Shown here in pieces: positions 1 through 38,228 of a DNA stretch of 38,228 nucleotides. Positions within the stretch are counted from its first letter, which is position 1. The number at the start of each line of letters is the position of its first letter. The stretch is from a virus: positions 1 through 38,228 of the IMG/VR virus record IMGVR_UViG_3300046777_001599. The stretch is one strand, 5' to 3'. A program made the translations under genes and the position numbers. The notes beneath the pieces were generated by a model that made no database searches, was not told the DNA's origin, and saw nothing but the letters and a program-made list of their open reading frames with translations.

Positions 1-886
1 GACGCCAATCAGACCAGCCAAAGCTGTAACGCTCGCGAGCCTTGTAGCGCATGTTGCCGGTCAGGAAGTCCACATCGTCCTTGGTAGCCAGCGGAGCACG
101 GACAAACATCTTGGTACCGTTCGGCACATCAGTGCGAATGAACCAGCCGTTAGTGTCAGTGAAGCGATGGTTGACGGTGTAGCCCTTCGAGAACAGGCCC
201 ATGTCCTTCATAGCGTTCGTGTCATTGTCAGCCGTACCGACGCGCAGATCGGAGAAGAGAATACGGTGAGCAACGAACTGAAGCTGCGGAGGAATGTGCA
301 GGCTAACAGCGCGGGCGCCAATCAGCAGGCCACGGTCATCCTTGGTCAACGAGATGTTGATAAGGGCCGCTTCAAGGGCAGTTTCGGACAGGTCCGAGCT
401 AACCTTGTTGGACTGCGTACCGGCAGCAAGCGTCGGGTGGTCAGTAGCGAAGAGCGGCTTGCCGTCACCACCAGCATACAGGGCACTGGTAGAGAAGCCG
501 TTGTTGAAGACGTTAGCGGCCTTCACCTGCTTGGCATTCGCCATAGCACGACCCATCGCATTCGCCTTCATCTTACCCGTCGTGCCATAGAGGTTGTCCT
601 CGATAGCTTCTTCGGTGATGGCAAACGCCATGGCAACGGTTTCGTGGGTGTAGCGGCTCGTCCAAGCTTCGGAGGCGGTGTCAAAGAACACCTGATCGCC
701 TTCGGACTTGACCGGGGCCGTACCAAAACCCGTCATCAACACTTCTTCTTCGAACGAACGGTCGGAACGCTCAACGTCAAACAGCGGAGTGTGTTCGTTG
801 TCGATGCTCTTATAAGCCGTGCCAAAGATAGCGTTAAGGCCGGGAACAAGCTGCTTCGCAAATTGTGCGCGAGTTAAAATAGTCAT
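1..886 (-). CDS. Major capsid protein, HK97-fold (3' end cut by window edge)
   Basis: The ATG is at 886 and the frame stays open to the left edge, giving 295 residues. The protein builds the icosahedral head shell. It has the sequence pattern of the capsid family often annotated as Mu gpT-like major head subunit: an EEAIEDNLY segment near residue 95, a GRAMANAKQVKAANVFNNGF helix, a GDGKPLFATDHPT loop near residue 145, and a C-terminal KARERYSFGWSD motif. In relatives the protein ends soon after that last motif, so only a few residues are probably missing. It is the last gene of the terminase-portal-scaffold-capsid cluster, where a capsid gene is expected. The fold assignment is by recall of family patterns; the capsid role is strongly supported by position. 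Confidence 0.88.
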   Translation of the reverse strand, partial: MTILTRAQFAKQLVPGLNAIFGTAYKSIDNEHTPLFDVERSDRSFEEEVLMTGFGTAPVKSEGDQVFFDTASEAWTSRYTHETVAMAFAITEEAIEDNLYGTTGKMKANAMGRAMANAKQVKAANVFNNGFSTSALYAGGDGKPLFATDHPTLAAGTQSNKVSSDLSETALEAALINISLTKDDRGLLIGARAVSLHIPPQLQFVAHRILFSDLRVGTADNDTNAMKDMGLFSKGYTVNHRFTDTNGWFIRTDVPNGTKMFVRAPLATKDDVDFLTGNMRYKARERYSFGWSDWR

Positions 887-902
887 TTGCTATGTCCCCC
901 TA

Positions 903-1493
903 TTAAGCCGCAGAGACCTGCTCAAGGATCGGACCATTCAGCTTGACGATCAGCACCGGGTACGGATCACCCCAGTTGTTGTCGACAATCCTGGCCAGAC
1001 CCACGAGCTTCACGGCAGTGCCAACAGCGGAGGTACGGGTAGACGCATCCAGAGCATACTGGGACGTACCATACACCGAGCTGACATCACCACCCGCCGC
1101 AGTCACATCAAAGTTGAGACCGAGGTCGCCCGCCGTAACGGAAGCATCAGCCTGAATCATGAAGAGCGCATTGGGGTTGTCAACGACATAGGCGGTCGGA
1201 CGGTCAGAACCATCGTAGAGGCCAGCCGAAGACGTGTCTGCGGGGATTGAGTTCTTGAGTTGAGGCTGCTTCGTGGTCGGATCGATCCACGCGAAACCAG
1301 CAGCAACACCCAGCAGGGGGCCACCACCAGCGCCAGCAGAAGTAATAACGCCGCCCGACAGCTTTACCGGAGACCCCTTACCGAGGTCAGGGCAGTTAGC
1401 GCCGTTGGGAAGCGGATAAGCGCGGACTTCATTACCATGGGTACCAAGGGCAGCCACGGCGCGGAGTCCGAATGGGGCAAAAGACTGTGCCAC
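903..1493 (-). CDS. Putative head decoration/stabilisation protein
   Basis: This encodes 196 aa. The start is GTG at 1493, preceded at good spacing by AAGGAGG. The protein is rich in Gly, Ala, Val, Thr and Ser, has no membrane segment or catalytic motif, and looks like a beta-rich virion protein. It lies 16 bp upstream of the capsid gene on the same strand. Small beta-rich proteins at this place are often capsid decoration (cement) proteins, which is the basis of the call. No diagnostic motif was recognised, so it could be another minor head protein. Confidence 0.5.
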   Translation of the reverse strand: MAQSFAPFGLRAVAALGTHGNEVRAYPLPNGANCPDLGKGSPVKLSGGVITSAGAGGGPLLGVAAGFAWIDPTTKQPQLKNSIPADTSSAGLYDGSDRPTAYVVDNPNALFMIQADASVTAGDLGLNFDVTAAGGDVSSVYGTSQYALDASTRTSAVGTAVKLVGLARIVDNNWGDPYPVLIVKLNGPILEQVSAA

Positions 1494-1512
1494 CTTTATC
1501 CTCCTTTATGTG

Positions 1513-2004
1513 TTATCCAAACGAGGGACGTCGCCCCCTGGAAAAGCGTTTTGTACTTTCGTTGGCAAACTGCTGTTTCCGGCCAGATGCATCGTCATAG
1601 CTGATTGTCTTCAGATCGTAAGCCTGCTCCGCTTGGATGGACCTATCTTCGGCCCACTTTTGGATGGCTTCCGCTTTCCGTCGAGGCAGCTTTGCGAATA
1701 CTAGATCGCCGTTGATAGCCGCGCCTGCCAAAGCAGAAATCTTACTTTCGAGACCAGGGAAAACGTAACCTTCGGGAACTTCCGCAATAGGAACGAATGA
1801 CCACCCTTCTCGCATGCGCTGGGAGATGTTATTGAAATCATCTTGATCCCCGACCCGAAAGCGAATCCATCTATAGACGAATGCGTCAGCGTCGGGCATT
1901 GGGGGGATTTCTAGCGCATTAGGAGGAGTATACTCTGTTTCCAGAGAATTTTCAAGTGCTTCGTCGATAGCGTTGCTAGGGGTTGCGAACATTTTGTTTT
2001 TCAT
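1513..2004 (-). CDS. Conserved phage protein of head module, function unknown
   Basis: This encodes 163 aa with an ATG at 2004. The ATG overlaps the stop of the upstream scaffold gene by one base (TAATG), so translation is probably coupled. The N-terminal 40 residues are acidic and proline-rich. A central stretch with [17 protein letters not shown] and a [16 protein letters not shown] segment looks like a compact domain, and the C-terminus is very basic ([12 protein letters not shown]). Its place between scaffold and decoration/capsid genes suggests a head-assembly or minor virion protein. I do not recognise a named family. Confidence 0.6.
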
Positions 2005-3014
2005 TAGAAAATCTCCGTGTACTGGCTGGGCGTATTTTGAGCACGTTCTACCTTGGCCTTTTCGCGAGCATAGTCTTCAATGCTGATCCCGAGCTTACGG
2101 GCTTCTTCACGATCTGCCTGGGTAATAGAGACGCGCAACTTACCAGAGACTGAGGCTGGAGCCGAGCGGTTTTGAATGGTGGGGTTGTTGGCTGGTTGAC
2201 GAGCAGGCGCAGAAGCTTTACCGCCTAACTTGTGGGGGAACTCTTTGCGAAGCCGCTTATCCAGTTCGTCGAAGTAGTCTGGGTCGGTCGGAGAGTAGCC
2301 GTCTGCAACCATCTGCTGGTCAAGGGTTTTAGCCCCTGAAGTCATGACGGCATCCTTGCCAAACCAGTCTTTGTTGCGCTCGTACCATTCAACAGCGGCT
2401 GGATTAGGCTGCCGTCGAGCAGGGGCTTGAGCGGGTTGTTGACGGGTAGGCGATGGAGGCAACGGTTCAGTTTGCCTGGGGGTTGGGATGGACTGCTTGT
2501 CTTTTTCAGCCTGTTGCCGGGCCGCCATGATCGAGGCAATTTGTTGCTGAATCTCAAAGATTTTGTCCCGGTCACCAGCATCGTAGGCGGAATCAAAGTC
2601 CCGGCGCAGAGCCTGCATCGAGGTATCGAGCTGTTTGATGTAAAGCTCAAAGCCTAGGGAGGCCCCCTCATTAGCCTTGGCTTCGGCGTTGCGAGCACGG
2701 TCCTCGAGAGCTTGGATACGGGCTTGCGTTTCCGACAATTGTCTGGCATAAGCATCTCGCTGGTTTTTGAGACGCTGGCTGCGAGTTAGCTTTTTACGTT
2801 CTGAGGGAGTTTCAGGTGAGGAATCGTCTTCGTCGGGATCGTCTTCTTCAGAAGAAGTTGCAGCAGCGGCTTCGCGAACCGTTGGTTGTGGAGCGGGTTC
2901 TGGAGCTGCTGGCGCTTCAATCTCTTCGACGATCTCAATGTCGGATTCTTGCCCGGAAGCTAAGGCTTTGTCGGGATTATCGAGATCGATTTCTTGGTAA
3001 CCGGATTCGGACAT
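2004..3014 (-). CDS. Capsid scaffolding/assembly protein
   Basis: This encodes 336 aa with an ATG at 3014. The composition is typical of scaffolds. The N-terminal 85 residues are strongly acidic, with runs of Glu and Asp. Residues about 85-170 form a charged helical coiled coil rich in Gln, Ala, Arg and Glu, followed by a Pro/Gln-rich linker and a charged C-terminal helix. No enzymatic motif is present. It sits directly upstream of the capsid genes, where scaffold genes normally lie in portal-scaffold-capsid orders. Scaffolds direct coat-protein assembly into procapsids and then leave. Sequence conservation in this class is poor, so the call rests on composition and position. Confidence 0.72.
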
Positions 3015-3017
3015 AGG

Positions 3018-3434
3018 TTATTCCTTAAAGTTGGCGTCAAGGTATTCAGGCTGTTCAACGACTAGCTCGATGCTGGAGGCTTTGATGAGAAGAAGTTTGA
3101 CACCCTTCCACCAAATCTTCTGGCCTGCGAACTTAGCGTAAACGATGTAGTCTCCCGGCTTGACCCAAGGACCTTTCCGATATATGTCCTCGTCGACGAA
3201 AGCGAGTTCGCCCAAAGAAAGGACACGACCCACAGTGTTGAGGTATTCACGATCTTCACGGAATGTGTCAGGGAGTAGGATACCGCCCGCTGATTTGCGC
3301 CTAATAGGCACAGGCCGGACAAGAATCCCTACGCCAGGAATCCTAGGCAGTGGTGTCGGATCAGGAATATCTTCCTGTGAAACCCACTGGTCATTGGTAA
3401 CGGCCCCATCTAGAGCCGAGCGAGTGGTAAGCAT
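3018..3434 (-). CDS. Phage-encoded GroES-like co-chaperonin
   Basis: This encodes 138 aa with an ATG at 3434. Residues 34-125 follow the GroES/Cpn10 fold pattern: GVGILVRPVPIRRK at the start of the barrel, KSAGGILLPD at 47-56, matching the KSAGGIVL mobile loop of E. coli GroES, a GRVLSLG strand near 80, and KPGDYIVYAKFAG near 105, matching the conserved GD-V strand. The loop tripeptide ILL would contact GroEL. About 30 residues precede the domain. GroES homologues of phages (T4 gp31 is the classic case) help host GroEL fold the capsid protein. Its place inside the capsid operon, between portal and scaffold, fits this job. No phage GroEL is visible in the window. Confidence 0.85.
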   Translation of the reverse strand: MLTTRSALDGAVTNDQWVSQEDIPDPTPLPRIPGVGILVRPVPIRRKSAGGILLPDTFREDREYLNTVGRVLSLGELAFVDEDIYRKGPWVKPGDYIVYAKFAGQKIWWKGVKLLLIKASSIELVVEQPEYLDANFKE

Positions 3435-3625
3435 TAGTCCCTTTCCTCAATAGGAGTAGATTGGTAGAGGTCTTTTAGGATGTTGATGGCAAGACCTAAG
3501 CCACTGATAACGCCGCATTTACGAGCGTATTCGTCGAAGGATGTAGCTGCACCCCTAGCGAGGGCGTCCTTTTCTGAGTCGATTCGTTTTTGAACTTCAG
3601 ATACGTAGTCCGATAGAAAGGTCAT
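3434..3625 (-). CDS. Small conserved helical phage protein next to portal
   Basis: This encodes 63 aa with an ATG at 3625. The ATG overlaps the end of the portal gene by four bases, and its own stop overlaps the GroES start by one base, so it is in a tightly coupled operon. It is predicted to be a helical hairpin with EVQKRIDSEKDALARG, then ARKCGVISGLGLAINILKDL. Similar short helical proteins are common beside portal genes in podoviruses, but their function is not known to me. Confidence 0.65.
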   Translation of the reverse strand: MTFLSDYVSEVQKRIDSEKDALARGAATSFDEYARKCGVISGLGLAINILKDLYQSTPIEERD

Positions 3626-5958
3626 GTCGTAGGTTGATTGGCCCGTTCTGCTAAACGTTTAGCTTGAATATCCGCTAATTTTGCAGAATTGTCAAGTATT
3701 TTTCCAGTTGCTGCGATCTGGGTTTGCTTCTGTTGGTTTTGGGCTTTGAGCAGCATATCAGTTTCTTTGAGGTCTAGCTCGCGGTTCTTAATGGCTAGGC
3801 TGGCAGATTCGCGGGCATCTTGAGATTGAATACGCTTTTCAGCTAGTTGGAGTTCAGCGGCATTGAGTTGGATCATCTGCTGTTCGATGGAAGGACCGCC
3901 GCCACCCTGGCCAGACTCTGCCGAGATTTGAACGAGTTGGGTTGCGATCTGCGCTTGAACGTTGTCATCGTCGAGAGGCATCCCCATCTGCTGGGCAAGT
4001 TGCATAGCCTGGGCAATGAACATTAGGACTTTGTGTTCAGAGATGTTGGCGACCAAAGCTTGCTGACCAACGGCGATTGTGGGATCATTGGTACCTTGCA
4101 TCTGGGGCGCCTTGAGGAAAGCCTCTTTGACGGCGATGTGGGCCGCGTGGTTTTGGCCGAGTTGGGCTTTGATTGGTTTGCCTTGCATGGCTGCCTGGAC
4201 TTCGGAGAGGGGATCAGCACTGACAGCATTGGCTTCTGGGTTGGTTAGGAGCTTGTCGATGGACTCGGTACCGAGAGCCTGATAGAACCGCCGCAGAGCC
4301 TCGCGCATATCATGGAGTTGAGGGAACTGTTGGGCGGTCTGTAGTTCGATCTGGGCTTTGGCTACCCGCTGGGATTCTGTAAGGGCATTGGGGTCAGAGG
4401 CTGGGATAACGTCAACTACTTCGGGATTAAAGTCAGTGCGTTGGACAAATTGGTTTTCAGCACCCACCACAAAGTTGATGACGTCGGGCAGGTTCTCGAA
4501 GTTTAGTTCGCCCAACAGCTTGAGGAATTCACCTTGGGATTGGTGGAGCCGCTTGTGAATGGAGGAGTAGAAACGCTGGGAAGCTTCGAGCAGGGCTAGG
4601 GTAGTTGCGACAGGGCCGTAGTTAGAGCTTTGGGCTACCACCTCGTCAGTAGAGTCCGCGAACTTCTGGCCCGAATCCACCATGAACTTTAGGAGGGTGA
4701 AGAGCGTTTGAGAGGGCTCTTTAGTGGGAAGCGGGAGGAAGGCCTTTTGGAGTTCTTCGGGAGACAGATTGACGTCACGGAATTCGCCGAAGCCCAGAGG
4801 AGTGTCAGAGTCGGAGAACTTGGCGTCCTGGGATTTGAAGCCCGCTGTCCAATTGGCGTATTGACCGGAGTCGACCAGGGCACGAAGAGCTGCGGATGCA
4901 GCGGCAGCAAGGTCACCGATAAGATGGACGAAGCCTAGGCCATAGATGCCGAAAGCAGGAATGAACTGGTCGATGGTGTACCAGATGCGCTTTTGCATGA
5001 CCGGATCAGCTTCCCGCCAGTTACGACGGATGGAGTAGACATTGCCGGTCTTGGTATTGAAGTGGACAATGTAGGGAGCTATGCCGCCTTCGGGCAACAG
5101 ATGGTCAGCACCATTGAGGTCCAGGTAGCAGTGGGATTCACCGACTGAATAGCCCTTGCGCTCCAGCGATAAGTCGAAACCTTGGGCATTGGCGATGGCT
5201 TCGGTGATCTCGTTGGTGTCTAGGGTTTCTTCGCCGTCTGTTTCAGGAGCCTCGAGGAAGGTACCAGAAGCGATTAGGTTATCCATCTTGCGGGCGGATA
5301 GTTCCATAATCTCGATGTATTCTTCGGCGTCTTTGAGATGGGGGACGGATGGATCGACGTAGAAGTTTTCAGCGTAGACGATGGCCGGGTCGGGACTATT
5401 GGTGACGGTGTTCCAGCCCGCTTTACGGATGCCCGAACCCATGAAGCCGACACGGAATAGATTGCGCTCCAGATCGTTGTAGAAGCCCGGCACCTGTTCC
5501 GTGAGTTGGTAATTCATGTAGGTACGGACCCGCTGGGAAATCTGTTCGCGGGCAGCATCGACATAGCCACGGACTTTGGTGCGGACGGGACCCTTAGCTG
5601 GCCACAGTTCTTGAATGGCTTTGGCTTGGAACTTTACGATGTTCTCGATGAGGAGGGGGTGGACCGCAGTGCAGGCACCTTCAACGTCGATGTTACCCTC
5701 GTCTTCTGTGTTGAGGCCCAGGTACTTGACACCCTTCTTGATCTTTTCTTCCCAATCTTGACGGGCGTTCTTGAAGGATTGGAGAGCGTCTTGACGGGCA
5801 GAGCCGATGTCTGTAAGGATGGCTTCTTCTAGATTGACGGCAAGGTTGGCGCCAAAGGACATGTCGACTTCGACGACCTCTTCGGGAACATCGATCTCGA
5901 GGCTCTCTTCGGAGAATTCAAATTCGATGTCGGGGGTTTCTTCGAGATTATCGGACAT
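3622..5958 (-). CDS. Portal (head-tail connector) protein
   Basis: This encodes 778 aa with an ATG at 5958, overlapping the end of the large terminase gene by 11 bases. The length matches the large portals of P22-type and related podoviruses. The N-terminal 45 residues are acidic. A long middle segment contains a WNTV...FYVDPS...EY pattern typical of portal wings. The C-terminal third is a Gln/Ala-rich helix (about residues 620-778) likely to form the barrel or tunnel-proximal coil. The portal forms the dodecameric ring through which terminase packages DNA and to which the tail attaches. Position right after the large terminase is diagnostic. Confidence 0.87.
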   Translation of the reverse strand: MSDNLEETPDIEFEFSEESLEIDVPEEVVEVDMSFGANLAVNLEEAILTDIGSARQDALQSFKNARQDWEEKIKKGVKYLGLNTEDEGNIDVEGACTAVHPLLIENIVKFQAKAIQELWPAKGPVRTKVRGYVDAAREQISQRVRTYMNYQLTEQVPGFYNDLERNLFRVGFMGSGIRKAGWNTVTNSPDPAIVYAENFYVDPSVPHLKDAEEYIEIMELSARKMDNLIASGTFLEAPETDGEETLDTNEITEAIANAQGFDLSLERKGYSVGESHCYLDLNGADHLLPEGGIAPYIVHFNTKTGNVYSIRRNWREADPVMQKRIWYTIDQFIPAFGIYGLGFVHLIGDLAAAASAALRALVDSGQYANWTAGFKSQDAKFSDSDTPLGFGEFRDVNLSPEELQKAFLPLPTKEPSQTLFTLLKFMVDSGQKFADSTDEVVAQSSNYGPVATTLALLEASQRFYSSIHKRLHQSQGEFLKLLGELNFENLPDVINFVVGAENQFVQRTDFNPEVVDVIPASDPNALTESQRVAKAQIELQTAQQFPQLHDMREALRRFYQALGTESIDKLLTNPEANAVSADPLSEVQAAMQGKPIKAQLGQNHAAHIAVKEAFLKAPQMQGTNDPTIAVGQQALVANISEHKVLMFIAQAMQLAQQMGMPLDDDNVQAQIATQLVQISAESGQGGGGPSIEQQMIQLNAAELQLAEKRIQSQDARESASLAIKNRELDLKETDMLLKAQNQQKQTQIAATGKILDNSAKLADIQAKRLAERANQPTT

Positions 5959-7504
5959 GGGTCACTTGGCTCCAATAGCTTTTGAAAGATCGACGGCGAG
6001 AGTAGGTTTCGGGTTGAGTGACCTTCTCTTGGGTAAGTTCATAACGACGCCGTAAATAGAGTAGGGCCATAACCATAGCATCGACAGCGTCATCGTGGGC
6101 GCCCTTTGGGAATTCTAGGGCCTCCTGTAAAAGCTCTGCGGCAAACTTCTTTCCAAGGGGCAACCAAACTCGTTGACGTTCAACAATGCCACTAACCGCA
6201 TGAGATCGAGATACTTTATCACGGTCTGGCTGAAAAGGCAATATTGGCAACTTGTTAAGCTTTAGGTCTTGGATTAGGGATTGACCAGATGCTTTATTTT
6301 CGATAATCATTCGGTCAGGTTTGTAGAGGTCGTACTGCTCTTTGGCGGCTGCACGGAGTTGTGGGAAGGACCAGCGGCCTCTGACTTGGTTTAGGAGAAT
6401 GGCGTTAGGCTCTTGATATTCAAAGCCTTTTTCGTCTGTGAAGGTGAGGTGGAAGATACCCCAGGTCTGGATCACGGAATAGTCAGCTTTGGATTTGGTG
6501 CTGAAGGCAGTGTCGAGGGTTTGGATGATTTCGTCGCATTCGGGAGGTTCGTCTTCGTCCCAATCTTGGAAGTCGTCTTTGTTGAAGATGTTGCCGTCTT
6601 CGCCGGTAGGGGTCTGCATATAGAGGGCGCCCCAATCAGAACGCGACAGACCTTCACGGGTAGCAATTAGATCATCCATCGTGATGTATTCAGGCCAATA
6701 GGATTCACCGTCAGGAAGCATCAGGTAGTCGGCTGCGGGCTTGTCAAGGATGGCCGGGATGGAGATTACTTCCCACTGGTCGACGCGGGGATTGCGGGCA
6801 GCTTTGTCTAGGAGGTAGCCGCTGAGATCGTTGACATGCCAGCGAGTGTTGACCAGGACTATGCGGGAATCGGGCAGTTTACGGGAACGGAAGCCTGGGC
6901 CATACCAGTTGTTGACCCGTTCGCGCTCGGTATCTGATTTGGCGGTCTGTTCGGAGAGGGGATCGTCTAGGATGCCCAAGTTGAAACGGTAACCTGCGAT
7001 AGATTTGCCTGCACCGGCTGGCATAAAGGACCCGCCCGTAGTAAGCTTCCAGCCTGTGACGCCTGACATATCATCGCGGATGTGGACGCCCGGAAAGATT
7101 TCTTGGTATTCGGTGGAGCGGACTAGGTCACGGATACGGCCAGAACATTCGACGGCTTTGTCGGTGGTGTGAGAAATCCACATGAAACGCCAAGTAGGAT
7201 GTCGACCCATGCACCAAGCTGTGAAGAGCATTAGGAGGACGGACTTCATCGAGCCTGGGGGAAGCATTAGCATGAGGCGGTCGACGGAGCCCCGGTCAAC
7301 ATCTTGGAGAGTGGCTGCTATTGCTTCGATGTGGCGCCCATCCCGAAAATCGTTGCCGTCCAACATTAGGGAGGCTAGGAGCTTGACAAAGACGTAGAAA
7401 TCCTCTTGAGCCTCCAGTACCGCTTTTGCGTGAAGGGCATCTGCCAGTTCGGCTTTTAGTTGGAGGAGTTTGTCTTCTTTAGTGGATGCGGAGTTTTCGC
7501 TCAA
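5948..7504 (-). CDS. Terminase large subunit (packaging ATPase/nuclease)
   Basis: This encodes 518 aa. The motor that packages DNA shows a Walker A-like PPGSMKS at residues 82-88, a Walker B NLGILDDP around 175-182, a coupling-type ILVNTRWH segment near 220, and a C-terminal RNase H-like nuclease with LDTAFSTKSKADYS and GAHDDAVDAM acidic residues. The frame begins with TTG at 7504 and no ATG occurs before the ATPase domain, so the TTG start is accepted. It overlaps the end of the small subunit by 26 bases and the portal start by 11. The Walker A variant with Met before Lys-Ser is common among phage terminases. Confidence 0.93.
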   Translation of the reverse strand: MSENSASTKEDKLLQLKAELADALHAKAVLEAQEDFYVFVKLLASLMLDGNDFRDGRHIEAIAATLQDVDRGSVDRLMLMLPPGSMKSVLLMLFTAWCMGRHPTWRFMWISHTTDKAVECSGRIRDLVRSTEYQEIFPGVHIRDDMSGVTGWKLTTGGSFMPAGAGKSIAGYRFNLGILDDPLSEQTAKSDTERERVNNWYGPGFRSRKLPDSRIVLVNTRWHVNDLSGYLLDKAARNPRVDQWEVISIPAILDKPAADYLMLPDGESYWPEYITMDDLIATREGLSRSDWGALYMQTPTGEDGNIFNKDDFQDWDEDEPPECDEIIQTLDTAFSTKSKADYSVIQTWGIFHLTFTDEKGFEYQEPNAILLNQVRGRWSFPQLRAAAKEQYDLYKPDRMIIENKASGQSLIQDLKLNKLPILPFQPDRDKVSRSHAVSGIVERQRVWLPLGKKFAAELLQEALEFPKGAHDDAVDAMVMALLYLRRRYELTQEKVTQPETYSRRRSFKSYWSQVTHVR

Positions 7505-8198
7505 TGTCAGGCTCTGCTTCTTTGAGAATGGCTGTCAGTTCGCTGATGCGGGTATCGAGTTCTTCTTTGGAGTGGATGGTGCGGTGCGTGATTTCTTTCT
7601 TCTCTACGAACATGCCTAGGTACTTGGCGAGGTTTTCCATAGCGCGGTTAGCATTGGTGAAGTCGCCGGATGCCATGGCTTGGGTAGCAATGTCGTTGAA
7701 CCAGCGGACTACGTCCTCTACGTTGATTTTCATGCGGGCTTTCTCCTCGATCTCGAAGGCTGTAACTAGGTCATGGAAATAGGGGATGGACAGGTTTTCA
7801 TCTGCCATGGCTAAGAGGACGCGGGAATTGGCAGTATCGTAACCAGCTAGACGCATTGCGCCGCATTTGTTGGTTCTGCCGTTCTTGGCGTATTGGCGAG
7901 CAAACTCGACTTGCTTGGGACGAAGCCTTTTTATTTTGGAGATTTTGTCCCAGTTAGCCTGCCACGTTTCCCGAAGATGCTCTTTGAGTTTGCGAATGGC
8001 GTCGACGTTTTCTTTGCGGATACCACGGGCAGGCTTATGGATATTCATTTCTCGCAGTTGGATACGGTATTTTTGGACGCGATCTTTCTGCGAGGGTAGG
8101 TTTGGTCGTTTAGCCTCAGTTCTTTTCTGGGCCTTTTTAATGTAGTCGGGAACTTTTTTGGTAGTTATTTTGGGGACGTATTCGTCATCATCACTCAT
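7479..8198 (-). CDS. Terminase small subunit
   Basis: This encodes 239 aa with an ATG at 8198, sharing ATGA with the stop of the upstream ATPase gene. The N-terminal 90 residues are very basic. Around residues 88-140 there is the typical small-terminase recognition domain: LRPKQVEFARQYAKNGRTNKCGAMRLAGYD, then a run ending in IPYFHDLV. This is the helix-turn-helix pattern that binds the packaging site. A helical oligomerisation region follows (AMASGDFTNANRAMENLAKYLG). The direct junction with the large subunit supports the call. Confidence 0.88.
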   Translation of the reverse strand: MSDDDEYVPKITTKKVPDYIKKAQKRTEAKRPNLPSQKDRVQKYRIQLREMNIHKPARGIRKENVDAIRKLKEHLRETWQANWDKISKIKRLRPKQVEFARQYAKNGRTNKCGAMRLAGYDTANSRVLLAMADENLSIPYFHDLVTAFEIEEKARMKINVEDVVRWFNDIATQAMASGDFTNANRAMENLAKYLGMFVEKKEITHRTIHSKEELDTRISELTAILKEAEPDIERKLRIH

Positions 8199-9676
8199 GT
8201 GACTGTGTCTTCCTCTTCCTCTTCCGCAACACGAACGATGGAAATACGAGACCGGCCCTTTTGACCAATGGCAGACACCCGACCAGCACTGTAGAAGCGG
8301 AGGCCGCGCCGTTCGAGAGCAGGTTTGATGCGCTTCAGTTCGGCAGCAACACTGTGGGATGTCTGAGGTAGACGTTCGCGGGGACCAATGTTCATTTCTA
8401 GTTGACCAATCAAGTCCGAGTAGGTACCTGAGAATTCCTTTTGCTTTTCCATCATACGTAGAATTGCCGAGGCCATACCGTGAAATTCAAGCATCTGGTT
8501 TTCAGCGGCTGCCCGGTTGTGCTTATAGACATCCATGAGGCGACCTTCTTCCCAGCCAAACGCTTTTTCAGCAGCAACGGCCCATACGGCAAATGCAGAC
8601 ATACGGGGCTTTTCAGCTAAAATTACTTTACCATAGTTTTGCGTAGCATTCAATGCTGCATTCATAAGGGAACCTAACATGCGGGGATGAACTTTGTGAA
8701 AAGCTTCCCAGAATTCGAGATCGTCACGGCGCAGTCGAGGATCAATGCGGGGCAGATGGACATGGATGGAGCGGTCAACTAGGTCACCACGTTCGACGAC
8801 ATCGGGGATACCGTTCATAGCTACGGGGCGACAGACGCGGACAGCAGATTCTTCGGCATTGGTGTAGAGGGCGCGACCACCTTGGGCACCTGTGCCTGTA
8901 GAGATGACGCACAAAGCATCGGACATCTTGTTGGAAATGAAGGAGACATTGTCGTAGGCGAGGACGAAGGAGTTGCGAACCATGGCTTGGAGGTCACGCT
9001 GGTCTTCAGGGGGCGTACGCATATCGAGGGCATGGGGATCAATGATGCGGCGCAAAAGACGGAGGACGGTGGATTTGCCAGAGCCTTGTTCACCTGAGAT
9101 GGTGAGGACGGGGTAAGGACCTTCTGGGCGCAGACAACCGAGGAGCCAAGCTGTTAGGAGCATAAGGGTGTCATCGTCAGCGGCAATGAACTGCTTTAGG
9201 AGGGCGGGGAATTCAGAAGGAGGAGCCGATAGGTCAGGGGTTGCCAATGGAAGCATACCTGCGCCACGAAGCATTCGAATGTGGGTTGGACCACCCGGAA
9301 CCTTTTCGATACCTTCGGAGGAGATGCGCCAAGCGTCATTAGCGTCATTGCCGATGTCGATGTAGAGTTCCCCGACCTTGCCGCCGATGCGGATATAGTC
9401 TTTGAGCTTGGCGCCTTCTGACCTAACCCAATGGGCAAAGTAGGTTTGGGCTGAGTTGATGAGGTCGCCATTGGGCACTATGTTGAAGTGGTCTACACAG
9501 AAGGAAGCGAACCACCCTCTAAAGTCACAGCCCCCACCCGAGGAGATTGTAAGGGTACGACGGATAGACTTTTCAGTGTAATCTAGGAAGAGGCGTCCGT
9601 CTTCTGTGGTCCAAGGGGTTAGCTTCCGCTTCGCCTCGTTGATAATGTCGACGCGATTGACCTTGTTATCACTCAT
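8195..9676 (-). CDS. P-loop ATPase, candidate replicative helicase/primase-like protein
   Basis: This encodes 493 aa with an ATG at 9676 and AGGAG seven bases upstream. Residues 195-203 are GEQGSGKST (Walker A) and residues 237-243 contain FVLAYDN (Walker B-like). Downstream are a SDALC...STGTGAQGGRALYTN segment, a NGIPDVV segment (sensor-like Asn) and an arginine-rich DLVDRSIHVHLPRI segment. This layout matches a phage family usually labelled ATP-binding protein and resembles D5/SF3-type helicases. An N-terminal domain of about 130 residues precedes it. No other DnaB-like helicase or primase is visible in the window, so it may unwind DNA for replication, although it sits beside the terminase. 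Its promoter carries the same GGTGAG repeats as the control region at 20.4-22.1 kb. Exact role uncertain. Confidence 0.7.
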   Translation of the reverse strand: MSDNKVNRVDIINEAKRKLTPWTTEDGRLFLDYTEKSIRRTLTISSGGGCDFRGWFASFCVDHFNIVPNGDLINSAQTYFAHWVRSEGAKLKDYIRIGGKVGELYIDIGNDANDAWRISSEGIEKVPGGPTHIRMLRGAGMLPLATPDLSAPPSEFPALLKQFIAADDDTLMLLTAWLLGCLRPEGPYPVLTISGEQGSGKSTVLRLLRRIIDPHALDMRTPPEDQRDLQAMVRNSFVLAYDNVSFISNKMSDALCVISTGTGAQGGRALYTNAEESAVRVCRPVAMNGIPDVVERGDLVDRSIHVHLPRIDPRLRRDDLEFWEAFHKVHPRMLGSLMNAALNATQNYGKVILAEKPRMSAFAVWAVAAEKAFGWEEGRLMDVYKHNRAAAENQMLEFHGMASAILRMMEKQKEFSGTYSDLIGQLEMNIGPRERLPQTSHSVAAELKRIKPALERRGLRFYSAGRVSAIGQKGRSRISIVRVAEEEEEDTVT

Positions 9677-9701
9677 GGGGTGGCTCCTGTGTTAGAAGCG
9701 C

Positions 9702-9750
9702 AAATTACCCCAGGGTGAGGGTTGTGTCAAGATTCTCACCAATTCTCACC
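9702..9750 (-). promoter_or_regulatory. Promoter of the ATPase gene with GGTGAGAA repeats
   Basis: On the minus strand there is a perfect -35 TTGACA (9730-9725), a 17-base spacer and a weak -10 TAATTT (9707-9702). Two direct copies of GGTGAGAAT, ten bases apart, lie immediately upstream of the -35 (9750-9743 and 9740-9733). An inverted CTCACC lies inside the spacer (9719-9714). One helical turn between the copies and overlap with the promoter suggest binding of a regulator. The first repeat contains the stop codon of the tail-chaperone gene. Confidence 0.65.
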
Positions 9751-10189
9751 CAGGTGGGGTTGGCCACTCTACTGACCAGGGGAAGCCGGGCTGAGAGGTG
9801 ACGTCGCGCAGGGATTGGCGATAGGTAGCCCAAGCAGCAGCGTCGACGGGAGCATCTGGAAGTTGAGTCCAATCGCAGGCAGACAACCGTTGGTTGCGGT
9901 CAGTGCGGACGTTGGCAGCTTGCTGATCGTCAAGGGCGGCGCAGGCTTCTGGGGGCAGGTCGACCGCTACGTAGTTGGTATGCCACTTGTCGCCGATCTG
10001 GATGACACCTTGCCGCACGACGGTTTGGTAGCGGGTAGCTACAGGGTAGGGACCTTCGAAGACGATGTCGCCGCCGAGACCGTTGATAGCGGATTCGGCC
10101 AGGGGGACGGGAAGGCTGGTGTTGGGGAACATAGCCCGGAACTCTTGCTCCTGAACGACTGCTCCGGTAGATTGAATGCGAATTTCCAT
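9746..10189 (-). CDS. Tail fibre assembly chaperone-like protein (Phage_tail_APC type)
   Basis: This encodes 147 aa with an ATG at 10189. The C-terminal half has the hallmark pattern RNQRLSACDWTQLPDAPV, then AAWATYRQSLRDVTSQPGFPW and a proline-rich end. It corresponds to the phage tail assembly chaperone family (Pfam Phage_tail_APC) found after fibre genes. The N-terminal half carries a FPNTSLPVPL segment also typical of the family. It follows the 1072-aa fibre gene by nine bases on the same strand. It probably helps fold or trimerise the fibre. Family recognition is confident; the exact client is inferred. Confidence 0.85.
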   Translation of the reverse strand: MEIRIQSTGAVVQEQEFRAMFPNTSLPVPLAESAINGLGGDIVFEGPYPVATRYQTVVRQGVIQIGDKWHTNYVAVDLPPEACAALDDQQAANVRTDRNQRLSACDWTQLPDAPVDAAAWATYRQSLRDVTSQPGFPWSVEWPTPPG

Positions 10190-10198
10190 GTTGTCCTC

Positions 10199-13100
10199 TT
10201 ATGCAATTGCCAAAAAGATGAATGTGCCACCATTGGCATTGATAGCCGCAGGCGCTGAACTGCTGATCTCGAAACCCGCACTATAGGGGTCGATGTAATC
10301 TGTTGACGCATTTTCAGCATTAGCACTATTTAGAAGGAAGTAAGGATCACTGCCTGCGACGATACCTCGTGCGGTGTCCCAGACATACCAATCGCCTGCG
10401 CTGTCGGTGCGCTTGATTAGGACGAAGCGTGCGCCGCTAGTGAAGCCGCAGTCGATCTGCTTGGTGGTGCCGGTGCCGGTGTAGGAGCCGACCTTGGATA
10501 CGCCTGCGACTGTGGCGAATAGGTAGGCAACGTAAGTTGCGGCACTTGCATTTACAGTTGATGATGTGCCGAGGCTTATATTTGATGCCGTAGGATATGT
10601 ACTATTCCAAAACGTAGCCCCCGTTACATAAGCGTCCGTAAGATTTAAAGTCAAATAAGAATTGGCCGGAATTTGAGTGCTTCCAACCGCCCATCCCGGT
10701 GCTTGAACTGCATCTCTCCGTTTTACTATCCAAAGCTCTGGCGCAACACCCAAGTTATGCGTCTGTGTAGTGTTGGCACCCGTCCCCGTATAGCACACCA
10801 CATCAAAGAAGCCGGGGGCGCGGCGGAATAGGTAGTTGATATACGTAGTGGAGTCATTGACGAGTACAGATGTCGTGCCAATTTTTACACCATCCATAAC
10901 ATCCCATGGATTGGCCTGAAGAATGTTGGTGCCTGCGGCAACCTCTGCGGCGGTATTGGATGTGACCATATAGCCAGTTCCGGTAAGCCTTGTAGAAATC
11001 AAATCTGTAACAGTTTGTGCGCGATTTTTAACCAAGATTACGTCGTCTGTCTGACCTCCAAGTACCGTCGCATTTACAGTGGTGCCATCGCGAGCGTTCA
11101 AACCAAACACACTCGTCCCCGTCGTCGGCGTCTTCATCGGGCCACGGCGGATGGCGATGTAAATCCAAGTTGAGTTTACAGGGACGCCTGTATCAGCACC
11201 AAAACCAGTAGCAGTAGGTTGAAATGCTGAACCAGATGAAGCTTCGGCATTTGCTAAATTTGGATAAAGCACTTGATTTGATGTGCTTGTTGGATTTGTC
11301 GCCGTAACAAGCCCCCTCATAGTATCAAATAATTGCCAATCTCCTGTGCTGTCTGTTCTTTTATATAAAACCCATTGCGGTTCCCATCCGAGATTTGTTT
11401 CAGAGATGGCGCCGCCTGCACTTGCAGTAACCGACCCACAGCTAATCACATTGTCCGAGCCTGTAGCGCCAAAGCCGCCTGCATCATGGGCAAAGAGATA
11501 GGCGACGTAGGTGGCGCCAGCGGTATAATAACCACTGGATGTAGTAAAACTTGAAGATGTTGCATTCATCCAGCCGGAAACTCTGGTTCCAGCAGCAGCA
11601 GTAGTGTTCAATTTAAGCACTTGAGTTGCGGTCAAACTACGATGCCAAACATCCCAATCACTTATGCCATCTGTTCTCTTGATAAATATAGACCCCGGAA
11701 CGGAACCTAAGTTATGATTGGCAGTTAAATTTCCGCTCCCATCAGCAGTAACAGTCACGACATCAAAGAATTTCGCCTGCTTGCGGAAGGTCCAAGAAAC
11801 ATAATTGTTGGGGCTGGTATTGATGTTAGAATTTGTGCCGATTGAAAAGCCATTACCATTAAAAGATGTAATAGCAGTTGATATAGCACCTGCCGCGCCA
11901 GTAGTTGAGGGCTGTAATGTAGAAGAAGTGCCGCGCGTTGTATCCATAATAAACGCTGGATTAGCTTGCGTACGGTCTTTAAGCCAAACCATGCCGCCCT
12001 TACCAGCACCTGTTGGAATCGTGGTGACATATGAAGTATAGGACGCTGCTGAATCCGTAAGAGTGGTAGCAGCTTCATTAAGCGCGGATGTGCTGCTTGT
12101 AAGAGTACCAGCGGAATCCGTCAGGGTAGATGTTGATGACGTAAAAGTTGATTCCTGATAGGTAAATGTTACTGTATTAACTTTGTAAGCTCCTGTGCCA
12201 GACCCATCGTCGGGAAACTTAGCAAGATAAAATTCACCGCGGCTCGAAATTTCTGTGTACCCGCAAAAGTAAATGCTGCCAGCATTATCAACTTGTATAG
12301 AATACAAGTAGTCAGTTGAACTGGTGCCGAACTTTCGCTGCCATTGTAATGTGCCCGACGTATTATATTTGATTATGTATCCATCCAAATTGCTCGACAC
12401 ACTAGCATATAAAGCTACATATGGATTGCCAGAACTGTCAACAGCAATAGCCCGCCCATTTATGGTGGTCGATCCAGAGGTGATGGAACGCTGCCATTGT
12501 AGAGTACCAGAACTATTATATTTGGCAATGATTCCAGATTGTACGCCAGCAATAGATGAATTTCCTGCAACATATACATTGGCAGAACTATCTACAGCAA
12601 TCCCATAACCGTAAGTAGCACTACCGGAAGTGAGGAACCGCTGCCACTGAAGAGTGCCTGCTGAATTGTACTTAGCCACAAATAAATTATTTACGGCACT
12701 AATAACGGTTGCTCCCGTTACATAAACATTGTCAGAACTATCTACAGCTAGACTATATGCATTACAGGCGCCGCCGCTGCTCGTTAAAGTACGCTGCCAC
12801 TGTAAAGTGCCTGATGAATTATACTTGACAATAAGAGCTTCTGCTGTTCCGGATGCATCAGTATCCCCGCATATGTAAACATTGTTAGAACTGTCTACCG
12901 CAATAGAGTAACCGTTATCAGTATAAAAAGTACTGAAAACTTTACGTTGCCATTGAAGAACACCTGACGTATCATATTTAGCTACTGAAAGTTCTACAGA
13001 ACTTGTTGGTGCATTCACTGTAGTGCCGCAAATGTAAGAATTACCTGAACTGTCTACAGCAATTCCATAAGCATATTCGGCGGATGTGCTGCCCAGACTC

Positions 13101-13417
13101 CGCTGCCATTGTATCGCGCCCGACGAATTGTATTTTGCTGTAACGAAATTCTGCCCAGGTCCTGACGTATTTCCATAGCCCGTTACGTACACATTCTTAG
13201 AACTGTCAACAGCTAATGCGGTCGCTGATTCAGAATTTGCGCCAGAGCCAAGCGTAGCTACCCAGCCAGAAGTCGTAGCCGCAGTTCCAAGTTGAATGTC
13301 ATTACCTATCGACTGTGCTGCCCCTGTGCCAGTGTAAAGAAATGGCGAAAAAACTTCCTCAACATAAATAGGTTGAGAAGCAGAAGACGTGCCGAGAAGA
13401 GATTCAACAAGAAGCAT
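10199..13417 (-). CDS. Large fibre protein with SBBP beta-propeller repeats and lectin-like repeats
   Basis: The ATG at 13417 is preferred over an in-frame start 12 codons upstream because it shares its first base with the stop of the previous gene (TAATG); this gives 1072 aa. After a short N-terminal segment, residues about 50-420 hold about seven copies of a unit with YGIAVDSSGNVYVAG, then AKYNSSGTLQWQR. This is the SBBP beta-propeller repeat. The rest contains at least four repeats with LGxxP-xxIxKRxDSxGDW-xxDTxRG, like the DUF7483 repeats of marine phage fibres. No catalytic motif is seen. It is likely the receptor-binding fibre or a peripheral adhesin. Confidence 0.82.
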   Translation of the reverse strand: MLLVESLLGTSSASQPIYVEEVFSPFLYTGTGAAQSIGNDIQLGTAATTSGWVATLGSGANSESATALAVDSSKNVYVTGYGNTSGPGQNFVTAKYNSSGAIQWQRSLGSTSAEYAYGIAVDSSGNSYICGTTVNAPTSSVELSVAKYDTSGVLQWQRKVFSTFYTDNGYSIAVDSSNNVYICGDTDASGTAEALIVKYNSSGTLQWQRTLTSSGGACNAYSLAVDSSDNVYVTGATVISAVNNLFVAKYNSAGTLQWQRFLTSGSATYGYGIAVDSSANVYVAGNSSIAGVQSGIIAKYNSSGTLQWQRSITSGSTTINGRAIAVDSSGNPYVALYASVSSNLDGYIIKYNTSGTLQWQRKFGTSSTDYLYSIQVDNAGSIYFCGYTEISSRGEFYLAKFPDDGSGTGAYKVNTVTFTYQESTFTSSTSTLTDSAGTLTSSTSALNEAATTLTDSAASYTSYVTTIPTGAGKGGMVWLKDRTQANPAFIMDTTRGTSSTLQPSTTGAAGAISTAITSFNGNGFSIGTNSNINTSPNNYVSWTFRKQAKFFDVVTVTADGSGNLTANHNLGSVPGSIFIKRTDGISDWDVWHRSLTATQVLKLNTTAAAGTRVSGWMNATSSSFTTSSGYYTAGATYVAYLFAHDAGGFGATGSDNVISCGSVTASAGGAISETNLGWEPQWVLYKRTDSTGDWQLFDTMRGLVTATNPTSTSNQVLYPNLANAEASSGSAFQPTATGFGADTGVPVNSTWIYIAIRRGPMKTPTTGTSVFGLNARDGTTVNATVLGGQTDDVILVKNRAQTVTDLISTRLTGTGYMVTSNTAAEVAAGTNILQANPWDVMDGVKIGTTSVLVNDSTTYINYLFRRAPGFFDVVCYTGTGANTTQTHNLGVAPELWIVKRRDAVQAPGWAVGSTQIPANSYLTLNLTDAYVTGATFWNSTYPTASNISLGTSSTVNASAATYVAYLFATVAGVSKVGSYTGTGTTKQIDCGFTSGARFVLIKRTDSAGDWYVWDTARGIVAGSDPYFLLNSANAENASTDYIDPYSAGFEISSSAPAAINANGGTFIFLAIA

Positions 13418-13890
13418 TATTTGGAATCCTGCATAGTTTGGACACCACGCCAAATGACGCCACCATCATCGGTGATGAACGTGAAGACATCGGTGCCGCT
13501 GGTTGTGATGGTCGGGACAGTACCGCCGGGCCACTTGACAGCGGAAGGCCACGTATTGGTATAGCCGCCCCCATTGGTGAGTTCTAAGATGAAGCCTGCT
13601 GCAACGGTGCTGGTAGGAGGATTGGCGAAGACCCATGAGACACTACCGCTGACTTGGGCCGAGAAGAAGTTGGAGTTGGCGAGGTCGAGGGTCGTGGTAG
13701 CAGATACGTTGGCGAGAGAGGTCTTGGCGAGGGTGTAGCCCGAAATGGAGTCGAGGATGTAGGTGCGGACCTGAGAAGCAGTCGCCTGACGGGAGCCAAA
13801 GCCGGATGCCGAGACCTTGGAGGTTTCGAAGCGGTCAGTAGCCGATACGGCTGTTGCGGAGGTAAGGCCGCTGATTTTATAGGTTGCCAT
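13417..13890 (-). CDS. Short fibre-like protein, paralogue of the following long fibre
   Basis: This encodes 157 aa with an ATG at 13890. The N-terminus (MATYKISGLTSATAVSATD) resembles that of the 755-aa fibre just upstream. The C-terminal 100 residues (VSATTTLDLANSNFF, WVFANPPTS, FILELTNGG, VKWPGGTVPTITTSGTDVF, FITDDGGVIWRGVQTM-DSK) are nearly the same as the C-terminal domain of that protein. It therefore looks like a shaftless version: an attachment end joined directly to a tip domain. Such tips are common on phage tail fibres. It may be a second receptor-binding subunit or a trimer cap. Confidence 0.72.
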   Translation of the reverse strand: MATYKISGLTSATAVSATDRFETSKVSASGFGSRQATASQVRTYILDSISGYTLAKTSLANVSATTTLDLANSNFFSAQVSGSVSWVFANPPTSTVAAGFILELTNGGGYTNTWPSAVKWPGGTVPTITTSGTDVFTFITDDGGVIWRGVQTMQDSK

Positions 13891-13899
13891 GTCAGTTCC

Positions 13900-16167
13900 T
13901 TACTTGCTGTCTTTCATGGACTGCACACCACGCCAGACAGTGCCCCCATCATCCGTGATGAAGACGAATACGTCCGTGCCAGAAGATGTGAGGGTAGGCG
14001 CTGTACCGCTAGGCCACTTGGTTGCGGAGGGCCATGTCACAGTTGCTGCACCACCATTGGCGAGTTCCAAGATGAAGCCCCCTGCTGCACCGCCATTAGC
14101 TGCCGATACGGGAGGATTGGCAAACACAAAGGTAGTACTACCAGCCGCAGTCACCATGAAGTAATTGCCGTCCAGCATGTCTAGGGTAGCAGTCGCTGAT
14201 ACGTTGCCCCTAATGACTGCCGTGATAGCGTAGTCCTTGAACTTGGGGCGCGTCACTAGGTTGTCGGCCATGTTCAGTTCGCCGGACATAGTGTCGCCAG
14301 CCTTCAGGACCCGCTGACCAATCGACACCACAGCCGCCGACACTGCCGCCGACACCGTACTAACTCGGATTTCGAGGGCGCTTACGACATTGTTGATGGA
14401 AGTGATAGCTGCTGAATTGGCGACATTAGTTGCTGACGCCGCACTGACTCGGATTTCAAGCGCCGATACGACGTTGTTAGTAGAGGTAAGTGCTGCCGAT
14501 ACATTGTTGACTTGAATCTGTAGAACACTGATAGACACAAAGGCCACTGAAGTACGAGCAGACACTGCGACAAGAACATTGTTCGTAGAGGTCAAAGCCG
14601 CTGATACGTTATTGACTTGGACCTGTAAGGCGCTTACAGATGCAGAAACGGCAGCAATGGCTACAGCGTTGACAGAAGTTCTAGATGATACGGCTGCGAT
14701 GACTGTATTGGCTGATACAACTGCCGCAGATACTGCGCTGACGCGAATCTCAAGGGCTGACACCACGTTGTTAGTGGAAGTGAGTGCTGCCGATACTGCG
14801 TTGATTTGGATTTGGAGGGCGCTAACCGAAGCAGATACTGCGGCCACCCGAATATCAAGAGCAGAAACTGCGGCTGACACTGTGCTGACCCGAACTTCAA
14901 GGGCTGATACAGTGCCTTCAAGGCTGGCAACAGCAGTAACAAGAGCCGCGATAGCAGATACGTTACCAATATTCGAGACCGCGATTTCGAGAGTGGATAC
15001 GCGAACTTCAAGAGCCGATACTACATTGTTGGTAGATGTAATGGCTGCGGCATTAGTGGAAGCAAGGGCGCTGACAGCGGCCACCTGAATGTTAAGCGCC
15101 GACACAGAGGCTTGGGTGTTGATGAGGGCAGTAGAGTTGGTCCAGACGCCTGCGCTGGTGTTGTAGGCGAGGACTTCACCGTCGGTCAAGGATGTGCTGG
15201 TGGAAGTTTTGACGTCGTGGAGTTCACCCAGTTCGTAGCCGTTCTGCACCTTGATGTAGACGGAACCGCCCCCGACTGAGCCGCCCTTGACGACATAGCC
15301 CATTTGGACTAGGTGCTGGGGCGCGACGGGCTTGGTAGCAGTTAGTTCGCCAGCCGAGACCGGAGACAAGTAAACGATCTGACCATCAGTGAAGGCGAAA
15401 GTGTTTACGTTATTGACGACACCGTCAGTGGCTACGAAGCCGGAAGCATTGACTGAAACGTCTTCAAGCATGATACCGAGAATGGTAGCACTATCCATAT
15501 CGGAGTCAGCTTGCGCCAGATCGACAGTAAGCTTCTGACCCGAGGCACCTGTGACCTTGACGACCTTGCCCTTGAGAAGGGTAGCAGCACTGTTGTTGAA
15601 GCAGTAGACAACTTCACGCTGACCAAGCAACAGATTGGCATTACCACCCACAAGACCCAGATCGAGGGTGCCATGCGTGATGTCCCAAGTCAAGCGCCCA
15701 ACCGACGCTGCAAATGAAGTGGAAGTATCAAATTCGATGTATTGGACGCTGTCGAGGTAGTCGCCGACCCGGTCGGCCTTGGTAGAAACGACCGCATTGA
15801 CAGACGTAATAGAGGCCGAATTGGCAACACCAGTAGCAGAAACGGCGCTGACACGCACCTCAAGAGCAGATACAGAAGCGGCAAGAGAAACTGCCGTTGC
15901 AGACACAGCATCAATACGAGCGTCATAAGTAGCCACAACGCCATTCAAAGAAGTGATAGCAGCCGCATTAACAGAGGTTAAGGCAGAAACTTGGTCGATT
16001 TGGGTTTGGAGGGCCGAGACAACAGGGCTAATAGATACGATGGCGAAGGCAGCAATAGTAGAGACAGTGGTTTGAAGGGTACCGCTATTTTGGACAATGG
16101 GAACTAATTCGGCTCCGGTAAGTGGACCTGCCGTTGTAAGTTCTGAGATTTTTTGCGAAGTCGCCAT
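13900..16167 (-). CDS. Long tail fibre/side fibre with heptad-repeat shafts
   Basis: This encodes 755 aa with an ATG at 16167. Order: an N-terminal MATSQKISELTTAGPLTGAE adaptor; a first Ala/Ser/Val repeat shaft to about residue 130; a folded domain of about 130-330 (EFDTSTSFAASVGRLTWDITHGTLDLG, REVVYCFNNSAATLLKGKVV) of the type seen in many fibre knobs; a long second shaft to about 620 with many units of VSALEIRVSAVSA and VSALQIQVNNVSAALTSTNNV; and a C-terminal domain shared with the next gene. The repeats form a trimeric coiled coil or fibrous rod. The protein is the first of three fibre-type genes transcribed together from the promoter at 16196-16224. Confidence 0.8.
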   Translation of the reverse strand: MATSQKISELTTAGPLTGAELVPIVQNSGTLQTTVSTIAAFAIVSISPVVSALQTQIDQVSALTSVNAAAITSLNGVVATYDARIDAVSATAVSLAASVSALEVRVSAVSATGVANSASITSVNAVVSTKADRVGDYLDSVQYIEFDTSTSFAASVGRLTWDITHGTLDLGLVGGNANLLLGQREVVYCFNNSAATLLKGKVVKVTGASGQKLTVDLAQADSDMDSATILGIMLEDVSVNASGFVATDGVVNNVNTFAFTDGQIVYLSPVSAGELTATKPVAPQHLVQMGYVVKGGSVGGGSVYIKVQNGYELGELHDVKTSTSTSLTDGEVLAYNTSAGVWTNSTALINTQASVSALNIQVAAVSALASTNAAAITSTNNVVSALEVRVSTLEIAVSNIGNVSAIAALVTAVASLEGTVSALEVRVSTVSAAVSALDIRVAAVSASVSALQIQINAVSAALTSTNNVVSALEIRVSAVSAAVVSANTVIAAVSSRTSVNAVAIAAVSASVSALQVQVNNVSAALTSTNNVLVAVSARTSVAFVSISVLQIQVNNVSAALTSTNNVVSALEIRVSAASATNVANSAAITSINNVVSALEIRVSTVSAAVSAAVVSIGQRVLKAGDTMSGELNMADNLVTRPKFKDYAITAVIRGNVSATATLDMLDGNYFMVTAAGSTTFVFANPPVSAANGGAAGGFILELANGGAATVTWPSATKWPSGTAPTLTSSGTDVFVFITDDGGTVWRGVQSMKDSK

Positions 16168-16195
16168 TCTACCTGTCCAGTCCTGTTAGCGGACA

Positions 16196-16224
16196 AGTAT
16201 AACATAATTAAGGAATATATTCCA
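16196..16224 (-). promoter_or_regulatory. Promoter of fibre operon, extended -10 type
   Basis: On the minus strand the -10 is TATACT (16201-16196) preceded by TGT, giving an extended -10. A 17-base spacer separates it from TGGAAT (16224-16219). The layout matches the RNR promoter at 18998-19026 (TGGAAA, 17 bases, TGTTATACT). A perfect 12-base palindrome GGAATATATTCC at 16212-16223 overlaps the -35 and may be an operator. The fibre ATG is about 22 bases past the expected start site. Confidence 0.6.
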
Positions 16225-16234
16225 GTCTAGGAAC

Positions 16235-16501
16235 TTAGCCTTGATTTTGCTCATCAGGTTCTTCGTCGTCATCTTTGGGCTCGAATACCATGTCAAAGAG
16301 GGTGTCGACCATTCCTTTTACTAAACAGGTGGAAAAGGGTATGGAAGTGGCTTTGACTGCGCCTTCTTCTTCCCAGGCTATTAGGATAGCGGAGGGATTG
16401 CGGGAGAGCACCTTGGAGATTACGGCAGCCACCTTGCGCTCAAGGTTGACCATCTCCGTAAACTCCTCGATGACCTCCTCTTTAGAGAGTTGAAAAGACA
16501 C
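16235..16501 (-). CDS. Small acidic protein, function unknown
   Basis: This encodes 88 aa from a GTG at 16501. A first helical region (SKEEVIEEFTEMVNLERKVAAVISKVL) is followed by a short beta-like stretch (SAILIAWEEEGAVKATSIPFS) and a very acidic tail (EPKDDDEEPDEQNQ). It begins six bases after the end of the upstream 72-aa gene, so the two are probably cotranscribed. The upstream Shine-Dalgarno is weak. I do not recognise the family. The acidic tail could bind a basic protein or mimic DNA, but nothing proves that. Confidence 0.55.
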   Translation of the reverse strand: MSFQLSKEEVIEEFTEMVNLERKVAAVISKVLSRNPSAILIAWEEEGAVKATSIPFSTCLVKGMVDTLFDMVFEPKDDDEEPDEQNQG

Positions 16502-16507
16502 CGGGAC

Positions 16508-16726
16508 CTATGGCTGTTTTTCGTTGTTAGTGAGGAAGTCCATTTGTTCAGCATCGTCGAAAAGGTCGTCGGTCATTTCCATGATTTCGGCGACGAGTTC
16601 GTCAGCAATGCCTTGGGCCTCCTTGAGGTTGGTGATTTCGAACTCCTCAAGGTAGTCTGGTTCATCTTCTAGCGAAGATACCTTGAAGACCCAAGTCCCA
16701 TCTGAGTATACAACCGAGAATTGCAT
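16508..16726 (-). CDS. Small acidic protein, function unknown
   Basis: This encodes 72 aa. ATG 16726 is chosen over the TTG four codons upstream because GGAG lies six bases before it. The first 20 residues (MQFSVVYSDGTWVFKVSS) look like beta strands. The rest is an acidic helix rich in Glu, Asp and Met (KEAQGIADELVAEIMEMTDDLFDDAEQMDFL). It lies just downstream of the intrinsic terminator that ends the RNR operon and upstream of the 88-aa gene. No family is recognised. Confidence 0.55.
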   Translation of the reverse strand: MQFSVVYSDGTWVFKVSSLEDEPDYLEEFEITNLKEAQGIADELVAEIMEMTDDLFDDAEQMDFLTNNEKQP

Positions 16727-16736
16727 GGCGAACTCC

Positions 16737-16776
16737 AAAAAATAGAAGCCAGAGGCATAATAACCTACTGACTTCT
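16737..16776 (-). terminator. Intrinsic terminator of the thyX-RNR operon
   Basis: On the minus strand, arms AGAAGTCAGTAGG (16776-16764) and CCTCTGGCTTCT (16755-16744) pair over 12 base pairs with one bulged T and an eight-base loop, followed by ATTTTTT (16743-16737). It lies six bases after the stop of the DUF1289 gene and just before the 72-aa gene, whose own promoter was not clearly found. Confidence 0.75.
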
Positions 16777-16781
16777 ATAAT

Positions 16782-17000
16782 TCAAGCTCTTAGTGGTAGT
16801 AGCCGGAGGATATGTTGCTTCTCCTCAGTAGTATATCGGCTCCAGTTTTCAACTTCTTCAAGAAAACGGAGGCACCCACCGCAACGGCGATCATAGGCAC
16901 CCCCAACAATATGACACTTTCCACGACACGGACTCCTTATATTAGCGGATTGGGCAGGCACCTGTAGCACATTCTGTACCAGTGTCGATTTCGTAGTCAT
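16782..17000 (-). CDS. DUF1289-like cysteine-rich small protein
   Basis: This encodes 72 aa with an ATG at 17000. Residues 23-72 read SPCRGKCHIVGGAYDRRCGGCLRFLEEVENWSRYTTEEKQHIL, which is the DUF1289 pattern: SPC-x3-C, then C-x-x-C, then a W...T-E-K helix. The four cysteines probably bind zinc or an iron-sulfur centre. DUF1289 proteins are small and widespread in proteobacteria, with unclear function. The first 19 codons overlap the RNR end. Internal GTG codons could shorten it, but a start before the SPC motif is needed. Confidence 0.72.
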   Translation of the reverse strand: MTTKSTLVQNVLQVPAQSANIRSPCRGKCHIVGGAYDRRCGGCLRFLEEVENWSRYTTEEKQHILRLLPLRA

Positions 17001-18969
17001 CTGCTTCCCTAACCAGCTCTTGTGTACCCATTTCTTGGCCGTTAAGGGGCTTCAGAGTGGATACGTAGGCGTCATATGACTCTTTTGAGACAACTTCTTG
17101 GGGCAAATACAGGTACCCAAGGTCTTTGGCCGTCTTTGTGGGGTCTGTCCGGTACAAAAAGCTGACGCCAACGTAGGAATCCCAGTTCTCATGGAGCCAA
17201 TCCACGATTTCCGAAGCTTCGTCGGGGCTATAGCTGATGGTAACGGAGCAATTGTGGTCCACGTAGTTGTCCATCAGGGTCTTATAGCGGGCCAATTGGA
17301 CTGTAGCGGGTTCCAGATTGACGTGTTTGCCGTCGACTTCGTCCAATTTGACGTTAGGATAGGCTACTGGGAAGGTAACCAGGACTGCATCGGGGCTAGA
17401 CGGGTCTTCGAAGACGCGATAGTTGGCGTCAATTAGCTCTTGGACGAAGGGATCATGCTTGCTGAAACGCACATTGTTGAAGATGTAACGGCCCAACGGT
17501 TTGTGAACACCCTCTGTAGTGTCCATAATTTTGGAGAGGGTGCCCGACGGCTTGACAGTGGTGACTGCTTTGGGACGCGGGAGACCCAGTTCATCGGCCA
17601 TTCCCTCGGCAGACCGCTTGACTTTGTCCCGGAGCATACGCCATACGGACGGATCGCTAGCCGGTTCCCATTCTGCAACCCCAGTGACGCCTACGCCGCA
17701 CAACCGAAGGAACTCATTGTTCTCATGCCATGCCCGTTGAAGGACGCCGTCCACCAAGTTTACGCAGGTTTGGCGATAGTTGGCACGAGCCAGCAGTTCA
17801 GCAGTGCGCCACAGTTTGCGGGCATTGATTCCGTTGAAGTGGGACAGATTGATTTCGACTAGGTTGCAGAAGCCTTTGTTGGGCAGCAGGATTTCAGCGC
17901 AAGGATTCACGCCACTGATCCAAGGACCACGACGCTTACCTTCGACCATGTTGATGAAGCCCGGTTCAGAGCCACCTGCATCCTGCATCATATCGAAGAG
18001 ACCAGCAATGTCATCGCGGGTAGGACGTGACTTGAACATGACAGAGTTGTTGGACTGCTGGCGATGGAAGTTATTGTGGACCCAGAAGTCCTTTTTAGCT
18101 TGGGCGAAGTCTACCCATTCTGGATCTCCGAAAGGAACGAGCGCAATCTCAGCCGATCTACGTGAGGAGAGGGTCGTACCGAGGTGGTTGAGGACGTCGA
18201 GGATGTCGATGCGTGTGAGCAGTAGACCAGCGCGATTGTTGAGGATTTCCGCGATACGCTGCATTGCTGGCGCAAAAGTCTCATCACCCGACGAAATCCA
18301 CCCATAGCCTTTGAGACGCTGGCCACTTGGACGAATCTGTGTGAAGTCAAGTCGAAGCACATCAGCCTTCCGTTTGCCAGCCAGCATTTTACCGACCGAC
18401 TTTGCCCACGCTTCTGCGGAATCACCAACACCAATTGTCCAAACCGTTTTGCCGTTTTCTTGTACGTAAGTTTCGACATTGGTTTCACGCCCTTTCTTTT
18501 GCTCGAGTAGATGACGCTGGGACCGTACCACCTCGATTTCCATCGGCGAAGTAAAGCCGTTGAGTGTACCGACAACCGGCTCGAAACCGACGCCGCAACC
18601 TTGCAAGAGGAGCCAGAAGGCATCAACCACGTCATGGACAGTTTCCACTTTTGTGAAGGCACAGTTGAACATGGAAGCTTCGCGGCGCTTTGCTACGTCT
18701 GTGCCACCCAGCCACAAGGTGCGACCAGAGACTGAACCGCTACGGGTTAGCAGGACTTCGCGCAATTCTTCCAGTTCGGATTCTTGAGAGGCGGTGAGGG
18801 GACGGTCGTCAAGAGCCCGCTGCCAAAGCCAACGCTGGTGACCGATGACTCGGCCCACGATATCTTCCCAGCTTTCGAAGGTGCCGTTGTCCAGGGGACG
18901 GGAATAGGTACGGCGAATGATAGTTGATGCACGCACTGATGGTGTACGCACTTCAGGTGAATTACGCAT
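16942..18969 (-). CDS. nrdJ: Class II (adenosylcobalamin-dependent) ribonucleotide reductase, monomeric type
   Basis: This encodes 675 aa with an ATG at 18969 and AGGAG just upstream. It makes deoxyribonucleotides by radical chemistry using coenzyme B12. The key residues of the Lactobacillus leichmannii type are present: Cys103 in MFNCAF, Cys357 and Glu359 in NPCAEI (radical Cys and Glu), Cys368 as redox partner 11 residues later, TTVKPSGTLSKI near 470, and the C-terminal thiol pair Cys667/Cys672 in ECATGACPIR. Its length fits the monomeric triphosphate reductase group. A B12-dependent enzyme needs no oxygen and no second subunit, but depends on host cobalamin. It has its own promoter and follows thyX. 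Confidence 0.93.
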   Translation of the reverse strand: MRNSPEVRTPSVRASTIIRRTYSRPLDNGTFESWEDIVGRVIGHQRWLWQRALDDRPLTASQESELEELREVLLTRSGSVSGRTLWLGGTDVAKRREASMFNCAFTKVETVHDVVDAFWLLLQGCGVGFEPVVGTLNGFTSPMEIEVVRSQRHLLEQKKGRETNVETYVQENGKTVWTIGVGDSAEAWAKSVGKMLAGKRKADVLRLDFTQIRPSGQRLKGYGWISSGDETFAPAMQRIAEILNNRAGLLLTRIDILDVLNHLGTTLSSRRSAEIALVPFGDPEWVDFAQAKKDFWVHNNFHRQQSNNSVMFKSRPTRDDIAGLFDMMQDAGGSEPGFINMVEGKRRGPWISGVNPCAEILLPNKGFCNLVEINLSHFNGINARKLWRTAELLARANYRQTCVNLVDGVLQRAWHENNEFLRLCGVGVTGVAEWEPASDPSVWRMLRDKVKRSAEGMADELGLPRPKAVTTVKPSGTLSKIMDTTEGVHKPLGRYIFNNVRFSKHDPFVQELIDANYRVFEDPSSPDAVLVTFPVAYPNVKLDEVDGKHVNLEPATVQLARYKTLMDNYVDHNCSVTISYSPDEASEIVDWLHENWDSYVGVSFLYRTDPTKTAKDLGYLYLPQEVVSKESYDAYVSTLKPLNGQEMGTQELVREADDYEIDTGTECATGACPIR

Positions 18970-18997
18970 GATAGCTCCTGTTTGGGGATTGTAGTGC

Positions 18998-19026
18998 AGT
19001 ATAACAGAGGTTGGGTTATTTTTCCA
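18998..19026 (-). promoter_or_regulatory. Promoter of the RNR gene
   Basis: On the minus strand, the -35 TGGAAA (19026-19021) lies 17 bases from the -10 TATACT (19003-18998), which has an upstream TGT that extends it. The -35 lies within the last codons of thyX. This gives RNR an extra transcription start about 30 bases before its ATG. The same layout occurs before the fibre operon. Confidence 0.6.
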
Positions 19027-19663
19027 GTTCAGAGGACGTTAGGGCATCCCAAGAGAACGGGAATAAAGGCCGGATAATGTGGCCAGCTAGTTGCACAATT
19101 TCACGGGTTTCCTCCTGTGCATCGGGTTTGACACGAAGGTTCCATACACGACTCCAGCCTAGAAGGGAACCCGTCCAATGCCATTCCGTGTACATATTTT
19201 GGGGAAGGATCATACGAGCTTGTTCGGGGCACATACCATCTGTGACGAGGCGCTTATAGTCCCAGACCAAGGCTCGAGCGGTTGTATGGGCACGGAGAGC
19301 GGAACCAAAGGGGTCAGTGAATTCTTCGGAGCTGCTGCCCTGCTTGACGTCTGGAGCTGCCTTGCGCCACTTTGCGGGCCAGTATAGCTCAGGGTCATCT
19401 TTGACGTAGCGACGGCTGATCTCGGACCATACGAAGCCTACTTGGTGTTTGGCAAGCTGACGGGCTACAAAGATGGGTGCCTTGAAGTGGAGGCTGATGT
19501 GGGGGTGGGCAAACGGCAGGATGTGGTTGTGCTTAGCTAGGAAGCGGATCAGGCGGTCGTCTTTACCTGGGCGGAACTCCTGGGTACGTTTGCCGAAGGA
19601 TACGCGGGCTGCATTTACGACCATACGGTCATCACCCATATGATTAAGATATGTTACTTCCAT
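19016..19663 (-). CDS. thyX: Flavin-dependent thymidylate synthase ThyX
   Basis: This encodes 215 aa with an ATG at 19663. It converts dUMP to dTMP using methylene-tetrahydrofolate, FAD and NADPH. The N-terminal part has VNAARVSFGK and LIRFLAKHNHILPFAHPHISLHFKAPIFVARQL. The signature region at 72-86 is KHQVGFVWSEISRRY, a variant of the classical RHR-x7-S motif that occurs in phage and some bacterial ThyX proteins. The C-terminal part contains WHWTGSL...WNLRVKPDAQEETREI, matching the substrate-binding half. It overlaps the upstream 70-aa gene by ten bases. It replaces or supplements the host ThyA route for phage DNA synthesis. Confidence 0.92.
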   Translation of the reverse strand: MEVTYLNHMGDDRMVVNAARVSFGKRTQEFRPGKDDRLIRFLAKHNHILPFAHPHISLHFKAPIFVARQLAKHQVGFVWSEISRRYVKDDPELYWPAKWRKAAPDVKQGSSSEEFTDPFGSALRAHTTARALVWDYKRLVTDGMCPEQARMILPQNMYTEWHWTGSLLGWSRVWNLRVKPDAQEETREIVQLAGHIIRPLFPFSWDALTSSELEK

Positions 19664-19866
19664 TCGAGGGCGCCTTTCTGGTGGGCATCGACGATAAGCT
19701 TGCCTTTGAAGCCGGACAGGACTCTGAGGGCGTCTTCGATGTCGAACATGCCTACGTTGATGTTTTTGAAGATGGTGGACTCGTCGATGACTTTGAGCTG
19801 CTGGATGACACGGTCAAAAGCCTCGACGAGGTCTTGGTGGGTAAGTCCCATGGTGTCGTCGCTCAC
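19654..19866 (-). CDS. Small protein upstream of thyX, function unknown
   Basis: This encodes 70 aa from a GTG at 19866 that overlaps the preceding stop (GTGA). An in-frame ATG five codons later is an alternative start. The sequence is mostly helical (LTHQDLVEAFDRVIQQLKVIDEST, then FDIEDALRVLSGFKGKLIVDAHQKG). The end overlaps the thyX start by ten bases. Tight coupling suggests a shared role with thyX, but no family is recognised. Confidence 0.55.
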   Translation of the reverse strand: MSDDTMGLTHQDLVEAFDRVIQQLKVIDESTIFKNINVGMFDIEDALRVLSGFKGKLIVDAHQKGALEWK

Positions 19867-20060
19867 GTAAGCTTGCCTTCCTGGAGGAGGTACTCGAAGA
19901 TGTCCCAGAGGTGTTCGAAATGCTGCTGGTAGACTACCGCCAGGGCGTCATAGGTGTCGGACGGGGCGCCAGCTTTGCGGAAGGCTTTGAGGTCGTCGAC
20001 CATGCCCCAGCACTGCATGATAGCCTGCTCAAAGTCGAAGCGGTCGTAGGTCTTGTCCAC
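19863..20060 (-). CDS. First small gene of the thyX-RNR operon, function unknown
   Basis: This encodes 65 aa from a GTG at 20060, chosen because AAGGAG lies seven bases upstream and a well-formed promoter is just before it; a longer reading would start upstream of that site. The sequence (VDKTYDRFDFEQAIMQCWGMVDDLKAFRKAGAPSD, then YQQHFEHLWDIFEYLLQEGKLT) is helical with aromatic residues. It resembles small phage proteins often found near nucleotide metabolism genes, without known function. Confidence 0.6.
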   Translation of the reverse strand: MDKTYDRFDFEQAIMQCWGMVDDLKAFRKAGAPSDTYDALAVVYQQHFEHLWDIFEYLLQEGKLT

Positions 20061-20086
20061 GGGTTGCTCCTTGCTTGTGGAAGGGC

Positions 20087-20115
20087 TTTGTAGCAAAAGG
20101 CTCGGGGCCTGTCAA
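20087..20115 (-). promoter_or_regulatory. Proximal promoter of the thyX-RNR operon (P2)
   Basis: On the minus strand, a perfect -35 TTGACA (20115-20110), a 17-base spacer and a -10 TACAAA (20092-20087) place the start near 20080. That is about 20 bases before the GTG at 20060, leaving room only for the AAGGAG site. The T-run of the hairpin upstream runs into the -35. Confidence 0.7.
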
Positions 20116-20162
20116 TAAAGAACCCCCAGGGTTTATCCTGTCGCAATCAGGGACCCTGGGGG
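20114..20162 (-). terminator. Strong intrinsic terminator between P1 and P2
   Basis: A perfect 10-base stem is formed by CCCCCAGGGT (20123-20132) and ACCCTGGGGG (20153-20162), with a further CCTG/CAGG pair inside (20137-20140 and 20148-20151). On the minus strand it is followed by TTCTTTATT (20122-20114). It lies about 85 bases after the expected start of the distal promoter P1 and would end that transcript before P2, or act as an attenuator. Confidence 0.75.
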
Positions 20163-20246
20163 CTGTAAGCAAGGAGATATTGTGATTGTAGTCTGCACTT
20201 GGTGCCGGACCAGTCACCCCGTGTGCTTGGACGAGACCGGACCAGC
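20114..20246 (-). ncRNA. Candidate small RNA or attenuated leader, about 130 nt
   Basis: A consensus promoter (P1, 20253-20281) and an intrinsic terminator (20114-20162) bracket this stretch on the minus strand, with no convincing minus-strand reading frame inside. It contains the direct repeat CTGGTCCGG twice (20245-20237 and 20213-20205), 32 bases apart. It could be a free small RNA or the leader of the thyX-RNR operon with controlled read-through. I saw no cobalamin riboswitch box. On the plus strand the same segment holds a 25-codon frame starting with GTG at 20180 after AAGGAG, which is an alternative explanation. Confidence 0.4.
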
Positions 20247-20252
20247 AAGAGA

Positions 20253-20281
20253 AATATAGCACTACCGCCCCGCAATGTCAA
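20253..20281 (-). promoter_or_regulatory. Distal strong promoter P1 (minus strand)
   Basis: On the minus strand, a perfect TTGACA (20281-20276), a 17-base spacer and TATATT (20258-20253, five of six consensus bases) make this the best sigma70-type promoter in the window. It points to the thyX-RNR operon through the terminator at 20114-20162. Confidence 0.8.
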
Positions 20282-20315
20282 GGGCGCGTCTGCGTGGGAC
20301 CCTTTGGGGAAGGAG

Positions 20316-20344
20316 TTGACTTTTTTGGAACTCTGTAGTAGTAT
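20316..20344 (+). promoter_or_regulatory. Plus-strand promoter at the divergent control region
   Basis: TTGACT (20316-20321), a 17-base spacer and TAGTAT (20339-20344) form a plausible sigma70-type promoter facing right. It is back to back with P1, whose -35 ends 34 bases away, so the two face opposite genome arms. The bases from 20336 on (GTAGTA, then TACTGCTAC) form a weak inverted repeat over the -10. Confidence 0.55.
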
Positions 20345-20416
20345 TGGTTTACTGCTACTATGCCAGTAATACGTGCTTCTTACTGAGTTGTGAGGGAATC
20401 GAAACGGTAGAGGAAA

Positions 20417-20637
20417 CTCACCGGGAATCTCACTCAGGGGCGGCTGCTAAGTCATTGATAATAAAGGGAAAGTGAGAAGTGAGGGAGGTGAGCGTGTTTT
20501 TGACTTCCTTTATATATATGTATATCTTCTTTTTTCTTTAGAAGGGGGTGCTCACCACTCTCACCTTTCTCACTTTTGGATTAGTTGCTTTATGTGGTTG
20601 GAGTTTTTGGGTGAGGGTTGGGTGAGAAAGTGGTGAG
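20417..20637 (+). repeat. Iteron cluster B: eleven GGTGAG/CTCACC-type repeats around an AT-rich core
   Basis: Core GTGAG/CTCAC units occur at 20417, 20429, 20472, 20479, 20488, 20551, 20560, 20569, 20610, 20621 and 20632. The units at 20472-20492 are direct, and those at 20551-20573 are inverted, so the two blocks form imperfect arms around an AT-rich core (20497-20546, with TATATATATG). The last three are spaced 11 bases, one helical turn. A related cluster lies at 21866-22075 and a small one at 9714-9750. Candidate replication origin or multi-site operator; which protein binds is unknown. Confidence 0.7.
20500..20528 (+). promoter_or_regulatory. Possible promoter inside iteron cluster B
   Basis: TTGACT (20500-20505), 17 bases and TATCTT (20523-20528) sit in the AT-rich core, flanked by inverted GTGAG/CTCAC blocks. 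If functional, the repeats on both sides would be operators. The corresponding place in cluster C has TCGACC instead of TTGACT, so the promoter may not be conserved. Confidence 0.35.
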
Positions 20638-20695
20638 AATCTAGGTAGGGTCGCCGTGGTAATTTTAGAAATCTGAGATTTTTTTTTGGCGGGAG

Positions 20696-20724
20696 TTGAC
20701 AGCCAAGAGGCTTTTGGGTAGGGT
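20696..20724 (+). promoter_or_regulatory. Promoter directly before the 70-aa gene, possible leaderless start
   Basis: TTGACA (20696-20701, perfect), a 17-base spacer and a weak TAGGGT (20719-20724) would start transcription about at the ATG at 20731. An inverted repeat TTGGC/GCCAA (20686-20690 and 20702-20706) brackets the -35. Confidence 0.4.
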
Positions 20725-20730
20725 GGGAAC

Positions 20731-20943
20731 ATGAGGTATAGATTTAGGGATTGGCCGCCTGAGGCTTATAAGTGGCATAGGTGGTATGCGTGGTATCCGG
20801 TGCTGGTGTTTGATCCGTATGGGAAGCGGGGAGCCGTGGTTTGGTTGGAGGAAGTGGAGAGGATGTTTGAGTATGGTAGGTGGCGGAGACCTACGTATAG
20901 ATTGCCTTTGAAGGAAATTGTGGCGAAAATGAGGCAAGTCTAA
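20731..20943 (+). CDS. Small aromatic and arginine-rich phage protein, unknown function
   Basis: This encodes 70 aa with an ATG at 20731. It is very rich in Trp, Tyr and Arg: RDWPPEAYKWHRWYAWYPVLVFD, then GAVVWLEEVERMFEYGRWRRPTYRLPLKEI. The WYAWYPV-x-WLE-V-R-R pattern is shared with small phage proteins I have seen without an assigned function. No good Shine-Dalgarno precedes it. It lies between the two iteron clusters, so it could be a DNA-binding or regulatory protein of the region, but that is only positional inference. Confidence 0.6.
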   Translation: MRYRFRDWPPEAYKWHRWYAWYPVLVFDPYGKRGAVVWLEEVERMFEYGRWRRPTYRLPLKEIVAKMRQV

Positions 20944-21182
20944 AAATTTGCGCGATTTTGGTAGGGGTATGCTGACAGAGCCAGACACAGGCCATATTTT
21001 TCCACCCTCCCCCTCCCCTACCCCCTCAAAATAGGAATATTTACAGCGACCGACCCCCATTAGTTAGGACTTTATACCTATTTACCAGGGGCTAAAATAG
21101 GAAACTATTCCTATCTATAGGCAATAAAAAACCCCTAGGCCTTTCGACCTAGAGGCTAAACCATTGATTTTATTAGTTTTTC
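20944..21182. other. Intergenic stretch between convergent genes
   Basis: No gene is seen here. It holds a pyrimidine-rich tract on the plus strand (21001-21027), the 10-base direct repeat AAAATAGGAA at 21028-21037 and 21094-21103, an inverted repeat ATAGGAA/TTCCTAT (21097-21103 and 21108-21114), and the terminator of the minus-strand gene described separately. Confidence 0.6.
21124..21155 (-). terminator. Intrinsic terminator with GAAA tetraloop
   Basis: On the minus strand, CCTCTAGGTC (21155-21146) and GGCCTAGGGG (21041-type arm at 21141-21132) form a 10-pair stem with two G-T pairs closed by a GAAA tetraloop (21145-21142), followed by TTTTTTATT. It ends the gene at 21183-21608 and prevents its transcript from running into the convergent gene. 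Confidence 0.85.
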
Positions 21183-21608
21183 TTAGGCCGTCTTGCGCTT
21201 CCTTGTGATGGTGGTTCCTACTGGAGCTTCACGTACTATCGGCGTGCTTTGCTTAATAATATTACTGATGTGCTCTGGCTTCATTAGCATGGAAACCGCC
21301 TTAGATAGGATTGCCAATTCGGCTTTCAGGCTAGATAGGTCAGCATCGCTTACCTTTTCTTCCGCCCCATCAATAACAGGCTTTTCCGCCATTTTAGACA
21401 AAGGCTTGCCCATAATCCCCTTCGCCTTCGCTTCCTTAATCTCAGCCCGAGGCTCCCATAAAATCAGGCTCTTTTTATCAGCGCTGATCCCATAACCTAC
21501 CTCGACCTGCCCAGCCAATCCTACCGCCCTAAGTAAATCGGCAATCTCCAGAGTCCGGTATTCCTTGCCAGCTTTAGAAACAAAAGACCCGAATTCAATC
21601 TTGCTCAT
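21183..21608 (-). CDS. Minus-strand protein in the control region, unknown function (possible regulator)
   Basis: This encodes 141 aa from the ATG at 21608, which has AGGGA eight bases upstream; ATG 21614 is too close to that site. The first 60 residues (SKIEFGSFVSKAGKEYRTLEIADLLRAVGLAGQVEVGYG) look like a small alpha/beta domain. A charged linker follows, then a helical segment (DADLSSLKAELAILSKAVSMLM) that could dimerise, and a basic tail (TTITRKRKTA). It is the only minus-strand gene right of 20.1 kb and has its own terminator. It lies between iteron clusters B and C, so a DNA-binding control role is attractive but unproven. Confidence 0.7.
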   Translation of the reverse strand: MSKIEFGSFVSKAGKEYRTLEIADLLRAVGLAGQVEVGYGISADKKSLILWEPRAEIKEAKAKGIMGKPLSKMAEKPVIDGAEEKVSDADLSSLKAELAILSKAVSMLMKPEHISNIIKQSTPIVREAPVGTTITRKRKTA

Positions 21609-21755
21609 GTTCATATTCCCTATGAGAAAAGAGCCTTCTAGCATGGTGCTAGTCCCGCCTAGGCGTTTCCGCTTCGGCTTCCCCTAAATGGACCATCCCG
21701 AGCCCCAAGTAAAGATAAATTATGCTAACTAATTTCCGTCAACTATTCAACGCCC

Positions 21756-21777
21756 ATTCATCTATTCATCTATTCAT
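21756..21777 (+). repeat. Tandem 8-base repeat, 2.75 copies
   Basis: The unit ATTCATCT is repeated at 21756 and 21764, with a partial third copy ATTCAT at 21772. It is small and may be incidental, but it lies at the edge of the iteron-bearing control region. Confidence 0.7.
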
Positions 21778-21865
21778 TCCCTAATACTACCTAGCCCTAT
21801 CTAGACGAGCCAATCTTAGGCCTCTCTCCCTCCCTAAACAGAAGACAGAAAGCGCCAGACAGAAG

Positions 21866-22075
21866 CTCACCGTTGCGCTCACAGAACAGAATCGACCCTA
21901 AGTCCCTAATATCTAAACAGAATTCCAGAGGTGAGAGAGGTGAGCGTCAAATCGACCCCCTTTTATATACTATATACTTCTAAAAAGTAGAAAAGGTTCC
22001 CTCACCATTCTCACTCTCTCACCGCGATCACCTAAGTATTTGATTTCATTGACTTTTTTAGATCGCCGTGGTGAG
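21866..22075 (+). repeat. Iteron cluster C: eight GGTGAG/CTCACC-type repeats, related to cluster B
   Basis: Units lie at 21866, 21878, 21930, 21939, 22001, 22010, 22018 and 22070. The arrangement repeats that of cluster B: direct AGGTGAGCGT, then a (T/C)CGACC or TTGACT stretch, an AT-rich core (TTTTATATACTATATAC), then an inverted block CCTCACCATTCTCAC. Both clusters are followed by a TCGCCGTGGT sequence (20651-20660 and 22063-22072). This indicates duplication of an element of about 200 bp, or convergent selection on the same binding protein. Confidence 0.7.
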
Positions 22076-22285
22076 TTTCTACATACTTTACAAAAGTAAA
22101 CTATATACATACTTCTAGAATGGCGGCGAGTAAGTCTCATTTTAAAACAAATCTTCTAAGAAATCAATCCTCTCTAAGAGACAGAATCAAGCGTTCCATC
22201 TTGCAACAATTGCCGCCTTGCAACTTCACATCCCATACCAACATCGGCCCGCAACCCGTTGAAATCGTTGGCGAAAAATTTTTGC

Positions 22286-22314
22286 TTGACATGTCGATCG
22301 ATCCCGGCTATGGT
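22286..22314 (+). promoter_or_regulatory. Plus-strand promoter of the early gene run
   Basis: A perfect TTGACA (22286-22291), a 17-base spacer and TATGGT (22309-22314) would start transcription near 22321. That gives a leader of about 235 bases before the first gene at 22558. The spacer contains the self-complementary GATCGATC, a possible binding site. Confidence 0.6.
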
Positions 22315-22557
22315 CATCGGAGTCGCCACGATCTTGCCCTGGTCGATAGGCGCTTATAAGATTATCTTTGCGGTGGACCCATCATTGAAATGCTCTGGGT
22401 GTAAATGTAGCGTATAGGATATGTGGCAGTATCCTCGCAGCCGTCGAGACATCTTGGCAACAGCCCAACAAAAGAGCTAATTTAGCCATCACTACCTATT
22501 ACCTAGACCAGCCGTGCAATCGTGCCTGACTGTTCTAGTTAGCAGGAGTGCTAATCC

Positions 22558-22773
22558 ATGACCTTCCATGAAGCCTGCCGTTCTATCGTAGCTCACCAAG
22601 GCGTCCGTTCCCTTAACTATGCCATTGCCTACGCCAAACACGGCCTCCTAGTCTCCGATCCCTATGAACAAAAGGTCCAGGCCCTCTACATCCTAAACAA
22701 CATCACTCACTGGCGAGGCGACATAGCTAAGCGAGTCCGCGAATCCCTCAAAGCCGTCTCGAAAGGAGCCTAA
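22558..22773 (+). CDS. Small early protein, unknown function
   Basis: This encodes 71 aa with an ATG at 22558 and AGGAG nine bases upstream. It appears all helical: TFHEACRSIVAHQGVRSLNYAIAYAKHGL, then DPYEQKVQALYILNNITHWRGDIAKRVRESL. The pattern of a short cytoplasmic helical bundle is common in early phage proteins. Its last codons (KGA) contain the AAGGAG site of the next gene. Confidence 0.65.
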   Translation: MTFHEACRSIVAHQGVRSLNYAIAYAKHGLLVSDPYEQKVQALYILNNITHWRGDIAKRVRESLKAVSKGA

Positions 22774-22776
22774 CCC

Positions 22777-23103
22777 ATGCCCTTCTATCATTACGATCAG
22801 AACAACTCTGGCGGAGCGTTTATGGAACCCGCCCTCAACGTATTCATCGAGGCTTCCAGTGATGAGGAAGCTGACACCATCGCCGAAGCCAACGGTATCT
22901 ACTTCGATGGTGTGGATGAAGACAAGGATTGCCCATGCTGCGGTGATCGTTGGTCCCGTGCTCGTAACTGGAAATCCTTAGCAGACGAAGCCGCCGTCGA
23001 AGCCCGCCTAGAAGCTACCACTAAGTGGGACGAAGGCTGGGCCAAATCCAGTAACGTCCCCATCAGTCTCATCATCCGCAAACCCACCCCTCAAGGAGCC
23101 TAA
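22777..23103 (+). CDS. DUF7296-like protein with a CxxC-type motif
   Basis: This encodes 108 aa with an ATG at 22777. The start PFYHYDQNNSGGAF and the later EANGIYFDGVDEDKDCPCCGDRW segment match a phage family (DUF7296, as I recall) that keeps the YHYxQNNSGG and CxCCGDRW patterns. The CPCC cluster may bind a metal. The function of the family is unknown. It is translated with AAGGAG seven bases ahead and is the second gene of the early run. Confidence 0.72.
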   Translation: MPFYHYDQNNSGGAFMEPALNVFIEASSDEEADTIAEANGIYFDGVDEDKDCPCCGDRWSRARNWKSLADEAAVEARLEATTKWDEGWAKSSNVPISLIIRKPTPQGA

Positions 23104-23106
23104 CCT

Positions 23107-23325
23107 ATGGAATTCAAACCTATCGAAGACCTCGACGGCGATCTCCTCCACCTAAAATGGGTGCATGGTAGCTTCGAAGCTAGATTCCACAACACCCTAT
23201 CAGTAGAGATCGAGATGGTTACTACAGTCGCCAATCCATGCATCTACTTCAACGCTGACCAGCTTCGAGACCTAGCTAAAGTGCTGATCGACGCTGCCAC
23301 CTTCCTAGACAAACAAGGAGCCTAA
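23107..23325 (+). CDS. Small early protein, unknown function
   Basis: This encodes 72 aa with an ATG at 23107 and AAGGAG upstream in the same junction as its neighbours. The first 45 residues look like beta strands (DLLHLKWVHGSFEARFHNTLSVEIEMVTTVANP) and the last 25 form a helix (NADQLRDLAKVLIDAATFLDKQ). No family was recognised. It ends in QGA because the next ribosome site overlaps its last codons. Confidence 0.62.
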   Translation: MEFKPIEDLDGDLLHLKWVHGSFEARFHNTLSVEIEMVTTVANPCIYFNADQLRDLAKVLIDAATFLDKQGA

Positions 23326-23328
23326 CCC

Positions 23329-23433
23329 ATGAACAAGTGTCTTGAGCTGTGCCTGATTGGCTTTTCGCTCTCTTTCATATCGGCCATTTGGGTGCTAATT
23401 GTGATTGAAATCCTCACCTTCCTGGGCTATTGA
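23329..23433 (+). CDS. Single-pass membrane micropeptide
   Basis: This encodes 34 aa with an ATG at 23329 and the same AAGGAG-CCTAACCC-ATG junction as the two genes before it, which is the main support. The sequence is a single hydrophobic helix (LCLIGFSLSFISAIWVLIVIEILTFLG) with a charged start (MNKCLE). It would insert in the inner membrane. Small membrane peptides of phages can affect host membrane or defence proteins, but nothing specific is shown here. Confidence 0.6.
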   Translation: MNKCLELCLIGFSLSFISAIWVLIVIEILTFLGY

Positions 23434-23442
23434 GGAGGGGTG

Positions 23443-23458
23443 CCTCACTTCGGTGGGG
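23443..23458 (+). other. UUCG tetraloop hairpin in the early operon
   Basis: CCTCAC (23443-23448) and GTGGGG (23453-23458) pair around TTCG, closed by a C-G pair, a very stable loop in RNA. No T-run follows, so it is probably not a terminator. It lies in the 104-base gap between two micropeptide genes and may stabilise or direct processing of the mRNA. Confidence 0.55.
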
Positions 23459-23537
23459 TGCTTCCAGAGCTAGTCATAAGGGCTGGTTCCGGCAGCATCC
23501 GCTGTCCCTTCCAAACGCTACCTAAGGAGTAGCATCT

Positions 23538-23633
23538 ATGTCAAAACCCTTTCACTGGTTGCCTCGTATTAAGCGGGGCGCGTTAGGATGGCTTTACATT
23601 CGCTGGGGCCACAAGCTCTGGAGGATTTGGTAA
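23538..23633 (+). CDS. Basic, tryptophan-rich micropeptide
   Basis: This encodes 31 aa with an ATG at 23538 and AAGGAG eight bases upstream (23524-23529). Its stop overlaps the next ATG by one base (TAATG). The sequence is basic and aromatic (PFHWLPRIKRGALGWLYIRW, then GHKLWRIW), resembling an amphipathic cationic peptide. Good ribosome site and coupled junction support translation. Function unknown. Confidence 0.58.
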   Translation: MSKPFHWLPRIKRGALGWLYIRWGHKLWRIW

Positions 23634-23869
23634 TGAGCGCCACCAAACCCCGTAAAGCTCCGGCCCACTTCTATGACGTTCTGTTTACCAACAGAAAACA
23701 AATCATAGAATTGCTGGAAGACCTTCGCGATACCTATTCAGTCTTGGCTAAGAGCGGCTCTTACACTGACTACAGGCTGGCTAATGCTCGCCAAGCAGCC
23801 ATTGCCAAAGGAATCTTAGCCGTCGTCGATGCTTGTGACGCCTATCCCTACAAAGGAGACATAGCCTAA
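23633..23869 (+). CDS. Small helical early protein, unknown function
   Basis: This encodes 78 aa. ATG 23633 is chosen over an in-frame start 15 codons upstream because it overlaps the stop of the micropeptide (TAATG). It contains a basic start (SATKPRKAPAHFY), then helices NRKQIIELLEDLRDTYSVLAKSG and RLANARQAAIAKGILAVVDACD. Its own stop overlaps the next ATG by one base. No family was recognised. Confidence 0.62.
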   Translation: MSATKPRKAPAHFYDVLFTNRKQIIELLEDLRDTYSVLAKSGSYTDYRLANARQAAIAKGILAVVDACDAYPYKGDIA

Positions 23870-24123
23870 TGGATACCACTCATGGCGAACCCGATTGGGT
23901 CAATTGGTCCAAGGAAACCTGGGTCATCGAGGAACTAATGCAGGACGTCGCTTCCGTTGGTGAGTCAATCAACAGCGATCTAGGCGCCCTCTATGACGAT
24001 CTTCCTGGCACTCCCGAATCCTGGGCCAAATTTTATGGCCAGCTAGAGGAAGTCGAGCAGTTTCACCACGACCTTCTAGTCCTAATTCAGCGTGCCCGTT
24101 TCCTAGGTCTAACCAAAGGCTAA
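23869..24123 (+). CDS. Small acidic early protein, unknown function
   Basis: This encodes 84 aa with an ATG at 23869, coupled to the previous gene. It is acidic and rich in aromatic residues: EPDWVNWSKETWVIEELMQDVAS, then LPGTPESWAKFYGQLEEVEQFHHDLLVLIQRARFLGL. It looks like a helical bundle. No known motif. Confidence 0.6.
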   Translation: MDTTHGEPDWVNWSKETWVIEELMQDVASVGESINSDLGALYDDLPGTPESWAKFYGQLEEVEQFHHDLLVLIQRARFLGLTKG

Positions 24124-24126
24124 ACC

Positions 24127-24837
24127 ATGGACACCGCCCTCATTAGTCGCTTGAAGCGCAACACCTCCCTCCTAACTATCGGCAACCCCAAGATCGCCAA
24201 AGGTTCAGGCAGAGGCTATGCTACGGCAGGCCTCTCTCTAGCTCCGGCTTGGGAATCTGGCTACAATACTTGTGCTAATCACAGCACTGAATGCAGCCTA
24301 GACTGTCTCAATTGGGCAGGCCGTGGTGCTATGAAGAAAATCCAAGAGGCCCGTATCCGTCGGACCAAGATGTTCTTCGAGCAGCGCGAAGCCTTCCTAG
24401 AACTCCTCAATTCAGACATCTACCAATTCGTCAATAATGCCAGGACTCTAGACCTAGAGCCAGTGCTTCGCCTCAATCTAGTCTCGGACATTCGCTGGGA
24501 AAAATACGGCATTCCCCAACGTTGGCGAACCATTGGCCTCTATGACTACACCAAGCTGCCCAATAGGAAGGGGGTCCCCTCCAACTACAAGCTGACCTTT
24601 AGCTTCTCAGGCAACAACCTCACTGACTGTCGCAAAGCCCTAGCTAACGGTATGAATGTAGCTGTCCCCTTCTTCAACGGCTTGCCCGACAAATGGCTTG
24701 GCTATCCAGTAATCGATGGCGATGCAGATGATCTGCGCTTCCTCGATCCTTCCCCTTGTATCGTAGGCCTCAAAGCTAAAGGCCGCCTTCGCAAAAATCC
24801 CCAATCTGCTTTCCTCGGAGACAACCACAATGTCTAA
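24127..24837 (+). CDS. DUF7227 / mycobacteriophage gp88-like protein
   Basis: This encodes 236 aa with an ATG at 24127. It has the family pattern: NTSLLTIGNPKIAKGSGRGY, a cysteine region NTCANHSTECSLDCLNWAGRG, a KIQEARIRRTKMFFEQREAFLELL helix, LRLNLVSDIRWE, IGLYDYTKLPNRK, FSFSGNN, ANGMNVAVPF and VIDGDADDLRFLDP near the C-terminus. Similar proteins are widespread in phages and plasmids and related to the mycobacteriophage gp88 group (Pfam GP88), all without a proven activity. The three spaced cysteines suggest metal or iron-sulfur binding; the rest resembles a TIM-barrel layout, which is only an impression. Confidence 0.78.
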   Translation: MDTALISRLKRNTSLLTIGNPKIAKGSGRGYATAGLSLAPAWESGYNTCANHSTECSLDCLNWAGRGAMKKIQEARIRRTKMFFEQREAFLELLNSDIYQFVNNARTLDLEPVLRLNLVSDIRWEKYGIPQRWRTIGLYDYTKLPNRKGVPSNYKLTFSFSGNNLTDCRKALANGMNVAVPFFNGLPDKWLGYPVIDGDADDLRFLDPSPCIVGLKAKGRLRKNPQSAFLGDNHNV

Positions 24838-25066
24838 TAAGCGCTTCTACATCTATGACTTTTCTCCTCGCATCGATGGTCGTGTCAACATCTGGGCAAA
24901 GCTGCCCTATCCAGACGCCCATCTCGACGATAATCCTGAAGCCGAAGCCGCCTACCTAAAGTCTACAGGGGGCTGGCGTGCTACTGCATGGCAAGTAATC
25001 CGCGTAGTTAGCACCATTAGCGAGGCCCAAAACTGGATCTTCAACCGGACAACAAAGGGAGCATAA
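24830..25066 (+). CDS. Small protein before rIIA, unknown function
   Basis: This encodes 78 aa with an ATG at 24830 that overlaps the previous gene by eight bases, with GGAG nine bases upstream. It is a small alpha/beta protein (KRFYIYDFSPRIDGRVNIWAKLPYPD, then WRATAWQVIRVVSTISEAQNWIF). It ends in KGA as the next gene's ribosome site overlaps. No family was recognised. Confidence 0.6.
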   Translation: MSNKRFYIYDFSPRIDGRVNIWAKLPYPDAHLDDNPEAEAAYLKSTGGWRATAWQVIRVVSTISEAQNWIFNRTTKGA

Positions 25067-25067
25067 A

Positions 25068-27182
25068 ATGCTTCTATCTCAAGAGCGTGATCCGATCATC
25101 TCCAACGGCCTTGGGGCTGGCAATAATTTCACAATTGCTGCCTCTCCCAAAGCCTTCGAGGTCCTTTCCTCCAACCTCTATCAGGACAAAGTGCTTGCCG
25201 TCATCCGTGAAATAAGCTGCAATGCAGCCGATGCTCACACCTCAGTAGGCAAGCCGCTCTCCGACATTCAGGTCCATCTTCCTAGCTTCTCCGAACCTTA
25301 CTTCTCTGTTCGTGACTTTGGTCCCGGCCTAGCTCAAGCCGATGTCATGGAACTTTACACCACCTATTTCCGTTCCACTAAAGACCACTCCAATGATCTC
25401 ATCGGCGGCTTTGGTCTAGGTTCTAAGTCTCCCTTTGCTGTCGCCGATCAATTCACTGTCACCTCTTGGCACAAAGGAACCAAGACCCAATACATCTGCT
25501 ACAAAGAGGACGGTCTTCCCCGTGTCAACTTCGTAGCAAGCTCTTCCTCTACCGAACCAAGCGGACTAGAAGTCAGGGTCGCTACCAAAAGCACTGCTGA
25601 CTGGTCCTCCAAAGCCTCCAACTACTACCAGTGGTGGCCAGAATTACCCACCATTTGTAACGCTTCCCATTTACGTATCGAATCCCTCTCTTCCCGCCTT
25701 GCATTCAAGTCCGAAACAACTCTCAACGGGTTGCCTACATGGGGAATCCTAAAGAACTTTCAGGCTCCCATCATCCTCGTAGGACTTGTTCCTTATGCCC
25801 TGAACGTCGAGATGCTGCGGCCCTACCTTGGCGATGAGGTCTTCAAGATTATCTCGGGGGGCAGCATTTTCATCAACGTTCCCATCGGATTCGTGGAGAT
25901 CAGTCCGTCTCGTGAAGCGCTTTCCTACAACAGGGCCACGATAGATTTCCTGAAAGAGGCTTGCAACAAAGTCGCTAGGGAGATCGTCCTGACTGCCAGC
26001 AAAGAGATAGATGCTCAGCCCACCCTCTTTGAAGCTCGCCGTTTTATCTTTGGCCCTACCTCCCACTCCTCTAACTATCTGATAGAGTCGTTGCGGAGGA
26101 TAGCTTCTTCCGGCAAGCTCAAGTGGAGAAACAAAACATTAGGGCACTACATCAATCTAGATTTGCCCAATGATTTCTCTGCTCCAGCAACCGTAACCCA
26201 CTATCAAAAGCGCTACCACTGGGTCAACTTCCAAAAGTCTTTGACCAGCACCAACCAGCACACCTTTCAATCTGGTTATGTCTGCCAAGATGACCTGCAT
26301 TTGGTGTGGGCTCCTAAACTAACGGGCGGTCTCTACTCAAAACTTAGGCACAACTACCTAAACCCTGCCCAAGGTAAGCAAGAACTAAACTTTTACATCT
26401 TCACAGGCATGCCTTTCTCCGAGCTAGAAGCCTATTGTCAGGACAAGGGTTTACCTGATCCCGTCAATGCCGACGACTTAGAAGAGGCTCCCAAGGCAGA
26501 GTCCTCCCCTAACGCTACCCCTAAAACCCAGGGCTATGTCTTCACCTTCGAAGACAATTCCATCAACTATGAGAGGACAACTACTCCCCTCAATCTGGCA
26601 GGTGGCGGGCTCTACATCCGCTTCATGGACGGTCACCCCATGGGAAATGCTCGGACCCAATTCAGTATGCTGCGGCGTGCCGGTCTAATCCCAGACAACA
26701 TTCGCCTAGTAGGTATCTCTTCTTCAACCCTCAAGACTAAGCGCGTCCAACAAATGCTAGCCCTTCACGGTTGGCAAGAATTCAATTCAACTTGGACGGC
26801 AGCCAACATCACTGACAAGCAGGTCTACGATAGGGCTCTTACCGTTCGCCTAACTAGGGAACTGCTTGGTCAGTATGCCGGATTCCTCAATGAGTTTCGG
26901 TCAGCTATGTCAGGCCAAAAGATTTTGCCGGGCGCCGAAAAGTTCATCAAGTTATTGACCACTCACTTCCCGGCTGGTCCCTTGTCTTCCCCTTATGGAG
27001 AGGCCAACCCTCTAGGCCAATGGGCTTCCCCTACTCAACAACAGGCCCTTGACAAGGTGGAAACCTACATGCAAGACTTGCAAACAGCCTGGAAGGAATT
27101 CCTCGCTGCCCATCCCATGCTCAACTATACGGACATGGCTCGTCTTCCCAAGCACATCTTCAACGATTACATCAACCGCTGA
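25068..27182 (+). CDS. rIIA-like protein with GHKL-type ATPase fold
   Basis: This encodes 704 aa with an ATG at 25068. The N-terminal domain has the three boxes of the Bergerat (GHKL) ATP-binding fold: REISCNAADAH with Glu48, Asn52 and Asp55; VRDFGPGL with Asp83-x-Gly85-x-Gly87; and GGFGLGSKS at 113-121. A segment with FVEISPSREALSY near 280 matches the transducer-type domain. The C-terminal half is unassigned. This is the architecture of phage rIIA proteins, membrane-associated factors of T4 that act with rIIB in exclusion and lysis control. The rIIB-like gene follows directly. Confidence 0.88.
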   Translation: MLLSQERDPIISNGLGAGNNFTIAASPKAFEVLSSNLYQDKVLAVIREISCNAADAHTSVGKPLSDIQVHLPSFSEPYFSVRDFGPGLAQADVMELYTTYFRSTKDHSNDLIGGFGLGSKSPFAVADQFTVTSWHKGTKTQYICYKEDGLPRVNFVASSSSTEPSGLEVRVATKSTADWSSKASNYYQWWPELPTICNASHLRIESLSSRLAFKSETTLNGLPTWGILKNFQAPIILVGLVPYALNVEMLRPYLGDEVFKIISGGSIFINVPIGFVEISPSREALSYNRATIDFLKEACNKVAREIVLTASKEIDAQPTLFEARRFIFGPTSHSSNYLIESLRRIASSGKLKWRNKTLGHYINLDLPNDFSAPATVTHYQKRYHWVNFQKSLTSTNQHTFQSGYVCQDDLHLVWAPKLTGGLYSKLRHNYLNPAQGKQELNFYIFTGMPFSELEAYCQDKGLPDPVNADDLEEAPKAESSPNATPKTQGYVFTFEDNSINYERTTTPLNLAGGGLYIRFMDGHPMGNARTQFSMLRRAGLIPDNIRLVGISSSTLKTKRVQQMLALHGWQEFNSTWTAANITDKQVYDRALTVRLTRELLGQYAGFLNEFRSAMSGQKILPGAEKFIKLLTTHFPAGPLSSPYGEANPLGQWASPTQQQALDKVETYMQDLQTAWKEFLAAHPMLNYTDMARLPKHIFNDYINR

Positions 27183-27197
27183 AAGGAAACCAAACCT

Positions 27198-28019
27198 ATG
27201 ATTCCCTACATCATCAAGACCAACTCCCTCGCCTTGTTTCCCTCGGGCAAAGCTCCCATCCTAATCGACTCTGCCCATGTAAACTTTCAGGCAGTCGTCG
27301 ACGCCATCTCAAAACAGGATTGGGACTTAGCCGTCGAGCTGGCTTCCGTCGTTGCCTACGTTTCCAAGACTAGTCACGGCAATGTCTCCCTCTCTGAGGA
27401 AGGTCTCTTCTATAAGGGCGTCCCGCTGACTGGATACCTAGCCGACAAGCTGACAGGCTTCTTCAATAGCGGCTTGCCAATCGATCACTACTGCAAGTTC
27501 GTTGACAACCTCATGGCCAATCCATCCATGACTAGCCGCAACGAACTCTTCCTATTCTTAGAGGCTGCCAATCTTCCCATCACTGAGGACGGTTGCTTCC
27601 TCGCTTACAAGGCAGTTCGTTCCGACTTCAAGGACAAGCACTCAGGTAGGTTCGACAATTTCCCAGGCGTTACTCATGAGATGCTGCGTCATGATGTTGA
27701 CGACAATCGCAATCAGACCTGTAGCTATGGCTTCCATGCTGCTGCCTACCAATACGCCAAGAACTTTATGTCCGGCAATGACAAGCTGGTTGCAGTCAAG
27801 ATCAATCCTGCCGACGTAGTATCCGTGCCTTCCGATTACGACAATCAAAAGTTACGGACCTGCAAATATACAGTAGCCTTCGAGATCAAAGACGCTGCCG
27901 ACATCTTCAAGGACCAGCACTTCGCCACCTCAGTAGAACCGGAATATGATCCTGAGGAAAACTCCTACTTCTGGGGCGACGTTTGGAATGAGGATGAGGA
28001 CGGTCCCTGGCGGTCGTAA
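27198..28019 (+). CDS. rIIB-like protein
   Basis: This encodes 273 aa with an ATG at 27198 and AAAGGAA upstream. The middle and C-terminal parts carry the rIIB signature: FLEAANLPITEDGCFLAYKAVRSDFKDKHSG, then MLRHDVDDNRNQTCSYGFHAAAYQYAKNF and VKINPADVVSVPSDYDNQKLRTCKYTV. These occur in T4 rIIB and in many phage homologues. The acidic tail is short. It is 15 bases after the rIIA-like gene and is followed by an intrinsic terminator, so the two form the end of a transcription unit. Confidence 0.87.
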   Translation: MIPYIIKTNSLALFPSGKAPILIDSAHVNFQAVVDAISKQDWDLAVELASVVAYVSKTSHGNVSLSEEGLFYKGVPLTGYLADKLTGFFNSGLPIDHYCKFVDNLMANPSMTSRNELFLFLEAANLPITEDGCFLAYKAVRSDFKDKHSGRFDNFPGVTHEMLRHDVDDNRNQTCSYGFHAAAYQYAKNFMSGNDKLVAVKINPADVVSVPSDYDNQKLRTCKYTVAFEIKDAADIFKDQHFATSVEPEYDPEENSYFWGDVWNEDEDGPWRS

Positions 28020-28033
28020 TTGTCCATCGAGCG

Positions 28034-28060
28034 GGGAGGGTCTAGGCTCTCCCTTCTTTA
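28034..28060 (+). terminator. Intrinsic terminator after rIIB
   Basis: GGGAGGGT (28034-28041) pairs with GCTCTCCC (28046-28053) around a CTAG loop, with two G-T pairs, followed by TTCTTTA. It lies only 19 bases before the next ATG at 28079 and no promoter is visible between, so some read-through must occur. Confidence 0.7.
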
Positions 28061-28078
28061 CCTTCAAGGAGATAGAAG

Positions 28079-28366
28079 ATGTCCGACACTGATGCGCCTA
28101 ATACACCTGATGATTCTAACGGGAATGGTAGCACTCCTCTTAGCAAGCTAACTCCCGCTCAAGTCTTCGCCAAGGACCCCGAAGAATACACTCGTGAAGA
28201 CCTCGATGTCCTGATCGAAGAACTACGCAAGCTCAATGCTCGTCACCGCAAAGCTCGTGAAGATGAAGCAGCCCTTGCTGAAACAACCGCTAAAATTAAG
28301 AAGGCCAATGCGGCAACCCGTAAGAAGAAAGCTCCGGCACCTGTGAGCATGGATTCGCCCATATGA
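28079..28366 (+). CDS. Small charged helical protein, unknown function
   Basis: This encodes 95 aa with an ATG at 28079 and AAGGAG upstream. An acidic, low-complexity start (SDTDAPNTPDDSNGNGST) is followed by PLSKLTPAQVFAKDPEEYTREDLDVLIEELRKLNARHRKAREDE, a long helix, and a basic tail (KKANAATRKKKAPAPV). The stop overlaps the start of the nuclease gene (ATGA), which links it to DNA recombination. It resembles accessory proteins in phage recombination clusters, but no name can be given. Confidence 0.6.
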   Translation: MSDTDAPNTPDDSNGNGSTPLSKLTPAQVFAKDPEEYTREDLDVLIEELRKLNARHRKAREDEAALAETTAKIKKANAATRKKKAPAPVSMDSPI

Positions 28367-29250
28367 AATACACCAACAAGCGCAACCTGCCTGACATAAT
28401 CGTAGGCATTCTGTCCGAAGACCCCTACTCCAAGGGTTCCGCTGACATATCAGTGACAGAGATGCTGATCCCTCCGCAGATGCGCCACCTCCTAGCCAAA
28501 CACGAGGACGAAATCGAAGAGGACCTAAGCGATAGGATCGCTGCCTTGCGTGGACGTTCCCTTCACTATTTAGTGGAACTGGCTGCCCAACAAAACTACA
28601 ATACCCTCGCTGAGAAAAGTATCTACACCGAGTGCTTGGGCTGGCAGATCAAAGGTCAATTCGATCTAGTTCTCATCGGTGAAGGGGAACTCATCGACGT
28701 CAAAACTTGCAAAGCGTACAAAGTTAAAGGCGGTAAAGTCCCCTCAGAATGGGTGCAGCAAACCAACATCTACCGCTACATGCTCGCTAAAGAGAAGGGC
28801 ATCACGATCAATAAGATCACCATCCTAGCAGCCATCTGGAACTTTGATGAGAACTCTGCGGATCGTGACCCCGACTACCCGGAAGCTCCCATCATAAAGC
28901 TGGACGTTCCTATGTGGACAGAGGAGCAAACCCTCTCCTTCATGGAGCAACGTATCCGCCTTCATCAGGAAGAAACTCCCCAGTCATGTTCTGAAGAAGA
29001 CATCTGGGCACAAGCTCCTTCCTGGGCAGTCCTGAAGAGGGGTCGTGTGAGGGCTGTCCGTGTCTTCGAAAGTCAGGCAGAGGCAGAAGAACACATCAGT
29101 TCCGTCAAGGACTTGACACTGGAGTTCAGACCGGGCAAGGCTGTGCGCTGTGTCAGATGGTGCAAAGTCGCTTCCTTCTGTCCACAATGGGCAACCGATC
29201 CCCGCAACACATCAACCGAACCAACCATGGAGAACCTATTCGATGCCTAA
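28363..29250 (+). CDS. PD-(D/E)XK nuclease, Cas4/RecB exonuclease-like
   Basis: This encodes 295 aa with an ATG at 28363. The nuclease core shows a GRSLHYLVEL helix near 64, Asp101 in IKGQFDLVL, and Asp112-x-Lys114 in ELIDVKTCKA, followed by WVQQTNIYRYML, which matches the conserved Q-x3-Y of the RecB group. Three C-terminal cysteines (263, 267, 273 in CVRWCKVASFC) recall the metal-binding cysteines of Cas4 and AddB proteins. With the Sak4-like ATPase and SSB-like genes after it, it probably acts as the exonuclease of a phage recombination system. Confidence 0.8.
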   Translation: MKYTNKRNLPDIIVGILSEDPYSKGSADISVTEMLIPPQMRHLLAKHEDEIEEDLSDRIAALRGRSLHYLVELAAQQNYNTLAEKSIYTECLGWQIKGQFDLVLIGEGELIDVKTCKAYKVKGGKVPSEWVQQTNIYRYMLAKEKGITINKITILAAIWNFDENSADRDPDYPEAPIIKLDVPMWTEEQTLSFMEQRIRLHQEETPQSCSEEDIWAQAPSWAVLKRGRVRAVRVFESQAEAEEHISSVKDLTLEFRPGKAVRCVRWCKVASFCPQWATDPRNTSTEPTMENLFDA

Positions 29251-30058
29251 CTTTGAATCTCTGAAGATGCCACCCCGCATCCTTATCTGTGGGGAACCTG
29301 CCTCTGGTAAGACCGGAGCACTCGCTCAACTCGCCAACGCTGGCTACCGCCTTCTCATCCATGACTTCGATCAGAACAGCCGCATCATTGACGACTACCT
29401 CAAGCCCGGCCACGCTCCCGTCTACATCAATACCTATACGGCGGCCAAGCAATCAGCGGTTTCCCTGTTCGATACCGGAGCTGCTTCTTCAGCAAAAGCT
29501 ATGGCCGAAGCTAAGCGGTTTGCCCAATGCCTCATGCACTGGAAGACAGACAGCGAGGACCTCGGGCCGTGCACTTCCTGGACAGGGAAGGATGTAGTCG
29601 TGATCGATAGCGGCACCTTCCTAGGTGATTTGCTGCTGGCTGCTGCACCCTCTGACAAAACTGCCATGAATGACAAACGCTCCTACTACCAGATTGCAGG
29701 CGCCTATTATGGAGACGTCCTCGACCGCCTCACTGGCATAAACATGGGAGCCTCTGTCATTCTGTTGACCCATCTCATGCAGACAGGTGAGAAGGACGAC
29801 CAGGGTCGCATCATCGGCAAAACCCGTGACATTCCCGTCGGCATCGGTGAAAAGTTCTCAAAGAAGATGCAAACCTACTTCTCAGATATTTGGCATCTCG
29901 AAGTAGACCGTGCCGGTAATCGTGTCTTCAAGACTGCTGCCACAGATAAGGCATCGCTCCGCACCTCGGCGCCCAATCTCATCAAGGCAAGCGAACCCTA
30001 TGACCTCGCCTCTATGATGAACCGCCTAGTAAAAGTGGCAGATCAAAAGAATCTCTGA
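29243..30058 (+). CDS. Sak4-like RecA-fold recombinase/ATPase
   Basis: This encodes 271 aa. ATG 29243 is used because a GGAG lies nine bases upstream and the Walker motif starts 16 residues later; the open frame extends further upstream only over the nuclease gene. Residues 17-24 are GEPASGKT (Walker A), with a following LLIHDFDQN and a DVVVIDSGTFLGDLL Walker B, as in the AAA_24/Sak4 family. These proteins bind single-stranded DNA with SSB and help strand annealing. An ILLTHLMQTGEKDDQGRIIG segment matches the family's C-terminal half. It overlaps the nuclease gene by eight bases. Confidence 0.82.
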   Translation: MPNFESLKMPPRILICGEPASGKTGALAQLANAGYRLLIHDFDQNSRIIDDYLKPGHAPVYINTYTAAKQSAVSLFDTGAASSAKAMAEAKRFAQCLMHWKTDSEDLGPCTSWTGKDVVVIDSGTFLGDLLLAAAPSDKTAMNDKRSYYQIAGAYYGDVLDRLTGINMGASVILLTHLMQTGEKDDQGRIIGKTRDIPVGIGEKFSKKMQTYFSDIWHLEVDRAGNRVFKTAATDKASLRTSAPNLIKASEPYDLASMMNRLVKVADQKNL

Positions 30059-30067
30059 GCAAAACAC

Positions 30068-30106
30068 TTGACGGGGCAGTCGCTCAGATGTATAAGCTGT
30101 CCCGTC
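30068..30106 (+). promoter_or_regulatory. Promoter of the SSB-like gene with flanking inverted repeat
   Basis: TTGACG (30068-30073), a 17-base spacer and TATAAG (30091-30096, five of six) make a good promoter. GACGGGGCAG (30070-30079) and CTGTCCCGTC (30097-30106) are inverted repeats with nine of ten bases paired. One arm overlaps the -35 and the other follows the -10, as expected for an operator. Confidence 0.72.
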
Positions 30107-30137
30107 GTTATGACAACCCATATGGAGAAAACAGCTA

Positions 30138-30593
30138 ATGGCTGACAATCTTTTCGATCAAGTAGTTGGTGAATCCTCTGACGCCCCTTCGCGCCGCCTT
30201 CCTCCTGAAGGTCCCTACCTTGCCCGTGTCCGTGGTGTTAAGCGGGTTGAAGGCAAAAAGGGTCCCGGCATCCGCATGGAGTTCACCCTGATCGAACCTC
30301 TGCATAGCCTTGACATGGGCGATGTAGTTATGTCTCGTGTTCGTCCGGTGGCGGGCGTTCTTTGGGTCACTGACAAGTCAGTAGACATTACCCGCCAAAA
30401 CCTTATTCGCATCAATAAGGACCTCAAGGACAAGACCTTCAGCGAAGCTATGGAATACCTGCCTAGCAGCGAAGTGGTACTCGACATCATCCACAAGACT
30501 CGTACCAACGATGACGGTACTGTCGAAGGTCCCTTCCCTGAAATCCGTGGCTACAATTCTGTCGAGTGGTTCATGGCCAACAAGGCTGCGTAA
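30138..30593 (+). CDS. Putative single-stranded DNA-binding protein
   Basis: This encodes 151 aa with an ATG at 30138. The body is beta-rich (YLARVRGVKRVEGKKGPGIRMEFTLIEPLH, VVMSRVRPVAGVLWVT, SEVVLDIIHKTRTNDDG) with an N-terminal helix. This fits an OB-fold protein such as the SSB-like proteins that accompany Sak4. It has its own promoter, operator-like repeat and terminator, as expected for an abundant DNA-binding protein. No acidic SSB tail is present, and the family is not firmly recognised. Confidence 0.58.
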   Translation: MADNLFDQVVGESSDAPSRRLPPEGPYLARVRGVKRVEGKKGPGIRMEFTLIEPLHSLDMGDVVMSRVRPVAGVLWVTDKSVDITRQNLIRINKDLKDKTFSEAMEYLPSSEVVLDIIHKTRTNDDGTVEGPFPEIRGYNSVEWFMANKAA

Positions 30594-30622
30594 CCTCCGT
30601 CCTCCTTTGCTGTAGCGTAACT

Positions 30623-30658
30623 AGGGGAGTAGGCTAAGGCTTATTCCCCTTTTCTTTT
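30623..30658 (+). terminator. Strong intrinsic terminator after the SSB-like gene
   Basis: Bases 30623-30650 fold into a 12-pair stem (AGGGGAGTAGGC with GCTTATTCCCCT, two G-T pairs) closed by TAAG, followed by TTTTCTTTT. The next ATG is only 14 bases further on, so downstream genes depend on read-through or another start. Confidence 0.85.
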
Positions 30659-30671
30659 GCGGAGAAAACCC

Positions 30672-30989
30672 ATGATAATCGACGCACACCCAACCGATAC
30701 AGTACCCTCCCATGAAGTTAGACAACGCGCACAGGAAGCCCTTGCCAATGCAGGAGAACCCATGTCCGAAGTAACCTATGACGCCCTTCGCAAACGCCTC
30801 ACCGACGCCGAAGCCGAAATCGAAAAGCTGCGCGCAATGCTACAAACCGCCCGGCACAATGCGTTGAAAGAAGCAAGGTTAGTAATAGCCGATAAGTCGG
30901 TGCCTGAAACACCCGCAACATTTGAAGATATTATGGAGCGGGATATAGAAATGATGAACGCCATTCGTGCATTGGGAGAAAAGGAATGA
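30672..30989 (+). CDS. Small coiled-coil protein, unknown function
   Basis: This encodes 105 aa. ATG 30672 is used because GGAG precedes it; an in-frame TTG upstream lies in the terminator. The middle is a helix with heptads (MSEVTYDALRKRLTDAEAEIEKLRAMLQTARHNALKEARLVI) and the C-terminal part is acidic. It may dimerise. The stop overlaps the next start (ATGA). Confidence 0.6.
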   Translation: MIIDAHPTDTVPSHEVRQRAQEALANAGEPMSEVTYDALRKRLTDAEAEIEKLRAMLQTARHNALKEARLVIADKSVPETPATFEDIMERDIEMMNAIRALGEKE

Positions 30990-31147
30990 TTAAGGAGAAG
31001 AATGGTTGGTGGTATCTGGTCGACATCGGGTGCTTCTACGCCTATCCGTTTCCGACCTACGCTGACGCCGCCGAAGCCCTAGCCAAACTGAAGGAGCCTG
31101 ATCATGATAAGCTTCCGCGACATGACGTTCTGTCCGTTCCATGCTGA
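30986..31147 (+). CDS. Small protein, unknown function
   Basis: This encodes 53 aa with an ATG at 30986 that overlaps the previous stop, and AAGG just upstream. The sequence (MIKEKNGWWYLVDIGCFYAY, then PFPTYADAAEALAKLKEPD) looks like a small beta-alpha domain of the kind used by many phage accessory proteins. It overlaps the next gene by 44 bases. Real translation is likely from its coupled start, but function is unknown. Confidence 0.5.
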   Translation: MIKEKNGWWYLVDIGCFYAYPFPTYADAAEALAKLKEPDHDKLPRHDVLSVPC

Positions 31148-31313
31148 TTGCGCTGACGCCGCCACTTGCCCTCGTGCCCTCACGCCAGCCATCCACGACG
31201 CAGCCGCTAAATGGTGGGGAAAACCAGGGGCACCCATCTCCATGTTCACCTCCCAACCCCAGTGCCATAAGCCAAAAGGAGACTCCTCCAATGAAGCTGC
31301 ACCTAGGTCGTGA
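31104..31313 (+). CDS. Cysteine-containing small phage protein
   Basis: This encodes 69 aa with an ATG at 31104 and AAGGAG seven bases upstream. The sequence FRDMTFCPFHADCADAATCPRAL, then AAAKWWGKPGAPISMFTSQPQC, keeps a pattern I know from small phage proteins (DMTFC, C-x-R, WWG, PI--F, C). The four cysteines may bind a metal. It overlaps both neighbours (44 and 23 bases), which is common in this compact region. Confidence 0.62.
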   Translation: MISFRDMTFCPFHADCADAATCPRALTPAIHDAAAKWWGKPGAPISMFTSQPQCHKPKGDSSNEAAPRS

Positions 31314-31809
31314 CCTTCTACTCTATTGGCCCATCCTGTTGCTGGTAGCCTTGACGTGGATGCAACCCTTGCCAGCCATAGCTATACCGCCTGACCCGAC
31401 TCCCTTCGAATGGCAAGACACCAACAACCGAGACCGCCATCTACACTGCCTATCAACGGCCATCTATTGGGAAGCTCGAGGCCAGTCTAGGTCAGGACAA
31501 ATCGCCGTCGCCCAGGTAATCCTAAATAGGGCTAACGACATTCGCTTCCCCGCTGACATCTGTGATGTAGTCTACCAGAAGAACGGGCGCACCTGTCAAT
31601 TCTCTTGGGCCTGTACCGCTCGGCGCTCTTTGCCTCCTTCCAACGTCGAAGATTGGCTAACAGCTAAAGAATCTGCGAGCATGGCCCTTAGTAATTTCCC
31701 TGACCTGACCAACCGTTCTCTTTACTTCCACGACACATCCATAGTAGGATGGCGCCACTTACGGAAGACTGCCCGTATCGACAATCACATCTTCTATAAG
31801 GATCGCTAA
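31291..31809 (+). CDS. SleB-type cell wall hydrolase (endolysin) with N-terminal signal anchor
   Basis: This encodes 172 aa from the ATG at 31291, with AAGGAG nine bases before. Residues 10-32 form a hydrophobic segment (LLLYWPILLLVALTWMQPLPAIA) after a basic start, a signal peptide or releasable anchor. From about residue 48 the chain follows the Hydrolase_2/SleB family: CLSTAIYWEARGQSRSGQIAVAQVILNRAND, with the conserved Glu in YWEARG, then ICDVVYQKNGRTCQFSWACT and the LYFHDTSIVGWRHL region near the end. It cuts peptidoglycan for lysis. It lies more than 6 kb before the holin gene. Confidence 0.86.
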   Translation: MKLHLGRDLLLYWPILLLVALTWMQPLPAIAIPPDPTPFEWQDTNNRDRHLHCLSTAIYWEARGQSRSGQIAVAQVILNRANDIRFPADICDVVYQKNGRTCQFSWACTARRSLPPSNVEDWLTAKESASMALSNFPDLTNRSLYFHDTSIVGWRHLRKTARIDNHIFYKDR

Positions 31810-31810
31810 C

Positions 31811-32074
31811 ATGCACACCCTCTCCATCAAGTTAGACCCAGAAGCAGCCGAACAGTTCATGATTAGTATGCTCAAGAATACAGGCGACACTGCTATCTGG
31901 TGCATCCGTCAAACCCAAATCGACATAGCCAAGAAGCCAACCAATGACCACCTCTGGGAAGACGTTCATACAAACATGCAAGTCCTGAACGCCGTCAACG
32001 TCCTGCTCGAACACATGGGCGCGGATCAACTCAGTCTGGCCGAACACGTCAGTGAATATCCGTTGAATTACTGA
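31811..32074 (+). CDS. Small helical protein, unknown function
   Basis: This encodes 87 aa with an ATG at 31811, one base after the endolysin stop. A beta start (MHTLSIKLDPEAAEQF) is followed by helices (MLKNTGDTAIWCIRQTQIDIAKK, NMQVLNAVNVLLEHMGAD). Its stop overlaps the next ATG by one base. No family was recognised. Confidence 0.6.
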   Translation: MHTLSIKLDPEAAEQFMISMLKNTGDTAIWCIRQTQIDIAKKPTNDHLWEDVHTNMQVLNAVNVLLEHMGADQLSLAEHVSEYPLNY

Positions 32075-32268
32075 TGTGCCGCAACACTGTCCCCACCCTG
32101 CGCGTTCTTCAAGAGTGGAGCCGCAATGAAGAAGGCATACCCTATCCTGCAAAGTATGCCATTCAATATCAAGACAAGCATGGCGATTGGAAAAATGTTC
32201 CAGTAGTTAATCGCATGCCAGACCCTGTCCAGTTGGAGTTGCCTCTTGAAGATCGCCCTCGTAGTTGA
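32074..32268 (+). CDS. Small protein, unknown function
   Basis: This encodes 64 aa with an ATG at 32074, coupled to the previous stop (TGATG). It contains LRVLQEWSRNEEGIPYPAKYAIQYQDKHGDWKNVPVV and an acidic LQLELPLEDRPRS-like tail. It overlaps the polymerase-exonuclease gene by 23 bases; the latter's TTG start uses a GGAG inside this gene. Function unknown. Confidence 0.58.
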   Translation: MCRNTVPTLRVLQEWSRNEEGIPYPAKYAIQYQDKHGDWKNVPVVNRMPDPVQLELPLEDRPRS

Positions 32269-33190
32269 TTGGCCATCGGCTGATCGTATGCCCGGCAACT
32301 TCATGTCAGAGTGGGAGTGGAATGTAACTCTCGAACTGATGAAGATTGCCAACCTAAAAGTGGATCGCCTGTCCATAGCCTACCGCGCCTACACCCAGAA
32401 GTGGCCCACCCTTTTCCGAGACTACAAGGTAGGTGGCGATCTCACACTCCTGGCCCAAGCTGATCGAGCCAAACTAATCAAGGACCTTGAAGGCTTCGAC
32501 ATGGCTTTGACCATGGGTCCCCACGCTATGTTCTGCCTGACAGGCGAAACCAAACTAGACACCTATCGCGGCACCCATATTGACAGCCCCTTTGTACCCG
32601 GCCTTCAGGTGGTGCCCACTTATTCTCCTGCTATCTACGCAAGGCTTGCCTGGAATGAACGGCCAATCGTAGTTTCCTCCATGCGTAAAGTCCAACAGCG
32701 CTTTGTAGATAAGCCGCGAACCATTTACATTCCAGAAACAGTTGCTGATCTGTACGCATTTTCCACGAAGCACATCGGCAGTGAAATCGTCTTCGACGTA
32801 GAGACCTGTAAGTCAGGCCGCATCACCGAGTTCTCGGTTGCCCCTTCCTCAGACTGCTGCCTCTACGTCCAGCTAGAAGACCGAGCCTTCAATCACATCT
32901 GGTCAGAGCAGGACGAACTCGACATCTGGTTGTGGATTAAATTCCTAGCCAACAGGAAAGATTTGGCATGGGGATTCCACAATGCGACTTATGACTTGAC
33001 ATACCTCGACGCCTATGATATTCGTCCTAAAGGCCACATATTCGATACGATGCTTCGGCATCATGCATGGCAACCGGAGTGGGAAAAATCGCTGGGCTTC
33101 CTAGCATCTCTCCACCTACCGACCCGAGCATGGAAGCACCTTCGAACTAAGGCCAAGAAGGACTTCAACAAGGCAGGGGCAATTGACTAA
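32246..33190 (+). CDS. DNA polymerase A, exonuclease part (Exo I and II) with uracil-DNA-glycosylase-like N-terminus
   Basis: This encodes 314 aa from a TTG at 32246, with GGAG seven bases upstream. Residues 1-150 resemble a family-4 uracil-DNA glycosylase: VVDWPSADRMPGNF at the start, MGPHAMFCLTG at 90-100 and VVPTYSPAIYAR at 122-132, where active enzymes have His in the place of Ser127. From 178 the chain is a DnaQ-type 3'-5' exonuclease: Asp184 and Glu186 in VFDVETC (Exo I), and Asn246 to Asp250 in FHNATYD (Exo II). A polymerase of this family would continue with Exo III, but the ORF stops at 314. Exo III occurs at the start of the ORF at 33521, in the same frame. Confidence 0.82.
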   Translation: MKIALVVDWPSADRMPGNFMSEWEWNVTLELMKIANLKVDRLSIAYRAYTQKWPTLFRDYKVGGDLTLLAQADRAKLIKDLEGFDMALTMGPHAMFCLTGETKLDTYRGTHIDSPFVPGLQVVPTYSPAIYARLAWNERPIVVSSMRKVQQRFVDKPRTIYIPETVADLYAFSTKHIGSEIVFDVETCKSGRITEFSVAPSSDCCLYVQLEDRAFNHIWSEQDELDIWLWIKFLANRKDLAWGFHNATYDLTYLDAYDIRPKGHIFDTMLRHHAWQPEWEKSLGFLASLHLPTRAWKHLRTKAKKDFNKAGAID

Positions 33191-33198
33191 ACACAAAC

Positions 33199-33226
33199 TG
33201 TCGGTAAATCTAAATAAGTACCGACA
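33199..33226 (+). repeat. Inverted repeat at the left edge of the polymerase-splitting segment
   Basis: TGTCGGTA (33199-33206) and TACCGACA (33219-33226) are perfect inverted 8-base arms around a 12-base AT-rich loop. It lies nine bases after the exonuclease stop and two bases before the next ATG. No T-run follows, so it is not a typical terminator. It could control translation of the inserted gene or mark a junction. Confidence 0.65.
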
Positions 33227-33228
33227 TA

Positions 33229-33555
33229 ATGGTTGACGATGATTCTAGCATACGGCGGCTGTGGGCTTCAGTAATAGTTCAAGCACTGATCGACGCCACT
33301 TCAATACCCAAGACCCCAGCCGCCACTGTTCATAAACGTCAAGCACAAGCATGGCTTACCGCAGAGTACGGCACCACTGCCCAGAACTTCGACGAAGTAT
33401 GTCTGGCTGCTGACCTTGATCCATACCGTGTCCGCAAGTTTGTCCGCAACTACGAGGGTCCTCCCTTGACACTGCACATTCTGGCCCGTATGCGTAACTC
33501 CTTCCTCAAAGGAGACTCCCATGAAGACAATCACGGACCTGACACCGACTCCTGA
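33229..33555 (+). CDS. Gene inserted between polymerase parts, unknown function
   Basis: This encodes 108 aa with an ATG at 33229. No clear Shine-Dalgarno is seen, and a hairpin lies two bases before the start. The sequence (SSIRRLWASVIVQALIDATSIP, AQAWLTAEYG, NFDEVCLAADLDPYRVRKFVRNY) resembles a small helical protein family found in phage replication modules, without known activity. It shows none of the motifs of homing endonucleases (LAGLIDADG, GIY-YIG, HNH). It is read in another frame than the two polymerase ORFs and overlaps the downstream one by 35 bases. Confidence 0.66.
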   Translation: MVDDDSSIRRLWASVIVQALIDATSIPKTPAATVHKRQAQAWLTAEYGTTAQNFDEVCLAADLDPYRVRKFVRNYEGPPLTLHILARMRNSFLKGDSHEDNHGPDTDS

Positions 33556-34960
33556 AAACCAGGAGATCATCTATAATTCACTTGACACTATGCAAACAAT
33601 GGCCCTCAAAGAAACATTTGACGGGGGTCTTATTCCTGATTGGGCGAAGCCGGGATACACCTACAGCGAACTAATGCTGGGCCCCATTCTCACGATGATG
33701 CGACGGGGTGTCCAGATCGATACAGCCAAGCGTGACATCCTAGTTGCTGCTCTTCAAGAACGGGCGGCCAAGGTCCAAGCCAATCTCGATTACGTTTGTG
33801 AAACACTGTGGGGCACCAGCTTCAACCATAACTCAACGCCTCAACTCATCTTCCTTTTCTACTCGCTGCTCGCCATCCCCGAACAAACCAAATCCAAGAA
33901 GGGTGAAACCAAAGTTGCCACCGACCGCGAGGTCCTAGAAAGGATATCCCGTGACTACATCAGAGGCGCCTTCTTCGCCAACCATATCCTCCGCATCCGC
34001 GATCTCGAAAAGCAGATCGAGTTCCTATCCAAGAAGTTGTCCCCCGCCAACCGCTTCCATGCTTCGTTCAATATCGCGGGCACTGAGACGTTCCGACTTT
34101 CATCTAGTGAACATCCGTTCCGTATCGGGTCTAATCTTCAAAACATTCCGAAAGAAGCGCGCACCTGTTTCGTCGCGGACCCCGGATATGTATTGTTCTA
34201 TTCGGATCAACAGGGTGCGGAAGCTCGCATCGTTGCTTATCTTTCGGGAGATGAAAACTACATCGCCGCAGTTGAAGGTGGTGACTCACACACGATGGTC
34301 GCTTCGATGGTCTTCGGTTTCCCGCCAGACAGGGAGCTTGCTGAACGTGAATACTATCGCGGCTATTCATATCGTGACATCACGAAGCGGGGCGCCCATG
34401 GAAGTAACTACTACGGCAAACCGTACACTCTGGCGCAGCAAATGAAGGTGGAGACTGAGGTAGCAACAGCCTTCCAGGCTATGTATTTCAGGCGCTTCCC
34501 TGGCATCTCTGACTGGCATGTGTGGGTGGCCAAGCAGCTTCAGACCAAGGGCTATCTGAACACTCCCTTTGGCATGCGTCGTACCTTTTGGAATAGGCGC
34601 TGGGATGATGCCACCCTCCGTGAAGCCATTGCCTTTGTGCCTCAGCATTGTGTCGGCGTCCTCATGAACATCGGCATCTACAATTTGTGGGAACGCTTCG
34701 AAGGTAAGCCCGGCGCCGACGTCCAAATCCTTCTCAATTTGCATGACGCAGTTCTGGGTCAAGTCCGTATCGACAAGGCCGACGAACTGTTGCCCCAAGT
34801 TCTTGAATGCCTTAGCTTTCCTTTCCCGGTAACCGATATCAAGGGCACCACCCGCGAAATAAATATTCCATTCGATGTGGAAATAGGTTACAACTGGGGT
34901 AAGGCCAGCGACAAGAACCCTGACGGCCTTAAAAAATGGAGGCCCCATGGCAAGGCATGA
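33521..34960 (+). CDS. DNA polymerase A, polymerase part with Exo III motif
   Basis: This encodes 479 aa with an ATG at 33521 and AAAGGAG seven bases upstream. Residues 18-22 (YNSLD) match the Exo III Tyr-x3-Asp motif. Then come the template-side GTETFRLSS...NLQNIP region at 187-210, motif A with Asp229 and Glu234 in SDQQGAEARIVAYLSGD, motif B with Arg285, Lys289 and Tyr297 in RDITKRGAHGSNYYG, and motif C with His408-Asp409 in NLHDAVLGQ. The residue matching Phe762 of E. coli Pol I is His293, and motif C has Ala after Asp where many enzymes have Glu. The polymerase should be active; exonuclease activity needs the upstream ORF product. Confidence 0.92.
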   Translation: MKTITDLTPTPENQEIIYNSLDTMQTMALKETFDGGLIPDWAKPGYTYSELMLGPILTMMRRGVQIDTAKRDILVAALQERAAKVQANLDYVCETLWGTSFNHNSTPQLIFLFYSLLAIPEQTKSKKGETKVATDREVLERISRDYIRGAFFANHILRIRDLEKQIEFLSKKLSPANRFHASFNIAGTETFRLSSSEHPFRIGSNLQNIPKEARTCFVADPGYVLFYSDQQGAEARIVAYLSGDENYIAAVEGGDSHTMVASMVFGFPPDRELAEREYYRGYSYRDITKRGAHGSNYYGKPYTLAQQMKVETEVATAFQAMYFRRFPGISDWHVWVAKQLQTKGYLNTPFGMRRTFWNRRWDDATLREAIAFVPQHCVGVLMNIGIYNLWERFEGKPGADVQILLNLHDAVLGQVRIDKADELLPQVLECLSFPFPVTDIKGTTREINIPFDVEIGYNWGKASDKNPDGLKKWRPHGKA

Positions 34961-35153
34961 CTACCTTTCGGATCGAGCAGCGAACTACAAGCTCATGGCT
35001 GACATCAAGAACTGGTGGCGGAAGCGGGGCTGCATAGTTCGCGTATGGCTTGAAAAGGCGGTAGACCCTTCGAACGGAACAACCATCTATGTCATCCGTA
35101 CGAACATCATACAACACACCAACAACGCAAGGAGCGGATACTGTGTCGAATGA
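34947..35153 (+). CDS. Small basic protein, unknown function
   Basis: This encodes 68 aa with an ATG at 34947 and GGAGG five bases upstream. It overlaps the polymerase end by 14 bases. The sequence (RHDYLSDRAANYKLMADIKNWWRKRGCIVRVWLEKAVDP, then GTTIYVIRTNII) suggests a helix-beta-beta fold. No family was recognised. Confidence 0.6.
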   Translation: MARHDYLSDRAANYKLMADIKNWWRKRGCIVRVWLEKAVDPSNGTTIYVIRTNIIQHTNNARSGYCVE

Positions 35154-35463
35154 AAATGTAATTCCCTTCAAGATCGTAACCACTAGCCAGCCCTCGACGG
35201 CACCCATTGATGAGTCACTCGAAGGCATATCGCAAGAGCAGACCTCGGTGATTCAGTCGATGACAACCATGATGAAGTTCATGCTGGACAACAAGCTCCA
35301 CATCAAGAACTTCATTTGCTACATCGCAGCTACTGACCCAGATGTTCCAGACCAAGAATACGGTCAAGTCTTCAGTTCCCCTGGCAGTGCTGCGGACTTT
35401 GCTCTGGGTATCAAGGTTCTGGAAAACTCCTTCTTCAAGAAGCTCAACGAAGGGGGCGTATGA
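35143..35463 (+). CDS. Small protein with GTG start, unknown function
   Basis: This encodes 106 aa. GTG 35143 is chosen because AAGGAG lies eight bases upstream; a longer frame upstream has no such site. The N-terminal 40 residues are polar and probably flexible (SNENVIPFKIVTTSQPSTAPIDE). The rest is helical (SVIQSMTTMMKFMLDNKLHIKNFICYIAATDPD). Its stop shares ATGA with the next gene. Confidence 0.6.
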   Translation: MSNENVIPFKIVTTSQPSTAPIDESLEGISQEQTSVIQSMTTMMKFMLDNKLHIKNFICYIAATDPDVPDQEYGQVFSSPGSAADFALGIKVLENSFFKKLNEGGV

Positions 35464-35915
35464 AGTTAGGCTCGCCTGTTGTAGCGCGTTATGCAGACTA
35501 CACTCCAATATTCCCCAAACAAAAGCGCACCAAGGCTCAACAGGCGGGCATCTCTTTTGAGAAGGCAGTCCAGAAGCGGCTAACCTTTATCTATCCGAAG
35601 GTAGAGTCGTCACCCTGGCTGCACTTCAAAACTCCTCGACGATCAGGCGTATGCCAACCAGATGCTTTACTCTGGTTAGACGACAATCACATCTGTATCG
35701 TCGAGGTCAAACTATCTTGGATGCGGCCAGCCCGTAAAAAGCTCATCGAATTCTATGGCCCCATCGTCCAGGCAATTTACCCGAACGCTATAATTTCCTA
35801 TCTTCAAGTCTATAAAAATGCAAAAAGTTCTTCCCATAAGAAGCCGCTTAGTATATACAAGCTCGAAGAAATTCCTCCTACCAAATACAAGGAATGTCAA
35901 TGGACAGGACTTTAA
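35460..35915 (+). CDS. PD-(D/E)XK-type nuclease-like protein
   Basis: This encodes 151 aa with an ATG at 35460. The core pattern is SFEKAVQKRL with Glu34, then CQPDALLW with Asp68, and CIVEVKLSW with Glu82-x-Lys84, spaced like a minimal PD-(D/E)XK nuclease. The rest (LIEFYGPIVQAIYPNAIISYLQVYKN) could form the helix and strand that complete the fold. Likely a DNA endonuclease or Holliday-junction-type enzyme in the replication module. It overlaps the dUTPase start by 16 bases. Confidence 0.72.
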   Translation: MKLGSPVVARYADYTPIFPKQKRTKAQQAGISFEKAVQKRLTFIYPKVESSPWLHFKTPRRSGVCQPDALLWLDDNHICIVEVKLSWMRPARKKLIEFYGPIVQAIYPNAIISYLQVYKNAKSSSHKKPLSIYKLEEIPPTKYKECQWTGL

Positions 35916-36358
35916 AGTTTAAGCGGCTTACCAGCACAGCCATTCTCCCTACACGAGCTACTACTGGGGCTGCTTGCTTCGATCTCTATGCTGACGAACG
36001 TGCCTGGGTAGACGACATGAGAACCCGCCGCACAATCAGCACAGGCATTGCCATTGAGTTGCCGCCCGGTCACGTAGGTTTGATCTGCTCTCGCTCAGGG
36101 CTGGCCCACAAAAACGGTCTCCAAGTTCTGAACGCTCCGGGTGTAATCGACGAAGACTACAGGGGCGAACTCAAAATCATCTTGGCCCGTCATCCCTTCT
36201 CCCCTCAATGGCCGTCCGAAGAAATCTTCATGATCGAGCCGGGTATGCGTATCGCCCAACTCATGGTCCTTCCCCTCCCGCAACTTACAGTTGTAGAAGT
36301 CACTGACCTTTCAACCACAGAGCGGGCCGCTAACGGGCTTGGCTCAACAGGAGTCTGA
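35900..36358 (+). CDS. dut: dUTPase (deoxyuridine triphosphatase)
   Basis: This encodes 152 aa. ATG 35900 is preferred over 35894 because AAGGA ends six bases before it and directly touches the other ATG. The five trimeric dUTPase motifs are present in order: GAACFDLYAD (motif 1), CSRSGLAHKNGL (2), NAPGVIDEDYRGELKII (3), GMRIAQLMV (4) and RAANGLGSTG (5). The enzyme turns dUTP into dUMP. This lowers uracil in DNA and feeds ThyX. It is a good partner for the thyX gene on the other arm. Confidence 0.95.
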   Translation: MDRTLKFKRLTSTAILPTRATTGAACFDLYADERAWVDDMRTRRTISTGIAIELPPGHVGLICSRSGLAHKNGLQVLNAPGVIDEDYRGELKIILARHPFSPQWPSEEIFMIEPGMRIAQLMVLPLPQLTVVEVTDLSTTERAANGLGSTGV

Positions 36359-36359
36359 C

Positions 36360-36545
36360 ATGATTGTCGCCCAAATCACCACTACCATCTTTGTTATTTC
36401 GATAGTCGTTTGCTTCGTCGCTGCCCAGTACGTAGACCATCGTGACCGCGAATTCAGTTGGATCGACTACGTAGGTGCAGGCGCTATGGCCATCTCGATC
36501 ATCTCTGGAATCCTCGCTGTCCTTGCTATGATATGGGGCTTCTGA
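36360..36545 (+). CDS. Small protein with two membrane segments
   Basis: This encodes 61 aa from ATG 36360, with GGAG six bases upstream. Two hydrophobic helices (AQITTTIFVISIVVCFVAAQ and GAGAMAISIISGILAVLAMI) flank a charged loop (YVDHRDREFSW). Size and topology fit a small class II-type holin or an unrelated membrane protein; a GTA-type holin is present further downstream, so this may be a holin partner or pinholin. Its stop overlaps the next start. Confidence 0.55.
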   Translation: MIVAQITTTIFVISIVVCFVAAQYVDHRDREFSWIDYVGAGAMAISIISGILAVLAMIWGF

Positions 36546-36916
36546 TGGACACCAATCCCAAGACCCAATACGGCATAGCCAAACCCTCACTAAGCAAGGT
36601 GCCGCCGCTTCCTCTCCTCGCCATCGGTCAAGTCATGTCAATCGGCGCTATCAAGTATGGCCCTATGAATTGGCGCAAGGACCCGGTCTCCTCCTCCACC
36701 TATTACGATGCAGCGATGCGCCACTTAATGGCTTGGTGGGATGGTCAAGACTGTGATCCAGAAACCGGACTTCGCCATCTAGCCCACGCGGCTGCCAACC
36801 TTTGCATTTTGATGGACGCCGATAGTGGACCATGGCTTTTAGATGACCGCCCCCTTGCAGGCTATACCAACGAATTCATTTCGGACAACACGAAGGTCCT
36901 AGCTAATGGCGACTAA
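36545..36916 (+). CDS. dATP/dGTP diphosphohydrolase-like (MazG/HD-like) protein
   Basis: This encodes 123 aa. ATG 36545 shares its first base with the previous stop (TGATG). The sequence KPSLSKVPPLPLLAIGQVMSIGAIKYGPMNWRKD, then TYYDAAMRHLMAWWDGQDCDPETGLRHLAHAAANLCILM, matches the N-terminal dGTP diphosphohydrolase family of phages (Pfam dGTP_diPhyd_N). The GAIKYGxxNW and H-x-x-HAAAN motifs are typical. It would hydrolyse dNTPs to balance the pool or act in modified-base pathways. No further biosynthesis gene for a modified base is visible here. Confidence 0.78.
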   Translation: MDTNPKTQYGIAKPSLSKVPPLPLLAIGQVMSIGAIKYGPMNWRKDPVSSSTYYDAAMRHLMAWWDGQDCDPETGLRHLAHAAANLCILMDADSGPWLLDDRPLAGYTNEFISDNTKVLANGD

Positions 36917-37682
36917 GTTCCAACCTCGTACGGTGCTGCTGATCCCCGATACCCATGCTATGCCGGGTGATTCGCTGGACCGCTTCGACAAGCTGTTGGT
37001 TCTCCTGAATGGGCGGGAAGCTAGGCTCGACAAGGTAGTTCACATCGGTGACCTCTGGGATTTCGAGTCGCTTTGCACCCATGACATGAACTCGCCGCAC
37101 TGGTATCAACGCTCCCTCGAAAAAGATATTGAAGCTGGCTTCGCGGCCCTCGACAAAATCGTTTCGATTGCTTACGCATGTGGGGCATCAGACCTCGAGT
37201 TCATCGAAGGCAATCACGAAGATCGCTACAACAAGTGGATGGTCTCTGACAACCGGCTGCTGACATCGGGCTTCCCCAAAACTGTCCAACAGCTAATCAA
37301 GACCTATCGGTCCTCAGTCAAAATCAACTTCCACAAATTCCTACAGCCTGCCAATATCTATGGCGCCATCTTCCAGCACTACTTCGTAAGCGGTGTAATG
37401 GGGCGGCCCCAAGGCGGTGAACACCATGCCAACAACCTACTGAAATCCCAGCATAGTTCCTGTGTCTGCGGCCACTCTCACCTGCTGTCGACCGCTACCC
37501 GCACCAAGGCCGATGGCTCCAAGTTGCATGCCCTAGTAGGTGGTTGCTTCGTAGACCCCAAAGGCGAATTTGCCTATGCCAAAGCGGCCAAGAAGTTGTG
37601 GTGGAATGGGGTTCATTTGTTGCACTTCTATGCCCCCGGTGAGTTCGATGTCGAATCCATCAGCCTTGAAAGATTGGCATAA
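36906..37682 (+). CDS. Metallophosphoesterase (calcineurin-like)
   Basis: This encodes 258 aa with an ATG at 36906, overlapping the previous gene by 11 bases. The metal-binding motifs are clear: Asp15-x-His17 in PDTH, Gly48-Asp49 in HIGDLWD, Gly102-Asn-His-Glu in EGNHED, and Gly189-His-Ser-His in CGHSH. This is the calcineurin-type phosphoesterase fold. Such enzymes are common in phage replication modules and may act on nucleic acid ends or nucleotides; the substrate is unknown. Confidence 0.85.
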   Translation: MATKFQPRTVLLIPDTHAMPGDSLDRFDKLLVLLNGREARLDKVVHIGDLWDFESLCTHDMNSPHWYQRSLEKDIEAGFAALDKIVSIAYACGASDLEFIEGNHEDRYNKWMVSDNRLLTSGFPKTVQQLIKTYRSSVKINFHKFLQPANIYGAIFQHYFVSGVMGRPQGGEHHANNLLKSQHSSCVCGHSHLLSTATRTKADGSKLHALVGGCFVDPKGEFAYAKAAKKLWWNGVHLLHFYAPGEFDVESISLERLA

Positions 37683-37694
37683 CTATAGTATAAT
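37666..37694 (+). promoter_or_regulatory. Promoter before the DUF6321-like gene and holin, possible leaderless start
   Basis: TTGAAA (37666-37671), a 17-base spacer and a perfect TATAAT (37689-37694) form a strong promoter. Transcription would start about at 37701, the first base of the next ATG. The GGAGG at 37695-37699 is only one base from that ATG, which is too close for normal initiation. Confidence 0.7.
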
Positions 37695-37700
37695 GGAGGC

Positions 37701-37955
37701 ATGGCCAAAACTCCAGCATGGCAGCGGGCTGAAGGCAAAGACCCTAAAGGCGGTCTCAATGCTAAAGGTCGTGCCTCCTACAATCGTGCGAACCCCGGCA
37801 AGCCCGGCCTCAAGGCCCCTCAACCAGAGGGTGGTCCCCGTCGAGATAGTTTCTGTGCCAGAATGAAAGGCATGAAGAAGAAGCTGACCAGCGCCAAGAC
37901 GGCCAACGACCCTAACTCCCGCATCAACAAAAGTCTCCGAGCCTGGAACTGTTAA
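37701..37955 (+). CDS. DUF6321-like basic protein
   Basis: This encodes 84 aa with an ATG at 37701. The sequence TPAWQRAEGKDPKGGLNAKGRASYNRANPG, then GPRRDSFCARMKGMKKKLTSAKTANDPNSRINKSLRAWNC, fits a small basic phage family known as DUF6321 in many genomes, with the RRxSFCARMxG and SLRxWNC motifs. It is very basic and may bind nucleic acid or be a virion protein. The function is unknown to me. Confidence 0.8.
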   Translation: MAKTPAWQRAEGKDPKGGLNAKGRASYNRANPGKPGLKAPQPEGGPRRDSFCARMKGMKKKLTSAKTANDPNSRINKSLRAWNC

Positions 37956-37956
37956 G

Positions 37957-38228
37957 ATGGCTGGGCCATTGTTAGGGTTGCTGCCCTCCTTACTTCCGAT
38001 GTTGGGCGAAATCCTGGACCGGGTAATTCCCGACAAAGCTGAAGCCGCTAAGGCCCGCCTCGAAATGGAAGGCAAGCTCCTCGAAGCAGCAACCGCACAA
38101 GCCGGACAGCAGGCTGCCATCAATCAGACCGAAGCTGCAAGTTCCAATATTTTTGTGGCAGGCTGGCGTCCCTTCATTGGGTGGGTCTGCGGTGCGGGTC
38201 TAGCTTGGGCTTTCATTGTGGCGCCGAT
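37957..38228 (+). CDS. Holin of the GTA/3TM type (3' end cut by window edge)
   Basis: The ATG at 37957 opens a frame that runs off the right edge after 90 codons. A short hydrophobic start (GPLLGLLPSLLPMLGEILDRVIPD) precedes a charged Ala/Gln-rich helix (AEAAKARLEMEGKLLEAATAQ), then SSNIFVAGWRPFIGWVCGAGLAWAFIVAP. The last segment is diagnostic for the 3TM holins associated with gene-transfer agents (Pfam GTA_holin_3TM). It would make the membrane hole that lets the endolysin reach the wall. Confidence 0.85.
   Translation, partial: MAGPLLGLLPSLLPMLGEILDRVIPDKAEAAKARLEMEGKLLEAATAQAGQQAAINQTEAASSNIFVAGWRPFIGWVCGAGLAWAFIVAP

Follow-up and report, generated by a model that had tools for sequence, protein, structure and literature searches.

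Organization of the polymerase locus

We analyzed a 38,228-base IMG/VR virus record (the window), which carries genes for terminase, portal and tail proteins, RIIA/RIIB, ribonucleotide reductase, thymidylate synthase and dUTPase. The RIIA-like and RIIB-like genes lie at 25068-28019 of what is a small phage genome (38-kb record). Family-A polymerases with a 3'-5' exonuclease are usually single polypeptides; here the enzyme is encoded by two ORFs on the plus strand. The upstream gene, N (32246-33190, 314 aa), encodes a degenerate uracil-glycosylase-like (UDG-like) N-terminal region and the first part of the exonuclease domain, with Exo I (D-V-E, in which Asp and Glu are the metal ligands; 32795-32803), Exo II (N-A-T-Y-D; 32981-32995) and a C-terminal tail (FNKAGAID; 33164-33187). 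The downstream gene, C (33521-34960, 479 aa), encodes an N-terminal leader (MKTITDLTP; 33521-33547), the Exo III helix (Y-N-S-L-D; 33572-33586) and the thumb, fingers and palm of the polymerase. Between them is gene X (33229-33555), also on the plus strand, which encodes a small all-helical protein of 108 aa. The end of X contains a Shine-Dalgarno-like AGGAG (33510-33514) positioned 6 nt upstream of the ATG of C. When we re-examined the sequence, the ORFs, their coordinates and the reading frame that N and C share were all as claimed in a preliminary description of this DNA, and the AGGAG supported its proposal that C is translated separately from its own ribosome site.

Profile searches divided a single polymerase between the two genes. 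In the window, Pfam DNA_pol_A matched C at 3.7e-43 while DNA_pol_A_exo1 matched N weakly. N matched positions 559-781 and C positions 807-1242 of the DNA polymerase family PHROG 17, with a gap of ~25 profile positions between the matches. Similarly, the N-chain profile aligned to the Exo I/II-bearing part of E. coli Klenow structures, and the C-chain profile aligned to the same structures from a point shortly ahead of Exo III through to their end. Comparison with unsplit homologues placed the cut in the loop that leads into the Exo III helix, so that Exo I and Exo II reside on N and Exo III on C; the cut is thus inside the exonuclease fold, as had been described. We considered whether N and C form a new kind of polymerase and rejected this, since every motif was that of an ordinary family-A enzyme.

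The split is widespread and defines a single clade

An IMG/VR search seeded with C identified 39 close relatives and one seeded with X identified 33 loci; all of these loci that were long enough carried N, X and C in the window's order. Searches seeded with alignments used polymerase motifs only and reached relatives at 31-68% identity, and a query with C of Caulobacter phage Kuura alone returned one contig. Five contigs from bacterial MAGs also matched (Acidobacteria, Sphingomonadales, Terriglobia, Phycisphaerae and Sulfurovaceae), the binning of phage contigs being weak evidence of host. Among the classified loci, 249 were split (the same contig being repeated among loci), and unsplit genes occurred only in outgroup phage records. 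Dereplication at 82% identity left 78 N/C pairs, a count of polymerase-found relatives that keep enough upstream DNA. All 78 pairs were cut at the same place, at C identities of 28-80%, so related phages do share the split of the window. The searches, which relied on polymerase motifs only, found no unsplit member of the clade. Loci without N were contigs that ended too soon, apart from two. In L081, both genes were present on the same strand, 6.2 kb apart (N, 22745-23782; C, 15137-16519; both minus). L211 (PV759140.1), from a T5-like phage of Klebsiella, falls outside the clade and represents a separate two-ORF case; the annotation divides its polymerase (2069-4638) into two ORFs close to the same point, and the overlapping frames suggest a frameshift or a sequence error.

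To place the split on a phylogeny, we used 97 polymerase rows and IQ-TREE with a quick search. The 83 split rows formed one clade with an SH-aLRT of 99, and the nearest unsplit rows were L071 (MW202489) and L072 (Microcystis phage Mel-JY34). L071, the closest unsplit relative checked, encodes UDG, exonuclease and polymerase within a single ORF, and the two halves form one chain in the unsplit homologues L071, L116, L118 and L119. The simplest reading is that the split arose once and did not revert. A two-ORF polymerase was also found in L117 (MW202554.1, 1727-4364), where the cut lies just after Exo III; this locus falls outside the clade on the tree, and its split is a separate, independent event.

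N combines a UDG-like domain with the exonuclease core

The preliminary description had noticed neither how widespread the arrangement is nor that N joins a UDG fold to exonuclease sequence. A UDG-superfamily domain makes up the first 190 residues of N in most of the clade members tested (Pfam, 1e-8 to 2e-22), and N of relatives also matched type-4 UDG structures in the PDB. The unsplit L071 likewise has a UDG-superfamily domain ahead of the exonuclease, and this UDG-exonuclease-polymerase layout is the SPO1-polymerase architecture. In N of the window, the UDG region was recognized only through alignment to relatives, the UDG motifs having been lost in the window lineage. UDG motifs were missing from N in 20 of 20 loci with X, while 43 of 58 loci lacking X retained at least one. 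This link could reflect shared descent of a few lineages.

Both chains carry conserved new ends at the junction

In unsplit homologues, ~20 residues separate a conserved WK from the Exo III tyrosine. The N chains of the clade stop 15-25 residues past the WK, typically at K-[KRA]-[DE]-[DE], a pattern found at this end in most of the clade, and the C chains start 20-45 residues ahead of the Exo III tyrosine. The leader of C follows the clade-wide motif M-[KP]-I-I-x-T-x-x-L, with hydrophobic residues filling the second I position in 99% and the L position in 95%; unsplit proteins have no room for it, and it is predicted to form a beta-strand in the model of locus L108. Each chain thus has a conserved new end, a tail on N and a leader on C.

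The divided exonuclease site is conserved

We assessed the catalytic residues in the dereplicated pairs. The Asp and Glu of Exo I were invariant in the 77 N chains that cover the site (the single missing cell being a gap), the N and D of Exo II in 78 of 78, and the Y and D of Exo III on C in 78 of 78. The assignment of Y-N-S-L-D as Exo III was thereby borne out. Invariance on both chains held down to about 30% identity, and the residues of polymerase motifs A, B and C (D229, K289 and H408-D409 of C) were likewise invariant (78/78). The dN/dS values among close relatives were 0.04-0.15 for N and 0.04-0.09 for C, indicating purifying selection. Distances for the exonuclease part of N correlated with those for C (Mantel r 0.75, against a permutation maximum of 0.15), as expected for co-inherited partners, a correlation that shared descent alone would also yield.

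In L108, N is followed by one TAG, five codons and then C in frame. Programmed frameshifting or readthrough is conceivable only in this locus and was rejected, since it could not operate across 6.2 kb or across several intervening genes. AlphaFold2 predicted the L108 N-stop-5aa-C stretch as one compact protein (pLDDT 90.4, pTM 0.88), with a confident Exo III helix and confidence dropping only at the cut (357-364), at the N-terminus and in one loop; its best PDB matches were Klenow fragments. The model points to compatibility of the halves and not to binding, given a fused chain, a shallow alignment and a contact that is partly imposed.

Taken at the level of sequence and modelling, these results very probably reflect an ancient, stably inherited two-subunit family-A polymerase with its proofreading site at the subunit interface. 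N (UDG-like fold plus DnaQ-type exonuclease core with Exo I/II) and C (Exo III helix plus the entire polymerase) would be made from two genes of one operon and would bind each other through the cut exonuclease domain. N would supply the D-x-E and a D, and C the Y-x-x-x-D, of a two-metal site complete only at the interface; the spread of the Exo residues over N and C supports the earlier proposal that exonuclease activity would need both chains. The cut would have been a single event, directly ahead of the Exo III helix, in an ancestral phage from which a large environmental clade descends; the closest relatives of that clade retain exonuclease and polymerase in one chain. A mobile gene may have made the original break, and the gap would later have been occupied by other genes: X here, and homing endonucleases, nucleotide-metabolism genes or nothing elsewhere.

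Gene X and the interval between N and C

X was present in 20 of the 78 dereplicated loci, in two deep clades of the tree, and wherever both N and C were found it sat between them. It is predicted to be a five-helix bundle (pLDDT 83). Searches against Pfam, PHROGs, PDB folds and viral folds related it to uncharacterized phage proteins only: no PDB fold matched, all structural neighbours were of that kind, and a weak match to PHROG_30047 gave no function. The absence of homing-endonuclease motifs from X held up, as neither these nor any other Pfam match was detected. Could X be a true third subunit or assembly factor rather than a passenger, as an addition to the two-subunit polymerase? This is possible but doubtful. 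X is under purifying selection (dN/dS 0.11-0.21), persists in two deep clades, and all its homologues found (141 loci, duplicates included) sit between N and C, a location biased by a search confined to polymerase-near loci; against this, it matches no known fold and is missing from 58 of the 78 members.

The interval varied among relatives. Elsewhere the gap held nucleotide-metabolism genes (deoxynucleotide monophosphate kinase, deoxyribosyltransferase-like or pyrophosphatase-like). It was empty in several lineages (L086, L124, L249 and L253), where the stop of N and the start of C overlap as TAATG, TGATG or ATGA, an arrangement that suggests translational coupling. No mobile endonuclease was detected by Pfam between the halves in the window. 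A 182-aa HNH-AP2 gene, of the free-standing homing-endonuclease type, lies between X and C in L017 (5116-5664), L029 (4469-5017) and L059 (5408-5956); in L017 and L059, a stub of the old C start precedes this gene and a new C start follows it. The N-X gap of close relatives (L004, L009, L008, L017 and L025) is occupied alternately by two small unrelated ~90-aa families, MEKTIG... and MAEVAVSF...

The preliminary description had the polymerase split by an unrelated gene, and this picture was only partly right: the split itself was confirmed, but the cut predates the gene neighbourhood of the window, which does not support X as the splitter here. The cut is common to the whole clade whether X, other genes or nothing lies between, and X as its cause cannot be shown. 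The perfect 8-base inverted repeat reported at the left border does exist (33199-33206/33219-33226, 12-nt loop), but it marks no conserved border: the closest relatives have it in disrupted form, and it does not occur where N abuts X. As it is not conserved, we rejected it as an insertion scar.

Alternative explanations

N might also be a detachable proofreading subunit, in many members a uracil-handling one, whose docking switches the polymerase between proofreading and non-proofreading states, with the termini and X regulating the docking. We regard this elaboration as unlikely. It is improbable that the split exonuclease is dead weight, C being an exonuclease-free polymerase and N having another role. 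N does degenerate in places, its UDG part having lost its motifs in the window lineage, but neither chain shows any variation in its exonuclease residues; the conservation of Exo III in particular counts against dead weight, as a C lacking exonuclease function would have no use for it.

Elsewhere in the clade the gap is empty, holds other genes or spans 6.2 kb, so splicing, a split intein and sequencing error are excluded or very unlikely. A group I or II intron in the interval, with mRNA splicing to join N and C into one protein, would have precedent in that phage polymerase genes commonly hold introns, one having been proposed for the split polA of OM43 phages (PMC10580990). We consider it highly improbable: the interval had no Rfam match at the gathering or a permissive threshold, C begins with a start codon and leader motif of its own behind a Shine-Dalgarno site, and the two genes share 1-4 nt in some relatives but lie 6.2 kb from each other in one genome. 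N and C share a reading frame in 27 of 78 relatives, where chance predicts one third; this chance level also speaks against an intron, and the shared frame that had been remarked on is uninformative. Split inteins are known to join polymerase halves in some cyanobacteria, yet post-translational ligation of this kind is extremely unlikely here, as the extensions of N (15-25 residues) and C (20-45 residues) are too short for intein halves and neither N nor C of the window had an intein match. The possibility that sequencing or assembly error disrupted a single long gene has the shared frame as its only argument and a negligible likelihood; it is refuted by the same layout in hundreds of contigs and in the isolated phage Kuura.

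Comparison with known polymerases

The two-gene arrangement has partial parallels. Kuura (OQ067476) has the same cut, with a UDG plus exonuclease N chain (gene 029) and an Exo III plus polymerase C chain (gene 026); it differs from the window in having two other small genes between them. SPO1-type and other UDG-exonuclease-polA phage polymerases (MW202489, L071) are homologous and share the domain order but form one chain. The gp43A and gp43B of Aeromonas phages 25 and 44RR make up a two-gene replicative polymerase with a mobile gene or spacer between, and their co-purification and activity have been reported (PMC2988022); that enzyme belongs to family B and is described from few phages, whereas the present one belongs to family A. 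In the OM43 phages MEP401 and MEP402, polA is likewise divided between two ORFs, separated by a small uncharacterized ORF (PMC10580990), but the cut is inside the polymerase domain and leaves the exonuclease whole, unlike that of the window. L117 (MW202554) resembles the window in its two-ORF polA and differs in being cut after Exo III. The Aeh1 NrdA gene is in pieces by mobE and the enzyme is still active (PMC2988022); this is a ribonucleotide reductase, and the insertion occurs in a single lineage.

Polymerase genes in pieces are therefore already known, and the cut through the exonuclease at this site is new as far as we found. It is not described in the searched passages of the virioplankton polA study or the Caudoviricetes polymerase survey, those of the Kuura paper make no mention of a split polymerase, and we found no description of this cut in the open-access literature, an absence that is no proof of novelty. 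Previously described split polymerases come from few phages, while here the cut is kept in a large phage lineage with C identities down to 28%: a single catalytic fold is cut, no reversion was seen and both new ends are now conserved. The clade offers a natural, testable system for the upkeep of an active site shared between chains, and it bears on whether family-A proofreading can be a separable subunit. A survey that relied on the polymerase ORF by itself would judge such enzymes to have an incomplete exonuclease. The split also explains why N genes such as Kuura_029 are annotated as hypothetical.

Two C genes were themselves interrupted in frame within the polymerase domain by ~300 aa, with a weak intein-splicing match in L038 (1114-3462) and a LAGLIDADG match in L113 (3375-5822); these interruptions are probable inteins.
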